Shown here: piece by piece, positions 1 through 64,000 of the stretch
Layout: each line of letters opens with the position of its first letter
How positions within the stretch are numbered: the first letter of the stretch is position 1
Assembly (NCBI GenBank): GCA_018384745.1
Contig: JAHAYH010000137.1
Span: 35,392 to 99,391, forward strand
Length of the DNA stretch: 64,000 nt
From: Caryophanon sp.
GTDB lineage: Bacteria > Bacillota > Bacilli > Bacillales_A > Planococcaceae
Direction: 5' to 3'
Position numbers and translations under genes: made by a program
Notes under the pieces: generated by a model
The model's database searches: none
What the model was told of the DNA's origin: nothing
What the model saw: only the letters and a program-made list of their open reading frames with translations

Positions 1-1011
<1,011 letters not shown>

Positions 1012-1016
1012 TAAAC

Positions 1017-1056
1017 AAAAGGCTATGTGAATGCTGCATTCACATAGCCTTTTTAG
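1017..1056. terminator. Bidirectional intrinsic terminator between tyrS and the convergent gene
   Basis: aggctatgtgaatg-ctg-cattcacatagcct followed by ttttt, A-rich upstream. Confidence 0.85.
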
Positions 1057-2346
1057 TTATACTTTTTCAGCAAGTGCCCACTGATTGTAATATAAGTATG
1101 CATGGCAAACTGCTAAGCATTCCTCAAATGAAAACGTATCGTGCTCGACGTTATGCGTATGGCCGAATAAAAGATCAATCGGCTCTTTCACATGCAGTAA
1201 CGTTTGCGAAACAGCACGCTGAATATGTGGCAGCGCATCGATAAAGCCTTCCTTTACAACATACAGCACTTTATGCGTCTCAAACGTGTTTTGCGTTATC
1301 AGCGTCAAGTTTGTTTGTGCTAAAAAGAATTGAAGCTTGTCAAATATTTGCTGCGTGCGCTCGTATGCTAGCGGCTCAGCACTTTCAATATAAAACAGCA
1401 GTAGCGCATAGCCTGCATGATCTTGTATATACTGCTGTGCCTGCTCTTTAAAGAGTACTAGTCCTTCAAAGTGAGACGGTGCATCTTCGACAAGTTGATT
1501 GCTAATAGGGTGCTGCTGAAGCATTGCTTGCTGCTGTTCAAACAGCTCCGCGTAATGTTGCGCTTCCTGTAGCTGCTGTAACTGTGTATACGTCTCTTTA
1601 ACGATGCATAGTGCATCACTGTATAAATCGCATTGATTATAATGCTGTAACTTCTCAATAAGCGCTGGGAATTTGGCTAACACGGCATCATATTGGTGCT
1701 GCGCTGCGTAATAGTGCAGCCAAAGCGTTTCGGTTTGCAGCTGCTCGCGCACGTAGTCATGCTTCGACAGCAATTGTTGTAGCTCTTCAAATAATGGCAA
1801 CGCTTCTGCGACATGATTTGTTTGTAAATAAAGCTGTACAATGTGCAACAGTGCACGCGCAACATACAAATCATTGGAATGTTCGACGCGATGTGCAAAT
1901 AACACAGCGGTGCGGGCAAGTGGCAATGCTTCGTCAAAAGAAAGTTGTGGCAACGCACTCATTTTCGCATACGCAGTAGAAACGGTTAACCAGTCGTCGT
2001 GCTCGTACGCAAATGAAATGGCGAGCGATAATTGCTCATACGCGACGGTATGGTTGCTCGTTAACGTATTGAGCATACCCGAGGCGCAGTACACAACCCC
2101 TCTATAGCGCTCGTATTCAGAATGTTCATTAATGAGCTGTTCACACTTGTGTAAATCCGTTGTCGCTTGTTCGATTGCTTGATTTTGGATGTGTAACTTC
2201 AAACGTTGCAAATAGCTTGTGAGCAGTAATTCAATGTTGTTCGTTCGCATCGCCTCTTCGATTAAAAACGTCGCATGAGTATGCGCCTTTTGGAATTGTC
2301 CCGTCGTAATTAAAAAGCGAATGCCGTTGCTTAATTTCGATTCCAT
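1057..2346 (-). CDS. TPR-repeat-like protein with degenerate GGDEF-like C-terminal region
   Basis: ORF with RBS aggtgg before ATGGAATCG; helical repeat composition; C-terminus YALLLFYIE...FSFEECLAVCHAYLYYNQ resembles GGDEF-domain periphery. Confidence 0.6.
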   Translation of the reverse strand: MESKLSNGIRFLITTGQFQKAHTHATFLIEEAMRTNNIELLLTSYLQRLKLHIQNQAIEQATTDLHKCEQLINEHSEYERYRGVVYCASGMLNTLTSNHTVAYEQLSLAISFAYEHDDWLTVSTAYAKMSALPQLSFDEALPLARTAVLFAHRVEHSNDLYVARALLHIVQLYLQTNHVAEALPLFEELQQLLSKHDYVREQLQTETLWLHYYAAQHQYDAVLAKFPALIEKLQHYNQCDLYSDALCIVKETYTQLQQLQEAQHYAELFEQQQAMLQQHPISNQLVEDAPSHFEGLVLFKEQAQQYIQDHAGYALLLFYIESAEPLAYERTQQIFDKLQFFLAQTNLTLITQNTFETHKVLYVVKEGFIDALPHIQRAVSQTLLHVKEPIDLLFGHTHNVEHDTFSFEECLAVCHAYLYYNQWALAEKV

Positions 2347-2358
2347 TTGACTCACCAC

Positions 2359-2991
2359 CTAGTAAGAAATTTTAGCTTTCACATACTGCATATTTTGAAT
2401 GCGTTGAATCGTATCGTTAATTAAGCTTTGTAATTCGTCTTCATGCTTCATGGCATTTCTTGTTGCGAGCTTCACTAAATACGCCTGCATTTCCGTAAAT
2501 TCACGCGGATGCTCGATATAAACTTTAAAGCGATCACTAAATAAAATTTTTGTATCAATGCTTCGGAACTGTGTAACAAGTGAATAATAAGAGGATTGAC
2601 ATAATTCGCTATAAATAAACTGTTTGTACAAGTCGATACACATGTTTGTGACATCGATCGCTGCTAAAAATGCTTCTTCCATTTTTCCTTGTGTCCACGT
2701 TTGGACTTTTGCTGCGCTATCACTCGTAGTGAAGATTTTCAACACTGTTGCGCGCACCGTATAGTAAAGGGAATTGTTTGGCTCTAAAAACAATTCATCT
2801 TGTGCATAATAAAAAAAGTGCCACAAATCATTCAGCAAGGCATATACATGTAAATGATCTTGCTCAGAGCGGCGCAGTAGCATGCAATAATGACGGTAGT
2901 CTGCAAATGATTGGTGAAGACGTACATCTGTGTTATGCACAATATATAAACCCATTTGTTGCTCAAATACCGTTTCCATTAATTCATTCAT
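2359..2991 (-). CDS. Hypothetical protein, upstream partner of the TPR-like gene
   Basis: ORF immediately upstream and co-directional with the 1057-2346 gene; RBS-like aagga before ATGAATGAA. Confidence 0.6.
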   Translation of the reverse strand: MNELMETVFEQQMGLYIVHNTDVRLHQSFADYRHYCMLLRRSEQDHLHVYALLNDLWHFFYYAQDELFLEPNNSLYYTVRATVLKIFTTSDSAAKVQTWTQGKMEEAFLAAIDVTNMCIDLYKQFIYSELCQSSYYSLVTQFRSIDTKILFSDRFKVYIEHPREFTEMQAYLVKLATRNAMKHEDELQSLINDTIQRIQNMQYVKAKISY

Positions 2992-3289
2992 CGTAAAACG
3001 TCCTTCATTCCAAATTTGTAACATGATTATATAAGTTTTAGCGCGTAATCACAACTATTTGTCTAGTTTTAATTGTTTTTAAATTGTGTATAAAGTGTAA
3101 AAAACGGGTATTTGAACCTAATTAAATGTGATGTTTTAATGATATTTCAATCGATTTTTCGTAGTATTGTTACGTTATATAGGTTTTTTCGTCTAGTAAT
3201 TGAGTGGAATGTTGATAGTTTTAGTTAAAAGGAACGCTTTCGTTTGTAGAGCATCAATTATAATGGGGATGAACGAACGGTGGAAACTA

Positions 3290-3326
3290 TAAAAAAACCC
3301 ACTTTTGCACGAAGCAAAAGTGGGTT
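3290..3326. terminator. Intrinsic terminator downstream of rpsD
   Basis: aaaaaaacccacttttgcacgaagcaaaagtgggtttt hairpin. Confidence 0.85.
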
Positions 3327-3347
3327 TTAAGCTGCTTAACGCAACGA

Positions 3348-3953
3348 TTAACGAGAGTAGTACTCTACGATTAATTGCTCGTTGATTTCAGCTGATAATT
3401 CAGAACGCTCTGGTAAACGTACGAATGTACCAACTTTGTTGTCAGCGTCGAATGATAAGTATTCTGGTACGAAGTTGTTTACTTCGATAGACTCTGCAAC
3501 TACTGTTAAGTTAGCTGATTTCTCACGTAAAGAGATCGTTTGACCTGGTTTTACTGAGTAAGATGGGATGTCAACGCGTTTGCCATCAACCATAACGTGG
3601 CCGTGGTTTACTAATTGACGAGCTGCACGACGAGTGCGAGCTAAACCTAAACGGTAAACTAAGTTATCTAAACGAGTTTCAAGTAAGATCATGAAGTTCT
3701 CACCGTGTAGACCAGAGCGGATTTTACCAGCTTTGATGTATACGTTTTTGAATTGACGTTCAGTCATACCGTACATGTGGCGTAATTTTTGTTTTTCTGT
3801 TAATTGTAAAGCGTACTCTGATTTTTTACCGCGAGAGTTCGGGCCGTGTTGACCTGGAGCGTATGGACGCTTTTCTAATTCTTTACCTGTACCGCTTAAA
3901 GAAATACCTAAGCGACGAGAAACTTTCCAAGATGGACCTGTGTAACGAGACAT
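3348..3953 (-). CDS. rpsD: 30S ribosomal protein S4
   Basis: [37 protein letters not shown]. Confidence 0.99.
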
Positions 3954-3959
3954 ATTGAA

Positions 3960-4140
3960 GTCTCCTCCTTTAAATTTGGTTTTTTTATTGTGAAAAATAA
4001 AAACCAGTTATACCCGTGTCTTTAGCGCATTTTGTTTTCACATACCTTCGCCCTTGCAGCCTGACAGGGTTACGCAATACACCATCTAGTAAGCTAGAGG
4101 AACAAAATACAACATAAAGTTATATAACTGCTGCTAATTC
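3960..4140 (-). promoter_or_regulatory. Probable S4-autoregulatory rpsD leader
   Basis: Long structured 5' UTR before rpsD; Bacillales rpsD leaders are known S4-binding autoregulatory sites; structure not computed. Confidence 0.45.
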
Positions 4141-4189
4141 ATTTAACACAAATGCTATTGTAACAAGATTGCATGCACGCGTCAACTAT

Positions 4190-4669
4190 TTAAATATGGC
4201 GAAGTAACGTTGCTGCGAATGCTTCTAAACCTTGCTGATCTTCGTCTGTGAAGCGACCTTTTAATGGACTATCGATATCTAATACACCGATCACGTCACC
4301 GTCGCGAATTAAAGGAACAACGATTTCAGAATTCGTTGCACCATCGCACGCGATATGTCCAGGGAACGCATGCACATCTTCAACTAATTGTGTTTGTTTT
4401 GTGGCAGCAGCAGTACCACAAACGCCGCGCCCAACTGGAATGCGTACACAAGCTGGTAACCCTTGGAACGGTCCAAGCACAAGCTCGCCGTCTTTCATGA
4501 AATAAAAGCCAACCCAGTTAATGTCCTCTAAAAATGTGTTTAATAATGCCGCTGCGTTGCTGTAGTTCGCAATCGCATCTCGTTCACCTGTGCAAAGCGC
4601 ATCAAGCTGCTTTGTCACCGTCGTATATTGTTCAAGTAATGTTCCTGCATAAGCTGTTTTTGCAAACAT
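4190..4669 (-). CDS. GAF-domain free-methionine-(R)-sulfoxide reductase-like protein (YtsP family)
   Basis: NWVGFYFMKDGELVLGPFQGLPACVRIPVGRGVCGTAA. Confidence 0.88.
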   Translation of the reverse strand: MFAKTAYAGTLLEQYTTVTKQLDALCTGERDAIANYSNAAALLNTFLEDINWVGFYFMKDGELVLGPFQGLPACVRIPVGRGVCGTAAATKQTQLVEDVHAFPGHIACDGATNSEIVVPLIRDGDVIGVLDIDSPLKGRFTDEDQQGLEAFAATLLRHI

Positions 4670-4683
4670 AAAAACCCTTCTTT

Positions 4684-5484
4684 CTAAATCGATGCGAATA
4701 CATCTTCATAAAATTGGTGTAAATCTTGTGCGGTATGGGCATCAGAGCCGAACACGAGTGGAATGCCAAGCGACTTTGCATATTGTACATATGGCTTTGG
4801 TGGGTATTGCTCGAGACAATCGCGCTTTGCAAGTCCTGCGCTGTTGACATCAAGCTCGTAGCCATGCTGCTGCATTAATTGAAGCGTTTGTTGAATCGCC
4901 GCATCGTCATCGATTACTTCACCGTGTGCGCGTTGAAACTTGTGCACAAGCGTCGGATGCCCAATACGCGTTGGTTTATAGTCGCCTAATGGAGTAATAA
5001 TAGACGATTGTAATGTTTCATAGTATAAATCGTAAACGGCTTGAACACTACCAATTTGTTTCGCAAAGCGCATAAATTCATCCGCTGAAAAATCAATGCA
5101 CGTATACGCATTTTGAAAACGTAAAAAATGAACCGATAAAATGGCATCGTCTAATTGTGCGCCGTACGTTTGTAAAAATTGCGTCGTCTCGCGTTCGTAG
5201 CCGATAATGTAGTCGACTTCTAAGCCAGTTGCAATCGTAATATCACGCGCGTATTGCTTTTTTAAATCGCTAAGCGTTGTGAAGTATGCGTCAAGTTTAT
5301 CGTGTGCCATGCCTGAGTCTTGATCAGGGGTTGGATCGATAAAGCCTGCTGGAAGTGGCGCGTGCTCGGTAAAGGAAATATGTGTGAAGCCGTGAGCAAT
5401 CGCTTTTTCGATATATTGCTCAAACGCATCGCTGCTTCCATGGGGGCAAAATGGGGTATGGATATGTGCATCTCGTTTCATCAT
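4684..5484 (-). CDS. hisJ: Histidinol-phosphatase, PHP family
   Basis: MMKRDAHIHTPFCPHGSSD; GLEVDYI; GSDAHTAQD; RBS ggagga upstream. Confidence 0.88.
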   Translation of the reverse strand: MMKRDAHIHTPFCPHGSSDAFEQYIEKAIAHGFTHISFTEHAPLPAGFIDPTPDQDSGMAHDKLDAYFTTLSDLKKQYARDITIATGLEVDYIIGYERETTQFLQTYGAQLDDAILSVHFLRFQNAYTCIDFSADEFMRFAKQIGSVQAVYDLYYETLQSSIITPLGDYKPTRIGHPTLVHKFQRAHGEVIDDDAAIQQTLQLMQQHGYELDVNSAGLAKRDCLEQYPPKPYVQYAKSLGIPLVFGSDAHTAQDLHQFYEDVFASI

Positions 5485-5589
5485 GACTAATTCCTCCAAA
5501 AAGGTTATGAGTTTTACGGTGATATACAATAAAAAACGTGCTAAAATAAAAGGTAATATGCTTTGTTGGGATTAATGGACAGGAGGGTT

Positions 5590-7302
5590 ATGATGGAAAT
5601 TGCCATCCTCATACTCGCTCTTATTTTAATCGTTACTATTGTTAGCTTTAGTATACGACGAAAAAGAAAAAAAGAAATAGAGCGACTTGAACAGAAACGA
5701 AAAGACTTAGAGAATCGACCAATCTCAGAACAGCTAACGAAAGTAAAAGACTTAAATATGAATGGTCAAGCGGAAGAACTATTTGAGCGATGGCGCGCAG
5801 AGTGGGATGAAGTTGTTGGCATTCATATGCCTGCAATTAAAGCGATGCTGTATGAAGCGGATGAAGCTATCGATAAACTGCGCTTCTCAAAAGCGAAGGA
5901 AATTGAATTGGAAGTAGAAAACTATATCGAACAATGTCATCGCGATATGGATACGATTTTGCAAGAGTTAGAGCACTTAATTGGCAGCGAAGCTCAAAGT
6001 CGTATTGAAATTGATCAGTTAAAAGAACAATATCGTAATGCCCGTAAAACATTACTTGCGCATCAATATTCGTTCGGACCAGCGCTTGTAGCACTCGAGC
6101 AGCGACTTGAAGTGTTTGCGCCGACGTTTGAACAATATGAGTATTTAACGAACGAAGGGAACTACTTGCAGGCGAGTGAGCTTGTGACAGGTTTGTTGGA
6201 GGAAGCTGCACATATTCACCGCATGATTATCGAAATTCCAGATGTATTAACAGAGCTGCAAACGAAAATTCCTGCAACGATTAACGATTTACGTGCAGGG
6301 CATCGTGAAATGGAACAGCAAGGCTACTACTTAAAGCACTTAGAAATGATGCCGTTTTTAGCAGATTTAGAAGCACATTTAGTGGAACTTTTACAGCACG
6401 TACAGCTCCTGGAGTTAGAAAAAGTGAAGCCGAGTATTCACGTGTTAAACGAAGAGCTCGATGTGTGTTACGATCAGCTTGAAAAAGAGGTCATTGCGCG
6501 CAATTATGTAGAGCGTAATGCCTTTAATTTACAAGAAAAGCTGCTGCATGAATTGCTGCAAGCGAAAGAGCTGATTACCGAGGCGATTTTTGTCCAGCAA
6601 TCGTATCGCATCGATAGCGAGCAAGCCGACAAGCCAAAGCGCGCGGCCAAAGAGCTAGAGACGTTGAAGCGTCGCTATGATGTTGTCCTTGAGCAATTTA
6701 CAGATGGACATTGTGCTTTTTCAAGTTTAGAGGAAGATTTAAAAGAAATTACCGAAGCGTTTAACATCATCGTTGCCGAGCAAGCAACATTTGGCGATGA
6801 TTTGAAAAAGCTACGCGTAGAGGAAATGGATATTCGCGCTGAATTGGACGTGCTCCGAAAAGAGTTACACGTTGTTGATCGAAAGCTACATAAGGCGAAC
6901 ATTCCGGGCATTCCAGATGAAATGCGCAGCCGAATCGCAGAAGTAGATGAGCAGCTGTTTGTCGTGGAAAAGAGTTTAAGCGAAGTGCCATTAAACATCG
7001 CGCACGTGCGTACAAACGTAAAAACAGCGAACGATTTATTGAAAGAAACACGTGAAAAAGTAATTGAAATGCTTGAAAACGTCGTGTTATTTGAACATAC
7101 GGTGCGCTATGGCAACCGCTATCGTGCGACGCATCCAGAGCTGCAAAAACGATTCCGTGAAGCGGAGCGAGCATTTGGCGAATTCCGTTACACGAAAGCG
7201 CTAGAAGAAGCAGGACTAGCCGTTGCAGATGTTGATCCAAAAGCGGTTGAGGCGATTCAACGTTCAGCACAGCAAGAGCTTGCGAACGTTTCGAAAATGT
7301 AA
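5590..7302 (+). CDS. ezrA: Septation ring formation regulator EzrA
   Basis: Single N-terminal TM segment followed by long coiled coil; synteny hisJ-ezrA-nifS-thiI; RBS aggagg. Confidence 0.9.
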   Translation: MMEIAILILALILIVTIVSFSIRRKRKKEIERLEQKRKDLENRPISEQLTKVKDLNMNGQAEELFERWRAEWDEVVGIHMPAIKAMLYEADEAIDKLRFSKAKEIELEVENYIEQCHRDMDTILQELEHLIGSEAQSRIEIDQLKEQYRNARKTLLAHQYSFGPALVALEQRLEVFAPTFEQYEYLTNEGNYLQASELVTGLLEEAAHIHRMIIEIPDVLTELQTKIPATINDLRAGHREMEQQGYYLKHLEMMPFLADLEAHLVELLQHVQLLELEKVKPSIHVLNEELDVCYDQLEKEVIARNYVERNAFNLQEKLLHELLQAKELITEAIFVQQSYRIDSEQADKPKRAAKELETLKRRYDVVLEQFTDGHCAFSSLEEDLKEITEAFNIIVAEQATFGDDLKKLRVEEMDIRAELDVLRKELHVVDRKLHKANIPGIPDEMRSRIAEVDEQLFVVEKSLSEVPLNIAHVRTNVKTANDLLKETREKVIEMLENVVLFEHTVRYGNRYRATHPELQKRFREAERAFGEFRYTKALEEAGLAVADVDPKAVEAIQRSAQQELANVSKM

Positions 7303-7359
7303 GCACAACCGTAGGCAATTTTTGTTCGGTCGTATATAATAAACAATAGCATTACACGT

Positions 7360-7403
7360 TTAGAAGGACTTGTCGCGAGCCATGCTTAGACAAGTCCTTT
7401 TGT
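7360..7403 (+). terminator. Intrinsic terminator after ezrA
   Basis: aaggacttgtcgcgagccatgcttagacaagtcctttt. Confidence 0.8.
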
Positions 7404-7504
7404 AATGGTGTGACAATCCATTTTACTTCTCGTCTATTTTTGTTAAAATAGACAATTGGTATTCATAAAATGAGCAAACATTGTTCAATAAAGGAAGGCT
7501 TTCA

Positions 7505-8647
7505 ATGATTTATTTAGATAATAGTGCAACGACAAAAGTACATGACGCTGTACTGGAGTCATTCATACAAGTCAATCAGCAATTTTTTGGGAATCCTGCA
7601 TCGATCCACAACATGGGTGTCGAAGCAAATGCGTTATTAATGCGGGCACGTACGCAAGTGGCGCAACTTGTCAAAACGGAACCAGAGCATGTCATTTTCA
7701 CTTCAGGTGGCACAGAGTCCAATAACTTCGCCTTTTACGGTGTGGCAAAAGCGAGCACGCATAAAGGGCGTCACATCATTACGACAGCTGTTGAGCATCC
7801 GTGTATTTTAGAAGCGGCAAAACGTCTAGAGCAAGATGGCTATGAGGTCGATTATTTATCGGTGGATGCAAATGGTGTCATTTCGTTAGATGAATTGCGC
7901 GATAAAGTGCGAAAAGATACGGTGCTTGTCAGCATCATGCATGTGAACAACGAAATGGGTGCGATCATGCCGATTAAAGAAGCTGCGCGCATTATTCATG
8001 CACAAAGCCGCGCTGTGTTTCATGTTGATGCCATTCAAAGCTTCGGCAAGTTACCGATTACATTAGCGGACGGTCCAGATCTCATTTCTGTTTCAGGGCA
8101 TAAAATTCATGCGTTAAAAGGCTCGGGGATTTTAGCGATGAAGAAGCATGTACAAATTGAACCGTTCATCGTCGGTGGTGGGCAAGAGTTTGGACTTCGC
8201 AGCGGCACGGTTGCTGTACCACAAGCAGTAGCGTTTGCAAAAGCTGCGCGCATGGCGGTGGAAGCAATGCCACAGCGTGCAGCAAAATATCGCGCATGGA
8301 AAGCGGATTTATGTGCGCATTTTGAGGCGATGGGCGATGTTGTCAAAGTCATTTCGCCAACAGACGGTGCACCGCATATTGTGTCGGTTGGCGCAGCGGG
8401 ATTAAAAGGTGAAATTTTAATTAACGCACTGCAAAAAGAAGGTGTGATTGTTTCCACATCAAGTGCATGTTCATCACGTCAAACAAAAACAAGCCATGTG
8501 ATCGAGGCATTAAAAGTGGAACAACGCTACAAAGACGGCGTCATCCGCATTAGCTTTGGCGCAAATAATACAGATGCAGACATCGAAGCGTTTAAACGCG
8601 TCTTTACAAACGTCATGCATCAATTAAAAGGAGAACTAGTAAGATGA
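7505..8647 (+). CDS. Cysteine desulfurase (NifS/IscS-like), partner of ThiI
   Basis: MIYLDNSATTKVH; VSGHKIHALKGSG; SSACSSRQ; overlaps thiI. Confidence 0.95.
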   Translation: MIYLDNSATTKVHDAVLESFIQVNQQFFGNPASIHNMGVEANALLMRARTQVAQLVKTEPEHVIFTSGGTESNNFAFYGVAKASTHKGRHIITTAVEHPCILEAAKRLEQDGYEVDYLSVDANGVISLDELRDKVRKDTVLVSIMHVNNEMGAIMPIKEAARIIHAQSRAVFHVDAIQSFGKLPITLADGPDLISVSGHKIHALKGSGILAMKKHVQIEPFIVGGGQEFGLRSGTVAVPQAVAFAKAARMAVEAMPQRAAKYRAWKADLCAHFEAMGDVVKVISPTDGAPHIVSVGAAGLKGEILINALQKEGVIVSTSSACSSRQTKTSHVIEALKVEQRYKDGVIRISFGANNTDADIEAFKRVFTNVMHQLKGELVR

Positions 8648-9846
8648 TGTATAAAGAAATTTTAATTCGCTACGGTGAATTATCAACAAAAGGCAAAAAC
8701 AAAAAAGATTTCATCGCACGCTTACGCGAAAACATTCGCTATAGCTTCGCTGATTTAGCACCATTAAAAATTCGTACAGAGCGCGACCGCATGTTTATTG
8801 AAACAGAAACGGAAGAGCGTTTAGAGCAGTTAATGACACGCTTACCAAAAATTTTCGGCATTCAATCGTTCTCAGCGGTCGCATCTGCTGACAAAAACAT
8901 GGATGCGATTAAAGCAGTTGCCCATGAAATTATGGCGCAATATACAGATGAAACAACATTTAAAGTGGAAGTAAAGCGTACGGACAAAAAATTCCCAATG
9001 GAAACACACGATATTCAGCGTGACTTAGGTGGGTATTTATTAACGCATTTAGATCAATTGTCAGTAGATGTGAAAAATCCACAAGTGCCACTGCGCGTTG
9101 AAATTCGTGAAGATGCAGCGTACTTAATGGCAGGTGTCATAAAAGGTGCAGGCGGTATGCCAGTTGGCTCAAACGGTAAATCATTATTAATGCTTTCAGG
9201 CGGGATCGATAGCCCGGTGGCAGCGTACTTAATGATGAAACGTGGCGTGCGCATTGAAGCCGTTCACTTCTTCAGTCCACCATACACAAGTCAAAACTCA
9301 TTACAAAAAGTAATGGACTTAACGAATATTTGTACGCAGTTTGGTGCGCGCATTCGCTTGCACATCATTCCGTTTACAGAAATTCAAACGTTAATTAAAG
9401 ACCGCGTACCAGCGAACATTTCAATGACGACAACGCGTCGTATGATGATGAAAGTAGCGGACCAATTACGTGAAGAAATCGGTGCACTTGGCATTGTAAC
9501 AGGGGAAAGCTTAGGGCAAGTTGCTTCACAAACACTACAAAGCTTAACGGCAATTAACGATGTCACATCAACACCGGTATTACGTCCGTTACTAAGCTAC
9601 GATAAGTTAGAAATTATCGATATTGCGGAAAAAATCGGCACGTACGAAACGTCGATTTTACCGTATGAAGATTGCTGTACAATTTTCACACCGTCAAATC
9701 CAAAAACAAAACCGAAGTTAGAAAAAGTAGAGTACTATGAAAGCTTCACAGAGTTTGATGAATTAATTGAAAAAGCGATTCGTAACCGTGAAACGCATGT
9801 ATTCCCACGCAAAGAAGCAGCAGACAAGTTTGCAGATTTGCTGTAA
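8644..9846 (+). CDS. thiI: tRNA 4-thiouridine synthase
   Basis: THUMP domain plus LLMLSGGIDSPVAAYLMMKRG PP-loop. Confidence 0.97.
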   Translation: MMYKEILIRYGELSTKGKNKKDFIARLRENIRYSFADLAPLKIRTERDRMFIETETEERLEQLMTRLPKIFGIQSFSAVASADKNMDAIKAVAHEIMAQYTDETTFKVEVKRTDKKFPMETHDIQRDLGGYLLTHLDQLSVDVKNPQVPLRVEIREDAAYLMAGVIKGAGGMPVGSNGKSLLMLSGGIDSPVAAYLMMKRGVRIEAVHFFSPPYTSQNSLQKVMDLTNICTQFGARIRLHIIPFTEIQTLIKDRVPANISMTTTRRMMMKVADQLREEIGALGIVTGESLGQVASQTLQSLTAINDVTSTPVLRPLLSYDKLEIIDIAEKIGTYETSILPYEDCCTIFTPSNPKTKPKLEKVEYYESFTEFDELIEKAIRNRETHVFPRKEAADKFADLL

Positions 9847-9865
9847 GGACCACTGGAAATCGTTT

Positions 9866-9908
9866 TGGAAAGCCGTTTGAAACAATTTGTTTCAAACGGT
9901 TTTTTATA
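9866..9908 (+). terminator. Intrinsic terminator after thiI
   Basis: agccgtttgaaacaatttgtttcaaacggtttttt. Confidence 0.8.
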
Positions 9909-10157
9909 TGCACGTCCAGCATAGTGCGTAAGCATCAAGTTTTAGTATCAGGTAATAAAGTGTGGTCGTATTGCAAAAAAAGAACTTTAAGTTTAAACGA
10001 TGATATTTTTGTTTGCAATAGAAAATCTAAACTTTTAAGGAATTTGAGACTAACTGATAAAAAATGAAATATTTTTTTGAAAAAACAAAAAAATGTCGGT
10101 ATAATAAAACGTAGGTACACAAAAGGGGTGTATCGTTACACAAAGGGGGAATTGAAT

Positions 10158-11735
10158 ATGGATCGAAATGAGCTATTAGCACCAACGATTTACAACATTG
10201 TAGAAGAAATTGAGCGCTATGCAAATGTGTCACATGATGCGTTAATCGTACATAACGAAGATGACACAATTGAGCGTATTTCATACAAAGTGTTAATTGA
10301 GCGTGCCAATCGCGTGGCGAACGTGTTCCAAAAGGATGGGTTACAAAAAGGGGATGTAGCACTCATTATGGTTCCTCGTTCAGTAGAGGCGTACGTTGTT
10401 TATATCGCAGCATTAAAAGCAGGATTAGCAATCATTCCAAGTTCTGAAATGCTACGTGCAAAGGATATCGACTACCGCATCGTCCATGCAGATGCAAAAT
10501 TAATCATTGCCGATGAAGCGTACATTAGCGAATTTGAAGAAGCGCAACATATTGGCGGGGTGAAACAATATGTAATCGGTGAAGCAAAGGAGCCGTGGCG
10601 TCCAATTCGTAAGCTTGTAGAAGATCAACCAACAACGTTTGACATGGTGAAAACGGAAAGCACAGATGTTGCGTTTATCGCGTATACAAGCGGTACGACA
10701 GGGAACCCAAAAGCAGCGGTACATCCACATTCATGGGGCTATGCACATTTACGTACAGCCGCGCCTCAATGGTTAGGCATTCAAGAAGGTGACGTCGTAT
10801 GGGCAACAGCAGCACCAGGGTGGCAAAAATGGATTTGGAGCCCGTTCCTAGCATCACTTGGTAGCGGTGCAACAGCATTCGTTCATAAAGGTCGTTTCTC
10901 ACCAGAAGACTTCCTACACATTTTAGAGGAGTACAAAGTGAATGTATTATGCTGTACGCCGACAGAATATCGTTTAATGGCAAAAGTAGATGGCTTAGAT
11001 CGTTACGATTTATCAAACTTACGTCAAGCGGTATCAGCAGGTGAACCATTAAATCGTGAAGTGATTGAAGTGTTCTTAAAGCACTTTAATTTACAAGTGC
11101 GCGACGGCTACGGTCAAACAGAAAATACGTTGCTTGTTGGGACAATGGTTGGCATGGAGCCACGCCCAGGATCGATGGGGAAACCGACACCAGGCAACTA
11201 TGTAGAGGTCATCAATGAAGATGGCGAACCAGTAGCACCAGGTGAAGTAGGCGATATCGCGGTGCATAAATCGACACCAGCGTTATACAAAGGCTACTTA
11301 AAAGACCCAGAGCGTACGAGCATGCAGTTCCGTGGTGAGTGGTACATTACAGGTGACCGCGCAACAAAAGATGAAGACGGCTACTTCTGGTTTGAAGGAC
11401 GCGGCGATGATATTATCATTTCATCTGGTTACACGATTGGACCATTTGAGGTAGAGGATGCGTTAACGAAGCACCCAGCGGTAAAAGAATGTGCTGTTGT
11501 TGCGAGTCCAGATGAAATTCGAGGCCATATTGTAAAAGCGTTTATCGTTTTACGTGACCCAGAGCAAGCGGGTGAGGCGTTAATTAAAGAATTACAACAG
11601 CACGTAAAAGATGTAACAGCACCATACAAATACCCACGAGCGGTACAATTTATTGACGAGCTACCAAAAACGACGTCAGGCAAAATTCGTCGCGTCGAGT
11701 TGCGTCAACAAGAGTTTAAAAAAGTGCAAGCGTAA
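10158..11735 (+). CDS. Acyl/acetyl-CoA synthetase, AMP-binding
   Basis: AYTSGTTGNPKAAVHPHSWG; DGYGQTENT; PKTTSGKIRRVELR; start after RBS aaaggggga. Confidence 0.93.
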   Translation: MDRNELLAPTIYNIVEEIERYANVSHDALIVHNEDDTIERISYKVLIERANRVANVFQKDGLQKGDVALIMVPRSVEAYVVYIAALKAGLAIIPSSEMLRAKDIDYRIVHADAKLIIADEAYISEFEEAQHIGGVKQYVIGEAKEPWRPIRKLVEDQPTTFDMVKTESTDVAFIAYTSGTTGNPKAAVHPHSWGYAHLRTAAPQWLGIQEGDVVWATAAPGWQKWIWSPFLASLGSGATAFVHKGRFSPEDFLHILEEYKVNVLCCTPTEYRLMAKVDGLDRYDLSNLRQAVSAGEPLNREVIEVFLKHFNLQVRDGYGQTENTLLVGTMVGMEPRPGSMGKPTPGNYVEVINEDGEPVAPGEVGDIAVHKSTPALYKGYLKDPERTSMQFRGEWYITGDRATKDEDGYFWFEGRGDDIIISSGYTIGPFEVEDALTKHPAVKECAVVASPDEIRGHIVKAFIVLRDPEQAGEALIKELQQHVKDVTAPYKYPRAVQFIDELPKTTSGKIRRVELRQQEFKKVQA

Positions 11736-11800
11736 GCGACGAATCAAAGCGAGCGCTTAGTCAGAAGACGTTAGAGGAAAGGGATCTTTCTTCTAACGTT

Positions 11801-11929
11801 TTTTTACATGCACAATTCCCGAAAATATGGGTGCCAGACGATGTCATCTTCATGGATGATATCCCAAAAACGTCGGTTGGGAAATTTTTAAAAGCAGAGC
11901 TTCGTGAGCAGCTGCATAAACAGCTGTAG
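11801..11929 (+). pseudogene. C-terminal remnant of a second (fatty) acyl-CoA ligase
   Basis: Frame reads FLHAQFPKIWVPDDVIFMDDIPKTSVGKFLKAELREQLHKQL*, a ligase C-terminus with no N-terminal part. Confidence 0.75.
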
Positions 11930-12086
11930 TGCGCGGTCAAAAAAGCACCTTCGTCTGATCAACGGAGGTGTTTTTTGTTGTGCGGTAAGGCAATAAGTTG
12001 ATTACGTGACAAATTCGGCGGAAATACGCCGCATCATGAAACTTTTTGTTACACTAGAACGTAGAAATGGCAAAAGGAGTGAAAAT

Positions 12087-13100
12087 ATGAATATTAAACG
12101 ATGGCTAGCATTAGTTGGTGCAGTAGTACTGCTCGCAATTTCAATCGGCATGAGCTCGTTAGTTAACATTGCCTCAACGGATTGGGGCGCGGTGTTTGAT
12201 CCAGAAGAACTGCTCGGCTCTTCGATGGCTACAAGTGAAGTGGTATTAGAAGATGGTGATGTAGATGAACGAATTGCGGTTGTGAAAATAAACGGCACGA
12301 TTCAAGATGTAGGCAGTGGTTCATTATTATCAGCAGTGGAATACGATCATGAATTTACGTTAAATCAGCTGCAAGCAATTCAAGAAGACGACACGATCAA
12401 AGGTGTCGTATTACAAGTAGATACACCAGGTGGCGGCGTGTATGAGTCACGTCAATTATACGATGCCATCATCGAACTACAAGAAGCACGTGATATTCCA
12501 ATCTACGTATCGATGGGTTCAATGGCAGCATCAGGTGGGTATTACATATCAGCACCTGCTGACAAAATCTTTGCGTATTCTGAAACGTGGACAGGCTCAA
12601 TTGGTGTAATTATGCAAGGGATTAACTACGGCCAATTAGCAGAAGATTACGGCATTGTATTTGAAACATTAAAATCAGGTCCATATAAAGACATTATGAG
12701 TGCTACACGTCCAATGACAGATGACGAGCGTGCAATTATGCAAACGCTTGTTGATGAAGCGTATAACGAGTTTGTCAACGTCATCGCAGCAGGTCGCGGC
12801 ATGTCAGCTGAAGAAGTGCGTAAAGTAGGTGACGGTCGCATTTACACAGCGCAACAAGCAGTGAAAAACGGCTTAGTGGACGAAATTGGGGATGGCGAAG
12901 CAACGTTACAAGCGTTACGTCAAGACTTTAAGTTAGAAAATGCACAAGTATTTGAATATGGGTATGCCGATACATCTTGGAGCTCATTAATGTCTGTCAA
13001 AGCAGCAGAGCTATTTGGTCCATCAGCAGAAGAACGCGTATTAAACAAATTATTATCAGATTATGAAGCGCCACGTGCGATGTACTTATATGGTGAATAA
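12087..13100 (+). CDS. sppA: Signal peptide peptidase SppA (YteI)
   Basis: N-terminal TM; GSMAASGGYYISAPADKIFA; TWTGSIGV. Confidence 0.95.
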   Translation: MNIKRWLALVGAVVLLAISIGMSSLVNIASTDWGAVFDPEELLGSSMATSEVVLEDGDVDERIAVVKINGTIQDVGSGSLLSAVEYDHEFTLNQLQAIQEDDTIKGVVLQVDTPGGGVYESRQLYDAIIELQEARDIPIYVSMGSMAASGGYYISAPADKIFAYSETWTGSIGVIMQGINYGQLAEDYGIVFETLKSGPYKDIMSATRPMTDDERAIMQTLVDEAYNEFVNVIAAGRGMSAEEVRKVGDGRIYTAQQAVKNGLVDEIGDGEATLQALRQDFKLENAQVFEYGYADTSWSSLMSVKAAELFGPSAEERVLNKLLSDYEAPRAMYLYGE

Positions 13101-13108
13101 GGAGGCGA

Positions 13109-13690
13109 ATGAGCATGTCTGAATTCAATAATGAACAGCAAGCGCCACAGTTTCCAGAAACGCCTGAAGACGTATTATTAGCATCGCGTCGCCGCACGAA
13201 GGAAATGGTGATGGAAGTAAAAACAGCAGGCTTTTGGATGCGTTTATGGGCTTATCTTATTGATTTACTCGTAATTGGTGCCATTACGTCAATCGTTGTG
13301 AAGCCCGTATTTTATTTACTCGATGTTACGCGTGAAGAATACATTTGGTATGCGCCGTATACAATCGCATCGGCTATCGTGTTTTACGGTTATTTCGTGC
13401 TGATGACGAAGCTTGTTGGGCAAACGGTCGGCAAAATGATTTTTGGACTGCGTGTCATTGCAGACAACGGCAAGCCATTAACGTGGGGGGCGGTATTATT
13501 CCGCGAATGGATTGGTCGCTTTATTTCGGTAAAAACAGTTGTGTTTTATTTATTAGTGGCGGTTGTGCCAAACAATAAAGGGTTACATGACTTAATCGCT
13601 GATACCGTTGTTGTACACGAAGATACATTTTTACGAAAAGAACGAGAAGAACCGCCCGTTTGGAAAAACGAAACGGTTGAAACGGTATAA
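13109..13690 (+). CDS. yteJ: RDD-family membrane protein (YteJ-like)
   Basis: FWMRLWAYLIDLLVIGAI; GQTVGKMIFGLRVI; synteny with sppA. Confidence 0.88.
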   Translation: MSMSEFNNEQQAPQFPETPEDVLLASRRRTKEMVMEVKTAGFWMRLWAYLIDLLVIGAITSIVVKPVFYLLDVTREEYIWYAPYTIASAIVFYGYFVLMTKLVGQTVGKMIFGLRVIADNGKPLTWGAVLFREWIGRFISVKTVVFYLLVAVVPNNKGLHDLIADTVVVHEDTFLRKEREEPPVWKNETVETV

Positions 13691-13694
13691 ACAA

Positions 13695-13735
13695 ATCGAT
13701 GCAGGAATATGCCTTTTGCGTATTCCTGCATATTT
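13695..13735. terminator. Intrinsic terminator after yteJ
   Basis: atgcaggaatatgccttttgcgtattcctgcat stem-loop. Confidence 0.7.
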
Positions 13736-13832
13736 CATTTGAAATGTCCCAATTTCAGGTAGCTTTAGTTGCATAAAGCAGCCGCGTTTTAGTAAGATAA
13801 ATATAACCCAAATTTAGGAGGCGTAACAGTTC

Positions 13833-14336
13833 ATGGCAAACATTACATTCAAGAACAATCCTGTAACATTATTAGGTACTGAAGTAAAAGTGGGCGACAA
13901 AGCTCCAAACTTCTCAGTATTAGCAAACGATTTATCACCAGTAACGTTAGAAGACACTGCTGGTAAAGTACGCTTAATCTCTGTTGTACCATCACTTGAT
14001 ACAGGTGTATGTGATCAACAAACGCGTAAGTTTAACGAAGCAGCAGCAGAGTTAGGTGAAAACGTAGTCGTATTAACAGTATCTGTAGACTTACCATTCG
14101 CACAAAAGCGTTGGTGTGCAGCAGCAGGTATCGAAAACGTACAAACGGTTTCAGATCACCGCGACCTGTCATTCGGTAAAGCTTACGGCGTAGCAATTGA
14201 AGAATTACGCTTACTTGCACGTGCGATCTTCGTAGTAGATGGCGAAGGAAACGTTACATATGTAGAATACGTTTCAGAAGCAACAAACCACCCAGATTAC
14301 GATGCAGCGATTGCCGCTGTGAAGCAATTAGTATAA
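13833..14336 (+). CDS. tpx: Thiol peroxidase
   Basis: [20 protein letters not shown]. Confidence 0.96.
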
Positions 14337-14468
14337 GCAGTTGCACCAATTCACCATTTCAGCGAACGTTGAAATGGTGAATTTTCGTTTGTATGGCGCA
14401 TTTTAATAGTGCAATTCATCGCACAGTTGCTATAATGAACAAATGCTAGTAATGAAAGGACGTTTCAC

Positions 14469-15392
14469 ATGGAAAATTTCGAGCAATTATTTTCGATTTT
14501 AAATACAGAAGCACAAAAAGAACAAGACGGCACATATTTAGAAGGCTTACTTGTCGCGCTTGAAAAATGGTTGGACGGGGAGCTTGACGTCAACGTAGAC
14601 AAGCTTTCAAAAGAGGAGATTCGTAAAGCGATTCAAATTGCCATTTTAAAAGGAATGCGTGAAGGCACACAGCCGAATCATCAAATGACACCGGATACGT
14701 TTGGCTTCTTATTATCGTTTTTCGTTGAGCAAGCGTTTGAAGAACAGCTTGCAGCAGGTCAATCATTAAAAGTGACGGATTTAGCGATGGGGACAGGGAA
14801 TTTACTGTATGCGCTCATGAATGCGTTTGATGGGAAAATTGACGCAACAGGTGTAGAAGTTGACGAATTATTAATTCAATTAGCGGCTGCAACAGCGAAT
14901 TTATTAGAGCAACCTGTGGAGCTGCATCACCAAGATGCGCTGACGGATTTACTCATCGACCCAGCGGATGCCATCGTATGTGATGTACCATACGGCTATT
15001 ACCCGAACGAGGAAATCGCACTTGATTATGAACTATGTGCACCAGAAGGGATGAGCTTTGCGCATCATTTATTCATTGAGCAATCGGTGAACTATGTGAA
15101 AGAGGGCGGCTACTTATTTTTCCTAGTGCCAGCGACGTTATTTGAGTCGGATCAAGCACAGCAACTGCACAAATATTTAAAGAAACACGTATGGATTCAA
15201 TCGGTTATTCAACTGCCGGAAAACTTATTCACCTCACGCGTGCATGAAAAAAGCATTTTAGTGCTGCAAAAGAAATCAGACGCACTGCGACCACCGAAGG
15301 AAGTATTGCTTGCGAAAGTACCGAATATGCAAAATAAAGAAGCATTGGCGATGTTCTTTGAAAAAGTCCGCATGTGGAAAGAAAATAAATAA
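14469..15392 (+). CDS. ytxK: Class I SAM-dependent methyltransferase (YtxK-like)
   Basis: VTDLAMGTGNLL; ADAIVCDVPYGYYP; tpx-ytxK synteny. Confidence 0.88.
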   Translation: MENFEQLFSILNTEAQKEQDGTYLEGLLVALEKWLDGELDVNVDKLSKEEIRKAIQIAILKGMREGTQPNHQMTPDTFGFLLSFFVEQAFEEQLAAGQSLKVTDLAMGTGNLLYALMNAFDGKIDATGVEVDELLIQLAAATANLLEQPVELHHQDALTDLLIDPADAIVCDVPYGYYPNEEIALDYELCAPEGMSFAHHLFIEQSVNYVKEGGYLFFLVPATLFESDQAQQLHKYLKKHVWIQSVIQLPENLFTSRVHEKSILVLQKKSDALRPPKEVLLAKVPNMQNKEALAMFFEKVRMWKENK

Positions 15393-15394
15393 AC

Positions 15395-15434
15395 AAAAGC
15401 AAGTGAATGCCGCGGCACTCACTTGCTTTTTTGC
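15395..15434. terminator. Bidirectional terminator between convergent ytxK and usp genes
   Basis: aaaagcaagtgaatgccgcggcactcacttgctttttt. Confidence 0.85.
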
Positions 15435-15881
15435 TTAGTTTTCTGGTGTACGTACGACTAATACGTCACATGGTGCAGAGCGAACGATGGCTTCTGATAC
15501 AGAACCGATTAAGAAACGCTCTACTGCGTTTAAACCTGTTGCACCACAAACGATTAAGTCTGCGTCTGTTAGTTTTGCTAACTCGCGCGTAATGATTGTT
15601 TTCGGTGAACCGTGTTCGATGACAGCTTTTACAGCTGGTACGCCGTATTCTTCTGCTTCTTTTTTGTAGTCTGCTAACAGCTCTTCTGAATGCGCTTGTG
15701 CACGCTCAGCGATTGAGCGGTCGTACGCTTCGATTGCTGCGAAAGAACGTGTGTCGATCACGTTTACTAAGTGTAATGTTGCTTCGTGACGCTTCGCCAT
15801 TTCTTTTGCCTTTTTAAATGCAAAGTTTGCTTCTTTTGAGCCGTCTACAGCGACAACAATATTATTATATGATAGTGCCAT
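15435..15881 (-). CDS. Universal stress protein (UspA family)
   Basis: NNIVVAVDGSKEANFAF; VCGATGLNAVERFLIGSVSEAIVRSAPCDVLVVR. Confidence 0.95.
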   Translation of the reverse strand: MALSYNNIVVAVDGSKEANFAFKKAKEMAKRHEATLHLVNVIDTRSFAAIEAYDRSIAERAQAHSEELLADYKKEAEEYGVPAVKAVIEHGSPKTIITRELAKLTDADLIVCGATGLNAVERFLIGSVSEAIVRSAPCDVLVVRTPEN

Positions 15882-16113
15882 TTACAACTACCCCCTTCGT
15901 TATGTATACACTTAGTATAACAAAATTGGCTATAAATGAAAGCGTTGTTTTGTGAAATTTTCGTGTTATTTGTACATTGTGTTGTTAAATTGTTTGAAAA
16001 TGCGTTGATTTCATTGTTAGGTGTAAAATTCAGATAATAAAAATATGATATGTGTGTTATAAATATCGCGTCTGTATGTTGATGCGATAAGTTTACACAA
16101 TTTCGGTAGTGAA

Positions 16114-16157
16114 AATGAAAAAGACAACTGACAAATTGATGTCAGCTGTCTTTTTGG
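16114..16157. terminator. Intrinsic terminator after the M24 peptidase gene
   Basis: aaaaagacaactgacaaattgatgtcagctgtcttttt. Confidence 0.8.
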
Positions 16158-16163
16158 CCATCG

Positions 16164-17252
16164 TTATTTTACGATGATTAGCTCTTTTGGATAGCTCGTT
16201 AACACTTCAACGCCTGTATCAGTCACAACGACATCGTCTTCAATACGCACACCTGTAACGTCTGCTTTATATACGCCAGGTTCAATTGTGAAGACCGTAC
16301 CTGCTTGTAATCCATAATCATTTGAGCCGTTGATCGACGGGAATTCATGCACTGAAATACCAAGACCATGACCAAGGCGGTGTGTGAAATAGTCACCGTA
16401 GCCCGCTTCTGTAATGACGTCGCGTGCAATTTTATCTAAATCCATCGCGCGGACACCTGGCTTGACGGCAGCAATCGCTGCTTCATTTGCGCCAAGCACC
16501 GCGTTGTAAATATGTTTTTGTGCATCGGATACGTCGCCAAACGCAACCGTACGTGTAATATCTGAACAGTAGCCTTCGTAAATGACACCTAAATCAAATA
16601 AAATCATGTCGCCGCGCTGAATTTTGCGGTCGCCTGGTACGCCGTGTGGAGAGGCTGATTTTTCGCCTGCAAGCACCATCGTATCGAAGCTCATCGCATA
16701 GCCTTTTGCTTTAATGGCCGATTCAATGATGTTTAAAATCTCCATTTCCGTACGACCTTCTTCGATCGCATTGACACCTACTTCAATCGCATAGTCTGCA
16801 AGTTTTGCAGCTTCGCGCATTTTTTGAAGCTCTTCCTCGTCTTTGCGTACGCGCATCGCATTAATGTGAGCATCAAATGCTACAAATGTCGCGTCAAAGC
16901 GCGCTTGTAGTGCTTCATAGCGCGAAACGGTTACGTGATCTTTTTCAATCGCCAATGTTTGGAGATCAATGCCGCGCGTTGCACACGCTGCTTGTAATAC
17001 ATCCCATGCATTTTGTGTATCTTCATGACCGACTGCTTCAAAGCCCCAGCCAGCTGCGATCGCATCGGGTACTTCCATTTTCGGACAAATTAAAAATGGT
17101 TCAGCCTCTTGAAATACCATAACCCCTAATAAGCGCTCATGTGGGTCGCTTAAAAAGCCAGATACGTAAAAGACGTTATCCGGTGTTGTAATGAATGCAG
17201 CATCGATGTGTGCATCGCGTAAATGTTGTTGAATACGTTGTAGTTTATTCAT
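16164..17252 (-). CDS. M24-family Xaa-Pro peptidase
   Basis: MILFDLGVIYEGYCSDITRTVAFG; GHGLGISVHEFPSI; EPGVY metal-ligand motifs. Confidence 0.95.
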   Translation of the reverse strand: MNKLQRIQQHLRDAHIDAAFITTPDNVFYVSGFLSDPHERLLGVMVFQEAEPFLICPKMEVPDAIAAGWGFEAVGHEDTQNAWDVLQAACATRGIDLQTLAIEKDHVTVSRYEALQARFDATFVAFDAHINAMRVRKDEEELQKMREAAKLADYAIEVGVNAIEEGRTEMEILNIIESAIKAKGYAMSFDTMVLAGEKSASPHGVPGDRKIQRGDMILFDLGVIYEGYCSDITRTVAFGDVSDAQKHIYNAVLGANEAAIAAVKPGVRAMDLDKIARDVITEAGYGDYFTHRLGHGLGISVHEFPSINGSNDYGLQAGTVFTIEPGVYKADVTGVRIEDDVVVTDTGVEVLTSYPKELIIVK

Positions 17253-17400
17253 ATATAAGCCTCCAGAAATTAAAACTCACTGTCTATATTACGCCTATTT
17301 TTGGAGGATGTACAAAAAAACACAAAAAAATGAAGGGAAAACAATAAAAATCTCGAAATATACAAGAGGGAACGATTTCACTTAAAGGAGGAATTATGCG

Positions 17401-18084
17401 ATGGAGATTACATACCATGGACATTCAGTTGTAAAGGTGAACATTGAAGGGAAGACGATTTTAATTGATCCATTTTTAACGGGCAATAGCTTAACGGATT
17501 TATCAGCAGACACAGAGCAAGCGGATGTTATTTTATTGACGCACGGACATAACGACCATGTAGGTGATACGGTTGCGCTTGCCGCAAAGAATGATGCACA
17601 AGTCGTTGCACCTGTAGAAGCAGCGGATTATTTAAGCACACAAGGCGTGAAAAATACAGTGCCACTCGGTTTAGGGGGAACGTATGATTTTGGCTTTGCG
17701 AAAGTAAAGTTTGTGCAAGCATTCCACAGCTCATCGTATACAGATGCAGACGGTGTTGTACATTACATGGGCGTTGCAGGAGGGCTTTTATTATTTGCAG
17801 AAGGCTTAACGATTTACCATGCGGGTGACACGGCGCTGTTTGGCGATATGGAATTAATCGGGCGTCGCCATCCGATCGATGTCGCATTTTTGCCAATTGG
17901 CGGTCATTTTACGATGGACCCAATCGATGCTGCACATGCTGTATCACTCATTAAGCCTAAAATTGTTGTACCAGTTCATTACGATACATTCCCGCCGATT
18001 AAAGTCGATGTCAATGACTTCGTAGAGCTTGTAAAAGACGCAAAAGTTCAAGTGTTGCAAGCAGGTGGACAAGTGGAGCTATAA
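17401..18084 (+). CDS. ytkL: Metal-dependent hydrolase, UPF0173 (YtkL-like)
   Basis: LLTHGHNDHVGD; HAGDTALFGDM; PVHYDTFPPIK. Confidence 0.93.
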   Translation: MEITYHGHSVVKVNIEGKTILIDPFLTGNSLTDLSADTEQADVILLTHGHNDHVGDTVALAAKNDAQVVAPVEAADYLSTQGVKNTVPLGLGGTYDFGFAKVKFVQAFHSSSYTDADGVVHYMGVAGGLLLFAEGLTIYHAGDTALFGDMELIGRRHPIDVAFLPIGGHFTMDPIDAAHAVSLIKPKIVVPVHYDTFPPIKVDVNDFVELVKDAKVQVLQAGGQVEL

Positions 18085-18195
18085 CGGGTAAGCAGTCGTG
18101 AAACAGTTGTAGATCTTCGCCATGTTTCTATATTTTGTGTAAAAGTTATGATACACTACAAAATAGGACAGTACATGGGAAGATAGGTGATACAA

Positions 18196-19503
18196 TTGTC
18201 TACAAAACACGAGAAAATTTTACAGTACATTGAATCGTTACCGGTAGGGACGAAAATTTCAGTGCGTCAAATTGCAAAGGAAATGCAAGTGAGTGAAGGG
18301 ACAGCATATCGCGCCATTAAAGAAGCGGAAAATAGCCGCTTAGTGAGCTCGATCGAACGTGTCGGCACAATTCGTATTGAAAAGAAGAAAAAAGAAAATA
18401 TCGAGCGTTTAACGTTTGCTGAAATCGTCAACATTGTCGATGGACAAGTGCTCGGCGGTCGAGATGGCTTACACAAAACGTTAACGAAGTTTGTCATTGG
18501 AGCGATGCAGCTAGATGATATGATGCGTTATACAGATGCAGGGAGCTTATTAATTGTCGGAAACCGTGTAAAAGCACACCAACTAGCATTAACAGCAGGT
18601 GCAGCTATTTTAGTCACAGGCGGCTTTGAAACGACAGACGAAAACAAGCGCCTTGCAGATGAATTACAGCTACCGATTATTTCAACGAGCTATGATACAT
18701 TTACGGTAGCGACAATGATTAATCGTGCCATTTACGATCAGCTCATTAAAAAGGATATTTTACTTATTGAAGATATTTATGTGCCGCTTGAGGAAACGTC
18801 GATTTTACGCGTCGATGAAACGGTGCAGCACTTCCATGAACAAAACGAAGCGACAACGCACGGTGCATATCCAGTCGTAACGAAAAACAACAAGCTTGTC
18901 GGCATGGTGACAGTGAAGGACGTAATTGGGAAAGCCAGCACAGAATCACTGGATAAAGTAATGACGAAAAACCCGATCGCAGGCTCGATGAAAACATCGG
19001 TCGCAGCAGCAGGACACCGCATGATTTGGGAAGGTATTGATTTACTACCAGTTGTCGATGAAGATAATACGTTAAAAGGTGTTATTTCACGTCAGGACGT
19101 TTTAAAGGCGTTACAACTTGCGCAGCGTCAGCCACATAACGGTGAAACGATTGATGACATCGTGAAAAATGAAATGAAAGTGCTTGGTGAGGACGATATT
19201 TTCGTTGAGTTTAAAGTAACGCCGCAAATGACGAACCAATACGGTGCCATTTCATACGGTGCGTTTACAACGTTATTAGCAGAGGCGGGTGCGTTTGCGT
19301 TAAAGCGTCATAAGCGCGGCGATGCGGTAGCGGAAAACTTAACGATTTATTTCATTAAGCCAGTTCAAATGGAAAGTAAACTAACGGTGAAGCCGGTTAT
19401 TTTAGACATGTCACGTAAGTTTGTGAAAATGGACTTTGAAGTGTACAATAACCAAACGCTTGTTGGGAAAGCGATGATGACCTTCCAATTACTTGAACGT
19501 TAA
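18196..19503 (+). CDS. ytoI: DRTGG/CBS/hotdog-domain protein (YtoI-like)
   Basis: N-terminal HTH, tandem CBS region, C-terminal thioesterase-like domain; ytkL-ytoI-ytpI-nrnA synteny. Confidence 0.88.
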   Translation: MSTKHEKILQYIESLPVGTKISVRQIAKEMQVSEGTAYRAIKEAENSRLVSSIERVGTIRIEKKKKENIERLTFAEIVNIVDGQVLGGRDGLHKTLTKFVIGAMQLDDMMRYTDAGSLLIVGNRVKAHQLALTAGAAILVTGGFETTDENKRLADELQLPIISTSYDTFTVATMINRAIYDQLIKKDILLIEDIYVPLEETSILRVDETVQHFHEQNEATTHGAYPVVTKNNKLVGMVTVKDVIGKASTESLDKVMTKNPIAGSMKTSVAAAGHRMIWEGIDLLPVVDEDNTLKGVISRQDVLKALQLAQRQPHNGETIDDIVKNEMKVLGEDDIFVEFKVTPQMTNQYGAISYGAFTTLLAEAGAFALKRHKRGDAVAENLTIYFIKPVQMESKLTVKPVILDMSRKFVKMDFEVYNNQTLVGKAMMTFQLLER

Positions 19504-19504
19504 A

Positions 19505-19546
19505 AAACAACTGTCCGTCGCATGTTGCGCGGACAGTTGTTCTTTA
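19505..19546. terminator. Intrinsic terminator
   Basis: acaactgtccgtcgcatgttgcgcggacagttgttctt. Confidence 0.75.
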
Positions 19547-19873
19547 TGACTGTTGTGCTTCTTCGTATAATTGACGTTCTTCTGCAACGAACGCACCGTA
19601 ATGCTTAGCGCGCTTTCGATTTTCATAGACGACGAATGCACCGAGGACGATGAAAATTGTGCCGACGATGTACGTTACCCAATCGGGAAACAGCACGAGC
19701 TGGTTGACCCCAAATGTGAAAATGAAAATACCTAAGCAAATATTTGCCTTCGCTTTATACCATTTATGATGAATTTCTAAAGCGGCTGGGGTGCGCAATT
19801 GTTTCGTTTTGTTGTATAAATAAAACATAAGCGCAATGACGATGACGACAACACAGATGAAATTAAAATACAT
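19544..19873 (-). CDS. ytpI: YtpI-like small membrane protein
   Basis: MYFNFICVVVIVIALMFYLYNKTKQLRT; synteny. Confidence 0.8.
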   Translation of the reverse strand: MYFNFICVVVIVIALMFYLYNKTKQLRTPAALEIHHKWYKAKANICLGIFIFTFGVNQLVLFPDWVTYIVGTIFIVLGAFVVYENRKRAKHYGAFVAEERQLYEEAQQS

Positions 19874-19949
19874 AATGCCCTCCTTCGAGCGATATAGTGT
19901 TATTGTATAAGCTTTAGCAGGAAAAGGCAATTTGGAGGAAATGGAAACG

Positions 19950-20900
19950 ATGAAGCAACAAATTCTCGACAAAATTAAACAGTACGATACGATCATTATT
20001 CACCGCCACGTGCGTCCAGACCCAGATGCATACGGGTCACAGCACGGTTTAAAAACGTTAATTGAAGCAAACTTTCCAAACAAACGCGTGTTTGCAACAG
20101 GGACGCATGATGATTCATTAACGTTTATGGCAACACCGGATGTTGTTGAAGATGCGACGTATGAAGGCGCACTTGTAATCGTTACAGATACTGCGAATAC
20201 AGATCGCATTGATGACCAACGCTATACAAAAGGCGACTTTTTAATTAAAATTGATCACCATCCAAATGATGATCAGTATGGTGACATGTTATGGGTCGAT
20301 ACGACAGCGAGCTCTTGCAGTGAAATGATTTATGAGTTATTTGAAGCTGCACGTGCATCAGAAGGCTGGGTATTAAGCGACCGTTCAGCAAGTCTGTTAT
20401 TTGCGGGCATTGTCGGAGATACAGGACGCTTCATGTTCCCATCAACGACGTTAAAAACGTTCCGTACAGCGGGCGATTTAGTCGAATATAATTTTGACCG
20501 AAACGATATTTTCAACGGCATGTATGAAATGGATCGTAAATTATTAAACTTACAAGGGTACTTATATCAACATTTTGACATTGATGAATTAGGGGCAGCA
20601 TCGGTTCGTTTATCAAAGGACGTGTTAGCACAATTTGATGCTACAGCATCAGAAGCGTCGTTACTAGTTGGCTCACTTGGCAACGTAAAAGGTATTACAG
20701 CATGGGTAATCTTTATTGAAGAAGGCGATTCAATTCGCGTTCGCCTACGTTCAAAAGGGCCGGTGATCAACACGTTAGCGAAGGAGTTTAACGGCGGTGG
20801 ACACCCACTAGCGTCAGGCGCAACCGCATATTCTTGGGAAGAAGCAGACCGCGTTGTCGCACGCTTACAAGAAGTGGTTCGTGCATATAAACAGCAATAA
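19950..20900 (+). CDS. nrnA: Bifunctional oligoribonuclease/PAP phosphatase NrnA (DHH/DHHA1)
   Basis: IIHRHVRPDPDAYGSQ; KIDHHPNDD; NGGGHPLASGA. Confidence 0.95.
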   Translation: MKQQILDKIKQYDTIIIHRHVRPDPDAYGSQHGLKTLIEANFPNKRVFATGTHDDSLTFMATPDVVEDATYEGALVIVTDTANTDRIDDQRYTKGDFLIKIDHHPNDDQYGDMLWVDTTASSCSEMIYELFEAARASEGWVLSDRSASLLFAGIVGDTGRFMFPSTTLKTFRTAGDLVEYNFDRNDIFNGMYEMDRKLLNLQGYLYQHFDIDELGAASVRLSKDVLAQFDATASEASLLVGSLGNVKGITAWVIFIEEGDSIRVRLRSKGPVINTLAKEFNGGGHPLASGATAYSWEEADRVVARLQEVVRAYKQQ

Positions 20901-20922
20901 ATAGCAATAGGAGGCGTTTCGT

Positions 20923-22492
20923 ATGGTGGCATATCCACAAATTCGCACGAGTGCGGACTTACTGAAAAGTACTATTAGCCTCGATGCATGTGTTCAATTT
21001 TTACAGCAACAGCAGGCAAAAGCTTGTGCAATCGTCAATTCGACGTTGTACGGGCTGATGCCTTTTTGGCGTTCTATGACAGCGGCAAACATTCACGCAG
21101 TCGTTGGATTGCATGTGCACGTGACCGTTGGGGAGGTCGTCATGCCACTTGTTGTGTACGCACAAACAAATGATGGCTATCAATCATTAATGAAAATATC
21201 GAGTGCGTGTTCAACGCGACAAGACCGCGTATTGCCACTTAACTGGCTTCGCGCGTATCAGCAAGGTACGATCGCGCTCGTTCCGTATGCAGAAGGTTTT
21301 ATTGAGCAGCACACGATCGAAGCATTGCTCGATGTGTATAAGCAACCTGTTTATATTGGCATTAGCCGCCCACATGGGAAGCGTCATTTAAATGAGTCGC
21401 GGACGGTTGCGATTGCAGAAGCGTTGCAGCTGCCGATTGTCGCGACGCAAGAAAATCGCTACATTGACGAGCAACAGTTTTTTGCATACCAAGTTGCACA
21501 AGCAATTGCTTCTGGTGTGAAACTTGTAGATGAAGAGGTTTCGTATGCACAGCCGGAACATTTTATGCCAACAGCGAGCATGTGGCAACAAGCATTTGAA
21601 GACGCACCGCACTGGTTAACAGCAGCGGAGACGATGCTTGAAAGCTGCCGTGTGACGATGCGTGAAAAGGAGCTGATGCTGCCTAAATATCCGCTAGCTG
21701 ATGGGGAGCGTGCCGACGATGTGTTGCGTCAACTTGCGTATGAAGGGCTTGCTGAGCGTCTACCACACGCCGATGAAGCATACAAAGAGCGCCTTGAGTA
21801 CGAGTTGTCGGTCATTCGCGAGATGGGCTATAGCGATTACTTTTTAATCGTTGCGGATTTTATGCGCTATGCACGCGAGCACAATATTTTAACGGGACCT
21901 GGACGCGGTTCATCTGCAAGTTCGCTCGTTGCGTATACGACGTATATTACGCATGTCGACCCGTTGCAATACGGCTTAGTATTTGAACGCTTTTTAAATC
22001 CAGAGCGTGTGACGATGCCCGATATCGATATTGACTTTGTCGATACGAAGCGCGCAGACGTTATTCAGTATGTGGCGAATAAGTACGGCACACAACATGT
22101 CGCTCAAATTATCACGTTTGGGACGCTATCGGCAAAAGCGGTCGCACGTGATGTCGCGCGCATGTTTCATTTCCCACCAGACGTGCTCGATGCGATTTCA
22201 AAGGCGATTCCGTCGAAAAATGGCGTTACGTTAGCAGAAGCATATACGCAGTCCGAAACGCTCCGACAGCTCGTGCATGCGAGTGAGCGTCATGAGCAAT
22301 GGTTTGCAGTCGCCAAACAGTTAGAAGGCTTGCCGCGAAATGCGTCGACACACGCAGCTGGTGTTGTGCTTAGCCCAAAGCCGCTTGTGGATGTTATTCC
22401 GATTGAGCAAGGGCATGACGGTGTATTTTTAACGCAGTGGCCGATGCAGGAAGTGGAAGCGGTCGGTTTATTAAAAATGGATTTTTTAGGCT
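20923..22492 (+). CDS. dnaE: DNA polymerase III alpha subunit DnaE, exon 1 (PHP domain and first catalytic-Asp motif)
   Basis: TGPGRGSSASSLVAY; MPDIDIDFVDTKRADVIQYV; ends ...LLKMDFLG-L at the intron boundary. Confidence 0.97.
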
Positions 22493-23412
22493 GTGCGATA
22501 CGTTAGTTTGAAAGATTATCAGAAATGGTAATCGGGGATAACTTATTAGAAAACTGTAGTTCTGATGGTTGGAATGAGAGCAGTCATGTTTGCTCGAAAC
22601 ACCACGCTAATATCCCACATGCATTATGTTTCATATAAAACATAGTGTATGAAGCTGGGTGAAGTCGTCGAATACTAAGGGAAATGAACCGAAGTACAGA
22701 GTAGGCGGGCGGTGATAGGATATGGTTAGAATGTGGTTCAACACCACTGACGAATCTTCGAATGTAAGGCTCTTGAGGAAGTTATATAGCCTGAGATGGT
22801 TATGTAGTACCGATGCGGTATGCTTGATAGGGAAAAGTAGTCATGGCCAAAGCAAAATTCCTGATACTCAACAAGGAGAGTATAATGCAAGCAGGGTCAA
22901 AGAAGAAACCTAAGTCTTATCTATACTAGGAATTACGGAACGTAGAAAGCTAGTGATTGCTATTTAAACTTTATATGAGGGGCAAGTATAACGAAAAGAT
23001 ATTACATCTATAAGTTATTTAGTGCTAGTGAGAGTGGAGTCACAGTACCAATGAAACCATGATAATAAGTGGTGGAGGGATAGGCTCTAGTCGTTTCATG
23101 AGATATTAATTAATTGATAAACTATTTCGCTTTTCGAGTATGACAGGGAAACAACCACCTCAAAAGAGTATTAACCAACTTAAACAACCTAAGAATCAAG
23201 GCGAACAATTATAAACTTGAAGAAGCTACTGTCAGAGAGTGGTTAGAGGTTAAAACTTGGTAAAACAAATAGGTAGTAATATCAACTAATTAGTATTCAA
23301 AAAGGAAACGATGGAACGCCGTATGATGGGAAACTATCACGTACGGTGTGAAGCGGGGGAAAGGGAGTAATCATAACAGGTAATGCTGATGAAGAAACCT
23401 ACCTATCGCTAT
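22493..23412 (+). mobile_element. Group II intron (group IIB-like) without intact intron-encoded protein, inserted in dnaE
   Basis: 5' end GTGCGATACG; 34-nt domain V at 23316-23349 with GAAA loop and 2-nt CG bulge; domain VI with bulged A at -8; 3' end AT; EBS1 AGCCTG (22788-22793) pairs with IBS1 TAGGCT; excision restores codon GGC TTG CGT. Confidence 0.96.
23316..23349 (+). ncRNA. Group II intron domain V (catalytic core)
   Basis: ACGCCGTA-TGATGG-GAAA-CTATCA-CG-TACGGTGT; 34 nt; CGC catalytic triad. Confidence 0.93.
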
Positions 23413-24893
23413 TGCGTAATTTAAGCATTTTAGATCAAATTCGTCGCTCGATTTATTATTCGCATCAGCGCGTGCTTGATTTTGAAAAAATTCCATTTCA
23501 TAACGAAGCGACATTTGCGTTGCTGCAACGCGGCGACACGACTGGCATTTTCCAACTTGAATCGGCAGGGATGAAGGAAGCGCTCCGCGATATTTGTCCG
23601 ACGCACTTTTTAGACATCGTTGCGGTCAATGCCTTGTATCGACCAGGACCGATGGATTTCATTCCGAGCTATGCACGTCGTAAGCGCGGCGAGGAGCAAG
23701 TCATCATGCCGCACGAGGCGCTTCGTCCGATTTTAGAAGAAACGTACGGCGTAATTATTTACCAAGAGCAAATTATGAAAATTGCGTCTGTTATGGCAGG
23801 CTTCACATTTGGTGAAGCGGATTTGTTGCGCCGAGCAATTAGTAAAAAAAATGAGCAAGTGATGCAGCAGCAGCGCGCAAAATTTATCGCAGGGGCTGTT
23901 GAACAAGGATTTGAGGAGCGCGTTGCACATGAGGTGTATGCGTTGATCGAGCGCTTTGCAGATTACGGCTTCCCGAAAAGTCATGCTGTTGCCTACAGCT
24001 ATATTTCGTATTACTTAGCGTATTTAAAAGCCAATTTCCCAGCGAACTTTTATGCGGCACTTTGTTCAAGCAGCATTGGGAACCAAGAGCGCATCCAGCA
24101 ATATTTGCAAGAAGCGAAGGAGCGCGGCATCGAAGTATTACCACCGTCGCTCCATAAAAGCCAGCGCATGTTCACCGTTGAAAACGGCGCCATCCGCTAC
24201 GGGTTGTCTGCAATTAAAGGGGTGCCACAGCCGTTTTTAGCGAACTTGATGAACGTGCGCAAGCAAAAAGGCACACCGTTTACGAGCATGTACGAGCTAG
24301 CGATTTACGTATCTGGCAAACAATTTACCGACAAGCATATTGCGCCGCTCATTAAGGCAGGCGCGTTTGATGACTTCGGACGCGACCGTGGAACGCTGCT
24401 TGCAACATTAAACGGTGCGATGCAGCATGCGAATTTATATCGACCGACTGAAGACGTGCCGGTCAATGAAAGCGTTGCAAGCATGCGGTTAAAATATGTG
24501 CAAGCAGCACCGCTGACGATGAAAGAATTATTGCAGTTTGAAAAAGAGGCGCTCGGTTTTTACGTGTCGGCGCATCCGATTGAACAAGTATCACCGCAGC
24601 ATTTACAACAGCGTACGCCGCTTCTATACGCATCGCAGCTGCAAGACGGTGCGCATGTAACAGTGCTCGGCGCGATTGAAGAGGTACGAGTATTGCGCAC
24701 GAAAAAAGGGGAACAAATGGCGTTTGTTACGCTAGAGGATGAAGGTGGCACGATCAGCTGCACCATTTTCCCGCATTTATTTGCACGTGTGCAGTCATTG
24801 CTTGTTGAAGGGCAACTCGTTGGTGTTGAAGGACAGATCGAAGTGCGCTTTGGTAAACGACAGGTGAAAACGAAACAGCTTTATGCGGTGTAA
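23413..24893 (+). CDS. dnaE: DNA polymerase III alpha subunit DnaE, exon 2
   Basis: (L)RNLSILDQIRRSI...DIVAVNALYRPGPMDFIPSYARRK...YGVIIYQEQIMKIA; exon1+exon2 = 3051 nt, in frame. Confidence 0.97.
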
Positions 24894-24930
24894 TGCGCAG
24901 CTCAGCGAATTTGCTGGGCTGTGTTTTTAC

Positions 24931-24959
24931 TTTACAACGCGTAAAAAGTTCGGTACACT
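24931..24959 (+). promoter_or_regulatory. Candidate promoter for gntR-accDA
   Basis: TTTACA-N17-TACACT. Confidence 0.5.
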
Positions 24960-24972
24960 ACAAATTGAAAAA

Positions 24973-24983
24973 TGGTCCTACCA
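24973..24983 (+). promoter_or_regulatory. FadR/GntR-like operator copy 1
   Basis: TGGTCCTACCA (TGGT-N3-ACCA); identical copy 50 bp downstream. Confidence 0.65.
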
Positions 24984-25022
24984 CTTTATGCGCATAGGCG
25001 TATTTATTTTTTTACAAAAAAG

Positions 25023-25033
25023 TGGTCCTACCA
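25023..25033 (+). promoter_or_regulatory. FadR/GntR-like operator copy 2
   Basis: TGGTCCTACCA, identical to copy 1, just before the regulator start codon. Confidence 0.65.
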
Positions 25034-25046
25034 ATTGAGGTGAACG

Positions 25047-25682
25047 ATGATGACAATTGAGCAACAACCGAAACGCTTTATTGAACTTGTAACACAGCTG
25101 CGTCAATTAATTGACGAGGAGCGTATTCAACCAGGCGAGAAACTACCATCAGAACGCACGCTAGCTGAGCGGCTGGCGGTTTCCCGTTCCGCTATACGAG
25201 AAGCGCTCCGCAGTTTAGAGCTACTGGGCTTAATTGAAACACGTCACGGAGGGGGAACTTTTTTAAGCCATTTTCAGCAGCACCAGCTTGTTGAAGTGCT
25301 ATCGATGTTTATTTTACAAACAAATCAGCAGCACGATGATGTGCTCGCGACGAAAAAGATGCACGAGCGCGAGGCGATTTTACATGTAACGTCATCGAAG
25401 GAGCTCCGTGCTTTGCCGATTTGGGATAGTTATTTTCAGCAGCTCGAGCTAGAAGGAAGCATTGACCGCTTGCAGTTTATTCAAGAACTAATCATTGCAT
25501 CTGGCAATCGATTGAGCTTGAAAATTTGGCGGCAGTTGTTAGCGTATAGCGGAGAGCAACATGACCGCACGCGCGATGAGGAAAAGCGACCGATTCAAAC
25601 GCTGATCAAGGCGATGCAGCTCGGCTATACAGTTGAAGCAACAGCCGCATATAAGCAATGGGGAGAAGTGCGATTCAACTAA
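25047..25682 (+). CDS. GntR-family (FadR-like) transcriptional regulator
   Basis: [44 protein letters not shown]. Confidence 0.92.
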
Positions 25683-25710
25683 GACGTTCAACGATGAAAG
25701 GGGTATATGT

Positions 25711-26565
25711 ATGGCGATTTTACGCAATTTTTTAGCAAAGCGAAAACGCAAGCAAGATGGGACAGAGGAGCTAATTGTACCTGAAGGCATGATGACAAAA
25801 TGTGAGGCGTGCCGTCACATTCAATATACAAAAGAACTTGAGCAAAACGGGAAAGTGTGTGTGAAGTGTGGACACCATTTAAAAATGACAGCGAACGAGC
25901 GCATCGCATACATATTTGATGAAGGTACATTTGAAGAGCTAGATGCGCATTTACAAACGACGAATCCATTGCAATTTCCACAATACGTCGAAAAAGTGCA
26001 GCAAGATATGCAGCAAACGGGCATGAATGAAGCGGTGAAAACGGGCGTTACAGCAATCGATGGGCAATGCGTTGTCATCGCCGTGATGGATGCGCATTTT
26101 CGCATGGGATCGATGGGGTCGGTCGTAGGCGAGAAAATTACGCGTGCCGTTGAGGAAGCGACAAAGCGCGGTGTACCGTTTATTATTTTTACCGCAAGTG
26201 GTGGTGCACGCATGCAAGAGGGCGTATTGTCGCTCATGCAAATGGCAAAAGTAAGCGTGGCACTGCAGCAGCACGCCGCACAAAAGCTATTGTTTATCTC
26301 GGTGCTAACGCATCCAACAACAGGTGGCGTATCGGCAAGCTTTGCGTCTGTAGGCGATATTAACATTGCAGAACCAAAGGCATTAATTGGCTTTGCGGGG
26401 CGCCGCGTCATTGAACAAACGGTGCGTGAAAAGCTTCCGGCAAACTTTCAAACAGCAGAATTTTTACTCGAGCATGGGCAGCTTGATGCGGTTATTCACC
26501 GACATGAGCTTCGTCAGCAATTAAGCTTACTTGTACGTATGCATGTAGGGGGTGCACAAGCATGA
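25711..26565 (+). CDS. accD: Acetyl-CoA carboxylase carboxyltransferase beta subunit
   Basis: Zinc finger CEAC...[31 protein letters not shown]. Confidence 0.97.
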
Positions 26566-27521
26566 CAGCAAAGTTATTACCATTTGAGCAGCCTGTTGAA
26601 CAGCTGCGCATGAAAATTGCAGAATTAAAGCGTGCAACAGAAGATGCAGAAATCGATATGTCGCATGAGGTGGCGCGTCTTGAGCAAAAGTTGCATGAAG
26701 TGGAAACGGCTGTATATACAAATATTCGCCCGTGGGACCGCGTACAAATTGCACGTCATGCGGAGCGTCCAACAACGCTGTTTTACATTGACGCCATATG
26801 TGATGCGTTCATCGAGTTACACGGCGATCGTCTATACGGCGACGATGCAGCAATCGTTGGTGGCATCGGCATGATTGATGGGCAAGCGTATACAATTATT
26901 GGACATCAACGTGGTCGCAATACGAAGGAAAACGTCAAGCGTAACTTCGGCATGCCGCATCCAGAAGGGTATCGTAAAGCACTGCGTTTAATGAAGCAGG
27001 CAGAAAAATTTAAGCGCCCCATCTTATGCTTCATCGATACGAAAGGTGCATATCCAGGAAAAGCAGCAGAAGAGCGTGGGCAAAGTGAAGCGATTGCACG
27101 AAACTTAGTGGAAATGGCAGGGCTCACGGTACCGGTCGTTAGCATTGTCATCGGTGAAGGCGGTAGCGGTGGTGCGCTGGCACTCGGTGTTGCAAACGGC
27201 GTATACATGCTCGAGCATGCGACGTATTCAGTCATTTCACCTGAAGGCGCTGCGTCGATTTTATGGAAAGATGCAACGCGTGCAGAACAAGCAGCAGAAG
27301 CGATGCAAATTACAGCGCCGCATTTACAAAAACTCGGTGTCATCGATGGCATCATCGACGAAGTGCTTGGCGGTGCGCATAAAGATGCTGTGCAACAAGC
27401 GCATATTTTAAAGGAACAAATCACTTCAATTTTTGCAACATTCAAAGAGCTGACAGCGGAACAACTTGTCGCACAGCGATATCAAAAATTTAAGAAAATA
27501 GGACAGTTTTTAGAAAATTAA
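26562..27521 (+). CDS. accA: Acetyl-CoA carboxylase carboxyltransferase alpha subunit
   Basis: [47 protein letters not shown]. Confidence 0.98.
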
Positions 27522-27527
27522 TAACTT

Positions 27528-27600
27528 GACGTAAGTGAACATTGCATTTCCTCGAATAAAATGACCGAGCGAGGTGTGATGATTGCTTACGTCTTTTATA
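27528..27600 (+). terminator. Terminator-like compound hairpin between accA and pfkA
   Basis: GACGTAAG (27528-27535) / CTTACGTC (27586-27593) enclosing CCTCG/CGAGG, followed by ttttatatttt. Confidence 0.55.
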
Positions 27601-27700
27601 TTTTCGGTGAAGTTCTATAAAAACAACAGTCGGGGTACTTACAAATAGCGCACTTTTCTGTTAATGTGATAGTAAGATATGTATAAAGTTCGTCGCTTAG

Positions 27701-28672
<972 letters not shown>

Positions 28673-28691
28673 AATGGAGTGACATAATTTT

Positions 28692-30452
28692 ATGAGAAAA
28701 ACTAAAATCGTTTGTACAATTGGACCTGCAAGTGAAGCACCAGAAACGCTAGAAAAATTAATTGAAGCAGGCATGAACGTTGCGCGCTTAAACTTCTCAC
28801 ACGGCACACATGAAGAGCATGCGCTGCGCATCGCGACAATTCGTTCAGTAGCGGATAAATTAGGGAAGCATGTTGGGATTTTATTAGATACAAAAGGTCC
28901 TGAAATTCGTACGCACAACATGGAAAACGGCGAAGTGCATTTTACAACAGGTCAAGTCGTTGATATTTCAATGACCGAAGTGCTTGGCACAAATGCGATG
29001 TTCTCGGTAACATATGAAAAGTTAATTGAAGACGTAGATCAAGGCTCCATCATTTTATTAGATGACGGGTTAATCGAGTTACGCGTGCTAGCAAAAGACG
29101 AAGCAAAGGGCATGATTACAACAATCGTAGAAAATGCGGGTGTGTTAAAAAATAAAAAAGGTGTAAACGTACCGAACGTTTCTGTACAATTACCAGGTAT
29201 TACAGAGAAAGATGCACAAGATATTTTATTCGGCATTGAACAAGAAGTGGATTTTGTAGCCGCTTCATTCGTACGTCGTGCATCGGATGTGCTTGAAATT
29301 CGTGAGCTACTGGAGAAAAACGGTGGCGCGCACATTCAAATCATTCCAAAAATTGAAAACCAAGAAGGCGTTGATAACATCGATGCCATTATTGAAGTGT
29401 CAGATGGGTTAATGGTTGCACGTGGTGACTTAGGCGTAGAAATTCCAGCTGAGGAAGTACCACTTGTCCAAAAATCATTAATCGCTAAATGTAACCGTGT
29501 CGGCAAGCCGGTAATTACAGCAACACAAATGTTAGATTCGATGCAGCGTAACCCACGTCCAACACGCGCAGAAGCATCAGACGTAGCAAACGCCATTTTA
29601 GATGGTACAGATGCGATCATGCTTTCAGGGGAAACAGCAGCCGGTCTTTATCCAGTAGAATCTGTACAAACAATGCACAAAATTGCAGAGCGTACGGAAA
29701 ATTCAATGGATTATCGTGCAATCGTATCTTCACGCAGTAAAGAGATGGAAACGACAATGACGGATGCCATTTCGCAATCGGTATCGTATACAGCGATGAA
29801 TTTAAATGCAAAAGCGATTTTAGCACCGACAGAGAGTGGTAACACAGCACGCATCATCTCAAAATATCGTCCAGGGCGCAGCATTATCGCTGTAACAGGC
29901 TCGATTCAAACAGCGCGTGCGTTAACGCTTGTATGGGGTGTGCGTCCAATCGCAACACACCGCGTTGAAACGACGGATGAAATTTTAGAATTAGCGGTAG
30001 ATGAAAGCTTACGTTACGGCTATGTGAACCACGGTGACGTCGTTGTCATCACAGCGGGTGTACCAGTTGGTGAAGCGGGCACAACGAACTTAATGAAAGT
30101 ACATGTCATTGGTGACTTATTAGCACGTGGACAAGGAATTGGCAAAGCAACGGTTGTTGGGAAAGCAGTTGTCGCACGCAACGCAGAAGAAGCGTTAGCA
30201 TACGATTTAGAAAACTGCATTTTAGTAACGATTGGTACGGACCGTGAAATGATGCCAGCGATCGAACGTTGTGCAGGCATTATTACAGAAGAAGGCGGCT
30301 TAACGTCACACGCGGCTGTTGTCGGGTTAAGTTTAGGCATTCCTGTCATCGTTGGCGTAAAAGATGCGACAAACATCATTGCACAAGATCAAGAAATTAC
30401 AGTGGACGCAGAAACAGGTGTCATTTATAAAGGACACGCAAGCGTACTATAA
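28692..30452 (+). CDS. pyk: Pyruvate kinase with C-terminal PEP-utilizer-like domain
   Basis: [36 protein letters not shown]-term [11 protein letters not shown]. Confidence 0.99.
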
Positions 30453-30463
30453 ATAGATGAAGA

Positions 30464-30496
30464 AAGGATGGAGCGATATGCTCCGTCCTTTTTTTG
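30464..30496 (+). terminator. Intrinsic terminator after pyk
   Basis: aggatggagcgatatgctccgtccttttttt. Confidence 0.85.
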
Positions 30497-30580
30497 TAGG
30501 CGCATATTTTGTTTTCTGAAACTTTTTTCGGTATGCTACGTAGTAAGAAGTAATAGGACGAAAAAGGAAGAGGATGCATT

Positions 30581-30973
30581 ATGCTGAAGAAATTAGGAAT
30601 TGGCATCATTGTACTAACGATTTTAGAAATTGCGCTTTTTATCGCATTAGGGAATCAAGTAGGCATTTTAACGACGCTGCTCATTATTGTTGGAACGGGA
30701 GCGCTTGGGATTTTTTTAGCGCGCAAAGAAGGATTTCAAGCGGTGCGTAACTTACAAGCTTCGCTGCAAGCAGGGCAGGCACCAGGGCCAGCCGCACTGG
30801 ATGCAGCTTGCGTATTGATCGGTGGACTTATTTTAATTTTGCCTGGATTTTTAACGGATATTATTGGGCTTGTATTTGTTTTACCATTTACGCGTAAACT
30901 TGTGCAGAAGGCTATGTATAAAGTACTACGCAAGCAACTGAAAAAATCATCTGTTGTTATTGTACAGCGATAA
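30581..30973 (+). CDS. fxsA: FxsA-family membrane protein
   Basis: GILTTLLIIVGTGALGIFLARKEG; LPGFLTDIIGLVFVLPFTR. Confidence 0.9.
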   Translation: MLKKLGIGIIVLTILEIALFIALGNQVGILTTLLIIVGTGALGIFLARKEGFQAVRNLQASLQAGQAPGPAALDAACVLIGGLILILPGFLTDIIGLVFVLPFTRKLVQKAMYKVLRKQLKKSSVVIVQR

Positions 30974-31013
30974 AAAAGTGCGTTCTGTTATAAACAGAGC
31001 GCCTTTTTTTAAG
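30973..31013 (+). terminator. Intrinsic terminator after fxsA
   Basis: aagtgcgttctgttataaacagagcgcctttttt. Confidence 0.75.
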
Positions 31014-31213
31014 GCGAACGAAAAAGAATGCTAGAAAAATGATGTTTTTTCGACAAAAAAAAAGCGCGAAAATGTGTCGGCTGTGAAAAAAACGACGTTG
31101 AAAAACAGTTTCACGCTTTCAAAAAGGCGTTATGAAAACGGTTTTATGACGGATTTTGAGAATGGTGATACGTATTTTTATGCTCGAAAAAATAAAAAAA
31201 TTAATCGAAAAAG

Positions 31214-31290
31214 CTTTAATTTAATTAAAGTTAGCTAGGGCATTCACAAAGCCGTCAAAAATGATTATAATGTGAATGTAAGCGATTTAC
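31214..31290 (+). promoter_or_regulatory. citZ promoter region: inverted repeat, -35/-10, cre-like site
   Basis: CTTTAAT-TTA-ATTAAAG (31214-31230); TTCACA (31243-31248)-N17-TATAAT (31266-31271); TGTAAGCGATTTAC (31277-31290) matches cre consensus at about 12/14. Confidence 0.55.
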
Positions 31291-31372
31291 TTATCGGTTC
31301 ATGAACAGAACAATTAGTACAGGTCAAGAGCAGTGACCGTCTAAAACAAACAGAAAAGGGAGAGATTATCCT

Positions 31373-32488
31373 ATGTCAGCAACAAAAGGTTTAGAAGGAA
31401 TTGTAGCTGCTGAGTCTAAAATCAGCTCTATTATCGACGACACATTAACTTACGTTGGTTACGGAATCGACGATTTAACAAACAACGCTTCTTTCGAAGA
31501 AGTAGTATTCTTATTATGGAACACACGTTTACCAAACGCGCAAGAATTAGCTGAATTAAAAGCTGAATTAGCAGCGAACATGGAAATCCCAGCGGCAATC
31601 ACTGACTTATTCAAGTCTATGCCACTTAACACAGTTCACCCAATGGCAGCACTTCGTACAGCTGTATCAATGCTTGGTGCATTTGACGAAGAAGCAGACG
31701 TTATGGAAACTGAAGCAAACTACCGTAAAGCGATCCGCTTACAAGCGAAAATCGGTACTGTAGTAACTACTTTCGCTCGCGTACGTCAAGGTAAAGAGCC
31801 AATCGCTCCAAAACCAGAATTAGGCTATGCAGCTAACTTCTTATACATGTTAACAGGTGAAGAGCCAGAAGCAATCGCAATCGAAGCATTCGACAAAGCG
31901 TTAATTTTACACGCTGACCACGAATTAAACGCTTCTACATTCACTGCACGTGTATGTGTAGCTACATTATCAGATGTTTACTCTGGTGTTACTGCAGCAA
32001 TCGGCGCATTAAAAGGTCCATTACACGGCGGCGCTAACGAGCAAGTAATGAAAATGTTAACTGAAATCGGTTCTCTTGAAAACGTTGAAGCTTGGGTACA
32101 AAACAAGTTAGACAACAAAGAGAAAATCATGGGCTTCGGTCACCGCGTATACCGCAAAGGCGACCCACGTGCTCCACACTTACGTGTAATGTCTGAAAAA
32201 TTAACGAAATTAACTGGTAAACCAGAATTATACGAAATGTCAGTGAAAATCCACGACATGATCGTAGAACAAAAGAAATTACCAGCAAACGTTGACTTCT
32301 TCTCAGCATCAGTATATGACTCTTTAGGAATCGAGCATGACTTATTCACACCAATCTTCGCAGTATCTCGTACTTCAGGTTGGGTAGCTCACATCTTAGA
32401 GCAATATGCAAACAACCGCTTAATCCGTCCACGTGCAGAGTACGTTGGTCCAGATATGCAAACTTACGTGCCAGTAGAAGAGCGTTAA
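31373..32488 (+). CDS. citZ: Citrate synthase
   Basis: GLEGIVAAESKISSIIDDTLTYVGYGIDDL; GPLHGGANEQVMKM; GFGHRVYRKGDPR. Confidence 0.98.
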   Translation: MSATKGLEGIVAAESKISSIIDDTLTYVGYGIDDLTNNASFEEVVFLLWNTRLPNAQELAELKAELAANMEIPAAITDLFKSMPLNTVHPMAALRTAVSMLGAFDEEADVMETEANYRKAIRLQAKIGTVVTTFARVRQGKEPIAPKPELGYAANFLYMLTGEEPEAIAIEAFDKALILHADHELNASTFTARVCVATLSDVYSGVTAAIGALKGPLHGGANEQVMKMLTEIGSLENVEAWVQNKLDNKEKIMGFGHRVYRKGDPRAPHLRVMSEKLTKLTGKPELYEMSVKIHDMIVEQKKLPANVDFFSASVYDSLGIEHDLFTPIFAVSRTSGWVAHILEQYANNRLIRPRAEYVGPDMQTYVPVEER

Positions 32489-32534
32489 TCTTTCCTGCAC
32501 ATATAGCGCAATTTAAAAAAATATGCTAAACTGT

Positions 32535-32572
32535 CTAGGACTGTTGTGAGAAGCATTCTCGCAAAGTCCTAG
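32535..32572 (+). other. Long perfect-stem hairpin in the citZ-icd intergenic region
   Basis: CTAGGACT-G-TTGTGAGAA-GCA-TTCTCGCAA-AGTCCTAG: 17-bp stem with one bulged G; no T-tract follows. Confidence 0.8.
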
Positions 32573-32601
32573 ATTTACGATTATTAGGAGGCAATTTATC
32601 A

Positions 32602-33867
32602 ATGACAAACGGCAAAATTGTAGTTGAAAACGGCGTATTAAACGTACCAAATAACCCAGTTATTCCTTTCATCGAGGGTGACGGAATTGGTCCAGATATC
32701 TGGGCAGCAGCTTCTCGCGTAATCGACGCAGCTGTAGAAAAAGCTTACAACGGCGAAAAGAAAATCGAATGGTTAGAAGTTTTAGCTGGTGAAAAAGCAT
32801 TCAACCAAACTGGTGAGTGGTTACCTGCAGAAACTTTAGAAAAAATCAACGAATACTTAATCGCAATCAAAGGTCCTTTAACAACTCCAATCGGTGGCGG
32901 TATCCGTTCACTTAACGTAGCATTACGTCAAGAGTTAGACCTTTATGTATGCTTACGTCCAGTACGTCACTTCGAAGGTGTACCTTCTCCAGTTAAACGT
33001 CCTGAAGATGTAAACATGGTAATCTTCCGTGAAAACACTGAAGATATCTACGCTGGTATCGAGTACCAAGCTGGTTCAGATGAGCAAAAGAAATTATTAA
33101 ACTTCTTACAAACTGAACTAGGTGTTAACAAAATCCGCTTCCCAGAGACTTCTGGTTTAGGGATCAAACCTGTATCTAAAGAAGGTACTGAGCGTTTAGT
33201 TCGTGCTGCAATTGAGTACGCAATCAAGCACAACCAACCAACAGTTACTTTAGTACACAAAGGTAACATCATGAAGTTCACTGAAGGTGGATTCAAACAA
33301 TGGGGTTACGATGTAGCTGAAGCTGAATTCGGCGACAAAGTATTCACTTGGAACCAATACGATGCAATTAAAGCTGAAAAAGGTGAAGCTGCTGCTAACG
33401 AAGCACAAGCTGCTGCATTAGCTGAAGGCAAAATCTTAGTTAAAGATTCAATCGCTGATATCTTCTTACAACAAATCTTAACTCGTCCAAACGAGTTCGA
33501 CGTTGTTGCTACAATGAACTTAAACGGTGACTACATCTCTGACGCATTAGCTGCTCAAGTTGGTGGTATTGGTATCGCTCCAGGCGCTAACATCAACTAC
33601 TTAACTGGTCACGCTATTTTCGAAGCTACTCACGGTACTGCACCTAAGTATGCTGGTCAAGATAAAGTAAACCCATCTTCAGTATTATTATCAGGCGTAT
33701 TAATGCTTGAGCACTTAGGATGGCAAGAAGCTGCGGACTTAATTACTGCTTCAGTTGAGAAAACAATCTCTTCTAAATACGTAACTTATGACTTCGCACG
33801 TTTAATGGATGGCGCTACAGAAGTTAAATGTTCTGAATTCGCTTCTAAATTAATCGAAAACTTCTAA
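32602..33867 (+). CDS. icd: NADP-dependent isocitrate dehydrogenase
   Basis: [46 protein letters not shown]. Confidence 0.98.
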
Positions 33868-33898
33868 TTCTCGTATTTCATACAGAACTAGCAAACAA

Positions 33899-33933
33899 AC
33901 AGCTCCCTTCAGTTGAAGGGGGCTGTTTTTGTC
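33899..33933 (+). terminator. Intrinsic terminator after icd
   Basis: acagctcccttcagttgaagggggctgttttt. Confidence 0.8.
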
Positions 33934-34085
33934 GTCTATAGAAGCGATCATTCGTTATACATCTATAATGTAACATTTATGAAAAATTGAAGGATTCCTT
34001 ACAATGATGGTGTGATCGTGTGCAAATAAATGACTGAATGTTACAATAATAATGTAAGTATTCACTCGCAAAGGGGATCGAAAAT

Positions 34086-35024
34086 ATGACATTACAACGT
34101 AAAAAAATTGCCGTGATTGGTAGCGGTTTTACAGGAGCAACAGCAGCATTTTTAGCAGCGCAAAAAGAGCTTGGCAATGTTGTACTCGTGGATATTCCAG
34201 CGCAGGAAAATCCAGCAAAAGGAAAGGCGCTTGATATGTGGGAAACAGCGCCAATTCAAGGATTTGACGCCTACGTAAGCGGCACGTCAAACTATGCGGA
34301 CATCGAAGGGGCAAACGTTGTACTTGTCACAGCGGGCATTGCACGTAAGCCGGGCATGACGCGTGATGATTTAGTGCAAACAAATCAAAAAGTAATGACG
34401 GACGTAGCCAAAAACATTCAACAATACGCACCAGAAGCGATTGTCATTGTGCTGACAAACCCAGTCGATGCGATGACGTACACGATGTTTAAAGAAACAG
34501 GCTTCCCGAAAGAACGCGTCATTGGGCAATCGGGTGTACTTGATACAGCGCGCTTCCGAGCATTTATCGCAGAGGAGTTAAACGTCTCCGTAAAAGATGT
34601 ATCTGGATTTGTATTAGGTGGGCATGGTGATACGATGGTACCGCTTATTCGCTATTCATTTGCAGGAGGCATTCCATTAACATCGCTGTTATCAGAAGAG
34701 CGACTTGCCGAAATCGTCGATCGTACGCGTAAAGGTGGCGGCGAAATTGTGAGCTTACTCGGCAACGGTTCGGCCTATTATGCACCAGCAGCGGCAATGG
34801 TGGAAATGGCAGAAGCGATTTTAAAAGATCAAAAGCGCATTTTGCCATCGATTGCTTATTTAGAAGGTGAATACGGTATTCATGATTTGTATTTAGGGGT
34901 ACCGACGCTTTTAGGGGCAAATGGCATTGAAAAAATTTATGAGCTTGATTTAACGGAAGAAGAACAAGCAGCGTTACAAACGTCAGCCGATGCAGTACGT
35001 GAAGTAAAAGACGCGTTGTTATAA
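34086..35024 (+). CDS. mdh: Malate dehydrogenase
   Basis: [49 protein letters not shown]. Confidence 0.98.
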
Positions 35025-35029
35025 AAATG

Positions 35030-35065
35030 GAAGGCGTCAAGTGCGTGTACTTGGCGTCTTTTTGT
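35030..35065 (+). terminator. Intrinsic terminator after mdh
   Basis: aaggcgtcaagtgcgtgtacttggcgtcttttt. Confidence 0.75.
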
Positions 35066-35149
35066 GCATAAAGCAAGTTCGCTATCCATGAAATAAAGCA
35101 ATATGGTATGATAAACATATAGTTTTCTTGGAAAAGGGGTGGGCAGCAA

Positions 35150-35596
35150 TTGCTTGGAAAAAGGCGCACATTAGGACGCACCATTGAACAATTAGAGGTT
35201 GGCGAAACGATTCACCTAACCGAAAAAATGAATGATAAAGATTTACTTTTATACTTAGGTTTAACGAACGACAATAACCCGCTATACTTACAGCATGATT
35301 TAGCCGCATTGACGCCGTTTGAACGCCCAATTATTCCATCGATTATGCTGACAGGAATCATTACAGCGGCGGTATCGAAATACATACCGGGACCGGGATC
35401 GCATGTTGTCGCACAGCAGCTTGAATTTTCAACACCGGTGTATCATTACGATACGATCGAGTTTGAATTGCAAGTGGCACACGTCGATGAAGCGAGCAAT
35501 ACAGCGGTCATTCGTGTAGAGGCGACGAATCGTCAGCAACAGCATGTCGTACAAGGCACGGTTTCTGTGCTAGCACCACCAACGATTACTTCCTGA
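35150..35596 (+). CDS. MaoC-like hotdog dehydratase (TTG start)
   Basis: MNDKDLLLYLGLTNDNNPLYLQHDLAA; PIIPSIMLTGIITAAVSKYIPGPGS. Confidence 0.85.
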   Translation: MLGKRRTLGRTIEQLEVGETIHLTEKMNDKDLLLYLGLTNDNNPLYLQHDLAALTPFERPIIPSIMLTGIITAAVSKYIPGPGSHVVAQQLEFSTPVYHYDTIEFELQVAHVDEASNTAVIRVEATNRQQQHVVQGTVSVLAPPTITS

Positions 35597-35646
35597 AAGG
35601 CCTATTTGAAATGGGGGTTTCAAATACCGAATATCGGAGGAACATC

Positions 35647-36357
35647 ATGACGAAAAATATTTTAGTTGTAGAAGATGAATTATCCATTGCGACGTTACTT
35701 AAGTACAATTTAGAGCAAGCGGGCTATCACGTTGAGTTAGCACATGACGGACAAGCAGGGTTAGATATGGCCTTGTCGATGAAGCCGGATTTAATGCTGC
35801 TAGATGTTATGTTACCAAAGCTTGATGGCATGGATGTATGTAAAGAAATTCGCATGCATAAAATGAATACGCCAATCATTATGCTGACAGCGCGTGATGA
35901 TGAGTTTGATAAAGTGCTCGGCTTAGAGCTTGGTGCGGATGATTACATGACGAAGCCGTTTAGCCCGCGTGAAGTGATTGCGCGTGTGAAAGCTGTGTTA
36001 CGTCGCTTCTCGCCACAACCTGTTCAAACGCAGCAATCCGCAGAGAAAATTTTTGAATTTGGTGGCTTACGTGTGTATCCAGATCGCTTTGAAGTATCGC
36101 TTCACGAGCAAGCACTTGAGTTTACGCCGAAGGAATTTGAACTGCTCGTTTATTTAATCGAAAATAAAAATCGTGTATTAACGCGTGACCAGCTATTAAG
36201 CGCCGTGTGGAATTATGACTTTGCTGGCGATACACGAATTGTCGACGTGCACATTAGCCATTTGCGCGACAAAATAGAGGAAAATAGCCGCAAGCCTGTT
36301 TTCATTAAAACAATTCGGGGTCTTGGCTATAAATTCGAGGAACCAAAAGCGGTATGA
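35647..36357 (+). CDS. phoP: Response regulator PhoP
   Basis: ILVVEDELSIATLLKYNLEQAGY; winged-helix output domain; overlaps phoR. Confidence 0.95.
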   Translation: MTKNILVVEDELSIATLLKYNLEQAGYHVELAHDGQAGLDMALSMKPDLMLLDVMLPKLDGMDVCKEIRMHKMNTPIIMLTARDDEFDKVLGLELGADDYMTKPFSPREVIARVKAVLRRFSPQPVQTQQSAEKIFEFGGLRVYPDRFEVSLHEQALEFTPKEFELLVYLIENKNRVLTRDQLLSAVWNYDFAGDTRIVDVHISHLRDKIEENSRKPVFIKTIRGLGYKFEEPKAV

Positions 36358-37904
36358 AAACATTAAGCACACGCCTTTTTGTCTCATTCATGGCGCTGCT
36401 TGGTATTATTTTAGCTGTCCTTGGCATTGTCATAGGTCAGCTTTTTCCTATTTATATCGGCGATTATTTAGAGCGCTCCATTGCAGCGGAGGAACGCGTC
36501 CTCTTAGATCAATTGGAATTGCTTGAGACAAACTTAACGTTAGAAGAGCAGCAAACATTAGCAAAAGAGCTTGTTGCTGTTGATACCGATGCTTTATTAG
36601 ACGTGGCGCAAAAACGCTTTTTCGTCGCGATGCTATTTTGTAGCTTTGTGGCGTTTGTCATTATCGGCATTGTCATGAATCGCACGGTGCGGCTATTTGC
36701 AGAGCCGATTGAAAATGCGACGCGCACAGCGCTAGAGCTTGCAAAGGGCAATTACCGTGCGCGCGCGTTTGAAAATGGTGTGAGTAAAACAGTACAGCTT
36801 AGTAAATCCATCAACATTTTAGCGCGCAATTTGCAAGATATGACGACGATGCGTGAAATCGAGGAAGAACGTTTAAAAACGCTCGTTGAAAACATGGGTA
36901 GCTCGCTCATGATGATTGGGCGAGAAGGAACGATTTCCATTGTCAATCGCGTCTTTTTAAAGCGCTTCAACTATCAATATGACGAGGTGCGCGGCAAAGG
37001 ATTCCGCAACATTGCGTTGCCAGATGACATTGTCGAAGTAGTCGAGCACGTATTTTTAACGGAAACCGCTATTCGTAAACAAGTGTCGGTGCAAATTGGG
37101 CATGAAATTCGTCAAAATGAAATTTACGGTGCACCCGTTGTTGGGGATCACGGACGATGGCTCGGCGTCGTGCTTGTCATTCATGATGTGACAGAGCTGA
37201 TGCGCCTTGAGCAAATTCGCAAAGATTTCGTCGCGAATGTGTCGCATGAACTGCGTACGCCGATTACGTCGATCAAAGGATTTTCTGAAACGTTGTTAGA
37301 CGGAGCGTATAAAGATGAAACGATGCTGTTATCATTTTTAGAAATTATTTATAAAGAGAGCGATCGCATTCAAATATTAGTGCAGGAGCTGCTAGAGCTA
37401 TCAAAAATTGAACAGCACGGCTTCTCGGTGGATATCGTTGAAACGAGCTTGCGTGATATTGTCATTAATGCTGCAGACTTAACCGGTGCGAAGCTGGAAG
37501 AAAAAAATATGGAGTTTGCCGTTGAGTTAAAAGAAGACGTCATCATTGCAGGAGATCCAAATCGCCTTATGCAAGTGTTTACAAACTTAATTGCAAATGC
37601 TATTAATTATTCGCCTGAAAATACGACCGTGTCGATTCGCGTCTATGAAGATGACCAGTACGGCATTGTCGAAGTGCAAGATGAAGGCATTGGTATTGAA
37701 AAGGCGGAAATCCCACGCATTTTTGAACGCTTTTACCGCGTCGATCGCGCACGTAGCCGCAACTCAGGTGGTACCGGTCTTGGGCTTGCGATTGTGAAGC
37801 ATTTAATTGAAGCGCATGATGGGAAAATTCATGTCGACAGTACAGTAGGTGTCGGGACAAAAATGACGGTACGCATTCCAAAATCGACCTTTACAAAACA
37901 TTAA
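36354..37904 (+). CDS. phoR: Sensor histidine kinase PhoR
   Basis: VANVSHELRTPITSIKGFSETLLDGA; GTGLGLAIVKHLIEAH. Confidence 0.95.
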   Translation: MKTLSTRLFVSFMALLGIILAVLGIVIGQLFPIYIGDYLERSIAAEERVLLDQLELLETNLTLEEQQTLAKELVAVDTDALLDVAQKRFFVAMLFCSFVAFVIIGIVMNRTVRLFAEPIENATRTALELAKGNYRARAFENGVSKTVQLSKSINILARNLQDMTTMREIEEERLKTLVENMGSSLMMIGREGTISIVNRVFLKRFNYQYDEVRGKGFRNIALPDDIVEVVEHVFLTETAIRKQVSVQIGHEIRQNEIYGAPVVGDHGRWLGVVLVIHDVTELMRLEQIRKDFVANVSHELRTPITSIKGFSETLLDGAYKDETMLLSFLEIIYKESDRIQILVQELLELSKIEQHGFSVDIVETSLRDIVINAADLTGAKLEEKNMEFAVELKEDVIIAGDPNRLMQVFTNLIANAINYSPENTTVSIRVYEDDQYGIVEVQDEGIGIEKAEIPRIFERFYRVDRARSRNSGGTGLGLAIVKHLIEAHDGKIHVDSTVGVGTKMTVRIPKSTFTKH

Positions 37905-37974
37905 CATATGTGACATAAAGGCTTTATAAAAAACTTGTATAGTGAGGACAGTGAAACCCCCACTATACATAGCA

Positions 37975-38021
37975 TGAAAAACACATGGATTCGCATTGGC
38001 GCGTGCATGTGTTTTTTGTTG
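37975..38021 (+). terminator. Intrinsic terminator after phoR
   Basis: aaaaacacatggattcgcattggcgcgtgcatgtgtttttt. Confidence 0.75.
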
Positions 38022-38165
38022 CATGCACATGATTGGAAAACATCTCCTCCAAAAAGTTGTCACCAATGCAAAAAAACAAAACAGAATCAACATTAAATAC
38101 TAGAGAATATTATTTTTTCTGCTATACTAAAAAAATAAGTTTGAATGTTTTGTAGGAGGGGTAGA

Positions 38166-38618
38166 GTGAAAGTTGCTCGTATAGTAGAAAAGTATGTGCG
38201 ACATGTATTGATCGCTTTTGTGATGGCTAGTTCGCTCACAGCGCTGTTCAATGGTGCACATTTTGAATGGATGTCAGTGCAAGTTTTCGGGGTTTCGTTA
38301 TTTTTCATCGGTGCATTTGCTGTGAACTTACTGATTGCAGATGAGGTGCTACGTATATGTGTGCATGTGTTTCGCTATGAAAAACGACCAGATCCTCGAG
38401 CATTATGGCAAGTTGGTATTGGTGCGTTACTGTTTACGGTACAGCTAGGCTTTGTTGAAGTATTTATGCGTGCATGGATGGCGCCAGAGCTTGGTGGAAT
38501 GCCTTTATATATTGTATTTTCATTTATGAACGCGTTTTTAGCGACGGTTATGTATGAGGAACTATTTTATGAAGAGCCGGAAAAAGTACAAGCTTATAAG
38601 TTTAAAAAGTTAAAGTAA
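38166..38618 (+). CDS. Hypothetical membrane protein (GTG start)
   Basis: RBS aggagggg before GTG; hydrophobic segments. Confidence 0.65.
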   Translation: MKVARIVEKYVRHVLIAFVMASSLTALFNGAHFEWMSVQVFGVSLFFIGAFAVNLLIADEVLRICVHVFRYEKRPDPRALWQVGIGALLFTVQLGFVEVFMRAWMAPELGGMPLYIVFSFMNAFLATVMYEELFYEEPEKVQAYKFKKLK

Positions 38619-38802
38619 GAAATGGATGCACAGTGCAACGTCGCTGTGCGTTATTTTTTTGCATAAAAATAAGTGAAATGCGTAAATTGTATACGAAAAT
38701 CGCATGAATTCGTTTACACTATACAAATAGTGTTTATTATACGGGTCATGCGGGTAAACATAATTGTATGAATCCATCGTAAAAAGGAGGTCCTATATCA
38801 GT

Positions 38803-39141
38803 ATGATTACGCTATTTGGCTTATGGATGCATAAAAAAAACACATATTTAGCGCGGAAAAATATTCGAACGATTGATATTATTGTTGATACAGAACAAAA
38901 ACCTTCTGTTACAATGATTCACACGTCGAAAAATTATAAAGGTGTCCTTTATTTTAGCGGGCGATTTGAGTTGGAGTTTGAACTGTTTGATCGGAAAACA
39001 AATAAGCTATTAAAATGGTCGATGCAGTCCGGCGTCAACCCTGCAAATGAGGAACAGTTGGAAGACGTGCTACGCCCTTACTTTAAAGCGTTAGTGACAG
39101 AAAAAATAGAGACGTTTGATACGTTGTTAAAATATGCTTAA
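38803..39141 (+). CDS. Hypothetical protein
   Basis: RBS aaggagg upstream of MITLFGLWMHKKNTY; followed by terminator. Confidence 0.65.
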   Translation: MITLFGLWMHKKNTYLARKNIRTIDIIVDTEQKPSVTMIHTSKNYKGVLYFSGRFELEFELFDRKTNKLLKWSMQSGVNPANEEQLEDVLRPYFKALVTEKIETFDTLLKYA

Positions 39142-39177
39142 AAGCGTTCTATCGTTGCGATAGCACGCTTTTTTGTT
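39140..39177 (+). terminator. Intrinsic terminator
   Basis: aaaagcgttctatcgttgcgatagcacgctttttt. Confidence 0.75.
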
Positions 39178-39251
39178 TGCGCATATGAAGCGCTTATTGC
39201 ATACGGGTCATGTATAATAGAAGAGACATTTGCATAGCAAAGGAGATCGAC

Positions 39252-41867
39252 ATGACAAACGAAAAATTACTTTTACTAGACGGCAACAGCTTAGCATACC
39301 GCGCATTTTTTGCGTTGCCACCACTTACGAACCAAAACGGCATTCATACAAACGCGGTGTATGGTTTTACGATGATGCTCGATAAAATCATTACAGATGA
39401 GCAACCGACAAAAATGCTTGTAGCATTTGATGCAGGGAAAACAACATTCCGTCATAGCACGTTCACAGACTATAAAGGGGGACGTCAAAAAACACCACCT
39501 GAATTATCGGAGCAATTTCCATACATTCGCAAGCTCATTGATGCGTTTGGCATTGAGCGCTATGAGTTAGAGATGTATGAAGCAGATGATATTATCGGCA
39601 CGCTTGCCAAACAAGCAGAAGCACAAGGCATTGATGTCGTAATTGTATCAGGCGATAAAGATTTAACGCAGTTAGCGACGGACAAAACGACCGTCTACAT
39701 TACGCGTAAAGGCATTACCGACATGGAAATGTATACACCTGCCCACATTTTCGAAAAGTACGGATTGACGCCGACACAAATTATCGATATGAAAGGGCTC
39801 ATGGGCGATGCATCCGATAACATTCCCGGTGTGCCTGGTGTCGGTGAGAAAACAGCGATTAAACTATTGACGGCACACGGCTCCGTTGAAGAAGTATATG
39901 CACATATTGATGACGTGAGCGGTGCGAAAATGAAAGAAAAGCTCATTGCCAATGAGCAGCAAGCATATATGAGTAAACAGCTAGCAACGATTCATACAGA
40001 TGTACCTATTACCATAACGGTACAGGACGTAGCGTATAGCGGTGCGAATGATGAAGCGCTGCGTGCCATTTATCAGGAGCTCGGCTTTAAAACGCTGTTA
40101 GAGAAGACTGATTTTGCGGTTGACGATACGCCGAAAGCCGAACTGGCGTATACGATTGTTCGTGATGTATCGACATTGCCAACAGAAGCAGCTGTCCATA
40201 TTGAATTGGAAAACGAGCACTATCATACGTGTGCGATTTTAGGCATGGCCATCGCTTCTGAAGACGGCGTACAGTATATTCCGTTTGATGCGATGCAAAC
40301 GGACGTTGTAAAAGCGTGGCTTGCGGACGAAACAGCGGTGAAGTATGTAACCGACCGTAAAGCAGCACAAGCAGCACTTGCGCGTCTGCAATTACCACTT
40401 GCTGGTGTTGCGTTTGATTTACTGCTTGCGACGTATATTGTGAACCCATCGTTATCAGGGGATGACGTAGCGACGCTTGTTGGTGAATTTAACTACCGTG
40501 ACGTGCAGCCAAATGACGATGTATACGGAAAAGGCGCAAAGCGTGCGATTCCAGAAGAAGCGCTTGTTGCAGAGCATGCAAGTCGAAAAGCTTTTGCAGT
40601 ATGGACGCTGCGTGAAACGATTGAAGCGCGCTTACGTGACAATGAGCAATACGAGCTGTATCATGCGCTTGAATTACCACTTGCACGCATTTTAGGGAAC
40701 ATGGAGTCAATTGGCATTACCGTAAGTAAAGAAACGCTTCGTGCAATGGGCGATGCGTTACGCGGACGCTTACAAGCGATTGAAGCAGCGATTTATGACG
40801 CAGCAGGGGAAACGTTTAACATTAATTCACCGAAGCAGCTTGGTGTTATCTTATTTGAAAAGCTCGGCTTACCGGTCATTAAGAAGACGAAAACCGGTTA
40901 TTCAACAGCAGCAGACGTGCTTGAGAAGCTGCAGGGCGAGCATGCGATCATCGAGCATATTTTACTATACCGTCAGCTTGCAAAATTACAGTCGACGTAT
41001 ATTGAAGGGCTATTAAAAGAAGTGCATGACGATGGCAAAGTGCATACGCGCTTCCAGCAAGCGTTAACGTCAACAGGACGCTTAAGCTCGATTGAACCGA
41101 ACTTGCAAAACATTCCGATTCGCTTAGAGGAAGGGCGTAAAATTCGACAAGCATTTGTGCCATCACGTCCAGATTGGTATTTATTTGCGGCCGATTATTC
41201 GCAAATTGAGCTGCGCGTATTAGCACATATGTGTGAAGACGAAGCACTTGTAGAAGCGTTTAATACAGGAATGGATATCCATACACGTACCGCGATGGAC
41301 GTTTTCCATGTGCGTGCAGAAGACGTCGATTCAAACATGCGCCGTGCTGCAAAAGCGGTGAACTTTGGCATTGTGTACGGCATTAGCGATTACGGTTTAT
41401 CACAAAACTTAAACATTACACGGAAAGAAGCGGCTGATTTTATTAAGCGTTATTTAGAAAGCTTCCCAGGTGTTCAACAGTATATGGACCGCGTCGTAAA
41501 GCAAGCAAAAACAGACGGGTATGTCACAACGATGTTAAACCGTCGTCGTTACTTACCAGAAATTAATAGCTCAAACTTTAATTTACGTAGCTTTGCGGAA
41601 CGTACGGCGATGAATACGCCAATTCAAGGGTCAGCAGCAGACATTATTAAAAAGGCGATGATCGATATGGATGCGCGCTTACAAGCAGAAGGGTTACAAT
41701 CAACGTTATTATTACAAGTACACGATGAGCTTATTTTTGAAGGACCGGCTGAGGAAATGGACGTGCTTGCACGCATTGTACCAGAAGTGATGGAACAAGC
41801 GGTGCAGTTATCGGTGCCATTGAAGGTCGACTTTAGCTATGGCAAAACGTGGTACGATGCAAAATAA
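39252..41867 (+). CDS. polA: DNA polymerase I
   Basis: LLLLDGNSLAYRAFFALP; FAADYSQIELRVLAH; RRAAKAVNFGIVYGIS; LQVHDELIFE. Confidence 0.98.
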   Translation: MTNEKLLLLDGNSLAYRAFFALPPLTNQNGIHTNAVYGFTMMLDKIITDEQPTKMLVAFDAGKTTFRHSTFTDYKGGRQKTPPELSEQFPYIRKLIDAFGIERYELEMYEADDIIGTLAKQAEAQGIDVVIVSGDKDLTQLATDKTTVYITRKGITDMEMYTPAHIFEKYGLTPTQIIDMKGLMGDASDNIPGVPGVGEKTAIKLLTAHGSVEEVYAHIDDVSGAKMKEKLIANEQQAYMSKQLATIHTDVPITITVQDVAYSGANDEALRAIYQELGFKTLLEKTDFAVDDTPKAELAYTIVRDVSTLPTEAAVHIELENEHYHTCAILGMAIASEDGVQYIPFDAMQTDVVKAWLADETAVKYVTDRKAAQAALARLQLPLAGVAFDLLLATYIVNPSLSGDDVATLVGEFNYRDVQPNDDVYGKGAKRAIPEEALVAEHASRKAFAVWTLRETIEARLRDNEQYELYHALELPLARILGNMESIGITVSKETLRAMGDALRGRLQAIEAAIYDAAGETFNINSPKQLGVILFEKLGLPVIKKTKTGYSTAADVLEKLQGEHAIIEHILLYRQLAKLQSTYIEGLLKEVHDDGKVHTRFQQALTSTGRLSSIEPNLQNIPIRLEEGRKIRQAFVPSRPDWYLFAADYSQIELRVLAHMCEDEALVEAFNTGMDIHTRTAMDVFHVRAEDVDSNMRRAAKAVNFGIVYGISDYGLSQNLNITRKEAADFIKRYLESFPGVQQYMDRVVKQAKTDGYVTTMLNRRRYLPEINSSNFNLRSFAERTAMNTPIQGSAADIIKKAMIDMDARLQAEGLQSTLLLQVHDELIFEGPAEEMDVLARIVPEVMEQAVQLSVPLKVDFSYGKTWYDAK

Positions 41868-41876
41868 GGAGAACTT

Positions 41877-42746
41877 ATGCCAGAATTACCAGAAGTAGAA
41901 GGGGTCGTACGTCAGCTACGCCCCGTTGCAGAACAAAAAACGATTACACATGTACAATTATCCGAAACGATTTATACATCAAAGGAAGCGGGGAAAGAGT
42001 GCATCGTGAAAGTGCTCGCTCCGCATGACTTTGAACGAATGATGACCGGCATGACGATTACAGACGTGTCGCGTCGTGCAAAATACATTTATATGACGCT
42101 CACAAAAGATGGCCGCACGTATTTACTCGCTAGCCATTTAGGCATGAGCGGTGCATGGTTTGACGTAGCGAGCATTGAAGACATTCCAGATGCGAAATAT
42201 CAAAAGCATGCGCATGCGATCTTTACGTTAAACAATGGGCGTTTACTCGTATTTTCAGACATTCGTCGCTTTGGCGAGCTGCGTTTATTACAGGAAGCGG
42301 CTGATTACCCACCGCTGTTGCTCATGGCACCAGAGCCGTTTGACGACGATGCTTGTGCGTATTTTATTGAAAAAACAACGTTGAAAAAATATGCGAATAA
42401 GCCAATCAAAGCGGTCATTATGGATGGGCATATCATTTCAGGCTGCGGCAATATTTATGCGACCGAAGCGCTTTATTTGGAGCGCATTCGCCCGCAAACG
42501 ATTACGCATACATTAAGCGATGCGCAAAAACGTGCACTGTTTGCCCAAATTGTGCGCATTTTACACGAGAGCATCGAGGTGGGCGGTTCGACCATTTCAG
42601 ATTATCGAAACGTTAACGGTGAAGCAGGGGGCATGCAGCATCGATTGAAAATGTATGGCAAAAAGCAATGTGCATGTGGGACAGCTACTGAATCGCTCGT
42701 CATCGGTGGGCGCACGTCGGTGTATTGCCCAAATTGTCAGCAATAA
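41877..42746 (+). CDS. mutM: Formamidopyrimidine-DNA glycosylase
   Basis: MPELPEVEGVVRQL; ISGCGNIYATEALYLERIRP; C-terminal zinc finger CACG...CPNCQQ. Confidence 0.98.
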   Translation: MPELPEVEGVVRQLRPVAEQKTITHVQLSETIYTSKEAGKECIVKVLAPHDFERMMTGMTITDVSRRAKYIYMTLTKDGRTYLLASHLGMSGAWFDVASIEDIPDAKYQKHAHAIFTLNNGRLLVFSDIRRFGELRLLQEAADYPPLLLMAPEPFDDDACAYFIEKTTLKKYANKPIKAVIMDGHIISGCGNIYATEALYLERIRPQTITHTLSDAQKRALFAQIVRILHESIEVGGSTISDYRNVNGEAGGMQHRLKMYGKKQCACGTATESLVIGGRTSVYCPNCQQ

Positions 42747-42758
42747 GGGGGATTTTTC

Positions 42759-43349
42759 ATGATTATTGGATTAACGGGTAGCATCGCAACGGGAAAGAGT
42801 ACCGTCGCGAATATGCTGCGTGAGTACGGGTTACCGATTGTCGATGCCGATGTCATTGCGCGACAAGTGGTGGCACCTGGGACAACAACGCTTGCGCAAA
42901 TTGTAGAAGCATTTGGACCAGAAACGTTACTTGAAGATGGGACGATGAATCGCGCGTATATCGGTCAGCAAATTTTCCATGAGCCAGACAAGCGCGCGTT
43001 GTTAAACGGTATCATTCATCCTGCGATTCGTGCGGAAATGCTGGCGCAGCGCGATGCGTATGTCGAAGCGGGACAGCATGTCGTGATGGACATTCCGTTA
43101 CTGTTTGAAAGTAAGCTTATGCATTATGTAGAAAACATTTTAGTCGTCGCTGTGAGCGAGGACACACAGCTTGCGCGGTTAATGGCACGTAACGATTTAA
43201 GTGAAGCGGACGCACGCGCACGCATCGCATCGCAAATGCCGATCCGTGAAAAAATAGACGGGGCAGACGCAGTCCTACACAATGACGGCTCGTTGGACGA
43301 AACAAAAGCGCAATTACATGCGATTTTGGAAAAGTGGGGCGTAATATAA
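42759..43349 (+). CDS. coaE: Dephospho-CoA kinase
   Basis: MIIGLTGSIATGKSTVANMLRE; VVMDIPLLFES. Confidence 0.97.
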   Translation: MIIGLTGSIATGKSTVANMLREYGLPIVDADVIARQVVAPGTTTLAQIVEAFGPETLLEDGTMNRAYIGQQIFHEPDKRALLNGIIHPAIRAEMLAQRDAYVEAGQHVVMDIPLLFESKLMHYVENILVVAVSEDTQLARLMARNDLSEADARARIASQMPIREKIDGADAVLHNDGSLDETKAQLHAILEKWGVI

Positions 43350-43356
43350 CCCGAAA

Positions 43357-43396
43357 AATAAAACAAGAGAATGCTTAAATTCTCTTGTTTTTTGTC
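43357..43396 (+). terminator. Intrinsic terminator after coaE
   Basis: aaaacaagagaatgcttaaattctcttgtttttt. Confidence 0.8.
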
Positions 43397-43561
43397 CTTC
43401 AAACTGTATATATAGCGATATTGTAGTTATTTGTTTTTTCGGAAAAATTTTATTATTTTATTTGTGACACATTATTGTTGGCAAATACATGTAATATGTT
43501 ATACTAATTCACAGATAATCAATTTGTATATAAACAAGGCAAATGCAGGAGGAAAAATATA

Positions 43562-44581
43562 ATGACAGTTTCTATCGCAATCAATGGTTTTGGACGTATC
43601 GGACGTATGGTGTTCCGTCAAGCAATGTTACAAGAGGACTTAAACGTAGTAGCAATTAACGCAAGCTACCCAGTTGAAACGTTAGCACACTTAATTAAAT
43701 ATGATACAACGCACGGCGTATACGAAGGTACAGTAGAAACTGCCGAAAACGCATTAATCGTCAACGGTAAAGAAGTGAAAATCGTGAGCGAGCGTGACCC
43801 ATTATTATTACCTTGGAAAGAGTTAAACGTTGATGTCGTGATCGAAGCAACAGGTAAATTCAACGAGCGTAGCGGTGCAGCAAAACATATCGAAGCGGGC
43901 GCGAAAAAAGTAATTTTAACAGCTCCTGGTAAAAACGAAGATATTACAGTTGTATTAGGTGTAAATGATGACAAGCTTGATTTATCAAAACATGAAATCA
44001 TTTCAAACGCTTCTTGTACAACAAACTGTTTAGCACCAGTTGCTAAAGTGTTAAACGACGAGTTTGGCATCGTTAACGGTTTAATGACAACTGTACATGC
44101 GTATACAAATGACCAAAAGAACTTAGATAACCCACATAAAGATTTACGTCGTGCACGTGCATGTGCGCAATCAATTATCCCAACATCTACTGGTGCAGCA
44201 AAAGCATTACGCCTTGTGTTACCAGAATTAGATGGCAAAATTCACGGTATGGCATTACGCGTACCAACACCAAACGTGTCACTTGTTGACTTAGTTGTTG
44301 ATGTTGAGCGTGACGTAACAGCTGAAGAAGTAAACGAAGCATTCAAAAAAGCAGCAGCTGGCAAAATGAACGGTATTTTAAACTTCACAATGGAGCCGTT
44401 AGTATCTTCTGACTTCAACACAACGAAGTATTCTTCTACAGTAGACGGTTTAACAACAATGGTATTAGGCGATCGCAAAGTGAAAGTAATCGCTTGGTAT
44501 GACAACGAGTGGGGCTACTCTGCACGCGTTGTAGACTTAACACGTAAAATTGTGAATGAATTAGCAGCTGTACAAGCATAA
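43562..44581 (+). CDS. Glyceraldehyde-3-phosphate dehydrogenase (gapB locus by synteny)
   Basis: INGFGRIGRMVFRQA; SNASCTTNCLAPVAKVL; WYDNEWGYSARVVDL. Confidence 0.97.
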   Translation: MTVSIAINGFGRIGRMVFRQAMLQEDLNVVAINASYPVETLAHLIKYDTTHGVYEGTVETAENALIVNGKEVKIVSERDPLLLPWKELNVDVVIEATGKFNERSGAAKHIEAGAKKVILTAPGKNEDITVVLGVNDDKLDLSKHEIISNASCTTNCLAPVAKVLNDEFGIVNGLMTTVHAYTNDQKNLDNPHKDLRRARACAQSIIPTSTGAAKALRLVLPELDGKIHGMALRVPTPNVSLVDLVVDVERDVTAEEVNEAFKKAAAGKMNGILNFTMEPLVSSDFNTTKYSSTVDGLTTMVLGDRKVKVIAWYDNEWGYSARVVDLTRKIVNELAAVQA

Positions 44582-44609
44582 TTGTCGTAATTTCATACGA
44601 TGACGCAAC

Positions 44610-44648
44610 GAGCAGGAAGAAATGTTTTATTTCTTCCTGTTTTTTTGT
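44610..44648 (+). terminator. Intrinsic terminator after GAPDH gene
   Basis: aggaagaaatgttttatttcttcctgttttttt. Confidence 0.85.
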
Positions 44649-44890
44649 CGTTATTTTGCATAATTATACTGTTTAATCATTTGTCATTCATTGTTCGTTC
44701 GCCATATTTTCAAGCGCTACTATTTATGGTAGAATAATAAGTTCTTAAAGCCTTTTTTACGTCACTTTGTGCGAACAACTAGACGAAAAAACGCATGTGT
44801 CCGATGAATATTTGATATAATAAACGTATGGAAATGACCAATACTGCATATATGAACATAAATTTGTAAGAAGAGCAGGAGAAAACGAAT

Positions 44891-45358
44891 ATGAGATGTC
44901 CCGCATGTCAACATAATGGGACGCGTGTTGTAGACTCTCGGCCGGTCGATGATAATAAAGAAATTCGTCGTCGTCGTGAATGTGAAGCATGCGCGTTTCG
45001 TTTTACAACATTTGAACGAATTGAAGAAACGCCGCTAATTGTCGTGAAAAAAGATGGTTCACGTGAAGAGTTTTCGCGTGAAAAAATTTTACGCGGTTTA
45101 ATTCGTGCGTGTGAAAAGCGTCCGATTAGTTTAGAAGAATTAGAAAGCGTTGTGCACTTTATTGAAAATGAATTGCGTCGTCTTGGCCAATCCGAAGTGC
45201 AATCCGAAGCGGTTGGTGAAATGGCGATGGAGCGACTATCGATTATTGATGAAGTCGCTTACGTGCGCTTTGCTTCTGTGTATCGTCAATATCAAGATAT
45301 TAATGTGTTTATTACGGAGCTAAAAGAGCTGCGTTTAAAACAACAACACAAAGAATAG
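44891..45358 (+). CDS. nrdR: Transcriptional repressor NrdR
   Basis: [45 protein letters not shown]. Confidence 0.98.
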
Positions 45359-45373
45359 AAAGGATGGAGACGA

Positions 45374-46750
45374 ATGCATATTTTAAATGAACTGCACGCA
45401 ACGGATTCGTATGAAATTCGTCTCCCTCACAACTTGTCGACGTATGAACGCCAATTGATCACGCTGTTTTATCAGCCGATTATTGGCGCGGATGCGGTAA
45501 CGATGTATTTAACGATGTGGACCGAAGCGGAATACGAAACGGACTTACAAGTGCATTACTACTTAATGAATGTGCTTGGTCAACCGCTGCGTAAAATTTT
45601 TGAATCACGTGCAACGCTTGAAGCGATTGGCTTATTGCGTACTTTTTCAAAGCCTGCTGATACAGGGCAGCATTTTTTATATGAATTAGTACGCCCGTTA
45701 GATGCGGATAAATTTTTTAACGATCCGTTATTATCGATGTTTTTATTTAGCAAAATTGGGGAGCCCGCTTATCGAAAGCTACGCGCCCGTTTCATACGAC
45801 CGAAGCGAGATGACGCATACCGTGAAGTAACGCGTTCATTTGTCGATGTATTTGTGCCGGTGCAATTAAACATGCCGCAAGATTTAGCGCAGCCACCGAA
45901 GTTGCAACAAGCAAATGGCTACCCGTTTTATTATACGAACTTTGATTTTACGTTGCTGCGTGCGGGGTTATCTGAGCAGCTCGTACCAGCCGCTGCATTA
46001 ACGCAATCGGCAAAGGAGCTCATTGCGAAGCTTGCTTTTTTATATCAACTCACACCGCTTGATATGCAAAAGGTTGTCATTGCGGCACTCGATGAGCAAA
46101 ATGAATTGCCGCATAAGCGATTAGTGCAAGAAGCGCGTGCCCATTATAAAATGACTAAATCAAAAGATATGCCGCTGCTCGAAAAGCGTATTCAGTTGCA
46201 GCCGCAAGAGGTAGCACCGGACAATCGCACGTTAACAAAAGATGAGCAAAAGCATTTGTATTGGGCGCAAACGTCGCCAATTGATGCGCTGCGCAACCTT
46301 TCAGGTGATAAGGAACCACCGCGTGCGACCGTTGAAATCGTTGAAGCGCTTGTACTGGAATACGGTCTTGAAATTCAAGTCGTCAATGCGCTTGTTGAAT
46401 ATGTCATGTTAACAACGGATATGAAGCTGCCGCGCAAATACGTTGAGACAATTGCTGGGCATTGGCAGCGCAAAAATGTCACGACGGCGCAACAAGCGAT
46501 GGATTTAGCCCGTACAGAACATGATCAATACCGCGCGTGGAAAGAAAAAGATGCAACGAAAGCGACAACTGCGCGCAAGTATACACCAAAGCAAGGCTCA
46601 GTGCGTGTTGAGAAATTGCCGGACTGGTTTGAAACACGCCATGAGAAAACAGAAGAACAATTATCAAAAGAGCAAGAAGAAGAGCTGGAGGCAAAACGTC
46701 AACAGATGCTAGAAAGTTTAGGCTTAGCTGATGGAGAGGTGGGGCAATAA
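45374..46750 (+). CDS. dnaB: Replication initiation/membrane attachment protein DnaB
   Basis: YERQLITLFYQPIIGADAVTMYLTMW; overlaps dnaI. Confidence 0.93.
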   Translation: MHILNELHATDSYEIRLPHNLSTYERQLITLFYQPIIGADAVTMYLTMWTEAEYETDLQVHYYLMNVLGQPLRKIFESRATLEAIGLLRTFSKPADTGQHFLYELVRPLDADKFFNDPLLSMFLFSKIGEPAYRKLRARFIRPKRDDAYREVTRSFVDVFVPVQLNMPQDLAQPPKLQQANGYPFYYTNFDFTLLRAGLSEQLVPAAALTQSAKELIAKLAFLYQLTPLDMQKVVIAALDEQNELPHKRLVQEARAHYKMTKSKDMPLLEKRIQLQPQEVAPDNRTLTKDEQKHLYWAQTSPIDALRNLSGDKEPPRATVEIVEALVLEYGLEIQVVNALVEYVMLTTDMKLPRKYVETIAGHWQRKNVTTAQQAMDLARTEHDQYRAWKEKDATKATTARKYTPKQGSVRVEKLPDWFETRHEKTEEQLSKEQEEELEAKRQQMLESLGLADGEVGQ

Positions 46751-47679
46751 TGGAACCGATTAATGAAGCGATGAAACGTGCAATGCCTGTCAGTTTTAAG
46801 GAGCGTTATGAACAACTGAAGCGAGAGATTTTAGAAGAGCCACGTATTCGGTCATTTTTGCTCGCGAATCGTGCGGAGCTAACAGAGGACGCGGTGAACC
46901 GTAGCATTCCGAAATTACAGGAATTTTTAAATCAAAGTGCAACATGTTGTGGAGCAAGTGAAACGGGAAGTTGTACGAATATGATGAATGGCATGATTCC
47001 TGAATTGTTTATCGTGCGCGGGACAATTGACATCCGTTATCGCGCATGTTCACAAAAAATAGTAGAGGAAGATCGCCGTAACATTTCGGATCGTATTGCG
47101 AGCATGTATATGCCAAAGGATGTATTAAACGGTAGATTAAAAGATTTAAAATTAGGGCCTACAAGAATGGATGTTTTTGAAAAAGTGGTCGCCTTTTTAA
47201 AAGCTACGCAATCAGGAAGCATGCCATCTAAAGGGTTATATATATACGGGAAATTCGGTGTAGGAAAATCATTTGTCATCGGCACGATTGCCAATGAATT
47301 AGCACATTTAGGCATTCAATGTGTCGTTGTATTTGTACCGGAGTTTTTAAGAGAGTTAAAAACAGCTATTGGAGACAATACGTTACAGCAAAAAATTGAT
47401 TATGTAAAAAAAGCACCTGTACTCATGTTGGATGACTTAGGGGCGGAATCGTTAACAGCGTGGACGCGAGATGAAATTTTAGCAACGATTTTACATTACC
47501 GCATGAGCGAGCAATTGCCGACATTTATTACATCGAATTTTTCTTACGACGCACTAGAAGCGCATTTAACGCAAACGCAAAAAGGGGATCATGAGCCGAT
47601 CAAAGCAGCGCGTATTATGGAACGAATTAAAGTGATCACAGAGCCGATTGAAATGCTCGGTGATAACCGCCGTGACTAA
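46750..47679 (+). CDS. dnaI: Primosomal helicase loader DnaI
   Basis: GLYIYGKFGVGKSFVIGTIANELA Walker A; VLMLDDLGAE Walker B. Confidence 0.96.
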   Translation: MEPINEAMKRAMPVSFKERYEQLKREILEEPRIRSFLLANRAELTEDAVNRSIPKLQEFLNQSATCCGASETGSCTNMMNGMIPELFIVRGTIDIRYRACSQKIVEEDRRNISDRIASMYMPKDVLNGRLKDLKLGPTRMDVFEKVVAFLKATQSGSMPSKGLYIYGKFGVGKSFVIGTIANELAHLGIQCVVVFVPEFLRELKTAIGDNTLQQKIDYVKKAPVLMLDDLGAESLTAWTRDEILATILHYRMSEQLPTFITSNFSYDALEAHLTQTQKGDHEPIKAARIMERIKVITEPIEMLGDNRRD

Positions 47680-47739
47680 TTTTTCGTAGTTGCATTTTTG
47701 CAAAAACGCGCGTATACTTTGGAAGTAATAAATACAATT

Positions 47740-47976
47740 ATATGCGTTGAAAAGGACAACAAATATGTGCACCGCTTTATAAGAGAGGGAAGTCTCCGGC
47801 TGTAAGCTTCCTAAAGACGACATATATTTTACTACCTTGGAGCATCGGTCGGGCTAATCGATCGACGTTTAACAGTACGTTAACTGTCCGAGCTTCATTC
47901 AAAGCATATGCTTTGGAAGGAAGAAGGGTGGCACCACGAGCATACGCATCGTCCCTTTATAGGACGGTGCTTTTTT
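47740..47976 (+). promoter_or_regulatory. T-box leader of thrS (specifier ACU, 47831-47833)
   Basis: T-box AAGGGTGGCACCACG (47924-47938); terminator GCATCGTCCCTTTATAGGACGGTGCTTTTTT; specifier context ACT-ACCTTGGAG. Confidence 0.93.
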
Positions 47977-48017
47977 GTGTCCACTTCCACATTATTCAAT
48001 TAAAAGGAGAGACTTGT

Positions 48018-49949
48018 ATGTCAGACATGATTCAATTAACATTCCCTGATGGCGCTGTGAAGGAATTCGCAAAAGGTACATCAACATTAGACGTTGCTGG
48101 CTCTATTAGCCCAGGGTTAAAGAAATCAACATTAGCAGGGAAAATTAACGGTGTATTAATCGATGCGAAAACAGCAATCGAAGAAGATGGTGCAATTGAG
48201 ATCATCACAAATAAATCGGATGAGGCGCTAGAAATTTTACGTCACTCAACAGCTCACTTAACAGCACAAGCGGTAAAACGTTTATTCCCAGATGCAAAGC
48301 TGGGCATTGGTCCAGTGATCGATTCTGGTTTCTACTATGACATCGATTCACCAACACCGATTACAGCAGAAGATTTACCAGCAATCGAAAAAGAGATGAA
48401 AAAAATCATCGCTGAAAACATCGAAATCGAGCGCAAAGTTGTATCGCGTGAAGAAGCGCGTGCAATCTATACAGAAGTAGGCGACGAGTACAAATTAGAG
48501 TTACTTGATGCAATTCCAGAAGGCGAAAAAGTATCGATTTACTACCAAGGTGATTTCTTTGACCTTTGTCGTGGTGTACACGTACCATCAACAAACAAAC
48601 TAAAAGAGTTCAAGCTATTATCACTTGCGGGTGCTTACTGGCGCGGAAACTCAGATAACAAAATGTTACAGCGTATTTACGGTACAGCGTTCTTCACAAA
48701 AGACGAATTAAAGCATCATTTACAAATGCTTGAAGAAGCAAAAGAGCGTGATCACCGTAAAATCGGGAAAGAATTAGATTTATTTATGACAAGCCAAACA
48801 GTAGGTCAAGGGTTACCACTTTGGTTACCAAACGGTGCAACAATTCGTCGTACAATTGAGCGCTACATCGTTGATAAAGAGTTATCACTTGGCTACAAAC
48901 ATGTGTACACACCAGTACTTGGTTCGAAAACATTATACGAAACATCAGGTCACTGGGAGCACTATCAAGACGGCATGTTCCCGCCAATGGAAATGGATAA
49001 CGAAACATTAGTGTTACGTCCAATGAACTGCCCTCACCATATGATGGTATTCAAAAACGGCTTGCACTCTTACCGTCACTTACCAATTCGCATTGCTGAA
49101 TTAGGAATGATGCACCGCTATGAAATGTCAGGTGCGGTATCAGGCTTACAACGTGTACGCGGGATGACGTTAAACGATGCGCACATTTTCGTACGTCCAG
49201 ACCAAATTAAAGCGGAATTTAAAAAAGTAGTGGAGTTAATTCTTGAAGTATATAAAGACTTCGACTTAAATGACTTCTCATTCCGTCTTTCTTACCGCGA
49301 TCCGAACAACAAAGAGAAATATTTCGATGACGATCAAATGTGGGAAACAGCGCAAGCGATGTTAAAAGAAGCAATGGACGAATTAGGGTATGACTACTTT
49401 ATCGCAGAAGATGAAGCGGCATTCTACGGTCCGAAATTAGACGTACAAGTGAAAACAGCGATTGGTAAGGAAGAAACATTATCAACAGCACAACTTGACT
49501 TCTTATTACCACAACGTTTCGATTTATCATACATCGGTGAAGATGGTCAACCACAACGTCCAGTTGTTATTCACCGCGGTGTTGTATCAACGATGGAGCG
49601 TTTCGTTGCGTTCTTAATCGAAGAGTACAAAGGTGCCTTCCCAACATGGTTAGCACCAGTACAAGCAACGGTTATTCCAGTATCAAACAGCGTTCATTAT
49701 GATTACGCACGTGAAGTGGTAGAGAAACTACAAGCAGCGGGCGTACGCGTTGAAATGGATGACCGTGAAGAAAAATTAGGTTATAAAATCCGTGAATCTC
49801 AAATGAAGAAAATCCCGTACATGTTAGTATTAGGGGATAAAGAAGTGGAAGAGGGCGCTGTCAACATTCGTCGTTACGGCTCTAAAGACTCTGAAACAGT
49901 ACCGTTTGAGCAATTCTTAGCAAACATTAAAGCTGAAATTACTAAATAA
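48018..49949 (+). CDS. thrS: Threonyl-tRNA synthetase
   Basis: [56 protein letters not shown]. Confidence 0.98.
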
Positions 49950-49952
49950 TCG

Positions 49953-49994
49953 TTAAAAATCCGATTCGCGTTCGTGCGAATCGGATTTTTTTAT
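49953..49994. terminator. Intrinsic terminator after thrS
   Basis: aaaatccgattcgcgttcgtgcgaatcggattttttt. Confidence 0.85.
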
Positions 49995-50001
49995 GATGCT
50001 A

Positions 50002-50936
50002 TTAAACGGTAAAGTGACGCAGTTTCGTATCAAGCTCCGTTGCATTTTGTTGCATCGTTTCGGTCGTCTCTTGAATGCGCTCTAAATCATGCGCTTGCGA
50101 TTGGACCGCTGTCGCTGCATTTGTTAGCTGTGACGATGAATGAACGATGCTCGTTGAAATTTGTGTAATCGATGCAGATACTTGTTGCGACGATGCTGAA
50201 ATGTCTTCGATTTGTTCGTGAATTGAAGAAATGGAATGATTCAGCGTTTGGAAAGATGTCCCTGCGTAGTGCAGCTCTTCGACACTTTGCTCGACGGTTT
50301 GTAAGCTGTTTTTAACGGCCGTTTCGACATTTGATGTATCGCGGCGAATATCAGCTGTCAACGAGACGATTTGTTCTGCGGCTACTTTCGATTGCTCGGC
50401 TAATTTTCGCACTTCATCTGCGACAACTGCAAAACCTTTTCCGTGCTCACCAGCGCGCGCAGCCTCAATTGATGCGTTCAGTGCTAATAAATTCGTTTGA
50501 TCGGTAATGCTCGTAATGATGTGTGACATTTCTTCGATTTGTGCAGATTGTGCCGCAAGCTTATCAATTAACGCATTTGTGAGCTTCGTTGTTTCCAGTA
50601 CACCATGAACGTTTTGCTCGGCCGTTGTAATGCTTTCGACACCAGATGCGGCAATCGAGGCGGCTGTGGATGCGACATCAAACACATCGTGTGTTGCATT
50701 CTCAATGCGGTGAATCGCTTGGGCCGTTTCTTCCATTAACTTTCAACGGCAGATTTTTCCTCAATAATATAGCGCTCTAAATCTTTCGTATATTCAATTT
50801 GTGGCAAGCCTTGCTGAATCGTTTCTCCATAAATAAGATCCACTACTTTTAATAAAGCAAAGCTTACAATACAAGCAATTACGGTTAGCGCAATTAGCAA
50901 TTGAAAGGAGCGGCGTAATTTATGTTTGATCGACAT
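50002..50936 (-). pseudogene. Methyl-accepting chemotaxis protein with out-of-frame internal deletion
   Basis: N-terminal TM segment KLRRSFQLLIALTVIACIVSFALL ends at VES*; signalling domain ([48 protein letters not shown]) lies in a different frame; HAMP, most of the sensor and TM2 absent. Confidence 0.75.
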
Positions 50937-50960
50937 CGTGTTTCCTCCTCTATAGATGAG

Positions 50961-51010
50961 ATAAAGTGGTTCTTCACCAAAACTAGTGGATTGCTTTTCT
51001 TGTCGCGGCA
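50961..51010 (+). repeat. Dispersed repeat copy A (ISL3-like terminal repeat or intergenic repeat)
   Basis: ATAAAGTGGTTCTTCACCAAAACTAGTGGATTGCTTTTCTTGTCGCGGCA aligns to copy B at 63899. Confidence 0.55.
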
Positions 51011-51059
51011 CATCATACATTTGAAAAAATAAATGAAAAATAGTTGACGCATGTATCCA

Positions 51060-51240
51060 TCCGTGATAGGATAGTAAAGGTTAAAGAATACAAGTTTGTG
51101 ACAAGTAGAGGCTGCCCGCTTCTCACCTGCGTCTGACACATTATATGTTGTTGACAGGTTGACACGTTGAATTGATTACGCACAAGTGTGCGTATACACA
51201 TATAGCGGGCGGACATCTAAAATGTCCGTCCTTTTTTTAT
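51060..51240 (+). promoter_or_regulatory. infC-rpmI-rplT leader (L20-type autoregulatory leader) with terminator
   Basis: Structured leader ending in GGGCGGACATCTAAAATGTCCGTCCTTTTTTT about 95 nt before infC. Confidence 0.7.
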
Positions 51241-51332
51241 GGAAATGCGGACGCTGAAGATGATCCGTTCAACATCGGGTAACATATACTCACACATCGG
51301 TATTCGCGACTACTACTTGGAGGTGGATTACT

Positions 51333-51848
51333 ATTAGCAAAGACATGTATGTAAACGAAGGCATCCGCGCACGTGAATTACGTTTAATCGATCATCAAGG
51401 TGAACAATTAGGGGTTAGAACACGTAACGAAGCGCTAGAAATTGCTGCTCGTGCAAACTTGGATCTTGTCCTTGTGGCCCCTCAAGCCAAGCCACCAGTC
51501 GCTCGTATCATGGACTATGGTAAATTTAAATTTGAGCAGCAAAAGAAAGACCGTGAAATTCGTAAAAATCAAAAGGTGATCAACCTGAAGGAAGTTCGTC
51601 TGAGCCCTTCAATTGATGAGCATGATTTCCAAACGAAATTACGTAATGCGATCAAGTTCCTTGAAAAAGGCGACAAAGTGAAAGCATCTTTACGTTTCAA
51701 AGGTCGTGCTATTACACATAAAGACATCGGTCAACGTGTATTAGATCGTTTTGCTGAAGCTTGTGCTGAAGTATCGACGGTTGAATCTAAACCGAAGATG
51801 GAAGGACGTAGCATGTTCTTAGTTCTTGCACCAAAGAACGAGAAATAA
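51333..51848 (+). CDS. infC: Translation initiation factor IF-3 (AUU start)
   Basis: ggagg RBS then ATT AGC AAA GAC ATG ([20 protein letters not shown]); known infC AUU-start convention. Confidence 0.93.
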
Positions 51849-51876
51849 TATTCATTTGATTTAGGAGGAAATTGAC

Positions 51877-52077
51877 ATGCCAAAAATGAAAACTCACCGT
51901 GGCGCTGCAAAGCGTTTCAAAAAAACTGGTACTGGTAAATTAAAATTTGACCGTGCTTATGGTAGCCACTTATTCGCTAACAAGTCTACAAAAGCTAAGC
52001 GTCACTTACGTAAAGCGAAAGTTGTTACTTCTGGTGACTTCAAACGCATCCGTACTTTATTAACTTACATGAAGTAA
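51877..52077 (+). CDS. rpmI: 50S ribosomal protein L35
   Basis: [23 protein letters not shown]. Confidence 0.98.
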
Positions 52078-52139
52078 TTTCGTCTCGATATTCAGATCGG
52101 ACACAAAACAAAAAATACAACATAATTCAAAAGAATTAG

Positions 52140-52511
<372 letters not shown>

Positions 52512-52525
52512 TTAACGCTTATAAA

Positions 52526-52558
52526 AGACTGATGGAGCAATCCATCAGTCTTTTTTTG
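52526..52558 (+). terminator. Intrinsic terminator after rplT
   Basis: agactgatggagcaatccatcagtcttttttt. Confidence 0.85.
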
Positions 52559-52598
52559 TACGCTGTTGTACACTAAATGAAAAAGGAGCTGTTGCTGA

Positions 52599-52865
52599 TT
52601 GTTTAATGGAACGTTAGTATTTGTCATCATTATGTCGATCGTGCTATGTGCGTTAATGGCCTACGATAAAGAACGTGCGAAGAAGAACGAATGGCGCGTA
52701 GCAGAACGCACATTAATGATCATGGCGATCTTTGGCGGTGCGCTTGGGGGCGTGCTTGGCATGTATTTATTTCGTCATAAAACAAAGCATAATCAATTTG
52801 CGTTTGGCTTTCCGTTACTTGCTGCCATTCACGTATTTTTGCTCGTCCGCTTAGCGGCAATGTAA
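52599..52865 (+). CDS. ysdA: DUF1294 membrane protein (YsdA-like; TTG start)
   Basis: AYDKERAKKNEWRVAERTLMIMAIFGGALGGVLGMYLFRHKTKH. Confidence 0.88.
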   Translation: MFNGTLVFVIIMSIVLCALMAYDKERAKKNEWRVAERTLMIMAIFGGALGGVLGMYLFRHKTKHNQFAFGFPLLAAIHVFLLVRLAAM

Positions 52866-52867
52866 GG

Positions 52868-52903
52868 TAAAAAGGGACTCCGCTTGTTACGGGTCCCTTT
52901 TTA
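52868..52903. terminator. Bidirectional terminator between ysdA and ysdB
   Basis: aaaaagggactccgcttgttacgggtccctttt. Confidence 0.75.
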
Positions 52904-53284
52904 CTGTGTTAATAAGTGTTCAATTGTACTTTTCCAATTAATTTGCGCATGCGGATAATGCGTATGAATTTTTTGTTCTAACAGTAAAAAGTCGTCACGT
53001 GTAAAGCCTTGTAGCTGTAAATCATCGACGACATGAATAAAAATGGACGCAACGGCAAATGTACCGTTCACCTCGCCAATATACTTTTCCCCTTCAAACA
53101 ATGCGCCTTTATACGTCATAAAGAGGTTTCTATGCGCATGATTCACATCGTCTAATAAATAAAATGTGCCTTTCTTTTGCGCAGCATCGAGCTGGCGCTT
53201 CGGATGAAATAAAAAGCGTAGCGTGACGTAAATTACATATAAAAGAAGCGCAATGATGACAACTTGAAACAATAATACGATCAT
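52901..53284 (-). CDS. ysdB: YsdB-like protein
   Basis: LFHPKRQLDAAQKKGTFYLLDDVNHAHRNLFMTYKGALFEGEKYIG; position between ysdA and ysdC. Confidence 0.85.
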   Translation of the reverse strand: MIVLLFQVVIIALLLYVIYVTLRFLFHPKRQLDAAQKKGTFYLLDDVNHAHRNLFMTYKGALFEGEKYIGEVNGTFAVASIFIHVVDDLQLQGFTRDDFLLLEQKIHTHYPHAQINWKSTIEHLLTQ

Positions 53285-53467
53285 AGGTAAACCTCCTTTT
53301 ACGGTACGTATATAGAAAAATAGTACTTCACTTATCATACGGATTCATATGTAAAAAGTTTCAAAAAATTGCGCAACAATTTTGTTTGTTCCAATAGTTA
53401 CTACTACTCAAATATATGGTCGTGCATTATAATGAAGAAGGAAAACTATTTAGGAGGTCGAAATAAT

Positions 53468-54547
53468 ATGGACCAAACATTACAAATGTTAAAAGAATTA
53501 ACGGATGCAAACGGGATTCCAGGCAATGAACGTGCACCACGTGACGTCATGAAGCGCCACATTGAGCCGTTTGCGGATGAACTTGAATATGATAATTTAG
53601 GTGGCTTAATCGCGAAAAAAGTTGGGGACGAAAACGGACCGAAAATTATGGTAGCTGGTCACTTAGATGAAGTTGGCTTCATGATCACGCAAATTGATGA
53701 GCGTGGCTTTTTAAAATTCCAAACAGTTGGCGGCTGGTGGGGGCAAGTAATGCTTGCACAGCGCGTAACTGTCACAACGCGTAAAGGTGAGGAAATTATC
53801 GGTGTGATTGGCTCAAAACCACCGCATATTTTACCTGCAGAAGTGCGCAAAAAGCCAGTCGATATTAAAGACATGTTCATTGATATCGGTGCAGCGAGCA
53901 AGGAAGAAGCGATGTCTTGGGGCGTTTTACCAGGCGACATGGTGACACCATATTTCGAGTTCAATGTGATGAAAAACGAAAAACATTTACTTGCAAAAGC
54001 ATGGGATAACCGCATTGGTTGTGCAATTGCGATTGAAGTATTACGTCGCTTAAAAGATGAAAAGCATCCAAACATTGTATACGGCGTTGGCACAGTACAA
54101 GAGGAAGTCGGCTTACGCGGTGCGAAAACAGCGGCACATAAAATTAAGCCGGACATCGGTTTTGCAGTCGATGTTGGTATTGCAGGGGATACACCAGGTG
54201 TAACAGCGAAGGAATCGACATCGAAAATGGGTGCCGGTCCACAAATCGTCATTTTTGACGCGTCGATGGTCGCGCATACAGGCTTACGTGATTTCGTCAT
54301 TGATACAGCGGAAGAGCACAACATTCCGTATCAATTTGAGGCGATTGCGGGTGGCGGTACAGATGCTGGGTCGATCCATATTACAGCAAACGGTGTCCCA
54401 TCGTTAGCGATCGGTGTGGCAACGCGCTACATTCACTCACATGCCGGTATTTTACACCGTGATGACTTTGACAATGCCGTGAACTTAATTGTAGCAGTGA
54501 TTAAAAAGTTAGATAAAGAAGCCGTAAACGAAATTATTTTCGGTTAA
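53468..54547 (+). CDS. ysdC: M42-family metallopeptidase (YsdC-like)
   Basis: [50 protein letters not shown]. Confidence 0.95.
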
Positions 54548-54549
54548 TG

Positions 54550-54592
54550 GCGAATGAGCGCTCATACATCATGTATGAGCGTTTTTTTATGC
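54550..54592 (+). terminator. Intrinsic terminator after ysdC
   Basis: gagcgctcatacatcatgtatgagcgttttttt. Confidence 0.8.
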
Positions 54593-54680
54593 GTGCTATA
54601 TGAATGGGATGAAATATAGATTGAATGTCCTTTATTCGTTGAATGTATATTTAACACATAAATATGCAATAATGAACGAT

Positions 54681-54716
54681 GAGGTGTATGAAAATACATA
54701 TTCGACCTCTTTTTGC
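54681..54716 (+). terminator. Second terminator/attenuator-like hairpin upstream of argF
   Basis: GAGGTGTATGAAAATACATATTCGACCTCTTTTT. Confidence 0.6.
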
Positions 54717-54839
54717 TGTTTCATGCGAAAATTTTCTTTCTTTTCAATAAAATTAAAATAAACATAATTATTCACTTGATTTTATAAAAATACATATGTA
54801 TAATGAAGTTAACATTAAGCAATGCAAGGAGCGTTTACA

Positions 54840-55805
54840 ATGAAACTATTAGAGGAAGTGCAGCTAAAGCCAGTAACGAGCTTAAAAGGTAAAGACTTAC
54901 TAACGCTTTTAGACTATACATCAGAAGAAGTACAAAACTTAGTAACACTTGCAACACAATTAAAAACGTTAACAAAAGCAGGGAAATGCCCGCGTTTATT
55001 AGAAGGTAAAACATTAGGGATGATCTTTGAAAAAAGCTCTACACGTACACGCGTGTCATTCGAAGTTGGAATGCAGCAACTAGGCGGCTACGGAATGTAT
55101 ATGAATGCACGTGATATGCAAATCGGTCGTGGTGAGCCAATTTCAGATACTGGGAAAGTATTATCAGGATACTTAGACGGCATTATGATTCGTGCAAACT
55201 CACATGAAATGGTGAAAGAGCTTGCAGAACACGCGTCAATTCCAGTCATCAACGGTTTAACAGACATTTTCCATCCTTGCCAAGCGCTTGCGGATTTAGA
55301 AACAATCGCTGAAAACAAAGGCGACTTAAAAGGGCTGAAAATTGCGTATGTCGGCGATGGTAACAACGTCGCACATTCATTAGTGATCGCAGCTGCGCAC
55401 GTAGGTATGCACGTAGCAGTAGCAACACCACCAGGGTATGAATGTGATGCTGATGTCATGGACCGTGCACAAAAAATTGCCGATGCAAATGGCAGCACGA
55501 TTACATTAACGCACGACCCAGTGGAAGCTGTGAAAGATGCCGATGCGGTCTATGCGGATGTATGGACATCAATGGGACAAGAAGAGGAGACGCAAAAGCG
55601 TTTAATTGATTTCAAAGAGTACCAAATTAACGATGAGCTTGTCGCGCACGCAAAAGCAGATTACATGTTCTTGCATTGCTTGCCAGCACACCGTGAAGAA
55701 GAAGTAACGTCTTCAGTTATTGATGGGCCAAACTCATACATTTTTGAGCAAGCGGAAAACCGTTTACACGCACAAAAAGCAGTACTTATTTCAATTTTAG
55801 GATAG
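54840..55805 (+). CDS. argF: Ornithine carbamoyltransferase
   Basis: [48 protein letters not shown]. Confidence 0.95.
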
Positions 55806-55820
55806 ACATAATGCTTTCGT

Positions 55821-56010
55821 TGTTGTGAAGCGGCGAGCTTAGCATATAGAAGTGGTAAGGGAAGGAGACTCGCGGAACTTACATGCTTCACCGGAAGGAC
55901 AAACCAAGATGGGGGCGTCCTTCAAAGGCGAATCGCTACGGGTTGTGGCGTTTTGACTTCACTCATAAGCGCGACAAAAGCTATCAAGATGGGTAGCGTC
56001 GTCGCTACAT
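55821..56010 (+). ncRNA. Candidate structured RNA (possible H-type pseudoknot within a closing stem, plus three hairpins)
   Basis: GTGAAGC/GCTTCAC; nested GCGAG/CTCGC crossing GTAAG/CTTAC; GAAGGAC/GTCCTTC; CGCTAC/GTGGCG; GCTATC/GGTAGC; repeated CAAGATGGG loops; no ORF. Confidence 0.5.
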
Positions 56011-56013
56011 AGG

Positions 56014-56052
56014 AACCGCACACTGGGAGACGCTGGTGTGCGGTTTATTTTT
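56014..56052 (+). terminator. Intrinsic terminator after argF/candidate RNA
   Basis: aaccgcacactgggagacgctggtgtgcggtttattttt. Confidence 0.8.
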
Positions 56053-57142
56053 ATGCGCGTTCAAGCATGCGTTCAAGCGATAAGCGTGCAAGTGCTGCAG
56101 TACGTTCGTCGACAGTAATGACGTTGCCTTCTTCACCGTTAATGATGCGCTCAAGCGTCCATAGTAAATGCGGTAAATCAATGCGGTTCATCGTTAAGCA
56201 CGGACACATGTTTTCATTTAACGATATAATCGTTAAATCAGGGTGCTGTGCGATGAGGCGCTTTACTAAATTCATTTCGGTGCCGATTGCCCATGCGGAG
56301 CCAGCAGGTGCTGCATGAATCGTATCAATAATATATTTCGTCGAGCCACAATCATCTGAAGCGGCAACGACTTCGTGACTACATTCAGGATGGACGAGGA
56401 TGCGCATTGTCGGGTGTGTTTGGCGCAGCTTCTCCACATGGTGGATCGTAAACCCCTCATGCACAGAGCAATGACCTTTCCATAAAATGACCTTTACATC
56501 CTCAATTGGACAATGTGCTTCAAGCTCATTTGTTTGTGGGTTCCATACCGCCATTTGTTCGAGTGGTACGCCTAAATCAAACGCTGTATTGCGTCCTAAA
56601 TGTTGATCAGGTAAAAATAACAAACGCTCTTTTTGCGTAAATGCCCATGCGACCATTTTTTTTGCATTTGACGATGTAACACAAGCGCCGCCATGTTTGC
56701 CAGTAAATGCCTTAATCGCAGCTGTTGAGTTGACGTATGTGAGCGGAATGATCGTATCGCCAAACAGCTGCTGTAAAGTCTCCCATGCGTGCTCGGTTTC
56801 ATAAATAGTGGCCATGTCTGCCATTGAGCAACCCGCGCGCAAATCCGGTAAGTAAACGCGTTGTTCCTTCGTCGTCAGCATGTCGGCCGTTTCAGCCATA
56901 AAATGAACGCCACAAAATACGATATGTTCCGCTTCTGTATTCGCTGCAGCGACTTGCGCAAGCTGCAATGAATCACCTGTTGCGTCGGCAAATTGAATGA
57001 CTTCATCTTTTTGATAATGATGGCCTGGAATGAATAGTTTCGTGCCAAGTTGTGCGCGAATATCGCGAACGCGCGTCTCCATTTCTAAAACAGATAGCGT
57101 GCGATAATGCGCCGGAAGTAATGTTGGTTGTTGTGCAATCAT
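56051..57142 (-). CDS. nadA: Quinolinate synthase
   Basis: [40 protein letters not shown]-terminal MCPCLTMN. Confidence 0.95.
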
Positions 57143-57990
57143 TAGTATGGTGCTCCTTTCAGTTGAACGCGTGCGCTAATATCAAATGCTTGGGCGGAGT
57201 GTGTAAGTTGCCCGAGTGAAATCCATTGCACGCCGCTTGCTGCAAAATGTGGAATGGTATCGATCGTAATGCCACCGGAGGCTTCAGTTGCAATATGTGC
57301 TGGTACAAGCGGTAACCAGCGCGCAATGTCTTGCGGTGTACAGTTATCGAACATAATAATATCCGCTCCTGCCTCTACTGCTTCAAGCAGCTGTTCTTTC
57401 GTTTCAATTTCTACTTCAATTTTTACGGTATGCCCAAGCTTTCGTTTGACGTGCTGTACCGCTGCATAAATACCACCAGCAAAAGCGATATGGTTATCCT
57501 TTAACATCACAGCGTCATACAGTCCACTGCGATGGTTAAATGCACCGCCTACACGCACCGCATATTTATCGAGCATGCGTAATCCAGGCATCGTTTTTCG
57601 CGTGTCGCAAATTTTCGCATTTGTACCAGCCGTTTGCTTTACAGCAATTTGTGTTAACGTCGCAATCGCACTGAGGCGCTGTACGAGGTTTAACACGACG
57701 CGCTCAGCCGTTAATAAACTGCGGATGGCGCCGTGCACGTGGGCAATCACATCACCTTGTTGGAGTGTATCACCGTCTTGTTTTAACAGCTCTACATGCA
57801 GCGAGCGGTCGTATGTTAAAAAGCCGTGTTCAATGATGAGCGCGCCGCAAAAAATACCATGTTCCTTTGCGTATAACGTATATGTACCTTGTTCTTTTGC
57901 ATCGAAAATAAGCTCGCTTGAAAGATCGCCATCGCCAATGTCTTCATGGAAAAACTGCCTCAGCATGTCCGTTAGTTTTAGCTGATTCAT
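57142..57990 (-). CDS. nadC: Nicotinate-nucleotide pyrophosphorylase (carboxylating)
   Basis: [58 protein letters not shown]. Confidence 0.97.
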
Positions 57991-58087
57991 GAAAATCCTC
58001 CTTACAAAATAAAGTTTACAGTTGTCTTGACACCTATCTTTACATAAAATGAATAGTTAGACAAGCACAAATTTAAGGGGTGGGTCG

Positions 58088-59194
58088 ATGATTTATTTAG
58101 ATTTTGCTGCAACGACGCCGATGCTTCCACAAGCAATCGAAGCGTATGCACAAGCGGCAACGCAGTTATATGGCAATAGCGCAAGTTTGCATGATGCAGG
58201 TGGGGCAGCAAGTGCGTACGTCGAAGCGGTGCGCCGTCAACTTGCGATGAAGCTACAAGTGTCGGTTGATGGCATTACGTTTACAGGCAGTGGCACGGAA
58301 GCGAATACGCTCGCCATTTGTGCGCTCGCCCTTTCGCAAAAGAAGCGTCATATCATTACGTCATATGCGGAACATACGTCGGTGCAAGCAGCGATGCATT
58401 ATTTGCAGCAGCACGGTTTTACGATTGCACGCCTGCCATTTACGGAACAAGGCGTCGTTGATGTAGCGCAAGTGGAAGCGGCCATTACGCCAAATACAGC
58501 GCTCATTTCCGTGCAACATGTGAACTCAGAAATTGGCACGATTCAGCCTGTGGTACAACTTGCGGCCCTTGCTAAAAAATATGATGTGTTATATCACGTC
58601 GATTGTGTGCAGTCGTTTTGTAAAATCGACGTGCCAAGCGATGTCGATGCCATTACCGTATCCGCGCATAAAATTGGCGGACCGCGTGGCGTCGGTGCGA
58701 TGTATATTAACCCGCGTCGTCGCACCGTACCGCTATTTCCGGGAATGACGCATGAACGCGGACTTCGCGGCGGCACACAAGACGTGCCAAGCATTGTGGC
58801 GTTCGGTGCTGCGATGGCATATTATACGTATGATCTAGACGTACAGTGGGCGTTGCGCCGCACGTTACAGGAGACGTTATCATCACACGTTACGTGGATT
58901 GAAGGACCGAGAAAGCATCAGCTACCGAGCATTGTCGGCGTATGTATAGAAGGGATTGAAGGGCAGCTCGCGATGCTGCAGTGTAACGCTGCGCAAATTG
59001 CGATTTCTACTGGAAGTGCTTGCGACATCACGAGCGCATCCGGCACGAAGGCGATTATAGCGATGGGAAAAACGTTTGATGAAGCGCGTCAATTTTGCCG
59101 CATTTCAATGGGCATGACGACGTGTCATGAGCACATCATTGCGTGTAGTGATGCATTAAATTCTTTAATTCGGTCGCGTCATGCTGTACAATAG
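58088..59194 (+). CDS. Cysteine desulfurase (NifS/NadS-like)
   Basis: MIYLDFAATTPM; VSAHKIGGPRGVGAMYI; STGSAC; divergent from nadC. Confidence 0.93.
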   Translation: MIYLDFAATTPMLPQAIEAYAQAATQLYGNSASLHDAGGAASAYVEAVRRQLAMKLQVSVDGITFTGSGTEANTLAICALALSQKKRHIITSYAEHTSVQAAMHYLQQHGFTIARLPFTEQGVVDVAQVEAAITPNTALISVQHVNSEIGTIQPVVQLAALAKKYDVLYHVDCVQSFCKIDVPSDVDAITVSAHKIGGPRGVGAMYINPRRRTVPLFPGMTHERGLRGGTQDVPSIVAFGAAMAYYTYDLDVQWALRRTLQETLSSHVTWIEGPRKHQLPSIVGVCIEGIEGQLAMLQCNAAQIAISTGSACDITSASGTKAIIAMGKTFDEARQFCRISMGMTTCHEHIIACSDALNSLIRSRHAVQ

Positions 59195-59223
59195 GAGATT
59201 ATGAACAAAAAGGACGGTACGAC

Positions 59224-59982
59224 ATGAAACGAATTGAATCAACACAAAACGCGCAAGTAAAGGCGTGGAAAAAGCTTGCACAATTACGTAAAGAGCGTGA
59301 AAAAATGGGCGAGTACATCATCGAAGGTTTCCATTTAGTCGAGGAAGCATTAAAGAAAAAAGACGACATTTTACATTTAATCGTCACGGACGGTGTCGAC
59401 TTACCGATGCTTTGGGATATTGACGATGTACAGATCGTGGAAGTAACAGAGCCAGTTGCGAAAGAGCTTGCAGAAACGGAAAAAACACAAGGTGTATTTG
59501 CGCATATGCGTCAAGCGGAGCATACAGAAATGGAAATGGCGAGCTGGAAGAAGTTTTTATTAGTGGACGCCGTACAAGACCCAGGCAATATTGGCACGAT
59601 GATTCGTACAGCGGATGCAGCGGGCATTGACGCCGTTATTTTAGGAAAAGGTACAGCGGATCTTTACAATGCGAAAACGTTGCGTTCAGCACAAGGGTCA
59701 CACTTCCACATTCCAGTTGTGCGCGGCGATTTAAACGAGTGGGTAGATCGCTTACAAGACGATGGCATTTCGGTATATGGAACAGCACTTGAACATGCGG
59801 TGCCGTTTACAGATGTCAAGACAGATGGCTCGTTTGCGTTAATCGTCGGGAATGAAGGTTCAGGCATTACGCCGCAAATTTTAGCGAAAACAGATCAAAA
59901 CGTTATCGTGCCGATCAAAGGGCAAGCGGAATCGTTAAACGTTGCTGTTGCTACAGGGATTTTACTGTACGCATTTGCGTAA
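59224..59982 (+). CDS. TrmH/SpoU-family RNA 2'-O-methyltransferase (YsgA-like)
   Basis: VDAVQDPGNIGTMIRTADAAGIDAVIL; IVGNEGSGI; IPIKGQAESLNVAVA-like motif. Confidence 0.95.
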   Translation: MKRIESTQNAQVKAWKKLAQLRKEREKMGEYIIEGFHLVEEALKKKDDILHLIVTDGVDLPMLWDIDDVQIVEVTEPVAKELAETEKTQGVFAHMRQAEHTEMEMASWKKFLLVDAVQDPGNIGTMIRTADAAGIDAVILGKGTADLYNAKTLRSAQGSHFHIPVVRGDLNEWVDRLQDDGISVYGTALEHAVPFTDVKTDGSFALIVGNEGSGITPQILAKTDQNVIVPIKGQAESLNVAVATGILLYAFA

Positions 59983-60039
59983 TTTTCGTTGAAAGTCATT
60001 TTATTGTGCAGTATAATGACAACTAATTGAATGAAAACA

Positions 60040-60271
60040 ATAAATGCATTGACCGGGAAGAGTACTGTAATGCCGCATCAACTAGGGAGTAAAAGCCATG
60101 ACTGGAAGCTTTTATGATGACGATTACACGAAGTTCACCCCGCTACGCAGCATGGCAGAAAAGTTATGCCGGTGATGAGCCGTTACGTAAATGAAGTGAT
60201 TGTGGCAACACAATAACTAGGGTGGTACCGCGAAATAGTCCTCGTCCCTTTTTTAGGGGCGAGGTTTTTTT
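60040..60271 (+). promoter_or_regulatory. T-box leader of pheST (specifier UUC, 60134-60136)
   Basis: AGGGTGGTACCGCG (60219-60232); CCTCGTCCC...GGGGCGAGGTTTTTT terminator; specifier context TTC-ACCCCG. Confidence 0.95.
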
Positions 60272-60322
60272 ATTGAATCGTCTACGCATGTAGACAACGA
60301 TGTTGAAGGAGGCAATTTTTAC

Positions 60323-61360
60323 ATGGAAGCGCAATTACAACAATTAGAGCAAGAAGTGCTAGCGAAGATCGAAGCAGCTGCTGATTTAAAGGCACTAAAC
60401 GATGTGCGTGTTGCATATTTAGGGAAAAAAGGTCCGATTACGGATTTATTAAAAGGCATGGGGAAACTATCGCCAGAGGAGCGTCCGAAAATGGGTGCGC
60501 TTGTGAACACTGTGCGTGAACGCATTACAGAAAAACTAGAAGCGAAAAAAGCGTTACTCGAAGAAGCAGCGATTACAGCGCAGCTTGAGAGCGAATCAAT
60601 TGACGTATCATTACCAGGTCGTCCAGTAGCAGTTGGGAACCGTCACCCATTAACGCGTGTAATTGAAGAAATCGAAGACTTATTCATCGGCATGGGGTAT
60701 GAAATTGCAGAAGGCCCAGAAGTAGAAAAAGACTACTACAACTTCGAAGCAATGAACTTACCAAAAGGTCACCCAGCACGCGACATGCAAGATTCATTCT
60801 ACATTTCTGAAGAAACATTATTACGTACGCATACATCACCTGTACAAGCGCGTATGATGGAAAAGAAAAAAGGCGAAAACATTCGCATGATCTGCCCAGG
60901 GAAAGTATTCCGTCGTGATAACGATGACGCAACACACTCTCACCAATTTATGCAAATTGAAGGGTTAGTGATCGAAGAAAACATTTCGATGAGCGATTTA
61001 AAAGGCACACTTGATGCGTTAGCGAAAAAAATGTTCGGTGCTGAGCGTGAAATTCGTCTACGCCCATCATTCTTCCCGTTCACAGAGCCTTCAGTAGAGG
61101 TTGACGTATCGTGTCATAAGTGCGGAGGCAAAGGCTGTAACGTATGTAAGTCAACAGGTTGGATTGAAATTTTAGGTGCTGGTATGGTGCATCCGAACGT
61201 GCTTGAAATGGCTGGCTATGATTCGAAAAAAGTATCAGGCTTCGCATTCGGCATCGGCGCAGAGCGTATCGCAATGTTAAAATACGGGGTGGATGATATT
61301 CGTCATTTCTACACAAATGATGTACGTTTCTTAGAGCAATTCCACCGCACAGAACAGTAG
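60323..61360 (+). CDS. pheS: Phenylalanyl-tRNA synthetase alpha subunit
   Basis: [56 protein letters not shown]. Confidence 0.99.
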
Positions 61361-61371
61361 GAGGCACAACA

Positions 61372-63777
61372 ATGTTAGTATCATTAAACTGGTTAAAACA
61401 ATATGTGAATACACAAGATTTATCAAATGAAGAATTAGCAGAGCGCATTACGCGTTCAGGGATCGAGGTTGATGCAATTATCGACCGCGCTTCGGGCATT
61501 CAAAACGTTGTCGTAGGCTACGTGGAATCAAAAGAAAAGCACCCAGAGGCAGATCGTTTAAACGTATGTCAAGTAAACGTTGGCGAAGACGGCATCCAAC
61601 AAATCGTTTGCGGTGCACCGAACGTTGATGCAGGTCAAAAAGTAATCGTTGCACGTCCAGGAGCGAAATTACCAGGCGGCATTAAAATTAAAAAATCAAA
61701 GCTACGTGGTCAAGAATCAAACGGCATGATTTGTTCATTACAAGAGCTTGGCATTGAAGGTCGCGTTGTACCGAAAGCTTACGCAGAAGGCATTTACGTA
61801 TTACCAGAAGATGCGGAAGTAGGCAGCGATGCGCTTGCATACTTAGGCTTACGTGACACCGTGTTAGAGCTTGGGTTAACACCAAACCGCTCAGACGCTT
61901 TATCAATGTTAGGTGTTGCATACGAAGTAGCAGCTATTTTAAGCGAAGACGTGACGTTACCAGAAGTAGCGTATACAGCGTCTACTGAAAAAGCAGCAGA
62001 CGTGTTAAAACTACGCGTGGATGCGATCGATGCGAACCCAATGTACGCAGCAAAAGTCATTAAAAACATTAAAGTGCAAGCGTCACCAATGTGGTTACAA
62101 GAGCGTTTAATGGCAGCGGGCGTACGTCCACATAACAACGTAGTCGATATTACAAACTACGTATTAATGGAGTACGGTCAACCACTTCACGCGTTTGACT
62201 ATGATAAATTAGCAACAGGTGAAATCGTTGTTCGCTATGCACAAGACGGTGAAACGATGACGACACTAGATGACCAAGAGCGCACGTTAAAGGCGAACAA
62301 CTTAGTGATCACAAACGGCCAAACGCCACAAGCGATCGCAGGTGTTATGGGCGGTGCAGAATCAGAAGTATCAGAAACGACAACAACAGTTGTGTTAGAA
62401 TCAGCATACTTCAACCCGTTATCAGTGCGTCAAACATCTAAAGAAGTCGGTTTACGTTCAGATTCATCAGCGCGCTTTGAAAAAGGTGTTGACCCGAACC
62501 GTGTGCTAGCAGCGGCAGAGCGTGCAGCACAATTATTAGCAGAGCTTGCCGGTGGTGAAGTGTTAGATGGTACAGTGCTTGTCGATGAGTTAGATAAAAC
62601 ACCAGCACGCGTTGTCGTGTCACCAGACTTCATTAACGGTCGCCTTGGCATGAAAATTTCATTAGAAGAAATGTTAGACATTTTAAACCGTCTACAATTT
62701 GATGTGGAAGCGGCAAATGGCGTATTAATTATTGATGCCCCAACGCGTCGTCAAGACATTAAAATTGAAGAAGACATCGTCGAAGAAATCGCACGTCTTT
62801 ACGGCTACGATGAAATTCCAACGACATTACCAGCATCGAATACACCAGGACGTTTATCGCCATACCAAGCGGCACGTCGTACAGTGCGCAACCATTTAGA
62901 AGGTGTAGGTCTTTACCAAGCGGTGACGTATTCATTAACGTCTGCAGCACTTTCTCAAAAGTTTGCGTTACAAGCGGAGGACACAACGCGTTTATTAATG
63001 CCGATGTCTGAAGAGCGTTCAACATTACGTCAAAGCTTAATTCCGCATTTATTAGAAGCGGCCGCTTACAACGTTGCACGTTCTCAAGAAAACGTCGCAT
63101 TATACGAAATTGGTTCTGTATTTTTAGGGCAAACAGCGGAAGAATTACCGCGCGAAGTTGAGCACGTAGCAGCGGTGATGACAGGTAAATGGGTCGATCA
63201 CGCATGGCAAGGTGAGAAGAAGCCTGTAGACTTCTTCGTCTTAAAAGGAATTATAGAAAGCGTATTTGAAAAATTAGGCTTAGCGTCTCGCGTATCATTT
63301 GTGAAAGCACAAATGGATGGTTTACACCCAGGACGTACAGCGGCAATTTTATTAGACGGTGAGCAAGTCGGTATCATTGGTGGCTTACACCCTCAAGAAC
63401 AAAAAGCATTAGATTTAAAAGAAACGTACGTAATGGAAATGAACTTAGCGGCCATTTTAGCGGCACAAACGGACGTTTTAACATATAAAGCTGTTCCTCG
63501 TTTCCCAGCGATGACACGTGACGTAGCGCTTGTATTAAACCGCGACACAGCGGCAGGCGAAATCGTAGCCATCATCGAAAAAGCGGGCACGAAGTTATTA
63601 AAAGACGTAACGGTATTTGACGTATACGAAGGGGATAAAATGGAAGTAGGTAAAAAGTCAGTTGCCTTCTCATTAACATTCTTTGACCCAGAGCGTACAT
63701 TAACGGTGGAAGAAGTGGAAGCAGCATACAATAAAGTCGTTGCAGCACTTGCGGAAGCTGGCGCAGAAGTACGATAA
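61372..63777 (+). CDS. pheT: Phenylalanyl-tRNA synthetase beta subunit
   Basis: MLVSLNWLKQYV; tRNA-binding domain; VGLRSDSSARFEKGVDP. Confidence 0.99.
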   Translation: MLVSLNWLKQYVNTQDLSNEELAERITRSGIEVDAIIDRASGIQNVVVGYVESKEKHPEADRLNVCQVNVGEDGIQQIVCGAPNVDAGQKVIVARPGAKLPGGIKIKKSKLRGQESNGMICSLQELGIEGRVVPKAYAEGIYVLPEDAEVGSDALAYLGLRDTVLELGLTPNRSDALSMLGVAYEVAAILSEDVTLPEVAYTASTEKAADVLKLRVDAIDANPMYAAKVIKNIKVQASPMWLQERLMAAGVRPHNNVVDITNYVLMEYGQPLHAFDYDKLATGEIVVRYAQDGETMTTLDDQERTLKANNLVITNGQTPQAIAGVMGGAESEVSETTTTVVLESAYFNPLSVRQTSKEVGLRSDSSARFEKGVDPNRVLAAAERAAQLLAELAGGEVLDGTVLVDELDKTPARVVVSPDFINGRLGMKISLEEMLDILNRLQFDVEAANGVLIIDAPTRRQDIKIEEDIVEEIARLYGYDEIPTTLPASNTPGRLSPYQAARRTVRNHLEGVGLYQAVTYSLTSAALSQKFALQAEDTTRLLMPMSEERSTLRQSLIPHLLEAAAYNVARSQENVALYEIGSVFLGQTAEELPREVEHVAAVMTGKWVDHAWQGEKKPVDFFVLKGIIESVFEKLGLASRVSFVKAQMDGLHPGRTAAILLDGEQVGIIGGLHPQEQKALDLKETYVMEMNLAAILAAQTDVLTYKAVPRFPAMTRDVALVLNRDTAAGEIVAIIEKAGTKLLKDVTVFDVYEGDKMEVGKKSVAFSLTFFDPERTLTVEEVEAAYNKVVAALAEAGAEVR

Positions 63778-63789
63778 CAATCATGAAGA

Positions 63790-63832
63790 AACCGACGATG
63801 TTAGCGATTGCTAGCATTGTCGGTTTTTTTAT
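63790..63832 (+). terminator. Intrinsic terminator after pheT
   Basis: aaccgacgatgttagcgattgctagcattgtcggttttttt. Confidence 0.85.
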
Positions 63833-63898
63833 ACCCCTTTGTAACGATGAAACAAAAGTATTTCAAATGATATTTCTTTTTTAAGGAATATTTTCTTA

Positions 63899-63946
63899 AT
63901 AAAGGGCTCTTCACCATAACATGGGGTTGCTTTTCACGTCGAGGCA
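63899..63946 (+). repeat. Dispersed repeat copy B, continuing into a GC-rich intergenic repeat at the window edge
   Basis: ATAAAGGGCTCTTCACCATAACATGGGGTTGCTTTTCACGTCGAGGCA aligns with copy A; followed by ggctttccgcgggcg. Confidence 0.55.
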
Positions 63947-64000
63947 GGCTTTCCGCGGGCGTGGAGGCGAACATGATGTTCGTCATAAGGGCGGTGCCAT

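Follow-up and report, generated by a model that had tools for sequence, protein, structure and literature searches.

A group II intron without an open reading frame interrupts a conserved motif of dnaE in Caryophanon sp. and shares its insertion site with an intron of Clostridium tarantellae

The window (the whole 64,000-nucleotide stretch of Caryophanon sp. DNA that was analysed) contains a dnaE gene divided into two exons by 920 nucleotides that carry the parts of a group II ribozyme. The exons, the intron and its domains are arranged as follows:

20923-22492, plus strand: dnaE exon 1, PHP and part of the polymerase palm; 523 codons and the first base of a split Leu codon
22493-23412, plus strand: ORF-less group II intron of 920 nt, GTGCG...TAT (Rfam RF02004 and RF00029; same-site relative in C. 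tarantellae)
22549-22719, plus strand: domain I region, model group-II-D1D4-5 (RF02004, 70.2 bits, gathering 34.5, E 7e-13)
23316-23349, plus strand: domain V, 34 nt (RF00029 alignment and fold)
23352-23410, plus strand: domain VI with the putative branch-point A at 23405 (RF00029 alignment and fold; read from the sequence)
23413-24893, plus strand: dnaE exon 2, finger, HHH and OB domains (Pfam finger, HHH_6, OB)

Exon 1, in which Pfam recognises PHP and DNA_pol3_alpha, aligns with positions 7-539 of NF005377, a profile of DNA polymerase III alpha, and exon 2 with positions 540-1022; across the joint no residues are lost or duplicated, and exon 2 continues exon 1 directly. Exon 1 ends with ATG GAT TTT TTA GGC T at 22492 and exon 2 starts with TG CGT AAT TTA at 23413. 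The 920-nt element with both of its boundaries, and the spliced frame of 3051 nt (1016 amino acids with a single terminal stop), all proposed in a first-pass annotation of this DNA, are present in the sequence, as is the stop that ends the unspliced reading after CAIR. The truncated product of 527 residues given there has the right length, but its composition has to be restated: 523 of the residues are DnaE, and the last four, CAIR, are encoded by the intron. At 23412, exactly at the 3' splice site, an ORF of 493 aa opens with TTG. The insertion point lies within the conserved KMDFLGLRNL stretch of DnaE, at the 98th percentile of conservation (11-residue profile, 30 DnaE sequences). In two genomes of the same genus (G001 and G002) dnaE is intact and intron-less.

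The covariance-model search that the first-pass annotation had suggested recognised both the D1-D4 and the D5-D6 parts above the gathering thresholds. The D5-D6 match to RF00029 (23314-23412, 58.1 bits, E 8e-9, gathering 40) stops precisely on the last base of the intron, where the 3' splice site had been proposed, and this region folds at -32.5 kcal/mol compared with -19.4 for dinucleotide shuffles (z -4.4). The intron start GTGCGATACG, the end CGCTAT, the 34-nt domain V and a bulged A eight nucleotides from the 3' end, all read earlier from the letters, are in place; this A, at 23405, is unpaired in the fold between two G-U pairs and is the expected branch point. The element has a domain V with the catalytic triad, a domain VI with the bulged A and a domain I-IV scaffold, and the group II end rule (5' GUGYG, 3' AY) is satisfied at the very exon junctions that restore the frame. 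Frame, boundaries and covariance models together support the claim that dnaE is split by a group II intron. The D1-D4 score of 70 bits is below those of the polC and recJ introns described further on (145-170 bits). At full length, the intron is present as a single copy in its genome, on a 99-kb contig.

A scan of 85,462 species (one genome per species), in which the pattern was the dnaE codons directly followed by GTGYG, gave 14 matches. Thirteen were chance matches outside dnaE; the one within dnaE belongs to Clostridium tarantellae DSM 3997 (NZ_WHJC01000017.1). Its intron has an insertion point identical to that of the window intron, and the first 22 bases of the two are shared; across the 5' 707 nt they are 78% identical, and across the 3' 258 nt 77%. 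Unlike the window intron, the C. tarantellae intron is 2709 nt long, with a clean spliced reading LLKMDFLGLRTLT, and its ORF encodes a group II reverse transcriptase/maturase (TIGR04416, 320 bits) and, past one frameshift in the assembly, a part with the HNH endonuclease motif. In the window intron there is no reverse transcriptase or maturase in domain IV, just remnants of the two ends of such an ORF:

23120-23170, plus strand: N-terminal remnant of the intron-encoded protein that was lost, LFEYDRETTTSKEY, aligning with the C. tarantellae ORF start LFEYDREKTTIKGG
23162-23263, plus strand: C-terminal remnant of the intron-encoded protein that was lost, KRVLTNLNNLRIKANNYKLEEATVREWLEVKTW followed by a stop, aligning with the C. 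tarantellae ORF end KRVLNNLNKLRKEAKTKIIKEDDVRMWLEVKTW

The two segments are about 1.8 kb apart in C. tarantellae, and the retention of both indicates that the window intron came from an ORF-bearing intron of the dnaE site through an internal deletion. A tree built from the first 620 nt places the two introns together as sisters (support 1.0). With the recJ intron of the same genome the window intron shares only 55% identity. Carriage of the dnaE intron by plasmids or phages was considered and dropped, the best plasmid match having 65% identity over 72% and phages yielding short D5 matches only. In C. tarantellae, unlike in the window, dnaE is interrupted by a group I intron as well (RF00028, 71.9 bits), between ...FASYAF and NKSHAAAY, so that both intron types occur in one polymerase gene:

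L179, 1621-1938, minus strand: RF00028 match, group I intron of C. tarantellae dnaE

The window intron carries a matching element for its exon:

22486-22492, plus strand: IBS1 TTAGGCT, the last seven bases of exon 1, pairing 7/7 with EBS1
22788-22794, plus strand: EBS1 AGCCTGA, intron positions 296-302, at the edge of a hairpin loop

The seven pairs are six Watson-Crick and one G-U, and nowhere else in the intron is a 6/6 match to IBS1 reached with five or more Watson-Crick pairs. Tested on five exon sequences from four other insertion sites, the same EBS1 forms 0-2 of 7 pairs; in the C. tarantellae intron 5/7 pairs are formed. The second interaction, in which EBS2 was placed by comparison with the recJ introns, is broken in the window intron (AACAC versus GATTT, 3/5), whereas the C. 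tarantellae intron (AAATC) pairs 5/5. In some genomes the EBS2 loop of the recJ introns tracks synonymous changes of the exon (TTACG/CGTAA, TTATG/CATAA), and in others, with CACAA for example, it does not. Group II membership does not require the EBS2-IBS2 pairing, which can degrade in an intron that is no longer mobile; with DNA targeting lost, a splicing-only intron could tolerate such decay, which is how we would explain the state of EBS2 here. Given the comparatively low D1-D4 score and the broken EBS2-IBS2 pairing, splicing of the window intron may be weak.

We consider it very probable that the 920 nt descend from a mobile intron of the dnaE site that has had its ORF deleted and must be spliced out of the message. 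The observations that carry this account are the anatomy and boundaries of the element, the restored frame, the same-site relative, the ORF remnants, the EBS1-IBS1 pairing and the selection on the exons (see below). The ancestor would have been a mobile intron encoding a reverse transcriptase, whose lineage specialised for one target, the codons of KMDFLG/L in dnaE (here and below a slash marks the insertion point), and reached both Bacilli and Clostridia, presumably by retrohoming and horizontal transfer. In the Caryophanon genome a deletion would then have removed the greater part of the domain IV ORF for the reverse transcriptase/maturase, leaving a splicing-only intron in an essential gene. 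Judging from its sequence, the intron would be removed from dnaE mRNA in the cell by branch-point splicing before DnaE is made, and splicing would probably call for a maturase supplied from elsewhere or for host factors. DnaE is essential in B. subtilis. With essentiality carried over from there, and with a draft assembly that is 90% complete, it is a sound inference that replication of this cell would depend on ribozyme splicing, as the first-pass annotation had suggested.

The host assembly is a draft whose 170 contigs add up to 2.15 Mb, with a marker-based completeness of 90%, and the two same-genus genomes measure 3.3-3.6 Mb. In this 2.15-Mb draft there is no TIGR04416 or RVT_1 match to a reverse transcriptase, no related intron-encoded protein was found elsewhere in the incomplete assembly, and polC was not found in it either; because the assembly is well below the same-genus size, these absences, and that of a second dnaE, are weak evidence. 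The best partial polC match lies within a 923-aa frame that is probably a DinG-type exonuclease-helicase. The same genome contains a second ORF-less group II intron, in recJ at GDYDA/DGVTST, which splices to VYGDYDADGVTSTT:

L065, 4363-5133 (G000:C31): recJ intron, ORF-less, 771 nt

Group II reverse transcriptase genes number three in G002 and none in G001, and both genomes carry a polC intron. G001 is a complete genome by markers, and its ORF-less polC intron therefore exists without a recognisable maturase gene.

One may ask whether the intron, though real, is spliced poorly or never, with a second dnaE or PolC alone serving the cell and the split dnaE being a young pseudogene. The incompleteness of the draft, from which polC is missing, the weakened EBS2-IBS2 pairing and the failure to find a maturase in the draft speak for this explanation, which we nevertheless regard as improbable. 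The check for a second dnaE that the first-pass annotation had called for found none in the 90% complete assembly, where only the two exons match, and 60 relatives have one main dnaE match each, joined in a few relatives at class level by a more distant second copy. EBS1-IBS1 pairing is perfect. Exon 2 cannot be read without splicing, yet it is open over all 493 codons with no stop and no frameshift, and its dN/dS (about 0.11 by YN00, with NG86 in agreement) is no higher than that of exon 1 (about 0.13), the reference for both being G002, the nearest relative with an uninterrupted dnaE. Both exons are under purifying selection; since most of the divergence from G002 may predate the insertion, these values show that the gene has not decayed and say nothing of the age of the intron.

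The 493-aa ORF that starts with TTG exactly at the 3' splice site lends itself to another explanation, namely that two polypeptides, the 527-aa exon 1 product and an exon 2 product initiated at 23412, are translated separately without splicing. There is no evident ribosome-binding site upstream of this TTG, the polypeptide would be cut inside KMDFLGLRNL, one of the best conserved stretches of DnaE, the ribozyme parts are conserved, and C. tarantellae has an intron at the same site with the same exact boundaries, all of which leaves this explanation with a very small probability. Just as improbable is an assembly or binning artefact by which a foreign intron became joined into dnaE: the genome is indeed a draft in 170 contigs, but both junctions are exact to the base and lie inside a 99-kb contig, the genome has just one full-length copy of the intron, and the EBS1 of the intron fits the dnaE exon of the host.

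D5-D6 matches were found in 104/151 genomes of the host family, and group II introns are thus common in it. The polC junction PDIDL/GTGYG occurs in 21/263 family genomes from 8 genera and the recJ junction GDYDA/GTGYG in 20/263 from 7 genera, while the reversed control patterns of the two junctions had no match in the 263 family genomes. Wherever the fetched stretch includes both ends, the spliced sequence is, without exception, PDIDLNFSGEYQP for polC and GDYDADGVTSTT for recJ. The polC site is the active-site motif PDIDLNFSG:

L079, L080, L081, L082, L083 and L138-L158: polC introns at PDIDL/NFSG

These introns range from 767 to 2653 nt; one has a full reverse transcriptase ORF of 608 codons, and the other examined ones have anything from none to short remnants. 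Four further assignments, to topB, pcrA, nrdF and polC at a second site, are based on NCBIfam matches of 79 downstream-exon residues: topB is interrupted at DHHA/IIPTE in two genomes (L067, L098, L099), pcrA is interrupted at several places, and introns precede exons matching nrdF (ribonucleotide reductase) and the second polC site, before HASAYVLM (L097, L121). Several group II introns per contig occur in and around the pcrA helicase gene (L070, G026:C137; L071, G036:C33). The topB intron of G026 is the nearest relative of the dnaE intron pair in the tree, and in G036 an ORF-bearing intron occupies a different position of dnaE, YQEQI/M. The survey of host genes covers high-scoring, fetched introns, several of them intergenic or without assignment, and no proportion can be derived from it.

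Introns of the family group by insertion site and not by host: identity within a site is 72-100% for polC and 72-96% for recJ, and between sites about 60%. Site-faithful homing lineages would give such identity within sites, and so would old vertical inheritance. The first-pass annotation had held that housekeeping-gene examples are few, which is true of the literature consulted (PMC4424553) but fails for the host family, in which such introns are common in replication and repair genes.

Known cases of group II introns in bacterial housekeeping genes include Geobacillus recA, Trichodesmium dnaE and Azotobacter groEL. Like the window intron they interrupt an essential coding gene and must splice; they differ in host, and Trichodesmium dnaE belongs to a distant lineage. 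According to a review, bacterial group II introns are mostly located outside housekeeping genes, with some, of the CL and ML lineages, inside, and those without an ORF are rare and almost always co-occur with a related intron-encoded protein (IEP), C.te.I1 of Clostridium tetani being the exception (PMC4424553). The window intron resembles C.te.I1 in being ORF-less in a genome in which no group II reverse transcriptase was found; C.te.I1, however, resides in a surface-layer protein gene, undergoes alternative splicing and was tested in vitro (PMC3919590, PMC4424553), whereas the window intron is in an essential replication gene of an incompletely assembled genome. A preference for conserved sites was reported for inteins and group I introns and not for group II introns, in a comparison made mainly on organelle genes (PMC2814812). 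In the open-access literature (subscription journals being outside its scope) we found no paper on dnaE, polC or recJ introns of the host family and none on the C. tarantellae dnaE intron.

The dnaE intron itself is of a known type, and the surprise is that such introns, in the manner of inteins, occupy motifs of replication genes that are conserved. Inteins occupy the same kind of niche, the conserved motifs of polymerases, helicases and nucleotide reductase, at sites common to distant hosts (PMC2814812, PMC5874633), and are removed at the protein level, whereas group II introns are removed from RNA by the ribozyme. It is possible, with the chances evenly balanced in our estimation, that group II introns fill in the host family the niche held elsewhere by inteins: several separate lineages, every one of them tied to a single conserved motif (in dnaE, polC, recJ, pcrA, topB or nrdF), would home between distant bacteria and later lose the reverse transcriptase, being kept as obligate splicing elements, and the two in the window genome may splice without any maturase. 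A splicing-only intron in a 98th-percentile site of a replicative polymerase contrasts with the pictures drawn in PMC4424553 and PMC2814812, and its context makes it more interesting still, as there is a same-site relative in another bacterial class, a visible route from a mobile to a splicing-only element, and a host family whose DNA replication and repair genes are repeatedly interrupted by such introns at conserved motifs. It offers a natural bacterial setting for questions usually put to organelles, namely how a selfish ribozyme becomes indispensable, what replaces the maturase, and whether splicing can set a limit to replication.

Two other structured RNAs were recognised in the window, a T-box leader at 60040-60252 (109.9 bits) and an L20 leader at 51097-51243 (59.4 bits, just over gathering), both of which are ordinary for Bacilli.
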